From assembly GCA_963966185.1 (NCBI GenBank), contig CAWZYM010000012.1, forward strand, positions 527,501-591,500: a stretch of DNA of 64,000 bases, given 5' to 3'. This document shows, piece after piece, positions 1 to 64,000 of this stretch. How positions within the stretch are numbered: the first letter of the stretch is position 1; each line of letters opens with the position of its first letter. Under the pieces are notes generated by a model. That model did no database searches and was not told the origin of the DNA. It was given only the letters and a program-made list of their open reading frames with translations. The position numbers were made by a program, and so were the translations under genes. The stretch comes from Rhabditoides inermis. Taxonomy: Eukaryota; Nematoda; Chromadorea; Rhabditida; Rhabditidae.

Positions 1-2475
1 TCTCTCTCTCTCTCGGCGATGAGCAAAGATGAAAACTTTGAAATTCTCCGACACAGAAACTGTAACCATCAACAATTGTATAACTTCCTTCTGACCACTA
101 TGTCTGATTGTTACAGGATTATTGACACTAGTGCTTAGTAGTATTATTGTGATTAGATTGCAAAATATTTACAATTCAACACGACTCTGATATATTATAA
201 TCAATCTAAGCGTATTGGTTGAGATTAGCAATGTTTGAGAACTGTGCGCGAATCACGTGAAAATTGAGAGATTGCAATCGCACACTAAACGAAATGAGAA
301 AAAAAAATTAAAAGATTTGCAAATTCAAGGAAAATGATAGTTCCGGCAAGACTTTAATTTTTAAAAGTGAGTGATTACATTCGAAGAATATTGAATAGTT
401 TCGAAAAAGGTATATGTAAGTACAACGCTATAATCAATCGGAGCGAATTGCTTGAGATTAGCAATGCCGTTTGTTAGCACTGTTTGAATAAAACAAAATT
501 GAGTGATTACATTCGAAGAATATTGAATAGTTTCGAAAATTCGAAAATTGAGGAAAATGTTAATTCCGAGAAATAATCCAGAATCCGGGGATATATATTT
601 TTCGACGTTATGAGACGGAGTAAACAACTGGAGACATAAAACAAGGTGGGATACAATTAACCGAATTAGACAGAAAGGTATATGTAGACATACAATCATA
701 CAAAACCACTCTTGCTACCAATACATGTACACGTTTTCGGCATATTTTTATTCCAAAACAAAACTATTAATATATTACAGTACAGTACAACGCTGGTTCA
801 TCGATAATGGAGTACTCGTGGTCAAAACTATATTATAGTTCTATACTCGCAATAAGTTGCGCGCGATGAGGTAGAGTCAGCAGCTCGCGGCAATAGCAAA
901 ACAAGAGAGACAGACGGATATGGCACCGTAGGCCGGAAACTGTCGCTCTGGCGCAGGCTATAATTGGGCACAACAAAAGTTTTACGATTTTCGAGAATGA
1001 TGAGCTTCATGGACTGACGAGCACAATGTCACGAACTCCGAAGTCGCTGAAGGTTTGAGATTCAAGCTGGGAATAGATGTTCGATGCCAGTCGGAGACTG
1101 ACGTGTAGAATGGAAACGAGGTGGTCGGGCGCACAGAACTGAAATTATGCACGTCATAGATATTGCAAGGTCCAAGGTGTATCGAAGGATCGAAGGATCG
1201 TTCGATCTTCCAAGAAGTTTCATACAAGATTACGCTAAGCAAGCGTGCCCTTGAGAATAAAATAATAAAATAATAAAGACTTCATTTTCACTCACCACAT
1301 GCAGCGTATCTATGTGGAAGAGGCGAAAGTAGTGCACTAGAGTCGATCGCATTTTCTCTTCATCTTTCTAGGACATGGTATACGTTATACGTCCATCTAA
1401 AAAACCGTGAAAGAATCGCTCTGCATGGAACTCACGTCTTTTTGTCGAATGGAGTCCTATACAGTTCCGAACGAAGGTGTATTTTTTTCCAACATAGAAC
1501 TGTGAATATGATACCCTGAAACAGTCGTCAGCGTTCCGTTTCAGTATAAGGAGGGAATTTGTAGCAAACACCATCCAAGCGTGAAATATTTATCGGTAAA
1601 TAGGTTATACCTTTTGCGGATCTTCAAAATTCGTTGCCTTGAATATGCAGATTTCGACGTTCATGGTTCATACGCGGTTTCGGAGGGCTGTAGCGATACA
1701 TATCTGTCGACAATTTGGCCGAAACAATACTTACGCAGCGTATTGATGTCCTAAGCGAGAGATGAGACATAATACTGGAGAGATCAACTTACAAGTGGAT
1801 CGACAAAGTTGAAGACGTGTAGAATCATCTCGATTGGAAGATGGTCGAGCATTGCGAATGGAGAGAGAACGAATGTTTGACTTGACAGCCCCTCTAATCT
1901 CAAATACTCAAATCCTCTTCACTAGGTATGTCTGCGGGCATCACTCCTAGTACTTCACCAGTCTTCAGTTCACCAGTTAACCAGACTTCACCTTCACCAG
2001 TACTTCACCAGTCTCTCACGCGATCACATTCACATTGCTTTTTAATTAAGCTGGGAGCCTATGAGTTCTTTTTTAATTGAGCTATGTGAACGGGGCACAT
2101 CCAGATATCTTTCAGAAATTTTCTGAAATTTTCTGAAATGACCACAAACTTGATCAGCTTTGTATTTTTTTCTTACGATTGGAGCTACGATAGGATAATA
2201 ATTCGATGTGCGACACTCTCTTCTTAGGAATACGATAGGAGAACAATTTGATGTATGACACGCTCTTAGAAATACAATAGAAGAAAGCCTCATTTTCATC
2301 ACATAATAATATTTATCGTACGCCAAACGAACACGTGGAAAGATTCACAGGTCATATTGTGGTATATTCAACTGAACTCGGTTCTAAAAGTGACAATCGA
2401 TGGGACAAGATCGAACAAACCAAAATTCAAAACACAAACTACAGAAACATTAGTTAGATATGTTATCTTGAGCAA
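1..2475. other. Non-coding stretch with degenerate direct repeats
   Basis: I see no exon that I can support here. It begins with a (CT)n tract. A block at about 190-235 (ATAATCAATC...GAGATTAGCAATG) recurs at 428-473, and GATTACATTCGAAGAATATT recurs at 374 and 506, so 190-700 is a decayed tandem duplication. At 1945-2020 there is a short CTTCACCAGT tandem repeat, and at 2160-2290 a repeat of about 60 bp carrying ACGATAGGA. This is the 3' flank of the minus-strand TopBP1 gene. Confidence 0.5.
830..985 (-). repeat. Dispersed repeat family A, reverse copy
   Basis: This ~155 bp element starts (on the minus strand) with GCGCCAGAGCGA and ends with GCGAGTATAGAACTATA. Related copies lie at 12008-12175, 19655-19795 and 25853-26000 on the plus strand. 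The ends share an imperfect inverted ATAGTT, so it may be a small non-autonomous DNA transposon; no coding capacity is seen. Confidence 0.65.
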
Positions 2476-2551
2476 TCACTTCTTCATCTCACGGCACTGC
2501 ACGCGGTACGGCCTGAAATTGTACAATCTCCCCCTCTTCCTTCTCTCTCTT

Positions 2552-2590
<39 letters not shown>

Positions 2591-2729
2591 TCTCTCCTCT
2601 CTCCTATCTCTTCTCTCTCTCCCTACCCTCACTATGCATCCACTCTTTCCCCTCCCTCTTCTTCCTTCCACTCCTCGTTCGCCCCTCTTCCCCATCCCCT
2701 TTTCTCTCTCTCCCCCCCTCCCTCTTTCT

Positions 2730-2773
<44 letters not shown>

Positions 2774-3419
2774 CCATCTCCCTCCTCCTCCTCCTTCTCT
2801 CTCTCTCTCTCTCCCTCCCTCCCTCACCTGCACCACTCCTTGTACTCTGGCAGCATGCCTGCCTGCTCGTCCACTGGCTCGTCGATGAGTGAGTTGGCAA
2901 TGTACTCCAGCTGGTATGCCTTCGTTCCGAGAGACACACACAACGCGAGCTCCTCAAAATGGACAAGTGTGAGCCGACATGTGACACTTTCCATAAAGCG
3001 CAGTTGATCTCCGCGGAACCTTCATATTGATGGGCTGTACCTATACACAAAACCTTCGCTGTTGTCTACTCCCTTATTCTGGTCCTACCACACACTTTTA
3101 GATACAGTACCCCCCCCCCTCTACCTTCTTGCTCCATCCGGGCGGGTTGTTGGCATCGACGAATGCGTGGGTGGGCGCGAACTTGGCCGTATCCGAGCAC
3201 TCGCCCTTCCACACTGCCACCCCGCCCCCGGTGCGGATCAACGAGCAGATCGACTTGTGCTGAAATGAGAACAAGTAAACAAGTAAACAACAACTCTCCC
3301 ACCTTGTGCTCCTTGGTGTAGATGATGGCGCGCCACGACGAGAACTTGGGCTCCTGGAGATGGGAATTAGACTCTCTCATCCGTTCTCTATCCCTCCTTC
3401 CTTCTCCCTCTCTCCCTCT

Positions 3420-3464
<45 letters not shown>

Positions 3465-4489
3465 TCTCCCACTCACCGGCTTCTCCCCCTTGCCGTTCTT
3501 TCTGCTTCTCTCGCCAGCCATTCGCGAGCGACGGCACGCCACGGCAATCTGCACAGCACACACTCTCAAGACTCCATCGATGCGTATTGATGTCAAAGGC
3601 CCCTCACAATAGGCGAGTACTGTGCTCAAGAGAACGCTGTCTTCCTAGCCCGCGGAGTTACTATTGTGGATTCTAATGGAAGGAAGGAAGATCCGGAGCT
3701 CCACTATCGTCTATAATAGTATCTAATTCTGATGGATTATGGAAAGGAAATCGAATGATTATCGACTGAATATCAATCAAATATCGACTTTCGACTTTCG
3801 ACTCTACCATCCCCGTTGCTAAACTGTGTTTCTCCCAGCGCTTGGCCCTTGTGGTGTACCTGTATGCACTTGTTGTATAGTCAGGATATAGCGATTCTGG
3901 ATAAATGATTGATTGTGCTCATATCAACCACTTCTCCCCTCCGCCCTCCCCAATCTTCTTTTAATAGGCGACAACGCTACCAGACTGCTCCCAACCTCTC
4001 CTCCGCTCACCTTCACCCCCTCGCGAACACACATTTCAGTACCGGCAACACTGTGAGCACATCAACCACTCTCTTCGAACTACTACCGAAATGCCTTCCA
4101 ACTACATTCTTTGTCTCATCCCACTTTGAACTACTCGCATTCACCCTAAAACCACAAACCATGTATTTCATAATTGATTTCGGGTGAACACACCGTCACA
4201 CGTGATATGCATAGCTACCACTCCCAGCCCCAGCTCCTCGCTCCAAGATCACTCAAATAGCGGTCAGACTCGCGGTCAGACTCGGTCAGACTCAGACTCT
4301 CCCGTCGATACTGACTTCGAAGCGTTTTGGAGGGGCTGTTTCGAAGACAGCACCTCCCTTCTATACCTTCTTCTCGCCACTCTATGCGCACATCAACTAC
4401 CCTCTTCCCTCCCCCTTGCACCACGCATAGCCACCACCACCACCAACAACAACAACAGCAGCAGCAGCAGCCGCCGCCGCCGCCGCCGC

Positions 4490-4536
<47 letters not shown>

Positions 4537-7500
4537 CGCCCCCATCCCACCTTCCTCTCCTTCTCTGCGCACTCGGCCATGCGGCCACACCGCGGCCCGC
4601 CCCACTCGTATCCGTCCTCCTGCTTCCACGCACCGGCCGCCGCACTCTCGCGCACATACTCGCCGTCCACCACCCACAGAGAGTGCGCGATCGCACCCAG
4701 CACGCGTTCGTTCCGCAGCACCCGACCGCACACCTAGGAGAGGGTTCTCTCTCGCTCTCTCTCTCTCTCTCTCCCCTCTCTCTCTCCACTCACCAAATGA
4801 GTAGCCGTCGTGTCAAACTCGTTGCCCTCAAACACCTCCCCGCCCAGTTTCAGTATCATTTCCGTGAACGCGGCGCGCTCCTGAAATCACTAATCATTGT
4901 GAATTTGTAATCACAATCAATCGATAAATCAATCGATAACGCGCCAACCCACCTCGCTCACATATCCCGTGTACATGAAGCGCCTCTTCTGCTCCGCGAC
5001 CGCCACCACCGAGGCAACCTTGTCCGCCAGCAGCTTCTCCGCCGCCTCCACCTCCACCACCAACTGCTCCTTCTCCTTCTCCTGCTCCCTGCTCCTCCTC
5101 CGCTGGCTCATCCGCCGCTCCTCCTCCGCTCGCAGCAGGGTGCGCGTGGATCGGGTCGGTCGAAGAGCGGATCCGCCCGGAGACGAGGCCACGTTCTCCT
5201 TGCCTATCGGAGCCGGCTCGGTGCGGCGACGCGACAACGCACTGCAAGAGAGAGTTGGTGAGGAGAGAGGGAGACAGAGAGACAGAGAGACAGAGAGACA
5301 GAGAGACAGAGAGACAGATGCTCACTGACACCGGGGTGAGCAGCTCCTGGCTGTTGACAGGAGGCACAGTGTCGGCTGCTGCTGCCGCCGCCGCCGTCTC
5401 AGCCGCCTCTCTCTCCGGCGACTGCGACAGATCGAACATGGCTGCCGAGCGAGAGTTGGCGGGCCGGGGCGCCGGAGACGCGATGCTAGAACAACGAGCA
5501 TGGGCACTAATTACAAGAGAACGCATGAAATGTCCCGTGAATGTACTGTCAGTCAAGGCCAAGTCAGACTCGATTATGTATCATAAAGTCGTTTTATGAT
5601 ACGCGGAGCCGGAGACGCGATGCTACAGTAGCGGTCAGTCTATTCAAAACTCCCTTCGATACTGACTTCGAAACGCCTACTTGTAACTTATCTGTTATAC
5701 TAGTTGTCAGAGTAGCCTGCAGTCTCTTCACAACACCTCCCATACTGACTGCGAAACACGACTAAACAGCGTGTTCCGAAAGCGTTTTGAAGGGGCTGTT
5801 TCGAAGAGACTGCCCACACCTTGAAGGTATGGTCTCTTCAAAAAACGCCCCTTCAAAACGACTTCAGAACTGTTTGGTAGAGTTTCGCAGTCAGTATGGA
5901 AGAGAGTTTTGAAGAGACTAACCGCTACTTAAACAACTAGAATAACAGATGAATTACAAGGAAAAGCCACCCAAATGTCCGCGAATGCACTTTCATTAAA
6001 ATTGCTAGATGCTACTCCCCCCCTCCTCCCCCTCTCACTCACGTCTCCTCCCTCCACTCGATCCGTCGTGGCGGCTGCGGCGGCGACTCCATCGAGCTCA
6101 CGCCACTCAAACCACCCTGCAACAACATCATCATCATCACACGCTACCTGACCCACTCCTGAGAACCACACACACACACACACACTCTTGTTCCTGTTCA
6201 CGAAATGCGATACGGATTAAACTATTCCGTTTCGGATCTGAGCCCCAGTAAGCGGTGAGTCTCATCGAAACAGTGTTGTGTTTCGTAAACGACATCCATC
6301 CCACCCCCACCCCCACCTCCGTTGATACCGGACAAGTGCTTTGGATTCGGATTTGACCACCTATATAATCTCCCTCGCTCGAAGCTTCGCGCGAGAGAAG
6401 TCTTATCGAAACAGGGTCGTGTTTCGAAAGCATCTTTCACTGTGAGCGCTCCTTTACCATCTCTCACACGTCAACAGTATTTCGGCTGTGGAGTACGAAT
6501 ACAGTATTCCGCCCTCCCCCGCCTCCACCTCCGCTGCCGCCGTGGTGGCCGCGCGCTTGGCAGTCGGACCCTCCGTGTCCGACCGGCCCCTCTTCCTGCC
6601 TGCTGCTGGTTGGGTGGCTGCCGCAGTGGCCGCGGCGGCGGCGGCGGCGGCGGCTCTCGCTGCCTCCTCCTCCTCCTGCGCCTCCTGCGCTTCTCGCTCG
6701 CGACGCTCTATAATAATTTATACCGTTTTTTTTTTTTGAAAGAACACGTGAAATACAATAATGTAAAGAGAGAGAGAGATGGTAACGAGATACAACAAAA
6801 CGAATCTCACAAGTGGAGCTGCTGTCTACTGACGCCGGTGCCTGATCAGATACATACTGAGAAATGAGAGAGAATAATTTACGTTCTACAAATAATAAAT
6901 TCTCAAAACAAGCTAAACGAGCAATTCTGTGTCAATATGAACGACATCTCTTTTTTCCAAGTAACAAATGCGATATAAATGTGATATAAGTGTGACTAGA
7001 TGGGGCGAAAACTGGACGAGATTGGCTAGGAGGGACGACGATTTTGAACAAAAATCAATAACGATTTGCGGAATAAAAAATTAAACATTTTTGCACCAGG
7101 CGGGATTCGAACCCGCGAAGGGTTTCCCCCAGGGATCCTAACTTCCCTTGCCTTAGACCACTCGGCCACTGGTACAAGACGCTGAATGATGCGTCATCCA
7201 TACAACCCCAGCGACTCATCGGGATGACTCACCCACAATGGATGACGTCACCCACAATTTCTCAATCAACCCCGCCCATTCAGCCTCGCGTACCGGTGGC
7301 CGAGTGGTCAAGGCAAGAGAACTTTCGATCTCTGGGGGGGGGGGGCCTCACGCGGGTTCGAATTCCGCCCGGTGCAACACTCGGTTTTGCCCAATACAAC
7401 CTAGAGCGAGTCAAAAGGCCACGCAACATCGTAGGAGTAGTATTACAGTAACCTGCCGTGATTTAGATTGTGCTCATACCTCGGTGGTACTTCTGCCGGT

Positions 7501-7673
7501 CCAGAAAAAAGGCGTTGCGGCGCGACTCTTGCGACGCGCTCAGACCGCAGTCGACTGAGGCGGCCTCGTCTCCCTGTTCCACCTCCACCTTCTCATCCTC
7601 TCCCTGCTGAGGCTCGCGCTCCGGTCGCCGCGCCGACTCCATCTCAACACACACCCATCTCCTCCTCATCTCT

Positions 7674-7717
<44 letters not shown>

Positions 7718-9284
7718 TCTCTCTCTCACCTCCACATCACCCCTCGCAGTCTTGGGCGTGTGAATGGAGAGGAGACCCGTCTTGAGCGCCGCCTCATTCA
7801 TGATTCGACCCACCATCGACGTCGACTGAAATCAGTAACGTCATAGCATCGTGACGTCATCATCATCGTGACGTCATCTACGCCGTACCAGTGAGTCGGA
7901 CGTCGCGTCGTGCTGCGAGGGTGACGCCATCTCGTCGATAAAGCGCTCAGCCGCCTGATTTCCACCGTAATCAGCCTATATCACTTCACTTTTCAGACTT
8001 GTCAGCTTATTTCGCGATCGCTAAACTCTATCCCATGGCTGTATCCCCTGGCGTTAGTTTACAAAATTTATCATACTGCCTTATTACGTACGTGTCATTT
8101 CATAGTAGTTGTGACTATGTATGTTGCCATGTCAAAAAGCTATAGTCATTCCAGACTCGGAATTCCTTTTCACCCTCACTCACATCCAGCCGGAACCTGC
8201 CAGTGAACGGTCGGTTGGGGTCGAGAAACTTGCTCGGAGTGTCCATCGGCGTGCCGGGCGCAGGCGACGCCCCGCCTCCACTCGCCCCGCCCCCATCGCC
8301 GCCGCGCACCGGCGTCGACGATATCGGCATAGAGCGCAGCGCCTGAATCATCGTGCACGATAATCCCAATCAAATCGCCTCAAACCCCATTTGTCAGCAT
8401 TTCTCGTTCAATTTCATCGTGAAACTGAAATCATTAGAATAATATTTTTTAAATGAAACAAATAATTGGAATACTCACACTGAGTCGTTTGTTGACGGGG
8501 GTGGCAGTCGATTTGGTCTTGCTCAGAGCATCCGACTGGTTCGACGTCAGCTGAGAGAGTTCAATAGACAAATGACGACACAAATTCGTGTGTTCAGAAC
8601 ACAGAACACTCAAAACTTCTTCATCTCCACATCAGTAACAATTGGTTGACAAAAATACAATCTTCCAAAAACCCCTCACCCTAGTACTCGGCTGGAACAC
8701 GACACTGTCATTGAACGAGTCGTCCTCTTCCATTTCTGTGACAGGCGGCGACGTCTCCTCCATCTCCTCTGCTCCTCCTCCTCCTCCCGCAGCCTCCCTC
8801 TCCTCCTCCTGCTCCTTCTCCACTCTCTCACCCGCCATCCACACCGCGTCGTCCCGCACCACTTCCGAGAGCAGCTTCTGCAATAGCTCCGCCCATCATT
8901 GACCCCGCCCCCTCTCGCCCCGCCCCCCATCCACTTACGCCGACGGGGAAGCGTTGCGTGGGCAGGGCGCGACCGGCCATCGCGCATCGCACCACCCACT
9001 CGCCACACACGCACGCCACGCCCCAGCTGCAAGAAAGATTATAAATCCCAAGAAAACCCAGTGGGTAAACCCAGCGATTCTTCCAATCGCGAGTGATTCT
9101 CAGTTCCTAACAGAGAACTCATTAAGTACTCTTCTTTCCCCCACATCGTCAGATATGTTTACACTTACGTTACCTCATTTCCTCACACCCTCACTCACGT
9201 CTTGACTTTCTCGTAGCGCTCGTTGCGCGCGCCAACCACTACGTGCGACGTAGGCATGAGGGTGTCCTGAAGAGGGAAAGAATC

Positions 9285-9374
<90 letters not shown>

Positions 9375-11272
9375 CACGTACCGTTCCCCGCCTGCTGATC
9401 GCGTCCTGTGATCGCGCGCCGTGCGCCCGCACTATACCGATCAGCACCTCCTTCTCCTCCTGCTCGAAACCCGTGATCTGAGAGAGTGTGATCAGAACAC
9501 AAAACACAACTCTTTTGAATCAAAATACAGGCACAAAAGCTGCTCTATTAAAGAACTAAAAATGTGCACATGTTGTACAAAACATAGAGTGATTACAACA
9601 CACAAAACACACACACAACAACCCCGTACCGTGATGACCATGCCGGCAAAGATGTCGGACTGCTTGCGCTCCACCGGCAGCGGGCGGTACAGCGGGTGCG
9701 AGCCCACAGGCAACGGCTGCTTCTGCCGGATACACGAGAACTGAAGTGGCGGTCAGTCTCTTCGAAACTCTCTTCAATACTGACTTCGAAACGCCTTCGA
9801 AACACGACTAAACAGCGTGTTTCGAAGGCGTTTTGAAGGGGCTGTTTCGAAGAGACTGACCACACGTTGAAAAAGACGAGATATATACCCCAGATAGTGG
9901 TAACCTGGTAACTATGCAACACAACACAACACATGTGGTTACTGATTAAACACGGCATCGGCTACCGTAATCATCCCCGTAAAATGACCTGACCTCTCAC
10001 CCAAGACCCAAGCGAAACCAGTGTCATATCGTGACGTCATTCTTGATGACGTCACCCCCCCCCCCCCCCTCCCCTCTCACTCACCACCCAGCACCACGTC
10101 ACCGGCTGCTCGTCGCCCGTCATCTCCTCCGGCAGCTGGGTCGATTCGTACAGACAGTGAGTGGCGCCCGTGGTGACCACGGTGGCTGTAAGGGATCTCT
10201 CTCTCTCTCTCCCTCCTTCCCTCCTCTCTCCCTCCCCCCTCTCCCTCTCTCCTCTCTCTTCCCCCCTCTTTCTCTCTCTCCCCCTCTCTCTTTCTCTCTC
10301 CCTCCTTCCCTCCTCCCCCCTCACCTCCCAGCTGTCCGCACACCACCGCGCACTCCATGTCGCCCTCTCCCTCCATGTATTCCGAAACGCGCAGTCGCAC
10401 ACCGACCAGCACCGGCAGCATGTCGCCTAAGGGAATCAATCAATAAATCAATAACATTATCGCATCTATACGAACTCAAATAACTTTGTTGTCTCAAAAA
10501 TTAATCATTGAATGCACACTTACTCTCACTCTTAATGTGGAAACCACTTCCCCACCCACCACTCGACGACTCCCCCTCCCCTCCTCCTCCTCCTCCTCCC
10601 GCAGTCCGCAGCATCCGCGAGTCGAGCTCGCTGGTCGATCGGCACACTCCCGCCGCCGCCCCGTCCCCATCCACAGATATCACCTTCTACAAGACTACAA
10701 TCAATAAAACAACCAGAAAAAAATGTCCGTGAATCAGCTACAAACGCTAGGGAACACAGTGTCCAATCCCATAATCATATTACACCCTACATCACAAACC
10801 CACGACAACGCAATCTCCCCATCACTAATCTCGTTCGCCGTTGTATCAAGTATCGTAGGCACTACTGTATTGAACGACTGATTGAATTGACTGATTGATT
10901 GTGTTGTCATATTCAGATATAACGATTCCGGATAAACTATTAATATTGATTGATTGATTGATTGATTGATTGACTGAAACCGACCCTCGCGACCGGCGTG
11001 CGCTCCACCCCTCCTCCGCCGCCAAAGAACGACGTGGATCCGAGCAGCCGGGGCGTTCCTCCTCCCGCCCTGCCCACACTCTCTCTCCTCGTGTTCCCAT
11101 CCATGTCCAACTGTCGCTCTCCTCCCGCTCGCGCGCCGCTCGCCCTCCCTCCGCCCCCACTCCTCCCGAAGCTCTCACGCCGAGTGAACGTCGAGAGCAG
11201 AGGAGTGCCGCCGCCGCCGGTAGCCGCTGCCGCCTCCTCCTTCCATGCATACTCTGGAAAAAAACAGTTGTC

Positions 11273-11316
<44 letters not shown>

Positions 11317-13219
11317 GAGAGAGGGAGAGAAATGGAGAGAGAGGGAGAGAAATAGAGAGAGAGGGAGAGAGAGAGTCGCACCCTCGGTGCCGCACATCCT
11401 GTTCTGCTTGACACTCGTCGTGAACCAGTCCACCGACACCACTGTCGCGCCCCGCTCACACGCACCCACCAGCGTCTACAAATGGGGCGGGGTCAAAGAG
11501 GGCGGATGAAAGACGTATTTCATGGCGGGTCAGAAACAGCCACAGACAGACCAGGAACGAGCTCACATAGGTGGTCAGGGAGAAGTAGAAGAGCATGAGA
11601 GATGCTTGGTAAAATTCAAAGTATGCCATGTCTGAATGTGAGCCTCTCCTAGTCATTTCTGACCCTCTGGTCCTTCTCGGGAGCTTCCAGAAGGGCCGGG
11701 CGCATCACCTGCTTCTCCGCCGCGCCCGAGCCCAGCACGAGTACGTGAGTGGCCTGCTCGCATCGAGTCACCCGAGTGGCGCCCACCCTGATAGGGTGAT
11801 AATCGATAAATCAATCGATAATCAGACTCACCGGTTGATCCACCTCTTCCACGCGTCGAGATTCGCGTCCGCCACCCCGCACAGCCAGATGCGCAGACCC
11901 TGAGGCGAGAGAGAGAATCTCGTTGCTATGTCATTTCTGCCTCATGTTGCTGATTGCTGTCTTCCTGATCGTCTGTGTTTTCTAGTCACACCCTGGTTCA
12001 TCTATTATTTGCGCCAGAGCGATAGTTTTCGATCTACCTCGCTTGCAGTTCGAAATACGGCGCCATTACCGTCTGCCTATCTTGTTTTGCGCGCTTTTGC
12101 CGAGAGCTGACTCTCCGTGTTCCTCTGATTTACCCCACCTCGCGCAACTTATTGCGAGCATAGAACTATATCTATTCTCCCCCTCCTCCTCCTCCCCCCT
12201 CCGCACCTCCATCAGCTCCTCCTCCACCACCTCCACTCCTGCCATCTGCTCGATCGGATCGGCCGCCGCCGCCTCTTCTCCCGTCTCCGCCGCGCCGTCC
12301 AGTCTGCGACGGGAGGACGCGTGGCGAATAAGCGACGGTCTGCATTATCAATCAATCAATCAATCAATCATTTATCCAGAATCGCTATATCCTGATTATA
12401 CAACAGGTCATACATTCCGCCACAAGTCACAAGAGCTAAGCGCTCGGAGAAACACAGTTTAGCAAGGAGGATGGTAGGGTCCAAGGTCTGCATAACACAT
12501 GCCACGTAAGACTACTCGTCCACCCCTTCTATCTTGCAACCTCACTTAGCTACCATCTACCGCGCACAAATGGTCTGCTGCTGTATCTGCCTAATCGATA
12601 CCACGCTAATCAATCGATATTGTCTCACCTCTGCACTACGGCAAAACACACGCTAATCGATCAATACCCTCTAATCGATCGATACCATGCCCTCACCTGT
12701 GTGCAGTGGCCGGCGTCCTGGCCATGCTGACCGTCTGATCCACGCAGCTGGTCGTCGTCGTCGTCGTCGAGCCGAGAACGTCTCCTGACAAACATTACGA
12801 TATGTGATAATCATCAATCACAGACACCCTAACCCTAACATACTACACTCACACTCCCACTCACCGTCCGACCTCCTATGTCCACCACCACCACCCGCTG
12901 CACTCACAGGAGCAGCAGTGGGCGTGGCAGCTGCCGCTCCTCCTCCTCCTCCTGCTCCTCCTCCTCCACCCACTCCCACTCCGCTCACGCTCGCCAGTGA
13001 TACGTTCATCTGCGTGTTGAGCGTCGTGTTATTCAGTCGACCGCCTGAAGTCCTCTCCCTCCCTCCTTCCCTCTCTCTTTCTCTCTCTCCCTCTCCTTTC
13101 CTCCCTCCCACTCTCTCTCTCTCCACCCACCCATGCCGGGAATGTGTGACACGTCGAGCTCCGGCACCGCCTTGCCGTCCTTGGTCGGGGTGCTCGAGCG
13201 ATTCCTGCAACACCCAAGG

Positions 13220-13254
<35 letters not shown>

Positions 13255-15347
13255 GTCTGCTTCTCTGTCTGCTTCTCTGTCTGCTTCTCTGTCTCTCAGA
13301 GTGTCAGTCTTTCAGTCAGAACCAACAACGTGTTCGGAAGAGTTCTCAAAACTTCTTGGTTAGGAAGATAATGCTGATCGGAGGAGATTGACGGCAACTT
13401 CCCTCACTCACTTCTCCGAATCTCATTGTCAATCTCACGCATCCCTGCTCACTTCGACACCATACTCACTTCTCGGGATCGAACGCCGTCTCCGGGAGGA
13501 CGTATCCGGCTTCGATACACTTGCGCACCCAGCGGCACTGCACGATCCGCACACTCTCGTAGCCCCACTCGCGGGCCTGACAAATCAAAACACGAATCAA
13601 TCGATATGTGATCAATACGACCAGTTCTTTTTTCAAGCCAGTGAGAATCTATGTTACAGAAACCCAAATTATCCTTATAATGTAATCCTCAATTCTCATA
13701 ATGTAAACACCAAACCAATCTCCGGCACCGTCCATAACATTACAGGACCCCCACCCCAACCCACCTTCCTAAACTTCTCTCCCGAGTTCTTATCTGTGAC
13801 AAGGTGCGTGCACACGTCCCTCTTCATCTCGCCCGTGAACCTGTAGGGTTAGGGTACGGTAGGTACTGATACGGTAGGTACTGATACGGTAGGTGCTGGT
13901 ACGGTAGGTACAGTATGCCCTACCTGCCGCCGTGTAGTTCGATGGCTCGGGAGAGCTCGCTGCGCTGATCGCGCGCCACACCAGACACGGAAATGAACTG
14001 GAAACGAGTGAATGAATGAATTACATTTATACATTTATTACATTTATATTTTATATTTTACATTTATATTTATATTATTACATAGCATTTATTACAGAAA
14101 AAAACCTGCGTCACACAATCTATATCGCCGCTGAAAAAAGTGATTAGTCTTCTAAATCTCTTGTTCCAAGCAGTTGGAAATGGTAGTTGGAAGGCAAAAG
14201 GCAAGTTTGAACAGATTGGCCGCTACTTTATCATCTCATCAGAATCATCATGCCGAAACACGGTTGGGGCACCCCTCCCATCTCTCTAGCCTCTTGTTGT
14301 CCCAATGCCTACTCCGAGACACACCTACCCATCTACCAGCTTCACCGGCACATTGATTTCACCTGTACATTCATTGTATATTTGTCACATTACTGATCGC
14401 GGCAGTAATAAACAAATAAATCTACCAGTCCCTCACACCCACCATGTCCTTGAACAGCGCCACCTTGAACCTGTCCACAGTCTTCCGCTCGAGCCACGAG
14501 CGCGACGAGCGCGTCCTGCTCATCATCATCATTTATCGGAAATCGTCATACAACATACAATTCTTCTTCTTTTCCCCGCGGAGGAAGAAGAAATTTTTTT
14601 TGCTCCACCGCCGCCGAATGTTCGGTCATCGACAAGAATCTTTCCCGAGTAACCAGTGAGGCGGCGGGAAGTACCCTCATGTGGAAGCAGCTATGGCGCG
14701 AGGAGATACATGGAAGCATGGAAGCAAAGGGACCCTCGAAGCTCTACACGTCAAGAATGGTACTCTAATGGTCCAGGAATGATTATCGATCAAGTATCGC
14801 CTTCCCACCACTAACCTCGTCAGCCTACCTGTCTTTCCCCGGCGTTAGCCTATGTATCTAGCATCTTAGGCACTACTGTCTGCTTCATATCATTATGATT
14901 GTGTTGTCATATTCAGATATAACGATTCCGGATAAACGATTGATTGATTGATCGTCATACAACAAATCTTCCAACTCAACAACTACGAACAGTGTATGGC
15001 TCCCACTTTCGGCGTGAGTCCATAGACACTGGCGAAGCAATGTCGATATACGGTAGACTACGGTATTAGGTATTATACGGTACCTCGCATCCTTCCACGC
15101 CGCCTCCACCCAGTCCGGCGAGAGGAACGGCAGCTTCAGCCGGCGGCCCTCCTGCAAATGAGTGTGGCTAGGGGGCGTGGCCAGAGTGGGCGTGGCCAAC
15201 TGACCGTGTACTTGTCGCTGCCGGTGTCGCACCTCTCTCCCACCACGTGGGTGACTCCGTCGAACAGATCGCCCGACACCTGACCGTTCATAAACTGCAC
15301 GAGACGGCGCAGCTCGGAGCGGCGATCGGACGGGATCTGCGAGGGAT

Positions 15348-15396
<49 letters not shown>

Positions 15397-16161
15397 TCTT
15401 TCTTTCTTTCTCTCTCTCTCCCCCCCCCCCCCCCCCCCCACCTGCGTGAAGCACACCACAGCCCCGTCCATGTGCATCGACCACTTTGGATGGTCTATCC
15501 GGGGCAGACACGTCTCCTGTCGCAGGCACTCGGCTACCAGAAACGACGACACCACCCTTCAAGTAGCGGTCACTTGAAACACTCCCGAATTGCCTTCGGA
15601 ATACTCCCGAACACTCCCGAACACTTCGCAATCGCAATGCCTCGCTATCCCGTCGAAACACTTCGGAATGGGTTTCTAAGCGACTGACCACGCCTTCAAC
15701 ACGTCATCTCCAAATCCATATCCATCTGTCGGCGTCGATGAACCGCGCAACTTTCGAGCAAAATATCTCACTACCTAACTTTTGCTACCATTTACCCCCT
15801 CTTCAAAACTTCACAACGACCAGCGGCTATATTGAACAAGAATATGCATTCCCTTCCATTCAAGGTTCAAATCTCAAATATCTTCCATCCCGCCACACAC
15901 TTGACTTTGCACGCAATGAGGTAACATATGCTACGTCTTTTCCCTCCAAAACTACGATAGCCAACGGCTATCTTGAACCTCCATCCCCTCCACTCACTTG
16001 ACTTTGCACGCCATCAAGTGCTCAAACTCGGCTCCCTCGAACACGGCACACACGTAGTAGTTGATGTTGCCGGGCGCGACTCTGAGAGCCTCTCCCTCGG
16101 CAGACCAGCGCGGGGCAAGACCCGCCACGCTGCATTTCTGCAAGGCCGAGATGAGGCTCAG

Positions 16162-16209
<48 letters not shown>

Positions 16210-18806
16210 GGTTCCATCACGGAAAGAAAGTGATTTGGACATATTCGCACAATCAATGTGTCGATTCAACGTAGTCACCACAACAACAAGCCAGCCCAGC
16301 CCAGCCCAGCCCATCCCAGTCCCACCTTGTAGACCTTGTCGTGGAACGCCCTCTCCTCGCCGTCGACGTCCGGATGGGCGCGCACAAAGACCAGCTCCTC
16401 GGGCGCGTCCTCACACGTCGTGTCCATAGAGTCGTTCGAAGTCACCTGAGTAGAGCGTCAACCCTCCCTAGAGCAATAGATAGCAATCATTCATATTGTA
16501 CTACACACTACTTTACTCTAGCTCTCGACATATTATCTACCTCATCCTCACCTCTTTGACTTACTGCTTCCAGTCCACTTCCACCCTTCTCTATTTCCTC
16601 GCCCTCTCCCCTCTCCTCCTTCCTCTGACCTCACTACGTATGACAGACTGCTCCCAGTCCCCTTCCCCTCTCTCTCCCCTCCCCCCCCCCCCTCTCCCTC
16701 TCCTCTTTGACTTACTGCTTCCAGTCCACTTCCACCCTTCTCTATTTCCTCGCCCTCTCCCCTCTCCTCCTTCCTCTGACCTCACTACGTATGACAGACT
16801 GCTCCCAGTCCCCTTCCCCTCTCTCTCCCCTCCCCCCCCCCCTCTCCCTCTCCTCTTTGACTTACTGCTTCCAGTCCACTTCCACCCTTCTCTATTTCCT
16901 CGCCCTCTCCCCTCTCCTCCTTCCTCTGACCTCACTACGTATGACAGACTGCTCCCAGTCCCCTTCCCCTCTCTCTCCCCTCCCCCCCCCCCCTCTCCCT
17001 CTCCTCTTTGACTTACTGCTTCCAGTCCACTTCCACCCTTCTCTATTTCCTCGCCCTCTCCCCTCTCCTCCTTCCTCTGACCTCACTACGTATGACAGAC
17101 TGCTCCCAGTCCCCTTCCCCTCTCTCTCCCCTCCCCCCCCCCCCTCTCCCTCTCCTCTTTGACTTACTGCTTCCAGTCCACTTCCACCCTTCTCTATTTC
17201 CTCGCCCTCTCCCCTCTCCTCCTTCCTCTGACCTCACTACGTATGACAGACTGCTCCCAGTCCCCTTCCCCTCTCTCTCCCCTCCCCCCCCCCCCTCTCC
17301 CTCTCCTCTTTGACTTACTGCTTCCAGTCCACTTCCACCCTTCTCTATTTCCTCGCCCTCTCCCCTCTCCTCCTTCCTCTGACCTCACTACGTATGACAG
17401 ACTGCTCCCAGTCCCCTTCCCCTCTCTCTCCCCTCCCCCCCCCCCTCTCCCTCTCCTCTTTGACTTACTGCTTCCAGTCCACTTCCACCCTTCTCTATTT
17501 CCTCGCCCTCTCCCCTCTCCTCCTTCCTCTGACCTCACTACGTATGACAGACTGCTCCCAGTCCCCTTCCCCTCTCTCTCCCCTCCCCCCCCCCCCTCTC
17601 CCTCTCCTCTTTGACTTACTGCTTCCAGTCCACTTCCACCCTTCTCTATTTCCTCGCCCTCTCCCCTCTCCTCCTTCCTCTGACCTCACTACGTATGACA
17701 GACTGCTCCCAGTCCCCTTCCCCTCTCTCTCCCCTCCCCCCCCCCCTCTCCCTCTCCTCTTTGACTTACTGCTTCCAGTCCACTTCCACCCTTCTCTATT
17801 TCCTCGCCCTCTCCCCTCTCCTCCTTCCTCTGACCTCACTACGTATGACAGACTGCTCCCAGTCCCCTTCCCCTCTCTCTCCCCTCCCCCCCCCCCCTCT
17901 CCCTCTCCTCTTTGACTTACTGCTTCCAGTCCACTTCCACCCTTCTCTATTTCCTCGCCCTCTCCCCTCTCCTCCTTCCTCTGACCTCACTACGTATGAC
18001 AGACTGCTCCCAGTCCCCTTCCCCTCTCTCTCCCCTCCCCCCCCCCCTCTCCCTCTCCTCTTTGACTTACTGCTTCCAGTCCACTTCCACCCTTCTCTAT
18101 TTCCTCGCCCTCTCCCCTCTCCTCCTTCCTCTGACCTCACTACGTATGACAGACTGCTCCCAGTCCCCTTCCCCTCTCTCTCCCCTCCCCCCCCCCCCCC
18201 TCTCCCTCTCCTCTTTGACTTACTGCTTCCAGTCCACTTCCACCCTTCTCTATTTCCTCGCCCTCTCCCCTCTCCTCCTTCCTCTGACCTCACTACGTAT
18301 GACAGACTGCTCCCAGTCCCCTTCCCCTCTCTCTCCCCTCCCCCCCCCCCTCTCCCTCTCCTCTTTGACTTACTGCTTCCAGTCCACTTCCACCCTTCTC
18401 TATTCCCTCGCCCTCTCCCCTCTCCTCCTTCCTCTGACCTCACTACGTATGACAGACTGCTCCCAGTCCCCTTCCCCTCTCTCTCCCCTCCCCCCCCCCC
18501 CCCTCTCCCTCTCCTCTTTGACTTACTGCTTCCAGTCCACTTCCACCCTTCTCTATTTCCTCGCCCTCTCCCCTCTCCTCCTTCCTCTGACCTCACTACG
18601 TATGACAAACTGCTCCCAGTCCCCTTCTCCTCTCTCTCCCCTCCTCCCCTCACCTCCTTCACATACTGCACCGACTCCCTCCTCGCACCTCCACTGCCGC
18701 GGCTCTTCCGCGGCGCGCCCGGATCCACTCGGTGGGACGCCAACGACGATGACGAGAGATCGCCCCTCGCCATGTACAATACACCTGCGCGTGAAACCAG
18801 TGTCAT
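2476..18806 (-). CDS. mus-101: TopBP1 / MUS-101 multi-BRCT DNA replication and checkpoint protein
   Basis: TopBP1 is a nuclear scaffold that recruits replication-initiation factors and activates ATR at stalled forks. At least 25 exons read right to left. Exon 1 (18806-18655) starts at an ATG just behind a trans-splice-like acceptor (18813). BRCT0 is at 16447-16326 and 16143-16015. BRCT1 is at about 15560-15065 (THVVGE, DWVEAAW). BRCT2 is at about 13999-13460 (ISVSG, ELHGGRFTGE, CTHLVTD, RWVRKCIEAGY). BRCT3 is at 11900-11400 (WLCGV, THVLVLG, VDWFTTSV). BRCT4 is at about 10400-9640. BRCT5 is at about 9640-8830 (ITGFE, SHVVVGA, GEWVVRCA). BRCT7 is at about 5000-4560 (LGGEVFEG, THLIGG, LRNERVLGAI, YEWG). 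BRCT8 is at 3360-2828 (FSSWRAIIY, THAFVDANN, AYQLEYIANSLID). The last exon, 2512-2476, ends in a stop. I did not find a BRCT6; the low-complexity part at 8400-5000 lies where the ATR-activating region would be. Domain order and spacing match the family. Some low-complexity exon borders are unresolved. Confidence 0.88.
3800..3925 (+). repeat. Dispersed repeat family B with GATT tail
   Basis: This segment runs from CTACCATCCCCGTTGCTAAA to GGATAAATGATTGATTG. A reverse-complement copy lies at 12345-12480, and more diverged relatives with GATTCCGGATAAA next to (GATT)n lie at 10800-10975 and 14780-14955. A short tandem-repeat tail at one end is typical of SINEs or small Helitron-like elements. No tRNA-like head is evident, so the class is open. 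Confidence 0.55.
4438..4537. repeat. Trinucleotide repeat (CAA/CAG/CCG)n beside BRCT7 exon of TopBP1
   Basis: Plus-strand CAA, CAG and GCC triplet runs give open frames in several phases (poly-Q, poly-L, poly-C, poly-V). They directly follow, in minus-strand order, the BRCT7 exon that ends near YEWG. It is more likely an intron or a tolerated low-complexity insert than a separate gene. Confidence 0.6.
5627..5929. mobile_element. MITE-like palindromic element (family C)
   Basis: The element of ~303 bp has terminal inverted repeats: it starts AGTAGCGGTCAGTCT and ends AGACTAACCGCTACT. Internal segments (CTTCGAAACGCC, GCGTTTTGAAGGGGCTG) are also palindromic. It sits in a TopBP1 intron. A shorter member is at 9745-9863, and decayed pieces are near 4255-4350 and 15563-15692. 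No transposase is present, so it would be non-autonomous. Confidence 0.75.
6709..6812. repeat. Dispersed repeat family D, copy 1
   Basis: This segment of ~100 bp (ATAATTTATACCG, then ACACGTGAAATACAATAATG, then GATACAACAAAACGAATCT) recurs with few differences at 56285-56377 in the intron of the glycine cleavage H gene. Here it follows an exon-like GC-rich block of TopBP1. Confidence 0.7.
7092..7175 (-). tRNA. Class II tRNA-Leu(UAG)-like gene with 8-nt anticodon loop
   Basis: The minus strand folds as a tRNA: acceptor GTACCAG pairs with CTGGTGC, discriminator A, D arm GGCCGAGTGGTCTAAGGC, T arm GCGGG-TTCGAAT-CCCGC, and a 14-nt variable arm with a GGG/CCC stem. The anticodon stem AGGGA/TCCCT encloses AGTTAGGA, which is 8 nt rather than 7. 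If the first A is the extra base, the anticodon is UAG with U33 and G37 in place. The long variable arm plus A73 fits leucine identity. It lies in a TopBP1 intron, antiparallel... in the same strand sense as TopBP1. It may be functional, an unusual decoder, or a pseudogene. Confidence 0.8.
7290..7376 (+). tRNA. Class II tRNA-like gene, odd anticodon loop (UUC?)
   Basis: This lies 115 bp from, and divergent to, the neighbouring tRNA and shares its body: acceptor GTACCGG/CCGGTGC, A73, D arm GGCCGAGTGGTCAAGGC and T loop TTCGAAT (T stem with one G:U pair). The anticodon stem AGAGA/TCTCT again encloses 8 nt, ACTTTCGA. If the first A is extra, the anticodon is UUC (Glu codon GAA) on a leucine-type body. 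The variable arm is 18 nt and contains a run of 12 G. Nematodes are known to carry variable-arm tRNAs with non-Leu/Ser anticodons (nev-tRNAs), and this resembles one. The G run could also mean decay. Confidence 0.65.
9745..9863. mobile_element. Short MITE-like hairpin (family C)
   Basis: It begins AGTGGCGGTCAGTCTCTTCG and ends CGAAGAGACTGACCAC, a near-perfect inverted repeat of ~24 bp, with a central palindrome CTTCGAAACACG...CGTGTTTCGAAG. It is related to the 5627-5929 element and lies in a TopBP1 intron. Confidence 0.75.
10800..10975 (+). repeat. Dispersed repeat family B relative with GATT tail
   Basis: It shares GTGTTGTCATATTCAGATAT plus AACGATTCCGGATAAAC with 14884-14940, and both copies end in (GATT)n. 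The pair is much closer to each other than to the 3800 and 12345 copies. It lies in a TopBP1 intron. Confidence 0.6.
12008..12175 (+). repeat. Dispersed repeat family A, copy 2
   Basis: It runs from CCAGAGCGATAGTTTTCG through GCAGTTCGAAATACGG and CGAGAGCTGACTCTCCG to GCGAGCATAGAACTATA. It is close to the copies at 19655 and 25853. It is inserted in a TopBP1 intron just upstream (plus sense) of a Ser/Pro/Glu-rich exon. Confidence 0.7.
12345..12480 (-). repeat. Dispersed repeat family B, reverse copy
   Basis: The reverse complement of the 3800-3925 element: (CAAT)n, then TTTATCCAGAATCGCTATAT, then CACAGTTTAGCAA and GGATGGTAG. It is intronic in TopBP1. Confidence 0.6.
14780..14955 (+). repeat. 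Dispersed repeat family B relative with GATT tail
   Basis: See 10800-10975. It shares the 3' half ending CCGGATAAACGATTGATTG and a looser 5' half (GTAGGCACTACTGT against TTAGGCACTACTGT). It is intronic in TopBP1. Confidence 0.6.
16555..18655. repeat. 151-bp minisatellite, 14 copies, in TopBP1 intron 1
   Basis: Units beginning CTTACTGCTTCCAGTCCACT start at 16560, 16711, 16861, 17012, 17163, 17314, 17464, 17615, 17765, 17916, 18066, 18219, 18369 and 18522. The units are nearly identical and differ mainly in the length of one poly-C tract (period 150, 151 or 153). Rare changes are in the copies starting 18369 and 18522. On the gene strand each unit carries GCA|GTAAGT, a perfect 5' splice-site core. 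The long plus- and minus-strand ORFs here are repeat artefacts. Confidence 0.95.
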
Positions 18807-18959
18807 CGAGGTCTACACAGCCCTTTAATCACCTCACATACTGATCCCAGTCCACTTCACCTCTCTCTCTCCCCTCTCCTACACATCGAGGTTTACACGA
18901 AAAGATACACAATCTCGTACAATACACATCACAGATCACACGGATAGGCAATGCAATGA

Positions 18960-18962
<3 letters not shown>

Positions 18963-19023
<61 letters not shown>
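18963..19023. repeat. (TA)n microsatellite
   Basis: About 30 uninterrupted TA dinucleotides lie between the UPF0598 and TopBP1 genes. The rest of 18814-19495 is CT-rich, low-complexity spacer in which I see no gene. Confidence 0.95.
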
Positions 19024-19027
<4 letters not shown>

Positions 19028-19425
19028 CCATATCACTTCAGTTGCATCAATTAATGGAACTACACTAAAATATTTAGTAGCACTGAGCAAGGTAAGACAC
19101 TACGGCCCGGGGCGAACGCAACCCGCGATTGTTCACTTTAAAACAACTACACCGCAATAAATATACCTTTATACAAGACATATACACGCATATATACAGA
19201 ATGGCACCGGACTAGAATGCACAAATACTTATACACACTCTACAATATACATCATTCCTCGCCTCTTTCATCTCACCATAACCATATTCCCTCTCTCCCT
19301 TTCTCCTCCTCCCCCTCTACCCCTCCACCTCCTTTCTTATCTCACATCACAAAGCGTACACTTCTCACTTCTACAACTCTCTACCTCTAACTCAGTGATA
19401 TTACCTTCCTCCCCCTCTTCCCTCT

Positions 19426-19495
<70 letters not shown>

Positions 19496-19498
<3 letters not shown>

Positions 19499-21319
19499 CC
19501 CCTCTACCTCCCTCCGTATCTCCCCAGTGAGCGGCACCCTCTCTCCCTTCCACCGCACCGCCACCGGCCAGCCCTCGCTGTCCCACTCAAACCGCGCAAA
19601 GAACTCATCGGCCAAGGAGGAGCGAACCTGCAACCAGTCCATATACTCTGCGCCCGTGCAGTTCGAAATACGATTCCACAACCGTCTGCCTCTCTTGTTT
19701 TGCGCGTTATTGTCGAGAGCTGACTCTCCGTCTTCCTCTGATCTATCCCACCGCGCGATACGTATTGCGAGCATAAAACTATAGTTCACAATACATTCGT
19801 ATCCAACATTGGTGTACTTTGCGGCTACATCACCATCTGAAAGTGAAAAGTATGCCCAGATCACTGAACCACAACGTGGTCACCTGCTGCTCACTGCCTA
19901 TCTTCTTTGCTTTTTCTATCACGTCTCACGGGGAAACTCACTATTCACACTCGCTCATGCCTTTCCCGCCTCGGCATCTCAGCTCCGCACTTTCCTTCTC
20001 ACAACTCCATTCCAACATCCTCAAAGCACCACAATGCTTCATCCTCTCTCCCTCTTTCCCATCTACCCCCGCACTCACCAGCCCCACCCTGTCCACTCCC
20101 TCTCCCACTCCGCTCACGCGGTGGTACAGCCGGCCATTCGACAGCATGCACAGCGACGACGGCTGCAACGACTCAAAAGTGACGTCATAGGTGTCTACTG
20201 TTGTTTATCAGCCTGCATCCGACATGTACATTTACAATGTTAGTATGACGGGTCATAGGTGATTACTATCGGACAGGGCCTCCTTAGCAGCACACTCATT
20301 GCCGACTCTCCGTGAACCAACATACAACCCAGTTTCATATACAGTAACACAATACGTAAAACACATATGAAAAGGGATAGTGTCATCGGAATGCCAGTTA
20401 TCACAACTACCAAGTACTAGTACACACTCACGTCGAGCTTCTGCGTGATGCGCGACTCGCCAATCCGGAGACGTTCATCGCCTTCTACGAGCTGCGTGAA
20501 CACGATCGGGCGGTCGTCACACCTGACAACGTCAATTCTGAATCCGACCGATTACGACGTACCGGCTCAGCGAACGCCGCCACTACCGACAGTTTTGTTC
20601 TCAAGAAGTAAATGGTCTACGTTCATGATTACGACATACAATGACAGTGTGACGGGTGATCTGCTACACATCCTATAATGCGGAATTGGGGAACCTTGAC
20701 TAGAACGTGAACATCACCAAGTGACCAGTTCCAGATGCAACAAAACATCAATGATACAATATACATACAATAAGTAATACATTAACAAACAAACTCACCG
20801 CAACAGATTCCTCTCCCTGCCGCACCGGCTGAGATAGGGGAACTCCGCCTCCCACCTCCCGGTCTCGTTGCGCCGCAGCTGACGGTAGAACATGTCCAGG
20901 AAATCCACATCTACAAATCCACAACAATAAAACAATTTAAATAGTGCGAAACAAATAAAACACCAAACTATTCAAAACGCTCTCGCCTCCCGCCTGTCTA
21001 TGCATTGTGCGCACGCGGCGATATCTCACTGCGCACTACAACGAGCACAGTGTAATAAAGTGCTCACCTTTATAGGATGAAGTAAAGTTCTTCATTCTCG
21101 CATCGTCGAGATAGAGCCGGCCCTCGTGGCAGATATAGTAGTAGTACTCCCTGACGTTCTTACCAATCCACTCTCCCTGTTTGTACCTGAACACATCGAG
21201 AGCTTTTTGAGAGATCTTCCTTCCCTTCTCTTCCCTCCTCCTCACCCCACATCCACCGTAGCTGCTCCCCTCCTATCCACTCTCCACATCTCCTTCATCC
21301 CTCGACGTAACATGTTCAT
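19496..21319 (-). CDS. UPF0598 family protein (C8orf82 homologue), probably mitochondrial
   Basis: Six exons: 21319-21246, 21186-21068, 20910-20799, 20522-20432, 20162-20118 and 19627-19496. The first ATG lies directly behind CTAG (21320), a likely spliced-leader acceptor. The N-terminus (MNMLRRGMKEMWRVDRR) is basic and amphipathic, as in a mitochondrial presequence. Family marks follow in order: YKQGEW, REYYYYICHEGRLYLDD, MKNF, FPYLSRCGRERNLLRCDDRP, VFTQL, NGRLYH and a closing WKGERVPL. These match human C8orf82 along the length. The biochemical role is not established. It starts about 190 bp after the NDUFB10-like stop on the same strand, so it is likely the third gene of an operon. Repeat family A lies in the last intron. 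Confidence 0.88.
19655..19795 (+). repeat. Dispersed repeat family A, copy 3 (5'-truncated)
   Basis: It starts at GCAGTTCGAAATACG and runs to GCGAGCATAAAACTATAG. It lies inside the last UPF0598 intron. The GCGATAGTTTTCG head seen at 12008 and 25853 is missing. Confidence 0.65.
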
Positions 21320-21499
21320 CTAGAACTTTCCATTTCTTCTCCCTTTATTCATCCACTTTCTTCACAGATATATCAGCGTCAAAAAAACACTTGACATCAC
21401 TTCAACCGATACCAACGCCCAATATAAAACACTTTACTCTCTCCATAACTCGAAATACAGTATACATAACATCTACAGTAGCGTCTAGGTGTCGTGTGC

Positions 21500-22918
21500 C
21501 TAGAAGAGGCTGAACGAAGACTTCTTTCCCTGCTCCTTGTCGAACTCGGGGTCTTGGGCCACCTTCTTGTAGTACTGCCAGTCCTTGGAGAGGGGCTTGT
21601 CTCCCTCGAGGGGCGACTTGGACAGGTGGAACTCGTACGGCGGCTCGTAGTTCTTCTTGTCCTGGTAGAACATGCCCTTCTTCCAGAACGAGTAGTCAAA
21701 GTCGCCAGCCGCCAGCTTCTCCTGCAACCATATTAGTCAGTCACTCATCTCGTAAACTCCTCGAATGGAAATACTATACGATAGTCTCGAGATATCCATA
21801 TCTCGTTAAAATCCCTTTCATGTTCATATTTTCTAGAACCATAACATCTGCAGCCTCTCCTTTGTCATTGTTCACAGGCATTTCGTGTGTGAAGTATCAT
21901 CGTGTTGTGGTGTAATAAAATTAATTTATTTATACCTCTCTTCACTCTACGCCCACCTTGTGCTCGGCGAGCTTGGCGGCGCGCTCGTCCATAATCTCGG
22001 GGTGGCGGCGCTCCCAGATGAGGCGGTGCTTCTGCTTCATGTACGCGTCGCGCACGTCAGCCTCAGCGCCCAGCTCGCCGTACTAAACACAGCGAGCGTC
22101 ATACACCATGACACAAAGGACGGCGCACCTTGATGAAAAAGTTGAGCTCGTTCTCCTCCATGTCCTCCACCACCTTGGCGCACGGCGCGTGGTCGGGGTT
22201 GTGGTAGAGCATGCAGCGGTCGACGCGCTGCCGCAGAATCTACAACAAACAACGAGAAGGTCAGAGATTTATTCGGAATTGTGATAGCTGAATATGACAT
22301 CACTCCTCCAAAATGTGGGGATCTACAACGATGTGAGCATAACCACATGAACATTCATCTCTCACCTGAAGAATGAATCCGTCGACCATCTTGTCGAGAC
22401 GGAACTGCTCGTTGGCCTCGTAGAAGCACGCCTAAACGATTAGACATCAAAACACAAACTACAAAACATCAACAACCCCTTTCACATACCTTGTCGTTGA
22501 CTCCGCACTCGTCAATCTCGGGCACGCGGTCCAGCTTGCGGTGGTAGTACGGCATGCGGTTCTTGTCGTTGCGCGGCTCCACGATACTCTCTCAAACATC
22601 ATACAGTCAGAACAAAACTATCAAAATTCTGTAGAAATAAACATTTACTACATAAATAATGTATCATTCCAATCAAAGACTAGTCAGACTCACCCCTGAA
22701 CCAGGTGGCGGGCGCGTCAAACAGCTTGTGCGCATAGTAGCGCATGCGCGGGTAGATCGTGCCATAGCTGTCCAGGTTGCGGATCTAAATCAACACAATT
22801 AGTAAAAATCAAAAAGTTGATAAATCGATAATCAATCAATACTCACCTTCCAGTACGCGTCCCACTCGGCCTTGTCGGCGGCGCGGCGCTGCTGCACCAC
22901 ACTTTCCCCCTCCGACAT
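21500..22918 (-). CDS. NDUFB10: NADH dehydrogenase (complex I) subunit, NDUFB10-like
   Basis: NDUFB10 is an accessory subunit of mitochondrial complex I on the intermembrane-space side of the membrane arm. Seven exons: 22918-22847, 22784-22694, 22590-22490, 22431-22366, 22239-22129, 22082-21957 and 21721-21500. The ATG follows TTGCAG directly, a trans-splice acceptor. The protein (about 196 aa) is charged and Tyr/Trp-rich: MSEGESVV, RVPEIDECGVNDKAC, RVDRCMLYHN, AYMKQKHRLIWERRHPEI, a FDYSFWKKGMFYQDKKNYEP-type segment and a C-terminal SFSLF. The DECG/KAC...DRC...APC cysteine spacing fits the twin-cysteine pattern of this family. It lies 210 bp downstream of EXOSC3 on the same strand. I am confident of the complex I assignment, from memory of the family and without alignment. 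Confidence 0.8.
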
Positions 22919-23127
22919 CTGCAAGCAAACATCGGAATAGACTTAAAGGTACATGGTGCGTTAGGGTACATGGTGCAATACATCATACAGATATTTCAGC
23001 GTCAATGAACGCATAATCACAATGAAATGAATAAAGAGTAACAAATTGCAAAGGGAAACATTTACGCACCGAAATCAACAACAACAATAACAACGTGGGA
23101 ATCATCAAGCAAAAACGAAGAGTATGT

Positions 23128-24283
23128 TCACATTTCCATCGCCTCCTCGGGAGGAGGGACAGAGGACTGCTCGAAACCAGTGTGTCGTCGAATCTACAAC
23201 AATGTAAATGAATAAAACAGAAAGCGAACAACAACTCACCTCAGTCTCGACGTACTCCGGAATGTCCGACTCGAGGACGTACTCCGACTTGGTAATGATA
23301 GTGAACAGGGACGCTACCATTTTCCGATCAGCGCCGGTCAAGTGAATCTACAAAATATACAATCATTCATATTGCATTTGACACAAATACGTGAATTCAA
23401 ACGCATAAAACACGTACCTTTCCATTGATTCCGATCGTGATCTCGAACTTGTAGCTCTTTCCGAGTAGGGTGAGGAGCTGTGAGACAGGGGACAGAAGAC
23501 GACGCGCCAGGTGCAACGATACCTTCACGAAAACGAATAAACACACAAAACAACGTGAGCATGCAGTTTTATTTTCCCGGATTTCTTATTATAACACCTG
23601 AGGACCCCATGCATGTATATGTGCATGCAAAGCAAATTCGGATAAAGGATTTGATTGGATATGTACTTGCTCAACGCACCTTGAACGTGAGCCCGTTGGC
23701 GGGGAGTTGTCCCATGCCGCGCGCGCGGAACTCGCCGTCCACACACGTCAGCTCAGGTTCCATGTGCTTTGATGCGTTCAGCACCTTAACGTTCACATTC
23801 ATAACAGAATTACGCATGCAAAGACATACCTGAGCGTAGATCACGTCTCCAGTCTTCAGCGCGGGACGGTTGCGCTTCGTGGCACCCTGAAATGTTGTAT
23901 TGTTGAAATGCGTTATATTTAGCATGAATAAATACAAACGAACCTCGAAGTTGAGGAACGACACGAAGGCGATGTCGGCGCATCCAATGTCCACCTTGAA
24001 CGCGTCTCCCAGCTTGCCAGTGACAACTCCCACGACGCGGTCGCCCTTCTGTGCAATGTACCTGCAATTCGATAATGTCAATATTGCGAAATTAAAACAC
24101 CAACCTCTTCGAGTGCACGCTGATCCACGTCTTCTTTCCATTTGCCTTGAAGATACCGGGTTGGCAACAGAGCAGCTCGCCGGCGCGTTGCTCGATTCCG
24201 AATCCAACAATCTGAGCTTCTCCAGCAGCCGACGACCCGGGTTGAACTATCTCACCAGGTAGATACACTGTCGTCGCTGCCAT
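23128..24283 (-). CDS. exos-3: RNA exosome cap subunit EXOSC3 / Rrp40
   Basis: Rrp40 is an S1/KH cap subunit that binds RNA entering the exosome. Seven exons: 24283-24105, 24061-23944, 23886-23830, 23784-23680, 23522-23418, 23347-23240 and 23193-23128. Order of parts: N-terminal domain (YLPGEIVQPG), S1 domain (YIAQKGDRVVGVV, DAFKVDIG, FEGATKRNRPALKTGDVIYA, HMEPELTCVD, GMGQL), then the KH domain with the family-specific GxNG turn (IGINGKI). The C-terminal tail reads VPPPEEAMEM. The ATG follows TTTTTAAG, a plausible trans-splice site. It is the most upstream gene of the minus-strand series. Length (about 235 aa) is normal. Confidence 0.92.
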
Positions 24284-24859
24284 CTTAAAAATGCAACATT
24301 AATCAACGAAAAAAACGTATAATATCGCACAACAAACAAGCGAAATCGCATGTGGTCGAGACAACGCAAAGCTTTGAACGACGCCGACAGTGCGATAAGT
24401 CATGTAAAGATCTGCTGGAATACGTTCGTTTAGGCCGTTGTAGCAGATAGGTAAATTGCAAACAATCACATAAACAACACAAAAACAAAAATAAACAAAA
24501 CTTTATTTTGTAAAATCTGAACGTTTCACAGCGTATTTCAGAGCAATCCCATCGTGTCGGGACCGATTTTTAGAAGTTCAGGTTGAAATGAAGTGAATAA
24601 CGGAAAAAAATTAATATGTCTCGGGGTTTGAAATTACAAAAAATTATCACATTACATTAGCATTTTCACATTGTCGAAAAGAATCGTTACTAACACTTTA
24701 GACTGTTTTGCTTTATTTAATCATTGTCCACTATTTAAGAACAATTTCATTCGTTGAATTTCTGTCTGTAATTGACAAAACTTGGAAAAAAGAACTCAAG
24801 TAGACGAAAGTTGACAACATTGGTTATTCAGTTGAACTATGCTGAGCATCATCGTTCTA

Positions 24860-24938
24860 TGTGGAGGCGGGAGCCGAACCAGTGACCGCCCACTCTGAAC
24901 GGACATCACTGGCACTGCACTACGCCTCGCTGTCGTCC
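24860..24938 (-). pseudogene. tRNA-like relic or SINE head
   Basis: On the minus strand GCGTAGTGCAGTGCCA resembles an A box and GGTTCGGCTCC resembles a B box, ~45 nt apart. The 3' end reads CCCGCCTCCA. I could not form a convincing acceptor stem or anticodon arm, so it is a decayed tRNA or a tRNA-derived repeat rather than a working gene. Confidence 0.35.
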
Positions 24939-25852
24939 GACCTTCACAAGCGCAACCAACCTTCACCGTGAAGTTTATTTAATGTTTTTTTTTCAGAAAA
25001 AAAACATGGTGATGACAATGAATAGAACACTAACCTATAATCACGAACATTTTATTTATCAAGGTTTTAGAATGATGGAGATAGGACCTCACACATTTTG
25101 AGATCGAGTTGGCCCACTCACCCTCTCCTCTCCTCTTTGTTATTGCAAAATCTATGGCCCGTAACGCAGATCGGTTGGTAGGTAGCCGTTGGGTAGCCCG
25201 TTTTTAACCTGCACAGCTGTAAACATCTCTAATCCACGCCCAGGCGATCTGTATACTCCCACTAGCAAAAAAAACTTGTGGCAATCTGCAGATTGAGTCG
25301 GCACCAGATAAGACAAACATTGAGGACATGAGGACACGATCCGAATCTGACCAACTCAATTGCACAACAAGACCAGTGTAGAGGTATCCGACCGGAGAGA
25401 TAGATTCTTTTTAGGATCCTTTTTAGTGAGGACTCCGAACTCCGGACTCCGGATCCTCGTAAAACATGACATGGAGTTTTTACACTTCAGTTACTCACAT
25501 CAAAATGTGAGACATATAACATATATAGCACTAGTGTTAAATTCTGCTACCTTCACGCATAAGTTCACTTCCTGTCCATTCTTGCGTACACCTTTTCCCA
25601 ATCATTTCTGTCTCCCTTGTTGATTTATGTGTAGTCGAATCGTTGAACGATCTGTGAGAGATCGAGTGAACCATGACGTTGATATCATATCACACAAAGC
25701 GAAACGAAAGATCACAGCGGGATACGGTAGAACATTACATTTTACATTCGGAACTTCGCTATGCTCACGTACCTACCGAGAGCAGTGTATGTTGCGGAGT
25801 TCACTCAAGGTTTTTTTTAGCCATCACAGGATCACATGTGTTACTATAACCT

Positions 25853-26000
25853 GCCAGAGCGATAGTTTTCGATCTACCTCGCTTGCAGTTCGAAATACGG
25901 TGCCATAACCGGCTGCCTTGTTTCGCGAGCTGACTCCCCGTCTTCCTCTGATCTACCCCCACAGCGCACAACCTATTGCGAGCATCGAACTATAGATGTG
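25853..26000 (+). repeat. Dispersed repeat family A, copy 4
   Basis: It contains CCAGAGCGATAGTTTTCG, GATCTACCTCGCTTGCAG and ends GCGAGCATCGAACTATAG. It has a small internal deletion relative to 12008-12175. Confidence 0.7.
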
Positions 26001-26625
26001 TTACCACCCATCGTGCTCAGCTGCTGAGCTGCTGACGTTGCTTGTCGGAACTAGGCAGAACAAAAACTACATTGATTATTCCCGTACTGTGATTTGCTGT
26101 TCGCGTTACACTAACATTGTGATACGATGTCTGTGTACCCACAGTACCACAAAATGCTGAAATTTTTATTTGCCCAGTCATAACATCATAAAATCTTATA
26201 CATTGATCTCAATGAAACACTTTTGAGTTGTGGTACTTTGCGCGTACTTCGCAAAGAATCGTGGCGAGGTGAGAAGATGACAAGCGGGTGCGAAATGGGA
26301 TGCGACAAACACTCCCCGTCTGCGCATATCTGTCATTTTTCACAGTCATCACGGCTCATCAAAAATATTAATGGTCAAAACCGACGGTGCGCAGGTTCTT
26401 TCCTCGCCCTCTCCTTTCTTTCACACACAAGCGACTACCACACTTTCGGAAACAATGTGATTCCGTGAATGCGAGTTTTGTTTATTTTCCATGTTTAGGT
26501 TTTTGCAGCGTGTGATTTCGCATTTCGAAAGCGACCCTGCCTCGTCGACCCGATTCATTTTATGCCAGCTTAGCCGCCCTGTGATCCTATCCGATTATAA
26601 AATCAAATAATCGGAATGATTTGCC

Positions 26626-26671
<46 letters not shown>

Positions 26672-27416
26672 AGAGAGAATGAACGACCAAAAAATTGTTG
26701 ATTGACGATCGAAGAAACTGTGGTCGCGGTCAAACGATCAGGTCCAGTGTGCACCTAAAATAGCGCATCCCCTAGTGATAAGGTGACAAGTAATGGGATA
26801 CGGTAGCCGAGCGGAAGACGCTGCAAACGGTTCCTATGATATCATAATGTTATCATAGCGCAAGTTGACAGACTTAAAATATTTTTATTACACCACGAAG
26901 ATGCTTTACACATGGGACATGGGATGGATACATTGTGTTCGTGCATGATCTTGTTTTGCAAAACTCAACGAAAACAACATAATATGTTAAAACAACATAT
27001 TATGCACACTAACATTTCTTCGATCTTCGTTGACATGTAGGTAGCGAAAGCCCATGGTGTCATTTACACCTGTAGTTTGCTTGTAATTGTTTACTGTTTG
27101 GTTGAGTTTTTTTTTCAAATGACTTTTCTACTGTCCGTTTTGTTGCAATGTTGCACATGTTCGGTACTCAATACGGTAATACACTAGTATTAGTTGATTT
27201 ATGTGACATTGATCTTCAAATGACGAGTATTTGTTGCAGAGATGTCGCTAATTCACCCATTCCCTCTGCCCTCTCTCTCTCGCGTTTCTCGAGCAGATAT
27301 GCAAATGCCAGTCTCACCGAACCAACGCTATCAAAAGAATCAAAATATATTGTGCCAGTACCTACATAATGGCACTCCAGCTATTCAGCCAGACTGAAGA
27401 TAAAAAAAACGGTTTT

Positions 27417-27460
27417 GCTATTCTCGGATCTCCAAACGGTAACGGAGATCCAAGAATAGC
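27417..27460. other. Short perfect-type hairpin
   Basis: GCTATTCTCGGATCTCC pairs with GGAGATCCAAGAATAGC, 16 of 17 positions, around a 10-nt loop AAACGGTAAC. It is intergenic and its function is unknown. Confidence 0.6.
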
Positions 27461-27651
27461 ACTTTTCGACCGTTCGCACAATTTGATCGCGTGGCTCGTT
27501 CGACCGGATATAACCAAATCTGATCCAGTCGTAACTATGCATCGAAGGATCTTTGATTCGAGCACTCAGTCAGGCACGCCAATCCAGTCGGGATCAACGC
27601 GTGCGGAGTGACTATGACGTCGCGTCGGCGCGCGCTCTCCGCTGCGACCTC

Positions 27652-27710
<59 letters not shown>

Positions 27711-28388
27711 TCTGAACTACACAGCGCATCGACCGTCGATCGTCTGTGGGCGGGTCGCACTGCGGGGGTATATGTAGCAACGCCTCCCTCCAACACCAAC
27801 CAACTGCTCCTAAAGATTGGAGATCCACTTCACAGACACGTTTTTGTGGTATTTGAGTACTTTGAGCCTGCAAAACGCCTAGTCTCAAAAACGCTATTCT
27901 CACACGTTTAAAAGTCGCATCGCCACGGTTCGGACAGCATCCAACGAACCACCCGACAACGACTCGACTCGCCAGCTATGGTCGCCAATTTGATCGCCGC
28001 CGCGCCGTGAGTTGCTCCTGCTCCTCCGCCTGCTCCTGCTCCTGCTCCTTCTCCATCTGCTCTTTCTGCTCCGTCTTCTCCTTCTCTTTCTTTATTATTG
28101 TTCCACTCTTTTAGGCTTTTCCTTATTTGCCTTTACCTTATCTGATTTCTTTTCTTTTTTTCCTTCTCCTTCTCCATCTGAGTGAGCCGTCTTCTTCTTC
28201 CTAACGATAAGCATGGTTCATTTGTGCGTACTCCAATCGTGCATCTTCGCCTACTTTATGTCCTTTTTTTTTCTCCTTCTCTTCTACTGTATTTGGTTCT
28301 TTGCTAAACATGGTCCTGCCTACTCCTCCTTCTCCATCGACTTCCTACTCCTCGTTTCCTCTAACCCTCTCATTTCAGATGGATTTCA

Positions 28389-28459
28389 ATGTCCCGCAAG
28401 GTGGAAGACGACGACCAACACCACTTTAAAAACCGCACCCGCTTCCTCATTCTGGTGCG

Positions 28460-28543
<84 letters not shown>

Positions 28544-31500
28544 CTACCTGTTCAGATCCTCGTTACCCTCTGCCTCTCCATCGTCCAGTCCAACGTACTG
28601 ACCCTCAACTTCACCATTATTTGCATGAACGGACCGGCCGAGGTGAGTCTGCTGCTCCTGCTCCTGCTCCTTCTGCTCCTTCTTCTCCTCTGTCTCCTAC
28701 CTCTTCCCCTCATTCTGCTCCTCCTCCTGCTTCTCCTCGTTCTCTTGCTCCTTCTCCTCCTATTTTCTTCGCCTTCTTCTATCTCTTCTCCTCCTCTTTC
28801 TTCTCCTCCTGCTCCTATTTCTATTTTCTTCTCTCGCTTCTTATTCCGTTGCAATGTTACTGCTCTTCCATCTGCTCCTTCTCCTCCTCCTCCACCTCCA
28901 CCTCTGTCTCCTTCAGAACGTCTCCACATCCACCACCCCCTCCTCCCTCCTCCTCGACCTCTCCACTCTCTCGCCGATCGATGGAGCAGAGGTGAGCATC
29001 GATCGACACACCGGTTGACATTCTAAAACGATTAGCGCCGTCGAATAATCCATCCACCTTTCCATGCAAAATTATGTTGTGCAGCGGACGGTTTAGCAAA
29101 AATTCGAAAAGGTAAAAGGGTGAGTCCCCGTTTTCGAAAGACTTGTCTATGCGGAAATATTACATGTATGAAAACACGATTACAAAATATGCAAATTTCT
29201 AGAACATAAAATACTGTCGAGTAGCAATGAACGTATAGCCGTAGGCTGCTGCGGAATTTCTTCTCTTTTCTCTCGCTTCTCTTATACCCATCTATTTACC
29301 ACGAATAGCCGTAAGTTTGACGTTTGACGTCATTGGACTATGAACGATCAACCCGACTACCGTACCCCCGCCCCCGCACTCTCACCCTGCGTCTCTCTCT
29401 CTCTCCCACACACACAGTATCCCTTTCAGAACGCACACCGTTTTTCTCAAAAGACCGAAATGTGTTTTATTCATGGCGTCATAGTGATAAGAGAGAAGCG
29501 GAAGGGTGATAATCTGATATTAACATCGCCAAAGCGGTGTGGAAACCATCCATCATTCTCTATCTCTCTCGCCTGCAATCACATGAAAAACTGCACCCTA
29601 AAATAACACTGTCGAAAGCTCTGCGCAGACATAACATATTCTCAAAAAAGAAAAGAAAGAAAGTGGACAGATTCTCTCAAAATAAACTTTCTCCCTTTTC
29701 GTGGAATAAACACAAAACAGTGTATTATAACTTTGCGCTTGAATCTAAATCTATCCTCCAGACAATACCCTCGAATTTTAAAACTCCGATCCAAACGCCT
29801 TGCAGAAGCCCTGAACGTCGACAGTGCTTGAATCTAATTTTATCCTCAACCTAATACCTTCGAGTTTCAAAACTCCTGTTCCAAACGCCTTGCAGAAGTC
29901 CTGGACGTCCGTGCGTCGAGTTTCAAAAACCGGGAACCACACTTTTCAGAAATCCTGGACGTCGACGGCGCTCGAGGTTGAGGAGGAGATTCGCACCGGC
30001 CGCTACGAGTACACGCCATCGCAGAAGAACATGCTGTTCTCAATCGTGGCCATTGGGGCCATGGTGGCTGTCTATCCCATCATGATGCTGTGTGGGGTGA
30101 GCAGAGAGAGGGAGGGAGAGAGGGAGGGAGGGAAGGAGAGAGGGAGGGAGAGAGGGAGGGAGAGAGAGGGAGAGAGAGAGATAAGGGAGAGGGAGAGGGA
30201 GAGGGCGAGAGAGAGGGAGAGAGAGATAAGGGAGAGGAAGAGGGAGAGGGAGGGAGGGAGGGAGAGAGAGAGGGAGGGAGAGAGAGACAGAGAGAGAGAG
30301 AGGGGGAGGGAGGGAGAGAGAGAGAGAAGGAGAGGGAAAGAGAGAAAGACCTCCTCAGCGCTTCGGCACACGCTCTGTGTGCGCGTTCTTCGGCTTCTTC
30401 TCGGGCGCCTGCACCGCTCTCCTGCCGCTCTTCGCCCTCTGGGGCTATGGATGGATGCTCGCCATACGATTCCTACAGGTCGGTCGTCGGTGTTCAACTT
30501 CTGACATGACCACATGACTGCGAAAATTATACAAGAAGTCTCTCGCAATTTTAGTTTCCTCCCATTAGGGGCGGCGCGCAGCGGCGCCCGTTTGTTTTGA
30601 GCTGTGACGCGCGCAACACGCCACTCCCAAGGCACACACGATTTCTCTATTCTAATACAATATACTTAATTAGTGTGCGTTATTTGTTAGAATATCACTT
30701 TGTAAGACCTATGAGTATGATTCGTGAAACCAATATCGGTTGCGGCATCCAAAAACCGCCCTCTCTTGCTCTCTCCCGCTTTGCCACTAAACGTGTTTAC
30801 GACGGCGGCGGCGGCGGCGGCGGCGACGACGGTGTGCATCACGTAAGCTCCGCCCACTGCACTTTGCGCTCATTGGTCGCTCGGCTCTCTTGCGTGCGCA
30901 CTCTGATTGGCTGAGCGCATGCCCCGCCCTTCGTTCACCCACTCTCGTGTCGGCTCGCCGTCCAGGCCACCGCCCCAGTTTTGGCGCGAAAACTGTGGGG
31001 GGAGGGGAGTGTGCGGAGCGGAGTGAGTGGGTAAGAGAGAGAGACGCGAAATAGCGCGTGTCAATGAGAGACTGGCATTGGCAGGCGCACGAGCGATTCG
31101 ACAAAGCAGTGCGTTTCCATATTCAGGATACGTTTTCTAAAGTTTCGAATATGTATACATAACATGTTCGGCACATCAACCTGAAAAACAATTTCTTCGA
31201 AATTTGAGAAAAGGACATCCATTCTCTTTCGAAAAGTACACGAGTAAAGAGGAGTGGTTTGTTTTGATCTAATTCAACAAAAGCACATGCATAAAATCTC
31301 TTCGCAGCTGACTAAAATTTCAAAACAAACCTGCTCTTTCTGATCGATGAAAAATATAGTATGCACTATAATCGTGTCATACATTTTGTTGCAAGTTACT
31401 TGTTGGGATTAACAGTATCCTGAATACCTGAACTCAACATGCTAACAAGAAAACAATTAGAGTTTTAAAACATCGTTCGAAAGAGCAGGTTTGTTTTGAA

Positions 31501-32716
31501 ATTTTAGTCAGCTGCGAAGAGATTTTATGCATGTGCTTTTGTTGAATTAGATCAAAACAAACCACTCCTCTTTACTCGTGTACTTTTCGAAAGATTATAT
31601 TTCCTCATACTTAATACTGGGTGTAGAATCGTACAGTTACAGTAGTACGGTAGTCGAGCACTACCGTACTGTTTCCACGGTACAGTAGTCGATCACTACC
31701 GTAGTGTTTCCCTAGTACCGTAGTCGAGCACTACCGTAGTGTTTCTACACCGTACAGTAGTCGATCACTACCGTAGTGTTTCCCTAGTACAGTAGTCGAG
31801 CACTACCGTAGTGTTTCACTAGTACCGTAGTCGAGCACTACCGTAGTGTTTCCCTAGTACCGTAGTCGAGCACTACCGTAGTGTTTTCATGATACAGTAA
31901 CCCAGGGCACGGCGCTGGCCACCGGCTTCACCATCATCGGCATCTGCACGCGGCAGTGGAGCATGCAGGTGCAGAACGCCTTCTTCATCGCCATATTCAC
32001 CTGCTTCTTCCAGGTAGGGGCAGACCCGTTCCATAAGTAGCGAGAGAGAGGGAGAGGGAGAGAGAGAGAGAGAGAGTATGGACAGATGAGCTCAGAGAGC
32101 TCAGAGATATCAGTTCAGAGATATTATCGTTCAAAGATATTAGTGTGCTCGAATGCAGAGTGTGCGGACCCCGCTCCATAAGTAGCAGTCAGACAGGCAC
32201 ACTATACGAGACTCCTTTTGCCAGAGTGTTTAGCAGTGAAGAGGGGGAGAGGGGAGAGAGAGAGAGATGGAGAGAAAGAGCGAGAGCAAGAGAGAGAGAA
32301 GAGAGAGGGAAGGGGGAAAGAGAGATGGGAGAGAGTGAGAGCTCCCCCTCTCCAGATCGGCCCGATCTTCACCATGCCGGTGGCCGGTGCCCTGTGCACT
32401 TCTTCGCTTGGCTGGCCCGCCGTCTACTACCTACACGCCATCATTACATTCATCCTATACGTCCTCTTCGTGTTCTTCTATCGGTGCGCATCTCTCTCTC
32501 TCTCTCTCTCTCTCTCCCCCTCTCTCTCTCCCCTCTCCCCCTCTCAACGCCTACTACTAAGGGTCACCCTCTCCTCGAGACACTTTTATCGAGATGATCC
32601 TAATAAGGCTTTTTCTCTCAGCGAGTTCCCCGCCAAGCACCGCTACGTGAGCGAGAAGGAGCTGGGACGCATCTACAGGAACAAGGCCGATCCGAGTGCG
32701 CAGAGGTGAGAGAGGG

Positions 32717-32763
<47 letters not shown>

Positions 32764-33468
32764 GAGAGAGAGATAGGGGGGAAAGAGAGGGAGAGAGAGA
32801 GGGAGAGGGAGAGTCAGAGGGAGAGAGAGGGAGGGGGAGAGGGGAAGAGAGAGAGAGGGGGAGAGGGAGAGAGAGGGAGAGAGAGGGAGGGGGAGAGAGA
32901 GAAAGGGAGATAGAGGGAGGAGAAGAGAGAGAAAGAGGGAGAGAGAGGGAGAGAGAGAGGGAGTGAGAGAGAGAGGGAGAGAGAGAGAGAAGAGAGAGAG
33001 GGGGGAGAGAGGGAGAGAGAGGGGAGAGAGATAGAGGGGGAGAGAGAGGGAGAGGGAGAGAGGAAGAGAGAGAGCATCCTCAGGGAGCCGCTCCCCCTGC
33101 GCGCGATGCTCACTGACAACGCCGTCTACGCGTGCTGGATCGCGGCGATCGGAAACTTCATGGGCATCCAGGTCACCATGCAGTTCTCCCCAATCTACCT
33201 CAACAAGGTAGGTCTGGCTACCTCTCTCTCTCTCACTCACTCTCTCCCCCTCTCTCTCTCTCCCTTTCTCTCTCTCCTCTCTCTCTCACCCTCCCCTTTC
33301 AGGTGCTTGGCTTCCCCGTGGCGCAGACCGGCGTCTTCTCCTCCATCCCCCAGATATGCACGTTCTTCCTAAAGATTTTCGCCGGCGTTCTCGCCGACAA
33401 GGCAAAGTGCTGCAGGTGAGAGGAGAGAGAGGGGACGGGAGAGAGAGAGAAAGAGACGAGAGAGAGAG

Positions 33469-33513
<45 letters not shown>

Positions 33514-33707
33514 GAGAGAGAGGGGGGGCGAGAGGGAAAGAGAGGGAGAGAAAGAGGGGGAGAGAAAGAGGGGGAGAGAGAAGAGAGAGCATACAGACAG
33601 AGGGAGAGACCCTTCAGCCCCGTCGTCTCCACCAAGATCTTTAACTGCGTCGCGATCGGCGGAATGGGACTTTTCTTCTTCGCCCTGGCCTGGTGTCCCA
33701 CGTGAGT

Positions 33708-33805
<98 letters not shown>

Positions 33806-34823
33806 TCCGTTCCAGTTCGGAGCCCGTTCTTGGCCTAGTCCTACTCATCTGCTGCTGTTCGATCGTCGGCTTCAACTGCGGCGCGTTCTTCCGCGCCTCT
33901 ACCATCCTCGCACAGTGAGTATCACAATGCAGATTCACGTTTTTCACTTTTTTTATTTCGAAACGCAATTGGACAGCTGCCTCTCATGCACGTATGACCA
34001 GTTTCAAATCTCTAATCATCCATCGAGCAGTGAAAATGCGGTACGATGAAAAGGAGGTGACCTATACCTTCTTTTCTCTCACTCAGGCAGCACAATCAAA
34101 TCCACTGGTGATACTCTGCTAATTTATAACTACTTCCTCTCACCCAGGCAGCACATCTTCGGCCAAGAGTTCATCCGTCATTTTCCTATGCTCCTATGCA
34201 ACAGTCTTGAGAACTGCATAAGGCATAGCAATACGCCAATAAGACAGTAACCTCCTTCTCTCTTGCAGGCAGCACAACCTAAACTGTCTAGTTTCCATCT
34301 ATCAAAAATTGCATAAGTCTCCTAATTGTTAGAAATCTCTGTCTGGTTCGAAGTTGCTAATTTATAACTACTTTCTCTATCTCAAACAGCACCGCGGCCA
34401 AAAGTTCATCCGTCCGATGCAACAGTCCAACAGTTTTGAAAAGTACGTAGGGACCACCTTCTCTATCTCAGGCAGCACAACCACATGATCATGGGCGTGA
34501 ACTCGTTCATCAACTGCGCATCGGCGCTCATCGCCCCCGTCGTCGTCAACATATTCGTCGCCAATGACACTTGGGACGAGTGGTGGTGAGGGGGGGAGAG
34601 GGAGAGAGGGAGAGCGGAAGGGAGAGAGTGAGGGAGGAAGAGGAGAGAGGGAGAGGGGGAGAGAGAGAGGGAGAAAGAGGGAGAAAGAGAGAGGGGGGGA
34701 GGAAGAGAGAGGGGAGAGGGAGGGAGAGAGAGAGTGAGAGAGAGGGGAGGGAGAGGAGAGAGGGAGAGGGGAGAGAGAGAGAGGAGAGAGAGAGGGAGAG
34801 AGAGAGGAGGGAGGGAGAGAGAG

Positions 34824-34859
<36 letters not shown>

Positions 34860-35508
34860 AAGATCTCCTCTTCCCAGGTACGTGTGGTTCACGCACGGCG
34901 TCATCCTCACCGTCTTCAACATCTACTTCTGCATCTTCGGCAAGGCGTCGCCGGCAAAGTGGACCGAGAAGAAGGTGTCGCAGGTGGGCTCCTCCTCTCT
35001 CTCTCTCTCTATCTCTATCTCTCTCTTTCTCCCTCCTTCCTTCCCCATCTTCACCGAGAAGAAGGTGTCGCAGGTGGGCTCCTCCTCCTCCACCCCTCTC
35101 CCCCTCCCTCCCTCGCCCTCCCCCTCCTTCCCTCACCCCTCTCTGCCCAGGTGCGCCCGGTCGCCGACCCCGCGCCCACCGTCCTCTCCGTCTCTGTCAC
35201 CGACGAGGAGAACAACAACGACACCAAGGAGGACGACGACCGAGACACGCCCGCCTCGCGCCGCATGAGCCGCATCACAGTGGGTGCTCGCTAAGGTGGC
35301 CGATCTATGTTTCCTCTGTTTGCTTACATATTCCTAGTCTACCTGTGTAGCTTTTGCGTATGTTGTTGCGTGCTAGAGCAATGTTTCAAGTGAGCAAAAC
35401 GGTTCTGTTCCGTACATGTCATCTCTTTCAGATCCCGAAAATCGACTCGGAGATCGTGTTTCCGCAGCCGCCGCCGTCGCCGCCGCCGCGCGCCAAGCGC
35501 TCCCCGTA
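28389..35508 (+). CDS. Major facilitator superfamily transporter, SLC17 (sialin/phosphate) type
   Basis: A membrane transporter with about 12 predicted helices. Exons: 28389-28454, 28556-28642, 28917-28991, 29950-30096, 30359-30478, 31906-32013, 32356-32483, 32622-32705, 33084-33207, 33303-33415, 33618-33701, 33816-33914, 34472-34585, 34878-34983, 35151-35279 and 35432-35508. The start MSRKVEDDDQHHFKNRTRFL is followed by helix 1 (LVTLCLSIVQSNVLTLNFTI). Other marks are an N-glycosylatable first loop (NVST), YTPSQKNMLFS, RFGTR (loop 2-3), RFLQGTALATGF, VVNIFVANDTWDEWW and a soluble acidic tail. The hydrophobic pattern and ...GWMLAIRFLQG fit SLC17 relatives expanded in nematodes; the substrate cannot be told. 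If the donor at 35280 is not used, the exon ends at a stop at about 35292-35294 instead. Introns are full of (GA)n or (CT)n. Confidence 0.82.
31225..31594. mobile_element. Foldback element, 116-bp inverted repeats, in MFS intron 5
   Basis: 31225-31340 and 31479-31594 are, as far as I can read, perfect reverse complements (arms begin TCTTTCGAAAAGTACACGAG). They flank a 138-bp centre. There is no ORF. It is a young foldback or MITE insertion, or a recent inverted duplication, immediately upstream of the minisatellite in the same intron. Confidence 0.9.
31646..31892. repeat. ~34-bp minisatellite (7 copies) abutting MFS exon 6 acceptor
   Basis: Seven units carry the core GTAGTCGAGCACTACCGTAG or the variant with GATC. 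The unit contains the near-palindrome CACTACCGTAGTG. The array ends about 12 nt before the acceptor CCCAG at 31905. Confidence 0.9.
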
Positions 35509-36826
35509 GTTGTGTTGCCACACACCCTATTCCACTCCCTATGACCCAGGGCGCGCTCATTCCGCAGGCCAACGCACACTCCATGCCCTGATGCTGTGCG
35601 CCGGGCATTATAAATCCTATCATTATATCAATAGAAAGATCAGCACCATTACCCTGGTATACCCTAGTTTTATTCCGCATATCATTTCACCATATCAGTA
35701 ATCAGTAGTGTGATGTGTCCGCTATGAGTGTCGTGGCGTATCTAGTTCCTAGTTTGATTTCTTCCATAACCATTATCATATTACATTGTGTATGCAACTA
35801 TATTTTCGTCCAATCTTCCACCACCTGCATTCGGTTCGCTTTATGTTCACTCAGTTGCATATAACAACTGCTGCCTGCTGTCATTCACTTGTATCATATA
35901 TTTTGTTTCGTTTTACTGTGTAAATAAATGATGTTTGATATTCACGTCGTTGACAATCAAAACATATTACAAATGCAGGTGAAATTATTCCATAACAATC
36001 AAAACGGGTTAAACTTGAGAAGAAGAGGAAGAGGAAGAGAGAAGAATGAGGGAGGGAGAGAGAGATAAAGAAAGAAAAAAACGAAAGAGAGAGAGAGGGG
36101 GAGATATTTACTCCTTCCGGTGGAATCGCGCGCCATGCTGAGAGATGAACAAGTTTCTCAAGCTAATATTTCCTATTCTTTTTCAGATTAAAAAAAGGAT
36201 GTTATGTTAATGTCCCATCACTTTAAATTAGTAAAATAATCAACGAGAAATAATTAATGTTTATATATTTCTTGTCATCATATCAAGAAAACCGAGACAC
36301 ACAAAACGAGAGAGAGAGAACAGAGCGAAGGAGACGATAAATATAAATTCGATTCACAAAATTAACTTAGTAATATAAATCAGACATCATATGAACTGTA
36401 AGGTGTGTAAAAGAATATCAGTGGAAATAGAGATTGTAAACGGGAGCAAAACTCAAGGGGTACATCATCTGAATATACAAACATGATCGCGTGGGGGTGA
36501 TCTGTACAAACGGGCCAATTCACAAACAACAAAGAACCTGGAGACGGCTACAAAGTACAAACGGCTCACACTCTCTCTCTCTGCATTACAAAATGATCGG
36601 CACAATTGACTGGATGATGCGGTGTGCGCGGAAAGGGATGGGATAGAGGAGAGAGAAGGGAGTCATTCTAGAGGGAGCACTCGGCATTCAAAGGCGGATC
36701 GAGATCGAAGACAAGACACGGCCGACCTGGCGGCACTCACAACTCACACTGCATTCACAAGACGACCGACCGACCGAGCGGACGCGCCACACACACGCCC
36801 CTCCACAGCCGCACGTACGCGCGCAC
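35509..36826. other. Convergent 3' flanks of the MFS and Q-rich genes
   Basis: I see no exon. AT-rich sequence holds AATAAA-like signals (TAAATAAATGATG near 35922, likely 3' end of the MFS transcript) and purine-rich tracts at 36020-36100 and 36305-36330. The transcription units converge here. Confidence 0.5.
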
Positions 36827-39800
36827 TCATGACGACTTGGGCTGCAAGAGACCAGTCTCCCTCCGCCCCTCACCCACCCTGCACATACCTGCACGTGCTG
36901 CTGCTGCTTGTAGCCCAGCTGGCTCATCTGCTGTCTGTTCATACTCTGCTGGAAGTTGGCGGCCGCAGCCTGCACCGCCGACGGCTGCGCGCCAGACGCA
37001 CTCCGCCGTCGGTCTCAAACCACACAATCACATCCTATTCCCCGGTAATCTACCCCCCTTCCCCTACTCACTCTGGTCCATGATGTAGGCGGCGGTGGCG
37101 TCGGGGTCGGTGCCGATGGCGCCTGCCAGCGTCGCCTCGTGCGGGCTCGCCTCCTTGGCCGGATCGGCTTTCCGCCGGTTCTTGCGCTGCTTCGCACCCG
37201 CCGCCTTCTGCTCCGCCGCAGCCTTGGCCATCTTGTCCTAAACAACACTCTTGCCATCATCAACGTTCACCCTTCTACAGCAAACCCAAAACCAAATCCT
37301 CACCTGCATGACGACCTTTTGCACGATGGCGGCAATCTTGGCTTCAGAGTGTGCGGGATCATCGTCGTCGTTGAGCGGGCCAGTGGCGGAAGACGGCGGG
37401 GGAACACGACGAGCGCCGTTCGGCTGCAACACAACGCATACGTCATCGACCATGCGAGTACAACAGGACAAGGGCGACTGACCATGTGCTGGGCGCTGGG
37501 CTCGTGTCCGTTCATCATGCCCTGTCCGTTGTGCTCTCTCCTGGCGGGCTGCGGCCGGCCGTGGAAAGCGGCGGCGCGCAGGTTGTGCTCGTACGAGAGC
37601 CCGCCCGGCGACGCGGGCAGCGGCACGCCCTGCCCCTGATGCTGCTGCTGAGCTTGAGCCATCATCATCTGCTGCTGCTGCTGCGCTCGCATCTGGTCTA
37701 AACACAGAACATTACTTTCCAGACTACCTCGAAACATCACTCACCCATGTGCTGTTGGCTGTTCGATCGGCGTGGCGGTTGCTGTCCGGGCGCGAGTGGT
37801 ACCCCAGCTCCTCCCACAGGACCGCCTCCGCCCATAGACCTCTGCTGCTGCTGTTGCTGCTGCTGCATCATGTGCATCTGCTGATGACTGACAGTGGTGG
37901 GCGTCTGGGTCTGAGTGACAGTGGCGGCAGGCTGGGCTGGTCCGCTCGCCGACGCCTTTGACACCATCTCAACAACACTGTCGATCGACGACTCTGAAAT
38001 CACACGACTAGGAAATAACACATAACACTGTGCAACAATGTCAATGGTGACCATGTGCACTCACCTATCCGATCGCCCCTGTCTCCATTGGGCGTGGGTG
38101 CGTGCGAGTGCGGTCCGCCGGACAAGATTCCACCAGGCGCACTGTGCTGACTCGTCTCGTCCTCGCCCAGCAGCGCCGCCGCCGACGCCGATCCACTCAG
38201 ATCCGCCGGCACAATGTCGTCCAGATCCGCCAAACCACCGAGATCTCCGTCTGAAAACACACATAATGAGTATCGAGTCAGCAATGAACGTACACACCAC
38301 ACACAGAACCCACACGCATACACACAGACGCCATCTGCGCCCCCCGCCCAAGCATAAAACGAGAAATGAGAGAGAGAAACACAATACATACACATAGACT
38401 ACGCCATCTTTCGCTCGATCCGAATCTAACAAACCACACATCCTCATCCACTGTCCACGTACATGCATCCTATGCTCTACGCATATTAGTCTGCATCACA
38501 CACCCGCCCCACCGAATCACTCATGTGTGAATAACAACCAACAACCAACACCCAACACCCAACACCACATCACATCACCATCACACATCACGTCACCCAG
38601 AGCCATCTAACCTGCCCCGCCCAATAGTATAATGCGGATATGCACCAACCTGCTCCCTCAAAGAGTTTGTCGAGTGAGAGGTGCTCGCCTGCCGCCGCCC
38701 CTCCTCCTGCACTCGGCGTCATCTGACCAGTCTGCGTAGGCTGTTGTGCATGGGGCGCTGCTTGCTGTTGATGTTGCTGCGGTTGCTGCGAGCCAGTGGG
38801 ATAGTTGAAATGCGCAGCAGCAGGAGGCATGCCGCCCTGCTAAAATCAAACAATACATCACGATCGAAAAACAAATACGAATAAGAAAAAATCCGACAAA
38901 ATAAACATACTTGATGCATTGGGGTCATCGGAGCCGAATCGATAGATGTTCGCGCCGAATTTGCAGCGCTATCTGAAAATTAAAAATGTTAATAGACAAT
39001 TATCCATTTCCAACTGACCTATTTGTGATCCTGGCTGCGGTGGCTGGGGGTAGTTGGGGTACATTGGCCGCTGCTGCTGCTGCTGCGACGTTGCCGCCAT
39101 CTGACCCTGCTGTTGTTGTTGCTGCTGTTGCTGCATCCACTGTTGCTGCTGCGGCGTCATTCCGCTCCCACTCGGTCCTCCCTGCTGCTGCTGCGCCTGC
39201 TGCTGCTGATACATCATGCGTTGTTGGTGTATTTGCTGTAAGGTTATTCCGTTTTGCGAGTATGCTACTGATACATCATGCGTTGTTGGTGCATTTGCTG
39301 CAAGGTAATTCCGTTTTGCTAGCTTGCTACTGATATATGCACGCACCTGTTGCTGCCACATGTGCTGTTGATAGTAGGGGTGACCTGGCTGAGGAGGGGC
39401 TTGCTGCGGCGCACCATAGCCGGGAGGGTACTGGCCGGGCGTCGGCGCACCTCCCATCATGTGCGGATGCATCGGTTGGCCAGGCTGATAGAACAAAATA
39501 TAAAAGCTATTTGATATACATGAATACGTAGTTAATTCAAGTAAACACAAAAAAGACAAATGAAATAATTAAACATGTCTCACCATGGCGGCGGGATGCA
39601 TCATTCGATCGTGAGGATACATGCCCATTTGCTGTTGCTGAGCCTACAACCAATCATATAGCATACGACTATAGATTTACGGCACAATATCAAAATCACA
39701 TAACATAACCATCTTCTCAACCACGCACCTGTTGTTGCTGGGCAGCGGCGGCGGCAGCAGCAGCCTCCGCTTGCTCCTTGAGCTGCTTCTTCGTCGGCTT

Positions 39801-41695
39801 CTTTCTCTTCTTGGCGGGAGGGGGAGCGACGGGCTCCTCTTGCCGGAACGGAGGCTGCTGCATGGCGTGCTGGTATCCAGGTGGCATTCGCTGCTGCACT
39901 CCGGGAGGCATCTGCTGCTGTTGCGGGTACATGCCGGGTTGACCAGGAGGGTAGCCCTGCAATCATTTGTTAGAACTAAAGTCGTTAGAAAATGTCGGCG
40001 ACTCACAATTGGTCTCTGTTGCTGCGGAGGGTATCCGTAGGGTGGCTGCCCAGCCTGTGCAGTAGGCGTGGGTGGTCCTCCCGCTGCCGCAGCTGCAACC
40101 GCCTGTTGCTGTTGCATGTAAAGCTGCCGTTGTCTCTCATGCATAGCCTGAAATATTTAAATGAATAGTTCATTCAATTCAACCATCCACCTAGTACTCC
40201 TTAAATATGAGTAAATGATAGGAGCTTCGCTCAAAATGATATTAAACCCTCACCTGTTGCTGCTGTTGTTGTTGCATAGCCTGCATCTGTTGCTGCTGTT
40301 GCGGATCCATGGAAGTGCTTGGATGAGGAGTGGCGACAGGATATGCATAGGGAGAGAACGGCCTTCCCGGTGCCTGCGGTTGTTGCTGCGCCTGCTGCGG
40401 CTGCGCGGGTTGCTGCGAACTAAGCAGGTTCACCAACAACGGACTGTTGTTGTTGGGGGCGCCGGCCGGTCTCTGGTGCATGTGTGCGGCGGCCGCAGTC
40501 GGTGGAACAGACTGGGGAGTGGGCGGCGGTTGCGGCGTGGGCGGCATAGCGGCCGGAGAAGGAGGAGGATGTCCGGAAGGCAATCCCGCGGCGGCAGGGT
40601 GCACCACGTGCGGAAGCGGCTGTGGCTGCACAGCCGGAGGAGGCATTCTGAACGAAATTGTTATCGTGTTACTGTTGTAGAGGAATTTAGACCAAAATGA
40701 CTTACGGATGGACAGGCGGGACATCAACAAGAGGCGTTGGCATCACAGGCATCGCTTCAAGTCGAGCAGCGTCCTCGCGTGCGCGCTTCTCAGCCAACTC
40801 GCAAATCGACAACTGCTCCCCTCCAACTCTCACCACAGATACACCTGAATTGCAATAATAAGGAATGCTATTGGTAAATAAAACACCCACCTATCCTTCT
40901 CAGAGTATTTGGCTGCTGATTCGAAATGCGTTTGAGTCGCGACGCCGTCCGTGCAGGAACGCGAAACGACAAGCGAATTCGTCGCATCGGAACAGCAATC
41001 GACGACGTCATATCAGAGGGATCATCCGTTGATGTTGATGGTAACGGTTCAGTGGCAGCACAGACGTTGGGGGATGACGTAGACGCAACACTACTACTGC
41101 CGGGAATAACGTTGCACTCCTCTCCACTCGTACTAGCCACCGCGTCGGGATCTACAAAACAAACAATCAGATAAATACTAGATTGGAAAGAAACATGTTA
41201 CAGTTACGAAAGAGCGAAACAGTAAGACGGTAACGGTACTCACAGTTATGTGGCGTATCACCGTCTGCAGCCGTTGTTGTAGGAGCAGCGATGATCTGCT
41301 CGCCTGCCGGCTCTGGCTTCACCACCTGCGCAACCGCCCCTGTCCCCGGAGAGGTGCAAGGGGCGGGACCGTTGGGGGCGGAGCCAGCAACCACGACGGC
41401 GCCCGATGAGTCCACGATGGCTGCTGCCGAAGATCCGCACGCTTAAAAATACGCACGCTTAAAAATAAAAAAATAATAATAATAAAAACTAGATCAGTAC
41501 AATTTTAATTTGACAAAAGAAACATACTCAATTCAGAAGAAGTTGATGAAGAGGGGCTGAATGAGATGGACGAGTGCTGACCGGGCTGCGGCGGCTGTTG
41601 TGCGGACACGGACCAGCTCGGATCGACGGCACTTCGCATACGGCATTCAAACGACGAGTCCACTCTGACCGCTGCCACTGCGATTACTGAAACAA
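36827..41695 (-). CDS. Glutamine/proline-rich, coactivator-like nuclear protein (start unresolved)
   Basis: About 17 exons read right to left. N-terminal parts: VDSSFECRMRSAVDPSW near 41660, a Ser/Thr-rich acidic block (41155-40890) with RIRLSFRVPARTASRLKRI, and ICELAEKRAREDAARLEAM (about 40815-40750), likely a charged helix. Long Q/P/M-rich exons follow: 40640-40255, 40145-39730 with the basic segment AKKRKKPTKKQLKEQAEAAA, 39590-39340, 39240-39020, and others. Near the C-terminus are LSLDKLFEGA, acidic DLGGLADLDDIVPADL, EAKIAAIVQKVVMQ, the basic AKQRKNRRKADPAKE, and a last exon of four residues plus stop at 36839-36827. Acidic and Q-rich activation-type segments with basic stretches suggest a transcription coactivator; a SEL-8/LAG-3 (Mastermind-type) or Mediator protein is possible but I could not identify a diagnostic domain. 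Confidence 0.6.
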
Positions 41696-41699
41696 CTTG

Positions 41700-43180
41700 T
41701 GCAAAAATACGCTTCGAACATGTTTTAAACATTGAGAAAGGTAGCGCTTTCGCATCACGAGGCGCGGAACGACGACAACTACGGACAGGAAGTGAAAGCG
41801 GTCGATATGGGAAATCAAGACAAACGTCGAATAGACAGAAAACGTACCTTATAATAATGATGTTCAATAATATATCAGATATGAAAGGAATCATACATTC
41901 ATACGTCGCAGTGCAAAGCTGAACTAGCTCATTTGAATTGATCGATATTCACAAATCGATAAACTCGCGGGCAACTACTCGAACAGAAACAAAACATGAG
42001 CAATTCCAGCGATATCGTTGATAGAATGTTAAATAAACAATTCAAAATGTGAACTCAAATGGATGTATGCAAAATTTATAAGTTATTTTCATTGAAGTAA
42101 AGATAATGCACGTGTAGACAGCATCAGACGCATAAACATACAAAGCAAGAGAAGGGCGAGAAACATCTGGCTTCAAGTGAAAGATATGAATGATGAGATA
42201 CTTAATTCATCATTAAAATTTTATATAACTTTTATAAAAGTATACTAGAAGACACAAGAGGTCAAAACATCAAACTTTGGCTTGGTGCGCTGAAGTAATA
42301 CGCGACGCCCATACGCCGCGCGACCGCGACGCGAACAACACGCGGCGCGTGTCCGAATTACAGATCCCTCGCAGCGAGATCTGCGTAGAGAATAGGGACC
42401 TTCGAAAATATGAAATATTGGCGAAACCGACAACGTGAACGATGCTCCACAGAAAACGAAATACTGTCCGATTATCAGTCATTATAACATAACTTGAACA
42501 ACACAACCCTTGCAAATTTATTCTTTTCAGAACGTACATGCCTTGTTTGCCTCGTTTATGAACGGTTACATAGAAGAGCATGATGTATATGGTAATGTGG
42601 TCTGAACTTCATATACAATCACAATGAAAGCGTAACTATACAGATATAATTCAATAAAGAAATTAATTTTACAGTAATCCTTCAATTATATCAAACGAAA
42701 AAAGGGTCTCGACACGAGTTCTTTTCGGAAATGCTTTCAGCCAAATTTCTCTATATCTTTATTTTTCCTAAAATTTTCACCAAAAAAACCTTTTTGCGTG
42801 TGTAATTTTTGAATGTATGGTTGATCTTTTACCAAAATATCAAATATTCTCGATGTGTACGTACTTTTGGTTTTGCGCAGTTTATGCAATTCGTTATGAT
42901 CTTACTTCTTTGTAAAGCAGCTATTAAGTTCAAAAAATGACAAAATTTCCAAAAATACATTTTTTCGTATTTTTCGACATTTTGGCAATGGGGCGCGCGA
43001 AAATTGTAAAAATTTACAATATTTTTTGACATTTTATTTCGCATTTTTAGACATTTTTCGGTATTTTTTTGACATTTATTTCACATTTTTTTTTGTATTC
43101 TTGGGAACTTAATAGCTGCTTAACAATTTCGTCTTTTTGCGTTTTGTTATTGGGTTATTATTTTTTGCTGATGTTTTCAG
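41700..43180. other. AT-rich spacer and promoter region of the P2/METTL20-like operon
   Basis: I see no supported exons. The region has AT-rich sequence with several short ORFs that lack coding character, and a TIR-bearing element at 42915-43121 just upstream of the P2 trans-splice site. It separates the divergent Q-rich and P2 genes. Confidence 0.5.
42915..43121. mobile_element. MITE-like element with 17-bp TIRs upstream of the P2 gene
   Basis: AAGCAGCTATTAAGTTC (42915-42931) is the exact inverse of GAACTTAATAGCTGCTT (43105-43121), and the match extends outwards with one difference (TTGT...). The inside is made of GACATTTTT and TTTCGCATTTTT-like units. The element ends 60 bp before the trans-splice acceptor of the ribosomal gene, so it lies in or at its promoter. 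Confidence 0.8.
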
Positions 43181-43181
43181 G
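43170..43181 (+). promoter_or_regulatory. Spliced-leader acceptor of the P2 gene
   Basis: GATGTTTTCAG|GACCATGAAG: a strong 3' splice site 4 nt before the ATG with no coding exon upstream, as expected for SL1 trans-splicing. Confidence 0.7.
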
Positions 43182-43184
43182 ACC

Positions 43185-43649
43185 ATGAAGTACCTCGGAG
43201 CTTATCTTCTGGCCACTCTTGGAGGAAACGCGGCCCCGTCCGCTCAAGATATCCTGAACATCCTCGGTTGGTGCTTTTTACAACGATCATTTGCATTGTT
43301 TCTGTTTATAATGACCTTATTATTGATTTGCCGATATACAGGAGCCGTCGAGCTCGATGTTGACATGGAGGAGGCCAAGAAGGTCGTCGATGCCCTTGCC
43401 GGCAAGACCCTCGCTGATGTCATCACCGAGGGCAAGGCCAAGCTCGCCTCTGTCCCGTCCGGAGGATCTGCTGCTCCCGCCGCTGCTGCTCCCGCTGGAG
43501 GAGACGCTCCTGGTAAGTTTTTGATTGTGTTACTGATGTTGTTACCGATATTCTTTTGAATATTATCTTTGTTTTCAGCCAAGAAGGAGGAGAAGAAGGA
43601 AGAGAAGGAGGAGTCCGATGACGACATGGGCTTCGGACTGTTCGACTAA
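43185..43649 (+). CDS. rla-2: 60S acidic ribosomal protein P2
   Basis: P2 pairs with P1 in the ribosomal stalk and recruits translation GTPases. Three exons: 43185-43266, 43342-43512 and 43579-43649. The start MKYLGAYLLATLGG is the typical P2 N-terminal helix. It is followed by VELDVDMEEAKKVVDALAGK, an Ala/Gly/Pro hinge and the universal acidic tail ending SDDDMGFGLFD. Length (108 aa) is normal. Introns are short (75 and 66 bp). The ATG lies 4 nt behind a trans-splice acceptor. The next gene starts 142 bp after the stop, which suggests a shared transcript. Confidence 0.97.
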
Positions 43650-43777
43650 ATATTGTTACAGCCGTTGTTATTCTTTACATTTTGGTAAAGAATTTACACT
43701 TTTGTGTGTCGTTTATTGTGGCTGTCTGAAGTTATTTTTTTTCTTATACTTGTGGTTCACTGTGTTGGGTGTCAATC

Positions 43778-43789
43778 CGTTGCTTCAGT
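43778..43789 (+). promoter_or_regulatory. Probable SL2-type acceptor between P2 and METTL20-like genes
   Basis: CCGTTGCTTCAG|TGTATGCTG lies 139 bp after the upstream stop and 3 nt before the next ATG. Distance and position fit the intercistronic trans-splice site of a nematode operon. Confidence 0.65.
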
Positions 43790-43791
43790 GT

Positions 43792-44717
43792 ATGCTGCCA
43801 AGATCCATTGCGAAGTGGATATGGCGGAACACTATCGTTAGTGATATGAGTCTAACTCCCGAAGTTCGGCTGCACTTGATTACCGAAGCAAGTCCGTTGT
43901 GGATGAGTACTCCGGAGCATTGTCCTCTCCTGGACCCGTATTGGGCTTTCTATTGGCCTGGTGGTCAGGCTGTTACGAGGTATATCAAATCATGTAGGAT
44001 ATGATATATTGAAACATTAGATATCTACTGGACAACCCTCGTGTGGTGAATTCGGCCAGTGTTCTTGATTTCGGAACTGGTTGCGGATCTGCATCTATTG
44101 CTTGTTCGATGCACGGAGTTCGCAGGATTATGGCTAACGACATTGACTTGAGTGAGGCTTTTGTTCGCTACAAGTTCACGTTCATTATCAGATGCGTTGA
44201 TTGCCACTTCTCTCAACTACCGTCTCAACAACGCGTCACCTGTCAATGTTCGGTTTGAACAGAAGAATCTTTTGGAGAAAGATTCCAACGAAGCGAAGGA
44301 GCTCCTGAAGGTGTTCTTTCTTTCGTGAAACGCGTAAAATAAAACTTTTTAGAGCTCCTCGAATCCTGTCGTCATCCTGGGAGACATGTTCTACGATTCT
44401 GACTTTGCCATGGTTGTGTTCACCTGGTTGAAAAAGTGAATTTCGGAAGTGATCATAAAAACTGAATTCCTTTTTCAGCTTGCAACACGATACGGGTGCA
44501 AGGATTCTCGTGGGCGACCCAGACAGGCATCCTCTCGCTGAAAAGAAGTATCTTGACAAGTAAGCGCACTGTTCGTAGCGGAATATGTCCACTTGTCTTT
44601 CAGGTACACAGTGGCTTTCGAGAAGCGCGTGCTGGCTGAATACCCACTGCCCGGCTATGTCACCAAAGAACACTACGGATTCACAACTGCCAAGGTCTTC
44701 GAGCTTGCCTTCACATG
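43792..44717 (+). CDS. ETFB lysine methyltransferase-like (METTL20 type) class I SAM methyltransferase
   Basis: ETFBKMT methylates lysines of the electron transfer flavoprotein beta subunit in mitochondria. Six exons: 43792-43979, 44021-44151, 44192-44310, 44353-44435, 44479-44559 and 44604-44717, giving about 238 aa. Marks are the family substrate-side segment DPYWAFYWPGGQAVTRY, SAM motif I VLDFGTGCGSASIA, the acidic loop NDID, NLL, the post-motif II ILGDMFYDSDFA, and ILVGDPDRHPL with a C-terminal FTTAKVFEL. The WAFYWPGGQ plus GDMFYD set is typical of METTL20 rather than METTL21 proteins. The basic N-terminus (MLPRSIAKWIWRN) could be a mitochondrial signal. It is downstream in the P2 operon. 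Confidence 0.85.
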
Positions 44718-45066
44718 AAATGCTCAAACAGTTTCGTTTTCACAGATTTATTTCGCAGAGTTGAAGATATAAAACAATAATACTCGAGTGTTATCGGTTC
44801 ATAGTTAGGGGACACGTCTGGTTCACACGGCAGTGCGCAAGTATGAGATGAATGCGAGTGACAATGTTGTACAATCATACAATCAGGAGTGTTGAGCGAG
44901 GTACAGGCTAACAAGCATCCGGCACTGCAAACCTCGCAAATGCGATATTCACAGTACTACTCCGTTAGTGAAGTGAAAGAAACACAAATTATGTCATGAG
45001 TGCACAAACTTCTAGTTGACATCTATCTATAATACAGAAAACGAGAGGTGGATACAATAACCGGAT

Positions 45067-47059
45067 TCACGCCTCGACATGAGACATGCGAGAGCGTAGA
45101 GGACCGGGTCGACTTCCGGCGCGCATCAATCGCGTCTTGTGGTTAGCAGAAAGACGCAAACGCTCCGATTCGATATCAGCCTGAAAGCACTTTCGGTCAC
45201 ACTCTCGAAATCCCAAGCACCACCCTAAACGCACCATGATCCTCTCCACCTCTCCGTCAAAGTGGTGCTGGATGTTGTGGGCGTCGTCTGGTCGAATGTT
45301 GTCGGACACGTCGAGCGGATCACCGGCGGGGCGCGTCTTGTCCACCACGTTCACCACCGGCTTGATCCAGTCGAGAACGCGCGCGAGCGACTTTTGCGAG
45401 TAGCCAGTCACTTGCTCCACCAGCGAAGTCGGCTCGAAACAGTGATACACGACGGCGGCCGCCAGCTCGCGGTACGAGAAACGCAGAGTGCGATGATCCA
45501 GCAGACACAGGTCGAGCACCTGCAAGGGGGTTGATATGGGAGAGGAGAGAGAATAGCTGCGCACCTTTGCCATGTGCACAAAATCCTCACGCAGACACGC
45601 GGGCACAGTGATGGGCTTGTCGATGGCGGCTTGTCCTCCGCGCTTGAGAGGCGCCTGGAAAGGAAGGCGTGAGGGTGGCCAAAAGACAGCTCCAACCTCC
45701 TCCTTGTTGCCGAGCAGCTGGAGATAGAGGGAGAGCCAGTGCACAGAGGTGACCGGCGTGAGCGACCAGTCAAGCGCCTTCAGCATCACCGTCTCATTCT
45801 TGCGCACCTAAACACAAACGGGTCAGCGACACAAACGGTCTAGGCGTGACATACCGCATAGTCCTCGCACGCGCCGTCCGTGTAGCCGCAAATCTCGTCG
45901 AGCTTGGGCGGGTAGATCTCCTCGTACTTGGTGGCGATGAAGAGCGCCGTCGTGCCGACCAGCTGGAAGCACTCGAGCGGAATGTTCTCGACCCGCGCCA
46001 GGTAGCGGTCGCAGTAGTCGACCGCCAGGTGGAACGTCTCGCGGTGCAGACGCTCGTTGTCGCAGACCTCAAGAGAGTGAGATAAGAAATGAAGGAAAGT
46101 GAGATCTGAGAAAGAGAGGGGAGGAGAACAGAGAAGAGAGAGCGCAATAGATAAAGATAGGAAGGATAGAGAGATGAGCACACCTCCATGAGCCAGTCGA
46201 TGAGTACGGATCGCATGTGGGGTTTGACTGCCGGGTGCGCATCCAGCACATCGGCACCCGGTCGCACCAGATCGTCCTTGCGACACAGTAGCCGCCACAC
46301 CTGAAATCAGAGGAGATCAGAATCGACTGCGCACAAGACAATGCGCACCTCGCTGGGTTCGCCCAGTCCCTTGCAGCGCGTGATGAGCTGTGGCGGAGGC
46401 GCGGAGGGATACCGGCACGGCTCGTTGAGCTTTGCGGACAGATCGCGGAACTCCGTGTCGGCTAGTGACAGGTTCTCGTCCACCTCCACTTCTTCCGGCT
46501 CCTCCTCGTCCTCTTCTTCGTCGTACTCGTCGCCACTGTCCTCCGTCTCCTCAGTGTAGTCCACGTTCTCATCATTCTCGTCGAGCTCTTGATTCGCGGC
46601 GTTCTCGTCCAGCTCATCGTCGCAGACATCTTGCTCGGAACCGTCGTCATCAGACGACGCAGTACTCTCATGTACATTCTCATCCTCATCGCCCGAATCC
46701 AAGTGGTCGTGGTCATCGCCGAGAAGAGAGCAGTCCAGATTCGCGGTGCGATACGTCATGTTGTCTACAAGTAATGATTAACGACACCACTACGAGACAT
46801 CGCCCACCCCGCATGACGTCTGTAGATGAAGAGACTTTGGTCTCCGACTTTCCGGAGGCAGCCGACTGGGGAGAGTCGCCGTCGCCGACAAAGGCGGATG
46901 AAGACGACGCGATCGGCTGGAATGGTTGAGATGGGTGTGAACTGACGCAAGGGCGCGTACCTCGCACTCCTCCGGCATCGCTTCGGCCACAACCATCGAT
47001 CTCTTCGACTTGGAGAGGGAAAAGGACGGCGTCGACGGCTGAAATCGCGTTCTGTACAT
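45067..47059 (-). CDS. cye-1: Cyclin E
   Basis: Cyclin E activates CDK2 at the G1/S transition in the nucleus. Exons begin at 47059-46961, 46916-46808 and 46764-46349, then 46300 onwards to the stop at 45067. The N-terminus has PSTPSFSLSKSKRS, a possible nuclear signal, and a long acidic stretch (46730-46460). The cyclin box is complete: [44 protein letters not shown] (split by an intron at ~46070-46185), LVGTTALFIATKYEEIYPPK and VMLKALDWSLTPVT. A C-terminal cyclin fold follows (LRFSYRELAAAVVYH). MRAILxDWLxEVxxxxxLHRETF and ATKYEEIYPPK are cyclin E hallmarks. It is convergent with the METTL20-like gene. C. elegans cye-1 is the expected orthologue. Confidence 0.93.
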
Positions 47060-47069
47060 GCCACACAAT

Positions 47070-49075
47070 TACTAGCTAAAGGAACGTCTAACTAGAAAGG
47101 AACGGTTGACACACACAGCTGACAGCTCGCCATTATCAGCTTATCAAAAGGTTACTTCGCAGTCGGCGGGATCGTTTTGAAATTTGCGCGGGAGATTTGG
47201 GTGCAGATGGGAAGTGGGGTAGGCGTACACAGTAGACTGTATAGTTGTGTGTAATGCGGCGTGTCGTGAACGGCTGTGGAATGGGCACTGTAGAATATAG
47301 GGAACAGGGGCAATGGAAGGTACAACATTCCCACGCCCTGTGGTGATATAGGGTGTGATATTGTATCACACACCAGTTTATGTTATAGTCCTCAATCGAT
47401 CTCATGCACGATGTACACACCTGCCGTCAAGTAACGGTTTACAACCCACTTCCGGTAACGCGCTGAGGTCACTCCATACCTGGTCACACTACCTTATCGC
47501 GCCACTCCATCTACTCTTTTTAGCTCCATCAACCGGTCTACCGTTCAGGTCATTCATCAACGCGCATTCTTACAGAATTACAGTATCCCTTATACGGTAC
47601 CTCAATGGAGACGGATCGTCGCTTGCGACCGTTATCCTTGGCGGTGTCGGCAGCGGGTGCGGAGGTGACGCAATCCGAGGTGGAGGAGACAACCGGTGCC
47701 GCGCTGCAACGGGTCATTCGAGGATGGCCGGGGACAGTGTGTGAGGACAGTGTTCGCGCGCCACCGGGTCACGGCGCAACAGACAAACAACAGCCGGTCG
47801 CGCGCGCGAAATGCGAGAGAGGTGGTGAATGCCAGATAACCGTGTAGATGATGTGATAAGGTTAATGAGTCAACGAACTCATGACCTTGGCGGCTTGAAG
47901 AGTGTGAAAGGATAGGAGAGTGATTATCGAGATAAGCAAGGTCATTCGACAAAGTGGCGCGGGAAAGGGAAGATGAGCACGCGAAGTCAGCTCACCTGAC
48001 AGAGTAGCGTCTGCGAGGGCGAAGGACGGGGCGAGAAGACATGAACGTCACAATGCGGATCTTCTGACGACCACGGTCGACAGTAGATTGTAAGCCTCCG
48101 GCTAATGTATGGTAATAGGATCGGAAAAAATCGTCCTAATCCACCTTGTAAGGCGGTAAAACTTCCTGAAATAGATGCAATTAGATCGATTCAACACATA
48201 TCTTCTCATTGGATACCAAAAAAAGAACGAAACATGAAATTCGAACGAAATATTTCATAAAACAAAAGGACCGCAACGAAGGGATTCATATTCAAATGAC
48301 CTCGTTAGCGCGCAAAATTTTCGCGGGCAACGGCGTTCTGGTCTTGAAACGAATATAGTTTTATTTAAATGTATAACTTATCTCGATATCAAATTGAACT
48401 TTCATGTTGTTCTAAATTTTGATAATATTTTTCTGAACAATTTGATATCATACATGCAATAATATGTATTTGTAATAAGCAGTTCAATAAAAACGTGAAA
48501 TACGCTTATGACTCCTGCGTCTTCACTTTCTTGCGCAAACTTGGATTTTTCTTGAGATGTTTTTCAAGGTCGAAATAATCAAAACTTTTGATTATGTGCG
48601 TTCTATAATATATGTGATCTATAAATATCTCATGTTAATAGAGTCATGGACGTATATGCATTGTCGTATCACGTGCGTTGTATTGGTATTTCACGTTTCG
48701 GGACGCGTTGGAAGTAAGGACGCCGCAGCGAGCTTTTTTCTATTCCAAAATAATGGCGACAGCGTTCGTAATTTCATGGTAATGAACTCACGCATCATTC
48801 CCGTTATCCTTGACGATCGTTCCCGTCCATCCGTAAATCTTATCTGTTTCTCCCATTGCGCGCTCTCTCATATCACTTTCGGACCGACACGCACAATCGG
48901 TGTATCATTCTTGTTTACGATGTCATCGCATTTTCTTACAACTGTAACTGTGTAAACTCACCACTGTGTTATAACTACAAGAAAAGTATTTTTAACGCGT
49001 TTGATGTAAGCGAGCCAGGCTCATTCCCACTTAGACCTTTCATATCGCAGGGTGATCTCTTTTGGGGTGAGGGAG
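47070..49075. other. Divergent promoter region between cyclin E and the ZNF608/609-like gene
   Basis: I see no supported exon. The ORF at 47605-47847 has no recognisable content and lacks flanking splice signals that I trust. Upstream of 48300 the region is moderately GC-rich, then AT-rich. The acceptor CATATCGCAG at 49050, 26 nt before the next ATG, is a likely trans-splice site. Confidence 0.45.
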
Positions 49076-52000
49076 ATGCTGTCGGACGACGACGAGGGTC
49101 GTCTTCTCATCGACGACGACGTCACTTCTCCTCCGCGCCGTCCGCTTCCACCCTCCGTACTAGGTGCAATTTGTAATTGATGATTTCTATCAACTGTTTC
49201 CATGCAGCGGGCGCGGTGTCGGTAGCAGCGGAGAGCGTGGTGGCTATGGAGAAGCCGTTCTCGCAGTTCACACCCTTCGTGCCTCCCGTCGTACCGAATG
49301 GCAAGGAGATTGAGGTCGAGGCCGTCCTCGTTGACGTCGATCCCACCGTCGCCGTCTCTGATCCGCCTTCCATCGACGCTACTGCTCCCGCCGTCACTGC
49401 TCCCTCCGCCATCGGTCAGTTCACATGCAAATTGTGACACTGTGAAACGAAAGACATGAAAAAAAGAAATATTTTTTTGTTTATTAATTGCGACGTATGT
49501 GTGTTGTTACTTACAACATCACTTGAACCGCGTAATATTGTCTGCAAACGCGCGCACACATCCACTCCCTCGTTTCGCAAATATTTGCCTTTCAGAGCCG
49601 ACACCTGCGAACGATTCGCCCAAGGAAGAGTCGATGATGCCGCCAGCGGAAGCTGTGGCGGTTCTCGCCGATACAGCCGCTGAGGAGGAGAGCGAGGAGG
49701 GCGAGATAGTGGACGAGGACATGGACACGAGTGCGCCGGTCGCCCAGCCGCCGCCTTCCGTCTCGGTCTTGGTGCCGGTGTGCACCCCGTCCCTGCCGCC
49801 GCCGCCTATCAACGCCGGCAGCACCCTCGGCGCCCAGCCACTCATCTCGGCCAACATCGACCCCAACAAGCCCGTCAGGTAGGGAGGATCACGTTGATAC
49901 TTTATTATCAGATTACAATATCATCACATAAATCAAGTCAAGTGTTTATCCAGAATCATTTTCATGTTCATTTAGCCATTTAGCATGAGAGTTTGAGAGG
50001 TGTTTGACCGGAGGTTTATTCGTTGTGTGTTTTTCATCCGGTCAAACACAAAAGATAAACGATTTATTTATTGATTGATCACATAATTTGCCATCATGAT
50101 CACAATGATTGCAGGTCTCTGTTCACGTCGACGGGTGCGGCGGTGCCGCTGCTGGTGGACACGATGAACGCGGCGGCGGCGTCGCGCGCCAGGGCGTCGT
50201 CCCACTCGGGAGGGGGAGGGGCGCACTCGGCCAGCCAGTCGCCGAGAAGCAGCGGCAGTCTACCCGCACCCCCACCATCCACCAACAAGATGCAGCACGC
50301 GTGAGTGACTTGTTGATGTTGTTGACATGGTGGTTATTATGTGCGATATTCTGTGCAAGATGTGTGTTGATTGGTTGATTCAGGAACGGTGACGTGTCGC
50401 CGGGTTCCAAGTGGCGCTCGGGCGGAGGGAAGGCGAGGAAGCGGACCGAAGCTGGCGGGGAGGAGGAGAGGGAGAAGAAGGACAAGGTACGTCTCGGCCG
50501 CCGCCGCACTACACGTGTCCTCGATGAGCTTTACCCCATATACACGAGGGATTTGTGGGGTGTTGACGTAATCGGGCTTATACTGTCTTAACGCTGTGAT
50601 ATTGTTATTTTGATGATGATATAGCGGGAATAGTAAATGCCAGTTAGTTTGATGAGATGAAAAGGTCTCTATAGCTCCCGCAGAGGATCGTGATATTCAT
50701 ATTCGTTGCGATGCAATTCTTTATTCTCTGTCGATGAAGCGCATTCCAGACAGCGTTGAATTCAACAGAGTCTTATACCTTTTGGGCGTAGCATTTGTTG
50801 ATCAGCTCTTCTCAATTCTTTATCCTACTTCGTACATTTCTGATTTTTCATTACACATTTTCTTGTAGGAGAAGGACATGACGCCCACTTCGTCCTCTTC
50901 GTCGTCGTCGTCTTCGCAGAAGGAGAAGAGTGGGGGCGAGCGGGAGAAGGGCGACAGGCGGGGGGACAGGGACAAGGAGCGTGCGTCGGGCGACGCTGAC
51001 AAGGAACGCCAGCCTCCCGCCAAGAAACACAAGGTCAGCAAGTCATTCATTGATTGTTGATGTGGTTAAAGCACGTTGAACTTTATATTACTATACGTAG
51101 TGATCGTGTTGACTTTGACTCATTGATGTTGGTTTTACGATTCCATCTGTCTTGCTGTTGCAGGCGTCGTCGCGTGACCGGGCGACGTGCGTGCACTCGC
51201 AGGCGGTGCAGTGCGAGCGCGACGAGCCCAGCCTCTTCCACCTCCCGCCCGGCGCCTCGGCCACCCTACAGATGACGGTCGTCTGCCGCACCCGTGAGTA
51301 CATTGGAGGAAACTCAAGTTGTGTTGTAAGAGGCGTTTGATAGTTTCACGTGGCCGTTTCTCTGTAGTTTGGAATTTTATTGCATTGCAGAGAACACTAC
51401 GTTTGATGGTTTCTTGTGGGCAGGGGCGATTATTAGATTTTCATTGCAGAGAACACTGTGTACGTGGTGTGCGAGTGGGGCGGGCGGGAGCTGCACGGCA
51501 TACTCACGGACGGCCAGCCGCCGCAGTTTAGCCACTACATGAAGAAGAGGTGCGCGGTTTGTGCGTGAACACTAACCCATGCGGATTGTCATGGAATGTG
51601 TGTGGTTTGCAGGACGACGAATGGCAGCGTGAGCGAGAGCTCGGATCGGGGCGGCGGCGGCGCGTCGGGTTCGGGTACGTCGACGCCGAAGAAGGGCGGG
51701 GGAGGAGGCAATGGCACTCCCCGGGCCGTCGCGGACAAGCGGGGCGGCAGGAGCGGCTCGGTGCTCAGCGAGCAGCGCAGGAAGCACAGCAGGGTCGGCG
51801 GAGGAGCGGCGGCCGCGCCGGCAGAGGGTCAGTGGCCGGTGTGACTTTCCTGGTCATTTCGCATTTGTTGTAGACGAGCGCGACTCGGACGGTGATGAGG
51901 ACAGGGAGAGGCTGCGCGGCGCGATGCGGCTCATCGAGATGCCCGCCAATAAGTAGGTTTGCGGGTTGCGATGATGATTGTTCAGGGTATCGCATCAGGG

Positions 52001-52134
52001 TCTCGTTTATAAGTATTACTTGTTTGAAGGTACCTTCACACATGCCCGATGTCTCGTTGTGAGCATCGATACGCGACCGGGGCGGAGCTCGAGTACCACA
52101 AGGCCAGTGCGCATCCCACCAAGAAGGTGCGTTG

Positions 52135-52171
<37 letters not shown>

Positions 52172-53957
52172 GAAGTGCATCTGTTCTGTTCAGATTATGA
52201 GCGACTCTGTGTGCGCTCAGACGGACATGTCAATGTTTGCGGTGCAAAGCGTGTCGACGGATGTAGACGGTCTGACCCCGCCCCCACAAGCCACGCCCAT
52301 TGAAGAGAGATCGGCGAAGAAGGAGGAAGAAGAGGAGACAATGGGCGAGAGCGAGAGTATGAACCGGTTATTCGAGGTGGGCAAAGTCTATGTCAGTTGC
52401 GTCCATACTTTTTGTGTCTAGAAGGCTCGTCGCGCAGAGGGAGACGCCAAGTCGCCCGGCCAGTTTTCCGACATTTCGGACGACGGACAGATTCCCCAGC
52501 TCAGCAAGGTACATTCAAATTGTTGGAGTGATTGCATCACCCACGGCTGTGTGTCGCCTTTTCCAGGAGGAGCCAAGCGCGCGCCTGCTGGCGTCTGGCA
52601 GTGGCGTCGCGACGTCGTCGTCGTCTCCGTCGTGTGGTGTGGCTGGGGCAGCGGCTGCGGGGAGAGGAGGAGGAGGAGGAGGGCGCACGCCTCTCGGCGC
52701 TCTGGCCATCTCCACTGCTCCTGCACCCGCTGCTGCTGGCTCGCAACACGCTAACGTGCTCACGTCGCCCGACTTTGCGCCCAAGACTGGTGCGATTGTT
52801 GTGTGCATTTTTTTTTTAAATTCAATTCTTTTTTTATTGAATTTGATTGGTTTTCAATTGTATTATCTTGAAATTTGTAGATAAGAAGAGCGGCTCTGCG
52901 TCGTCGACGCCCGCCCCACTCGCTGCCGTCGCGCCCGCCTCCACATCGACCATCATTGCCCCGCCCACTTCACTCGCAGCCCTGCCCCCACTCGGTTGGT
53001 GCAACAACCCTCTATTGAACATGTTAATGAGCGTGTGTTGTTGTCAGATGGAAAGCAGCGGAGTGTGTCGTTGTCGGGCACTCCGGGCAGCGGCGGCGCG
53101 GCCGGCCCGTCTCCCCTCACCGCGTCCCCTCGTGTGCCGGGTGCGGGAGGAGGAGGTCCCTTTGCCGGCGCTCTCCCCTTCCAGATGCTCGGACAGATGT
53201 CGCCTTTTAGCGCCATCAGTAGGTGAGTGTGTATAGGCTTCACAGTTTGACTAGTTGAATTGCACAGGGCTGGTGTGGCTAGTCCGCGCGCGTCTGGCAG
53301 CGGTGGTGGTGACGCGCACAAGATTCACGAGTTGAAGAAGGAGGGTGGCGGGGGATCGGAGCGCGGCTCGCCCGCGCCCTCGTCTGCCAAGCCGCCCATG
53401 CAGCAGAACACGCCACGCACGGCGTTCCAGATGCCTGTCATGCAGCCGGGTGGGTGATGGCAAGTCGATACAAGCAATACGACTTTGTCTTTGACGGTTC
53501 CCGAAGATTGTCTGCAAGTTTGTTGTTGATGAAATGTGCGGTTGCAGCCAATTCGCCGATGCAGCAGCAACAGCAGCAGCAACAGATGATGATGATGCAA
53601 CAGGTACTGTGTCTGTCTTGTCTCACCCACCCTGCCCGTGTTGCAGGCGCAGGCTCAGATGCTGATGCAGCAGCAGCAGATGGGCATGCAGCACTATATG
53701 CAGCAGATGGGACGAGCCGGCATGCCGCCCTTTGCGGTACGTATCGCACGTTGATAATCAATTCGAAATCAATCAATACAACTGCACTCTATACAATGAA
53801 CGATTGATTGTATAGAGTGCAGTTGTATTAATTGATTTCATCTCAGATGCCGGCGGGCGCCACTCCGCAGGATCAGCAAATGATGGCGGCGGCACAGGCG
53901 CAACAGATGATGGCTCTCATGGGAGCCGCCGCTCAGCAACACATGTTCCCCAAGTAG
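49076..53957 (+). CDS. Low-complexity nuclear protein, probable ZNF608/ZNF609-scribbler family
   Basis: About 17 exons on the plus strand. The start is MLSDDDEGRLLIDDDVTS. The middle has two conserved-looking exons (51164-51292 and 51446-51550): CVHSQAVQCERDEPSLFHLP, then VYVVCEWGGRELHGILTDG with QPPQFSHYMKKR. A later exon, about 52059-52126, encodes HRYATGAELEYHKASAHP, the His half of a C2H2-like finger. Next come SFSDISDDGQIP-type residues near 52470 (PGQFSDISDDGQIPQLSK). The rest is Gly/Ser/Pro-rich, and the C-terminus is M/Q-rich with a stop at 53955. The SDISDDG block after a single finger, together with the VCEWxGR module, reminds me of ZNF608/609 and Drosophila scribbler, transcriptional co-regulators. 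I could not place the finger's cysteine pair, and the 51953/52059 junction is unresolved. Neighbours do not help the assignment. Confidence 0.5.
53765..53839. other. 33-bp intronic hairpin spanning most of a short intron
   Basis: 53765-53797 and 53807-53839 are reverse complements with one mismatch (32 of 33), separated by 9 nt. The intron (about 53738-53846) lies between the QQQ-rich penultimate exons of the ZNF608/609-like gene. The stem ends 7 nt before the acceptor AG. Confidence 0.9.
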
Positions 53958-55035
53958 GCCTCGCCCTCGTTGGCGACGCCTCTTTCTCTGTACAATGCAA
54001 CAGCGATCTTCCCTCGATTTGGCACTTGTTCTCATGTAATTTGGACTCGAGTGTGATGTTATAGTTTGTAGGTGTCTTTTTTGTATTACGCGCGCTTTGT
54101 AACTGGTACTTGGAACAAGTAACTCGCCCTCCGCACTTTGATATGTTTGATGATATTATGTGTCGGTGACCTATGCATTGCTATTGTCTCTAGTTCTTCT
54201 CATATTTTTTGCACACACTCTTACTTTGCACGCGTTTCGCAGTCTTTATAGTGAGACACTTTGTAATACCACGATTTTTGCATTAATTGTTATTCAGCTA
54301 ATATTGGTTGTTGCTAATATTGGTAAATGTTATAAATATTTACGATTTGATTGGGTCTTATGCGATGTTCTGGCAGTTTGTGATATGTTGAGAGGCATTC
54401 TGATACATGGATTTTTCGTTCTTATTTTTTTCCGCCTTGCAATCGTTATCGTTCTGTGATGTCTTTCACTTCTCTCATTCTTGTGTAATACTACAGTGAT
54501 TGTGATACCGTTCAATGTCACTGATACACCATCTCCATTCATCCACGCATCGTTCAGTATATCTATACAAGCATTGTTTCAATGTCTGTTTTTTTCTTCC
54601 TCCGTTTTGTGTGCATTATCTCTCTTCTGGACAACGCTGCCGTCCGATTTTGGTCGTTTTATCGCGGGTAACGGCTCTTATCACTGTTGGGAGAATTGGA
54701 GACAGCGACAGGCGTATGTAAGAAATGGTACAGTCGGTCCATTCACGCCACCAAGCTCCCTTCTTGCATGTATCTCTTTACCGACTTTCTGGTCTCACCA
54801 CGTTTTGATCTGCATTGTTTTGACGCTGGTTATCGATTGGTAAGATACTTGGCGTGCGATTTGTTCGGGTAGATCGGCGGAGGGCGGGTTGAAAAGTGCA
54901 CGGGGACTCACTCAATCGTCACGTTTCCGTTCTTTGTTGTTGTCGTTCTTTGCTCGGATTAGTTGTGCCTTCTATTTACATTTTGTCTCAAATAGTTTCA
55001 ATGATATATCTTTGAAATGTCGTTTTCGATTGTAG
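53958..55035. other. 3' flank of ZNF608/609-like gene and H-protein promoter
   Basis: T-rich sequence without supported exons. The large ORFs at 54160-54870 are hydrophobic by composition (T-rich) and lack start or splice context. TGTAG at 55031-55035 directly precedes the next ATG and is a likely trans-splice acceptor. Confidence 0.5.
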
Positions 55036-55128
55036 ATGGCGTGTGTGGCTGTGCGCAGTGTGCGTCTGTCGCTGGCCGGAGTGCGCGCCCTCTCCACCGC
55101 CTCTCGCTTGGCCGCCGGTGCGTCCCTG

Positions 55129-55162
<34 letters not shown>

Positions 55163-56909
55163 TTCTCCTGGATAGTGTTTGCATGCAGATTGATTTGAAT
55201 TTAGGTGTAGTGAATGGTATGATTGTTCTATCTCTCTCCTCTTTCCTCTATCTCCCTTCCTCCTCTGTCTCATCCTCATTTCTGCCACAGAGCGCCGCTA
55301 CACGAAGAAGCACGAGTGGATCCGGGTGGAGGGCGCGGTGGGGACGGTGGGCATCTCGGACTTTGCCGCCGAGCAGCTGGGCGACGTGGTGTACGTGGAG
55401 CTGCCCGAGGTGGGCACGACGCTCGACGCCGGAGACTCGATCGGCGCGGTGGAGTCGGTCAAGGTATGGGGAGCGGGGGTGTCTCGGAAGGTTTCGGAGT
55501 TTTGTGGGAGTCGGTCAAGGGTCAAGGTAGGCAGAGTTGTAGCTGTCAGTTTGGAGTTTCTGATGGAGACTCAATCGGAGCCGTCGAGTCGGTCAAGGTA
55601 TGGGAGAGCAGTGCAGGGGTAGGAAGAGTCGGTCAAGGAATGCGGAGGGGACAGTTGTGTTGCGTATAGATGCTAGCGCGTGGTGTAGTCAGTGTAGTGG
55701 TAGGGTGAATCAGTCCAAGGTATGGGGGGAGGGAGTTGTTACGGAAGGTTTCTGAGTTTTGGAGTTTCTGATGGAGACTCGATCGGAGCCGTCGAGTCGG
55801 TCATGGTACGGCGGATCAGTGTAGTGGTAGGGTGAATCGGTCAAAGTAGAGGGGGGGGGGTTGTTTCGGAAACTGTCTTTACAATTGCGTTTTTACAATG
55901 GAAACGCATGTTGTGAAGAAACTGTCCGTATTTTGGAGAGTCGAGGTGTGTGGCAGTGAGCAGTGCTGCGTAGATGCCAGCCCTTTTCCGACAGTTGACC
56001 TCGATTGACCACAGACACGGTTGGTTTGGATGATGCGCATGTGGGAATGGAATCTGGATAAGTGCGTTTTGTGTTTAGGCGAATTAGTTAGTGGATAAGT
56101 AAACGGTATGGTTGGTTTATGGGTAGACTAGATGTGAATTCCACATCATAGTGTGCGGTGCGTGACGACTTGTTGTATACAGTGTGTAATAATAATAATA
56201 ATATATTTATCCATAGAAACAGAATCGCAATGACATCATGGGAAGCACAACAGAAAGTTATGATGAACGAGTGTCCAACATCAATCAGTATAAATAATTT
56301 ATACGGTTTCAAGAACACGTGAAATACAATAATGTAAAGAGAGAGATGGTAACAAGATACAACAAAACGAATCTATGACAACGTGTTTGACAGGCGGCGT
56401 CGGACGTGTACTCTCCGGTGTCTGGAGTGGTGACGGCCAAGAACGAGCAGCTGGACACCGAGCCCGCCCTCATCAACAAGAGCCCCTTTGAAGACGGTCA
56501 GTGTGAGCAAATCAAATCAAATGCTTTATTCGGTAATCGGTATCGCTATTTCATGATCATATGTTTAGAAAGCATATCCATCGCCCTGGAATCTTGTGAG
56601 CAAATGTACCACATAAAGAAAGTGACAAATGTGTTAACATGTATTGTATTGTTGAACAACCCAGTTTCGGCTCCTATCACCTGACTGAATTGTTCGGACA
56701 TGTAGACATGTAGTTCCGAGTGGTTGGAATTTCTGAGGTAAAAGCAAAGTAGGTGGTTTGAAAAGACCTGTCATGGACATATGGGTGGACTGACAGTGAC
56801 TGTTGCAGGCTGGCTGTACAAGCTGGAGGTGAAGTCTGCCGAGGAGCTGGAGGCGCTGATGACGGAGGCGCAGTACGCCGAGTTCAAGAAGTCGGACGAG
56901 GGCCACTGA
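55036..56909 (+). CDS. gcsh: Glycine cleavage system H protein, mitochondrial
   Basis: The H protein carries a lipoyl arm that shuttles the aminomethyl group between the P, T and L proteins of the glycine cleavage system. Four exons: 55036-55117, 55291-55463, 56394-56496 and 56809-56909, about 152 aa. A mitochondrial presequence ([19 protein letters not shown]) precedes the mature start [13 protein letters not shown]. Then come [20 protein letters not shown], the lipoylation site [18 protein letters not shown] (the Lys codon is the last of exon 2), [20 protein letters not shown] and a C-terminal [11 protein letters not shown]. The protein is complete. The intron after the lipoyl-lysine codon is unusual: it contains several copies of the end of exon 2 (see findings). 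Repeat family D copy 2 lies in the same intron. Confidence 0.96.
55565..55603 (+). repeat. Intronic copy of H-protein lipoyl exon end plus donor (echo 1)
   Basis: 55565-55597 matches exon 2 positions 55431-55463 at 29 of 33 bases, and all four changes are synonymous ([11 protein letters not shown] is kept). It is followed by the same donor GTATGGG. GCTGTCAG ends at 55548, so a 48-nt, phase-0 cassette exon is possible. Confidence 0.85.
55773..55811 (+). repeat. Intronic copy of H-protein lipoyl exon end (echo 2, Lys to Met)
   Basis: A second copy of the same exon end keeps [10 protein letters not shown], but the lipoyl lysine codon AAG reads ATG. It is followed by GTACGG. Shorter fragments of the motif GTCGGTCAAG lie at 55508-55528, 55628-55640, 55709-55722 and 55835-55850. 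Confidence 0.8.
56285..56377. repeat. Dispersed repeat family D, copy 2
   Basis: Near-identical to 6709-6812 (ACACGTGAAATACAATAATG, GATACAACAAAACGAATCT). It lies in H-protein intron 2 and ends ~17 bp before the exon 3 acceptor. Confidence 0.7.
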
Positions 56910-57751
56910 GCCTCGCGCGCCCATCAACGCCCCCCGCCCCCATCCACCACCACCACTGCTCACTTTCCCAGCCATGTGTCTCTGTTATGTGATCGTTTTG
57001 CCCCGGTGTTTAGGAGAGTGTTGTAGATTGTTTTGTTTCGAAGAGGTATATATAAATCTGTTTCTGTTACAGTGATATTTGTGGAGTAAACCAATGTTGT
57101 TGTCTGTGCGAGAAAGAGAGGGAAAGGCTGAATTGACTTGACAAAATACTGGTAAGACATTTTTTTTTAGACAATTTGTCTAGCGTTGTCAAAAAAGAAG
57201 AGGAGGCAATTACGTCATTTTATTATTTCGTTAGTGAGAGAGCGAGAGAGCGTTAGACGATCAGAGACGGGAAATCGCTGCAGAACCGTTTGCTCACTAT
57301 TTATGTTTGTTTAAATTGAGTTTTATATTTTATATTTATATTGAGTTTCCAAAAAAAAATCTGTTGCACTATCTTACTTGCGCTTCTTTTGTTTCAATTA
57401 TAGCCGGGGTGTCTCTTGGAATTCGTCTTGTTCTTGTCGTATCGTACTTTCATACCACCGTGCGAATTCAGTCCGCCCAACATGCAGTGCTGTCGTTGTC
57501 TTGTAAAAACGTTCGTTCTTCACGATGTATAATGTTGTGACTTACTTGTTGTTCCTTTTTCGTCCGTGACTCCGTATTTCTCGTCTCTTGCTTGCTGCTC
57601 TTTTCGCGCATGTTGCGATTTGTTTTGTGTGCGTTTCTTCATTCAACTTGATGTTTAGTATTCAAACAGTAATGACGTTCAACAAAGCGATCAAAGCGCC
57701 CAGGGTTTGTGATTGCTCGGTGCCACTTTGTCACAGTGTGCTTTGCAGGCG
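56910..57751. other. 3' flank of the H protein gene and promoter of the zfh-2-like gene
   Basis: I see no supported exon; the sequence is T-rich. TGCTTTGCAG at 57739-57748 precedes the next ATG by 3 nt and is a likely trans-splice acceptor. Confidence 0.5.
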
Positions 57752-59479
57752 ATGAAGGAGCAAAGGTGGCAGAGGCACCGCCGTCTGTGGGCGGCCGTGG
57801 AGGGTGGGGCGAAGGCTGCGTCGCTGCCGAGGCAGGCGGCAGGCGACATGGCGCCCCGCCCGCCCTCCACCATCCACCGCCTCACCCCGCCGCCACCCAC
57901 GCTCCCGAGCCCACCCGTGCCCTCGTGCACATCCCCCGCCAAAGCCGTGAGTCCTTCATCCATTGTTATGTGTTTTTTTGTTTCTTGCTTCTTGCCTCGC
58001 TAGCTTCAACTCTCCAACCGTAATTTTGTCAATGTCTAATTGTGCTTATTGCTTTTGTGTTGCAGGCCGTGTCGGCTGCGGCGTTCACGGACGCCGATTT
58101 CCCGCCGCTGGGATCGGCTCCGTCCACCGCTCCCACCGCCTGGCCAGCGGTGATCGAGGTAAACGACCTTGCTGATTCTTTCTACACTTTCTTTTGTGTT
58201 TCTTATCGTTATTGTCAATGATCAATGACTCGTCTCAGAGCACCAACCTGGCCCCCGTCATGACCACCAACAACCGTTTGGACGGCATGGTGAGCGAGTG
58301 AAGACGTATTGTGCTTATCAACTGTTTCAGGCTCTGTTTGTCGCCACGCCCGTTCCTGACCCGCGTCGCCCCGGCCAGAGTGTGAGTACGATTGTTCTTG
58401 TCACTCTTGCCGTTTTCGTGTGTCGACTATCGATCGCTTTCAGATGATCATCTACAAGCCGAGACAGAGATTGGCGCAGTTCTCTGTGGAGAAGGAGAAG
58501 AAGCGCGAGCTGCCCAAGACCCCCATCCACGAGCAGACGGTATGTTGCCAATTCACTTTCTCGATTTCATACCAGAACGCTGATGCGTACTTGCAATCCA
58601 CTGTATACATTTGAAGACTGGCGCTCGGCCTCGCTTGGACGACGACGCCGCCGCCAAGCCGCCGTCGCTCTGCCGCACGGTGCGGGTGTACGAGGAGCAC
58701 CGCTTCGTCCGCGACAAGATGATCTCGTGTTGGCTGAAAGAACGATGGCCGGCGTGGAAGAAGGGCGAGGAGTGCAAGGCCGTTTCTGGCGCTGGAGAAG
58801 TGAGTTGGATGGGGGAGTGGGAGTAAGGGGGAAATGGCGAGCCAGCCTGTTCTCAGCTGACCGCGGAACAGCCGTCGCCTCGCGGAGATGCGCCAAAGCG
58901 AATAGTCATTCGCAAATACAGGAAAGTGGTCGCAAAGACAAGGAGGAGGGGAGCATACACCGCGACGGTGGGTTCGCGGGACTTGAATTATTGATTGTAT
59001 CGATTAGTTGTTTAACTGTTGTTCAGTCGTGCGCTGTCGTCTCCAACAGGTTCCATCGGCTGCTGACGGCCATGCTGTACGAGGAGGTGTGTTTGTAGTA
59101 GACGTAGCAATTTCGACTGATACTGGTATTTTCTATCTCTTAGACCGAGGAAATTGTGCCTCACGTGTCTCGTAAATGGGAGAAGGTGAAAAGGAAGGTG
59201 AGATGGGAATTGATTCTGAATGATGTGAATGTAGGCTCATTCAGTAGTTTGCAGGACGTCAAGAAGACGCGTGGGAAGCGCACGCGTCGCCGCGCTCCGA
59301 AGGTAGTCCCTCTCGCACCCTTCCTCTCACCCACTCGAACACTCCAGGCGGCAGTGGAGATCCGCCACGGCATGGAGTTCCTGCAATACTCCATCGAGAG
59401 TACTCCGATGGTGGACTGCAGAGCCAATCCCAGCAGCCACGCCCCGTCCAAACAGCTGACAGGTGGGTATAGAAGTAGA

Positions 59480-59530
<51 letters not shown>

Positions 59531-62500
59531 GTTCCCGTGTTTCAGATGAGTACGCGTCTCCGAGGAACGTGCTTCAGCTGCACGCCATGCTCAATTCGTT
59601 CGGAATGGAGACGGTGACGTCACTCTGCCCAGCACTTCTCGTCGACCAACACAGAATCGACCAGCTCCCAGACGAACAGGTAGATCAGAGGGGGTAGATC
59701 AGTGGGTGTAGATCAATGGAGGTAGATCAGTGAGAGTAGATCAGTTATATTTTGGCTGCGACCGATTGCAATTGCCATCATAATGTGGGTGATGAAATTA
59801 TTCGGAGGGGGACTGGTTGTATAGATAGTATGGATTGATTATCGATTGATTTGCAGATTCCGTTAGTCTGCCAAGTGGCTTGTCAGGAGTGTGGCGAGTC
59901 ACTGCCCTCCCTGCTCTCACTCAAGAATCACTCGACGGAGAATCATCAGAAAGAGGTGAGCGTCTCTCTCTCGCAGTGGGCGGAGCGTCTGAAGACCACC
60001 CTCGACGATCTTACTTGTGCCTCTCGCGCAGTGCGTCGATCGGCCAGCCGGGAAGCCAGCGAGCCACCGGAGAAGAACGCAAATGTAGGAAATAGAGAGG
60101 GAAAGAGAGAGAGAGAGAGAGAGAGGAGAGACCATCCTCATCTCTCTCCAGGACGAGCCTGTGGACCCGAACCTCGCGCAGCTGGCTCTTCTCAACATGA
60201 TGGGTGGCTCGATGGGCGGGTCGGGGATGCCTGCTATGCCGTTCGGTCTGCCCGGTTTCCCTCCCGGAATGGAGCAGTTCTTCAACCCGGCTGCCGCCGC
60301 CGCCGCCGCCGCTATGATGCAGCAGTCGCTCGCCGCCAATTCGCCGGCCAAGCGAGCGCGCACCCGAATCACCGACGACCAACTCAAGGTGCTCCGGCAG
60401 TACTTCGACATCAACAACAGTCCCACGGAGCAGCAGACTGAGGTGTGTGCGTCTGAGTCTTTCTCTCTCTCATTCTCGCTCTCTCTATCTCGTAGACTAA
60501 GTCTGAGTATCACATTGATCGGTATGGAGAAGGAACAGACGGTGGTTTCTTGTTTCATCGACATCGTTCATTACGATATCTTTCTGCTATTTATCCCAAC
60601 TTTCTGTTGTAGCTCACCACGCACACGCGCGTCTTCAAGGATGTCGTCAAGGTTGACGCAGCAGCCTTCGAGAAGGTATTGCTGTCTGCTCTCACCAGCA
60701 ACAGCAAGGCGTCTCTGCTCCAGGAGGAGCTGACCAAGTGGAGCTGGGTGCCGCTGCCCGACAGCTACCAGCAGCTCGTCAACAAGTTCCAGCACCTCGA
60801 CAGGGTTGGTACCGAATGAGAGGAGTATTGATTGATTTATCGGTTTATTGATTACTTTAGGTGGTGTCGATCTTCAACGCGCAGGGCAAGCGCACCACGT
60901 GGGACGAGGTGCAGCAGAACGTGCAGCGCAACCTCAAGCAGTGCGTTGTTTACCTTGTTTTGTTTTGTTTGTTTACTTGTTCCTTCCTTTTTGTTTACAG
61001 GAACCTCTCGATCGAACACCTCTCGCAGATGCTCAACGAGTACGAGGAGTCGTACAATCACAAGGTGAATTCATTTTTGAATGAATCGATAAATGTGGGT
61101 TGTGTTTTGTAGGTGGAGGAGATGTGGTCGGCGTTTGGCGGCTTCCGCGCCGGCAAGTACGAGTACGTCATTGAGGCCAACATGAACGACGGTACGCCTT
61201 CTTTCTGTCTATCTCTGGACACTCTCGCTCTCGTTCCCCCCCCTCTCCCGTTCTCCCCAATATGTTATGTTCCCAACTCTTTCAGATCTCGACGGATCAC
61301 TCACGGAGGTGGCACTGGCGACTGTTCTCTCTTCGGTTAAAGTACGCATTTGCAATCCAATTATAACTAAACGGATTTTGGTATTGTAAACTTCTAACCT
61401 GGCCTCGCTCACCTCTCATTGTGTCTGTAGTCTAATCAAATCGCAGATCATGTTTTTCGCTGATCACGACAATCTATGATTCGAGATAAACATTCTGATT
61501 CTGATGACTACACTCGATTTTAGAACGTGTTGCGGCCGATTCCGCGGAATGTGGTGGCGGAGCAGCAGCAGCAGCAGCCGGACTCGTTGTGCGGCGCGGG
61601 ACGAGCGCGGCTCGAGGGCTGGAGCATGGCGTGCAGGTGAGTGGGTTCATAACTGTCGGGGGTAGCCGGGTGTCTTCTCCACACTACGCAAACGGTCTAG
61701 CCTCATCTTTATGCCTGTCAATTGCCTGCGTAGTGGGTTGAAATTAAAAAAAATCTCTTTTTCAGGTCAACCCTTGTGCGGCACCGGCTCGCGCAGCGAG
61801 TGCTTGAGCAGCACCGTCAGTTTATGGAGCAGATCGGAAGCAGATGCTCCCTCTCTCCTTCTCTCCCTCTCTCTCTCTCACTCTCTCCTTCCAGCGCCTC
61901 TTTCCGCCGAGGAGGAGTCCTCCATGAAGTGTCTCCATCCCTCGTTCCGCGTTGACACATGCGAGGCCGTTTCCATGAAGCGCCTGGACCTACCCAATAC
62001 GGTAAGCAAATTGATTGATCGATTGATTGATTAATTGACAGACCGATTGATTGACCGATTGTTTTATTAATTAGGCTGATTGACTGATTGACTGATTGAC
62101 TGATTGACTGATTGGCTGATTGACTGATTGACTGATTAGCTGATTGGCTGATTGGCTGATTGACTGATTGACTGTTTTAGAGGGTCACCGTGGCGGCGAT
62201 GTGCGTCTACATGAAGAGCATGGAGGATGTGCACATTCCACCGCAGGGAGTGCAGGTGAGTGGGACAGAGAATCCTGAATTCATGTACAATATCTCACCT
62301 TCGCCTTGTTCATCTTTTAATCTCGCGGCAGATAAACTTTTTTTTCATGCCTCTGCAAGTGGTAGAATATGGTCGTGCCAGACAGACAATGACGTCACTT
62401 TTTTCCTTTTAGACTCTGGAGCATCTCGAGTCTTTGAAAGAGCAGTCGGAGGGCGCAGTCCCGCTGTCGCCGCAGAAGTTTGCCGAGAAACAAGCGGAAG

Positions 62501-64000
62501 AGAAAAAAAATGGCGACATGAGTCTGCTGGACAAGGTGAGGCTTACCTTTGGCTTACGTTTGACTTGACAATGTGTTGCTGAATCAGTTTATCGATTGAA
62601 CTTTGGGTTAAGATTGATTATGCCTTCCCCGTTCAGATCCGCGCCAAGGTAGCGGCCAAGAGGGAGGCGGAGTCGAAACGCGACCCGGTGAAGGAGACAA
62701 GAAAGGCGCGGCTGAACAAGCTGATGGGTGGCTCTCAGGGCGCTTCTGGCATGTGTTCTATGCCGTTCGGTCTGCCCGGCTTCCCGCCCGGAATAAAGCA
62801 GTTCTTCAACCCGGCTGTCGCCGCCGCCGCTATGATGCAGCAGTCTCTCGCTGCGAGTTCGCCGGCCAAGCGAGCGCGCACCCGAATCACCGACGACCAA
62901 CTCAAGGTGCTCAGACAGTACTTCGACATCAACAACAGTCCCACGGAGCAGCAGACTGAGGTATGGCTATATGAGGGCGGGGTAGACTAGAGGAGCGTCA
63001 GCTGGCACCGTATTTTGTGGTGAAAGAGATCGAAAACCATTGTCTTACTGAATTTTTTTTCTCTCATCTTCATTTTTCAGGAAATATCTATCAAGACACA
63101 ACTTCCGGAGAAGGTAATCAAGCACTGGTTCCGCAACATTCTTTTCAAGGTGGGAGTGGGGGCGGGGCTGGAGGGGGCGGGGCGACGGAACCCCCAGCGT
63201 TCCCATGACCGCGTGACTCACGACGCGCCTATGATTGCTAATGCCTCATTGGTATTATGCGCTCAACCAAAATATCTCTCGCCTATGGGAACGGTGGAAC
63301 CGAAATGGCCAATCGCGTGAGGCGAGGGATCAATCGATAATCGATCGATATTTGCAGGAGCGCCAGCGCGACAAGGACTCATCCTACAACTTCTCGATTC
63401 CTCCCTCGATGAAGATCGACCTGGACGCGTATGAGAAGACGGGAGAAGCCAGAGTCGTCGCCCTATCTCAAGAGGACCACGACCAGTGCTCGTCGCCCAC
63501 CACTCCCGCCGCTCGCGCGTCCGCCGGCGGCAGCAGCCCCGCCCCGCCCCCTCAGGCCCCGCCCACTACGGTGGCCGCGACGCCCGCCGTGCCGCCGCCG
63601 TTGACGCTGCAGAGTATGATAGCGCAGCAGGGGCATCCGTTCGCCGCGTTCCTGCAGGACCCAGAGAAGGCGTTCGCGATGCTGCCAGGTGGGTAGAGAG
63701 GAGAGGGAGAGAGAGGGAGAGAGAGTGAGAGAGAGAGAGAGACCAATCCTTTGCAGGTGCGATGCCTTCGATGCCCCCTATGCCGCAGCAGCAGCAACAG
63801 CAGCAGGCCTCTTCTGGCCGCCGCGCGAATCGCACTCGCTTCACCGACTTCCAGCTGCGCACGCTGCAGCAGTTCTTCGAGAAGCAGGCCTATCCCAAGG
63901 ACGACGACTTGGAGGTGCTTTCGAAGAAGCTCCAACTCTCTCCCAGGGTCATCGTCGTGTGGTTCCAGAACGCGAGGCAGAAGGTGAGGGAGAGAGATAG
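57752..64000 (+). CDS. zfh-2: C2H2/homeodomain transcription factor, ZFHX / zfh-2 family (partial, chimeric with CDT1)
   Basis: The gene runs off the right edge. Supported exons before the CDT1 segment begin at 57752 and are mostly phase 0: [10 protein letters not shown] (58066-58158), [13 protein letters not shown] (58442-58539), [16 protein letters not shown] (58616-58800), basic [14 protein letters not shown] (59255-59302), [11 protein letters not shown] (59348-59460), and 59857-59954 with a canonical finger (CQEC, 12 residues, H, 4, H). The exon 60152-60442 ends halfway through a homeodomain ([19 protein letters not shown]). The same half-homeodomain returns at 62732-62960 and continues into 63081-63150 ([15 protein letters not shown]) and 63358-63692 ([12 protein letters not shown]). 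A second homeodomain follows at 63757-63983 ([30 protein letters not shown]). Both homeodomains are characteristic of ZFHX proteins. Whether 57752-59700 belongs to the same protein is likely from phase but not proven. Confidence 0.75.
59680..59744. repeat. 14-bp tandem repeat starting exactly at a 5' splice site
   Basis: GTAGATCAGAGGGG, GTAGATCAGTGGGT, GTAGATCAATGGAG, GTAGATCAGTGAGA and a partial fifth copy follow the exon end GACGAACAG. Each unit begins with the donor-like GTAGAT. Confidence 0.9.
60152..60442 (+). repeat. Half-homeodomain exon, copy 1
   Basis: This 97-codon, phase-0 exon carries [19 protein letters not shown], a poly-Ala run and the first ~30 homeodomain residues, ending TEQQTE. 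It is duplicated at 62732-62960 with amino-acid differences (GMEQ/GIKQ, AANS/AASS), so the copies have diverged. Confidence 0.9.
60613..62731 (+). pseudogene. cdt-1: CDT1 segment (replication licensing factor) inside the zfh-2-like gene
   Basis: CDT1 loads MCM helicase and is held by geminin. About 10 phase-compatible exons from 60613: [105 protein letters not shown] (the 'HPRF' turn), RLDLPNT and [20 protein letters not shown]. These follow the order of the CDT1 central winged helix and linker. The N-terminus (degradation boxes) was not found. The C-terminal MCM-binding winged helix is missing: the frame passes from ...KARLNKL directly into MGGSQG of the zfh-2 exon copy within one exon (62637-62960). 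I see no stop or frameshift, so it may be expressed; 'pseudogene' here means truncated and fused. Confidence 0.75.
62010..62176. repeat. (GATTGACT)n tandem repeat in a CDT1-segment intron
   Basis: TGATTGAC, TGATTGGC and related 8-mers fill the intron from shortly after the donor GTAAGC (62002) to the acceptor TTTTAG (62179). Confidence 0.95.
62732..62960 (+). repeat. Half-homeodomain exon, copy 2 (fused to CDT1 frame)
   Basis: It starts at the shared TGATGGGTGGCTC, where CDT1 codons ...AACAAGC end, and runs [19 protein letters not shown] to TEQQTE. The exon end is phase 0, as in copy 1, and the following exon completes the homeodomain. Confidence 0.9.

Follow-up and report, generated by a model that had tools for sequence, protein, structure and literature searches.

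The end of the window (the whole stretch analysed, 64,000 nucleotides of Rhabditoides inermis contig C12) holds locus A, an incomplete second copy of zfh-2, a nematode gene of the ZFHX type, with all exons on the forward strand. Its zfh-2 exons are joined to upstream 'U' exons (58192..59440) of an unknown protein, which have no Pfam match above the cut-off. Blastn and a genome search place relatives of the 'U' exons at C12:600-606 kb, C117:87.4-89.8 kb and C10:465.9-467.5 kb. The first zfh-2 exon (59547..59679, DEYASPRN...) matches nematode ZFH-2 proteins and a second zfh-2 gene, locus B, as does the following open exon (59858..60083), which contains a degenerate C2H2 finger and ends in EPPEKNAN. 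There follow copy 1 of an exon encoding half a homeodomain (60152..60442), a CDT1 insert, copy 2 of the same exon, the exon completing homeodomain 1 (63081..63149), a zfh-2 exon 3' of this homeodomain (63358..63688) and the exon with homeodomain 2 (63757..63983). An intronic element (63190..63275) is 98% identical in loci A and B, the only two places with this element in the genome search listing. Compared with nematode ZFH-2 proteins, locus A has three homeodomains in the ZFH-2 order.

The two copies of the half-homeodomain exon, reported in a first-pass annotation, were recovered as the repeat pairs 60296-60447/62814-62965 (94% identity) and 60193-60306/62717-62830 (85% identity). Copy 2 (62722-62960) lies inside a fused exon (62637..62960) whose first part, up to ∼62724, encodes the start of the CDT1_C domain; the junction is in frame, at a three-base overlap (TGA). 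Copy 1 differs from locus B by 2 replacements in 97 codons (dS 0.24, dN 0.009). Between copies 2 and 1 there are no replacements in the 34 half-homeodomain codons and 10 in the 45 linker codons (p 0.005), and silent differences are also fewer in the half-homeodomain (p 0.10). Gene conversion could be the source of the identical half-homeodomains, and the linker of copy 2 is evolving loosely.

Between the exon copies, cdt-1 is present as a 2.2-kb copy made at the DNA level, introns included. Roughly ten CDT1-type exons had been annotated here, and ten were found; these, a short eleventh remnant (60524..60541) and the part of the fused exon that encodes CDT1 all have open frames. Those at 60613..60804, 60861..60940, 61113..61191, 61524..61636, 61895..62001 and 62413..62535 (linker and CDT1_C start) are supported by an open frame and by tblastn with CDT1 proteins, those at 61001..61064, 61286..61341 and 62181..62255 by an open frame. 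The exon at 61766..61839, placed by frame and sequence, is followed by a GC rather than a GT donor (GGAA/GCAGAT), which corrects the annotation; read-through of this donor is also open. The strongylid CDT1 proteins P0005 and P0008 give collinear exon matches over 60703-62732 (tblastn, E≤0.011), and a chance match is excluded. The copy starts within a cdt-1 exon, at ∼60530; beyond the ...FEK codons it is without the sequence that comes next in a separate cdt-1 gene on contig C10. The filler between copy 1 and the insert (60443-60523) was not traced to a source: its best match to a zfh intron scored 24, a value that 3 shuffles in 500 reached and one of these exceeded (maximum 28), and the match is given no weight.

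The ATG at 60524 (MEKEQT; AAGGAACAGACGGTGG, identical in the C10 cdt-1) marks a possible first exon, with a weak donor (GTGGTT), of a 1,074-codon frame that runs through CDT1 and three homeodomains with no stop. The claim that CDT1 lies between the exon copies in frame with copy 2 is borne out. The anatomy described in the annotation is supported, but not the statement that the junctions are all phase 0: from 60524 to 63081 the exons are entered in phases 0,0,0,2,0,1,0,2,1,0,0,0,0. On the joined frame, Pfam CDT1 (PF08839) scores 100.3 bits (E 1.9e-28) over positions 1-169 of 170, showing that the central, geminin-binding winged-helix domain is present, and three homeodomain stretches are also found. 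The MCM-binding domain had been described as missing, in agreement with the match of CDT1_C (PF16679) on an earlier splice draft, which covers positions 1-34 of 96 at 14.4 bits (cut-off 25); CDT1_C is absent from the Pfam listing of the final joined frame at E 0.1. Only the first third of this winged helix is left, and the window copy does not count as having the domain. Two PIP-like patterns, used to look for the N-terminal PIP degron, had no match in the predicted window frame.

Locus B is a near full-length zfh-2 at C12:497630-503448 on the reverse strand, ∼87 kb away and inverted on the same contig, with one copy of the half-homeodomain exon and without CDT1. It matches locus A piecewise at 83-96% identity, and the homology stops at C12:593163. 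Residues 103-1614 of Necator ZFH-2 (1638 residues) match locus B in order, whereas locus A matches only residues 700-1431. In the 129 kb searched, the N-terminal C2H2 zinc-finger half (Necator residues 103-650) matches only B (512781-504734) and is missing from A, which begins at residue 700. The same holds for the C-terminal finger region after homeodomain 3 (residues 1478-1614, matching only B at 497602-497024), also with protein P0004 as query. Use of the A-B introns as a neutral clock was abandoned, as these are mostly simple repeats.

A second cdt-1 in the genome, for which the annotation had advised a search, was found on contig C10 with both ends seen: its 5' exons include a PIP degron (QTHVNDFF) and its 3' part the C-terminal domain exons, both lacking in the window copy. 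The degron is close to the C. elegans PIP box, given as QTAVTDFF in PMC9641140. Homology between the C10 gene and the window copy covers intron sequence too, with 14-22% difference over the alignable parts. Retroposition was rejected as the origin of the window copy because introns are present, one of them alignable to the C10 gene. Contigs C317 and C182 carry another incomplete CDT1 piece inside a repeat; this repeat was rejected as the carrier since, CDT1 aside, it does not match locus A. Pfam profiles of CDT1, CDT1_C and Geminin gave no match in the whole genome, but 14 control genomes were equally silent, which makes this negative uninformative. Because a near full-length zfh-2 and a separate cdt-1 exist in the same genome, locus A is, on sequence grounds, a partial zfh-2 duplicate and not the genome's only zfh-2 or cdt-1.

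Over 571 codons, loci A and B differ with dS 0.365, dN 0.021 and omega 0.058 (Fisher p 9e-54). These values place strong purifying selection on the homeodomain part; part of the constraint belongs to the other copy. For the CDT1 ends, 50 codons in two exons are comparable between the window and C10 and give dS 0.71, dN 0.09 and omega 0.13 (p 4e-6), partly attributable to the C10 copy. Other exons, compared with the shorter C317 piece over 73 codons, give dS 0.18, dN 0.10 and omega near 0.6. In a neutral simulation with an assumed indel rate and 0.115 changes per site, an age that treats exon duplication and insertion as a single event and is derived from 11 silent changes, the CDT1 frame stayed free of stops in 0.55% of 2000 runs, and none of the 2000 also escaped frameshift and splice loss. 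At 0.05 changes per site there was no stop in 11% of runs. Retention of the frame, together with the omega of 0.13 in the 50-codon comparison, suggests that the CDT1 part was maintained as well, less securely than the homeodomain part.

We propose, with a probability close to one half (roughly 0.48), that locus A is a partial zfh-2 duplicate with an inserted piece of cdt-1, yielding a homeodomain protein and, from an internal start, a CDT1-homeodomain fusion. The structural steps are read from the sequence: the zfh-2 duplicate lacks the N-terminal zinc-finger half, in place of which the 'U' exons now stand, and the C-terminal fingers, and it retains three homeodomains subject to purifying selection. 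Around the time of this duplication, or afterwards, the cdt-1 piece was copied as DNA, introns included, into the half-homeodomain exon, leaving a copy of that exon on either side and three bases shared at the 3' join. Splicing of copy 1 to 63081 would give the homeodomain protein, and initiation at ATG 60524 the fusion. That the latter is expressed as a protein is a prediction from the open frame to which we give about even odds.

The main rival to the fusion protein is a large skipped intron: copy 1 (60442) would be spliced to 63081, the CDT1 piece and copy 2 being an unused relic within a single 2.6-kb intron. This is a real possibility, consistent with the strict conservation of copy 1 beside the many replacements in the copy 2 linker, with the GC donor, and with the C317/C182 piece, which shows that incomplete CDT1 pieces arise without evident use. 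Against it, every CDT1 exon is open in a frame that runs on into the homeodomain, the omega of 0.13 comes from the two exons for which C10 provides a comparison, and a neutrally evolving frame would be unlikely to survive to the estimated age. Copy 1 might instead be spliced to 60613, so that CDT1 would be flanked in the protein by a broken half-homeodomain on one side and a complete homeodomain on the other. The end of copy 1 and the start of the 60613 exon are both phase 0 and the frame onward is open, but an unfinished half-homeodomain would remain and no sequence feature favours such read-through over an internal start, making it highly improbable. A dead or truncated upstream U-zfh gene, with the downstream exons used only by a CDT1-homeodomain gene, is slightly less credible still: an internal trans-spliced start could use the ATG and the pyrimidine-rich AG that closely precedes it (CTATCTCGTAG), but copy 1 and the two preceding zfh exons have open frames and closely resemble locus B. 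An assembly artefact uniting unrelated pieces is the least likely reading, as the annotation's view that this is not a simple assembly overlap is supported by exon copies that are 6-15% apart, by the divergence of the CDT1 copy from C10 and by the in-frame 3' join, although the join has one full-length match in the genome and no second confirming contig.

The proposed fusion would keep the geminin-binding domain but be missing the PIP degron, along with most of the MCM-binding winged helix. With this make-up it could bind geminin during S phase and yet not license, while the homeodomains would keep the protein at ZFH-2 target sites. The full proposal, that the fusion escapes S-phase destruction, cannot load MCM, binds geminin and rides three homeodomains to ZFH-2 target sites, is unlikely as a whole. 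If true, the fusion would free CDT-1 from geminin or serve as a local geminin trap, and licensing would be governed by the binding pattern of a developmental transcription factor.

A literature search for CDT1-homeodomain gene fusions in nematodes found nothing relevant, nor did narrower geminin queries. Among homologues with listed domains, none combines CDT1 and a homeodomain in one protein; protein P0060, whose alignment (76% coverage) reaches the CDT1 part, has no CDT1 among its listed Pfam domains and was taken to be overextended. Chimeric genes formed by partial duplication at the DNA level are a known kind. Locus A resembles them in its carried introns, short join overlap and repeatedly rearranged surroundings, and differs in that the pair of a licensing factor and a ZFHX homeodomain is absent among the homologues listed. 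Like ZFH-2 and ZFHX2-3-4, it has three homeodomains in order, the first split by an intron, with zinc fingers between them, and nematode ZFH-2 proteins are among the best dozen matches (49-57% identity, with about two thirds of the query covered). C. elegans zfh-2 is described in PMC13078641 as the sole ZFHX gene of that species, with shorter isoforms containing all homeoboxes carrying the essential function. Locus A differs from it in being an additional, shortened copy in which the N-terminal exons are different, the half-homeodomain exon is doubled and CDT1 is inserted. Even with the homeodomain form alone, the locus is a clear example of a duplicated ZFHX gene, remodelled by repeated rearrangements at the DNA level, in contrast to the one gene of C. 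elegans.

As in known CDT1 proteins, the Pfam domain is covered nearly end to end, and the window sequence matches the solved CDT1 chains 8rwv, 2wvr, 2zxx and 8s0e (E 1e-11 to 4e-11). Unlike them, the predicted window frame is without a PIP-like motif and the N-terminal part, and its MCM-binding domain is cut after ∼34 residues, with homeodomains as the C terminus. According to PMC6895700, geminin restrains CDT1 and also binds some homeodomain proteins, among which SIX3 and SIX6 are likewise tied to the geminin-CDT1 pair. There the tie is a protein-protein contact through the SIX C-terminal regions, whereas in locus A CDT1 would be covalently joined to the homeodomains. A natural gene fusing the geminin-binding part of CDT1 to an array of ZFHX homeodomains would allow a direct test of how replication licensing is coupled to cell identity.

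Locus A, at the right end of the window, is a partial paralogue of zfh-2 (a nematode ZFHX-type gene) in which the homeodomains are maintained and a CDT1 insert lies in frame. The best named protein matches in the window (C12:527501-591500) are nematode, and the genome comprises 172.6 Mb in 599 contigs. Repeat comparison places copy 1 of a half-homeodomain exon at 60152-60442 and copy 2 inside the exon at 62637-62960, both on the forward strand, the repeat pairs being 94% identical over 152 nt and 85% over 114 nt. CDT1 coding sequence sits between them (Pfam CDT1 in the joined frame, E 1.9e-28, positions 1-169 of 170), and its exons are collinear with two strongylid CDT1 proteins, the joined part sharing 35% identity over 320 residues with one of them. 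In the predicted frame the exon at 63081-63149 (forward strand) completes the homeodomain, and the frame continues through homeodomains 2 and 3, ending outside the window at a stop near coordinate 65786 (window numbering); Pfam likewise finds three homeodomain stretches in the joined frame. CDT1_C was matched only below its cut-off in an earlier splice draft (positions 1-34 of 96) and is absent from the final joined frame at E 0.1. The Pfam, repeat and strongylid comparisons thus agree with the first-pass annotation, which had described a CDT1 fragment trapped between two copies of a half-homeodomain exon in a zfh-2-like gene.

The predicted frame from the ATG at 60524 spans 20 exons and 1,074 codons and has no internal stop. 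The earlier claim that all the junctions checked are open and in phase 0 holds for openness but not for phase, the entry phases of the exons from 60524 to 63081 being 0,0,0,2,0,1,0,2,1,0,0,0,0. All but one of the 19 predicted introns have GT-AG ends; the exception is a GC donor after 61839, and that stretch is also open when read unspliced. The first predicted intron has a weak donor, GTGGTT. With its phase-0 end, copy 1 could join either 60613 or 63081, and each of the three transcript forms proposed earlier is therefore possible on paper.

Locus B (C12:497630-503448, reverse strand of the same contig) aligns with locus A segment by segment at 83-96%; it has a single half-homeodomain exon and lacks CDT1. 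Necator ZFH-2 (1638 aa) has collinear matches to locus B over residues 103 to 1614, running from 512781 to 497024, but to locus A only over residues 700 to 1431; A is therefore a fragment, whereas B is almost complete. Over the final 34 codons, six nucleotide differences from B are common to copies 1 and 2, among them the codons for TE versus IK, while copy 2 alone differs at two further sites and copy 1 alone at none. It follows that the copies are sisters that arose after the A/B split, or were homogenised there. An 86-nt intronic element after homeodomain 1 (window 63190-63275 and C12:500264-500349) is shared by the loci at 98% identity although their silent sites differ by 0.365; a genome search listed these two places only, and it is possibly regulatory. 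Locus B has an intron (C12:498574-498630) separating the FHKR codons from the CPFC codons, which is cleanly missing from A (C12:591774-592270, just beyond the window), pointing to an exact loss or gain of an intron between the two paralogues. Directly upstream of the locus B half-homeodomain exon, a (CAGA)n expansion extends for at least 1 kb (L025, C12:501-502 kb).

After copy 2, A and B differ over 571 codons with dS 0.365, dN 0.021 and omega 0.058; copy 1 versus B gives dS 0.24 and dN 0.009. Across 79 codons, copies 1 and 2 differ with dS 0.23 and dN 0.057, divided between the half-homeodomain (34 codons; no replacements, 2 silent changes) and the linker (45 codons; 10 replacements, 9 silent changes), a contrast with p 0.005 for replacements and p 0.10 for silent changes. 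For the CDT1 insert, the two exons comparable with a separate cdt-1 on contig C10 (50 codons) give dS 0.71, dN 0.09 and omega 0.126 (Fisher p 4e-6). Neutral simulation from the present CDT1 sequence (2000 runs per rate, indels assumed at one tenth of substitutions) left the frame stop-free in 11%, 1.6%, 0.55%, 0.05% and 0% of runs at 0.05, 0.1, 0.115, 0.18 and 0.35 changes per site, and at none of these rates was any run also free of frameshift and splice loss. Against the reading of a maintained insert, the age estimate is based on 11 silent changes, gene conversion could account for the identical half-homeodomains, and the measured CDT1 constraint belongs partly to the C10 gene.

That gene, a second cdt-1 of the kind for which the first-pass annotation had proposed a search, has both its 5' start (ATG at C10:424520, with MDPVKDDPEGQTHVNDFFK) and an exon at 430533 that continues into the C-terminal domain; the 5 kb separating them is given as N. 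It carries QTHVNDFF, compared with the published C. elegans PIP box QTAVTDFF (PMC9641140), and the window copy begins downstream of the equivalent part. Since cdt-1 intron sequence is still recognisable at the 5' end of the window copy, the copying took place at the DNA level; cdt-1 and zfh-2 overlap by TGA at the 3' join, as read from the sequence. The silent distance between window CDT1 and C10 is if anything greater than that between A and B (p 0.06), so the separation of the CDT1 copy from the C10 gene may predate the zfh-2 duplication.

A shorter CDT1 piece, lacking exon 61001-61064, occurs on two other contigs within a repeat common to both, which on each contig is flanked by ~695-nt inverted repeats (L021, C317:9369-18339; L022, C182:2731-9343). 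The window CDT1 differs from the C317 piece with dS 0.18 and dN 0.10 over 73 codons, a looser constraint than against C10, although the exons compared differ. This repeat, perhaps a mobile element that captured a gene fragment, has no similarity to locus A beyond CDT1.

Upstream of the zfh exons of locus A, on the forward strand, lie exons of another protein (U; 58192-59440), with no Pfam match over cut-off and no match among 175 comparison proteins. Sequences related to U recur at C12:600-606 kb, next to zfh pieces at C117:87.4-89.8 kb, and at C10:465.9-467.5 kb, ~35 kb from cdt-1; the region has undergone repeated rearrangement. On C117 (L052, 84.3-89.8 kb), zfh-2 pieces occupy 85.8-87.4 kb within a U-like stretch, the two flanks of which are separated by only ~0.3 kb on C10 (L054, 464.6-467.5 kb), making this another U-zfh mosaic. 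A 3-kb tandem duplication (C12:599894-605642; 98.6% identical), inverted relative to locus A, carries U sequence and a truncated zfh exon. Elsewhere in the window, 16540-18656 is a tandem array of period ~151 nt with copies 95-99% identical.

We infer that locus A would yield a homeodomain protein via copy 1 and an internally started CDT1-homeodomain fusion. The fusion is predicted to retain the geminin-bound domain of CDT1 and to lack the degron. According to PMC5294997, CDT1 binds MCM through its C-terminal part (human 407-546), and the shortest licensing-competent fragment is the equivalent of human 243-546; the fusion should therefore be incapable of licensing. A homeodomain-only product is plausible by analogy with C. 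elegans ZFH-2, whose essential function, according to PMC13078641, is carried by shorter isoforms with all homeoboxes. CDT1 and homeodomain Pfam entries occurred together in none of 57 matches (proteins up to ~850 residues), none of 3, and none of the 120 listed among 267 matches in a further protein search; a literature search of open-licence papers found no publication on such a fusion. Chimera formation at the DNA level is a known mechanism; the pairing of CDT1 with a zfh-2 homeodomain gene is, as far as these searches show, new.
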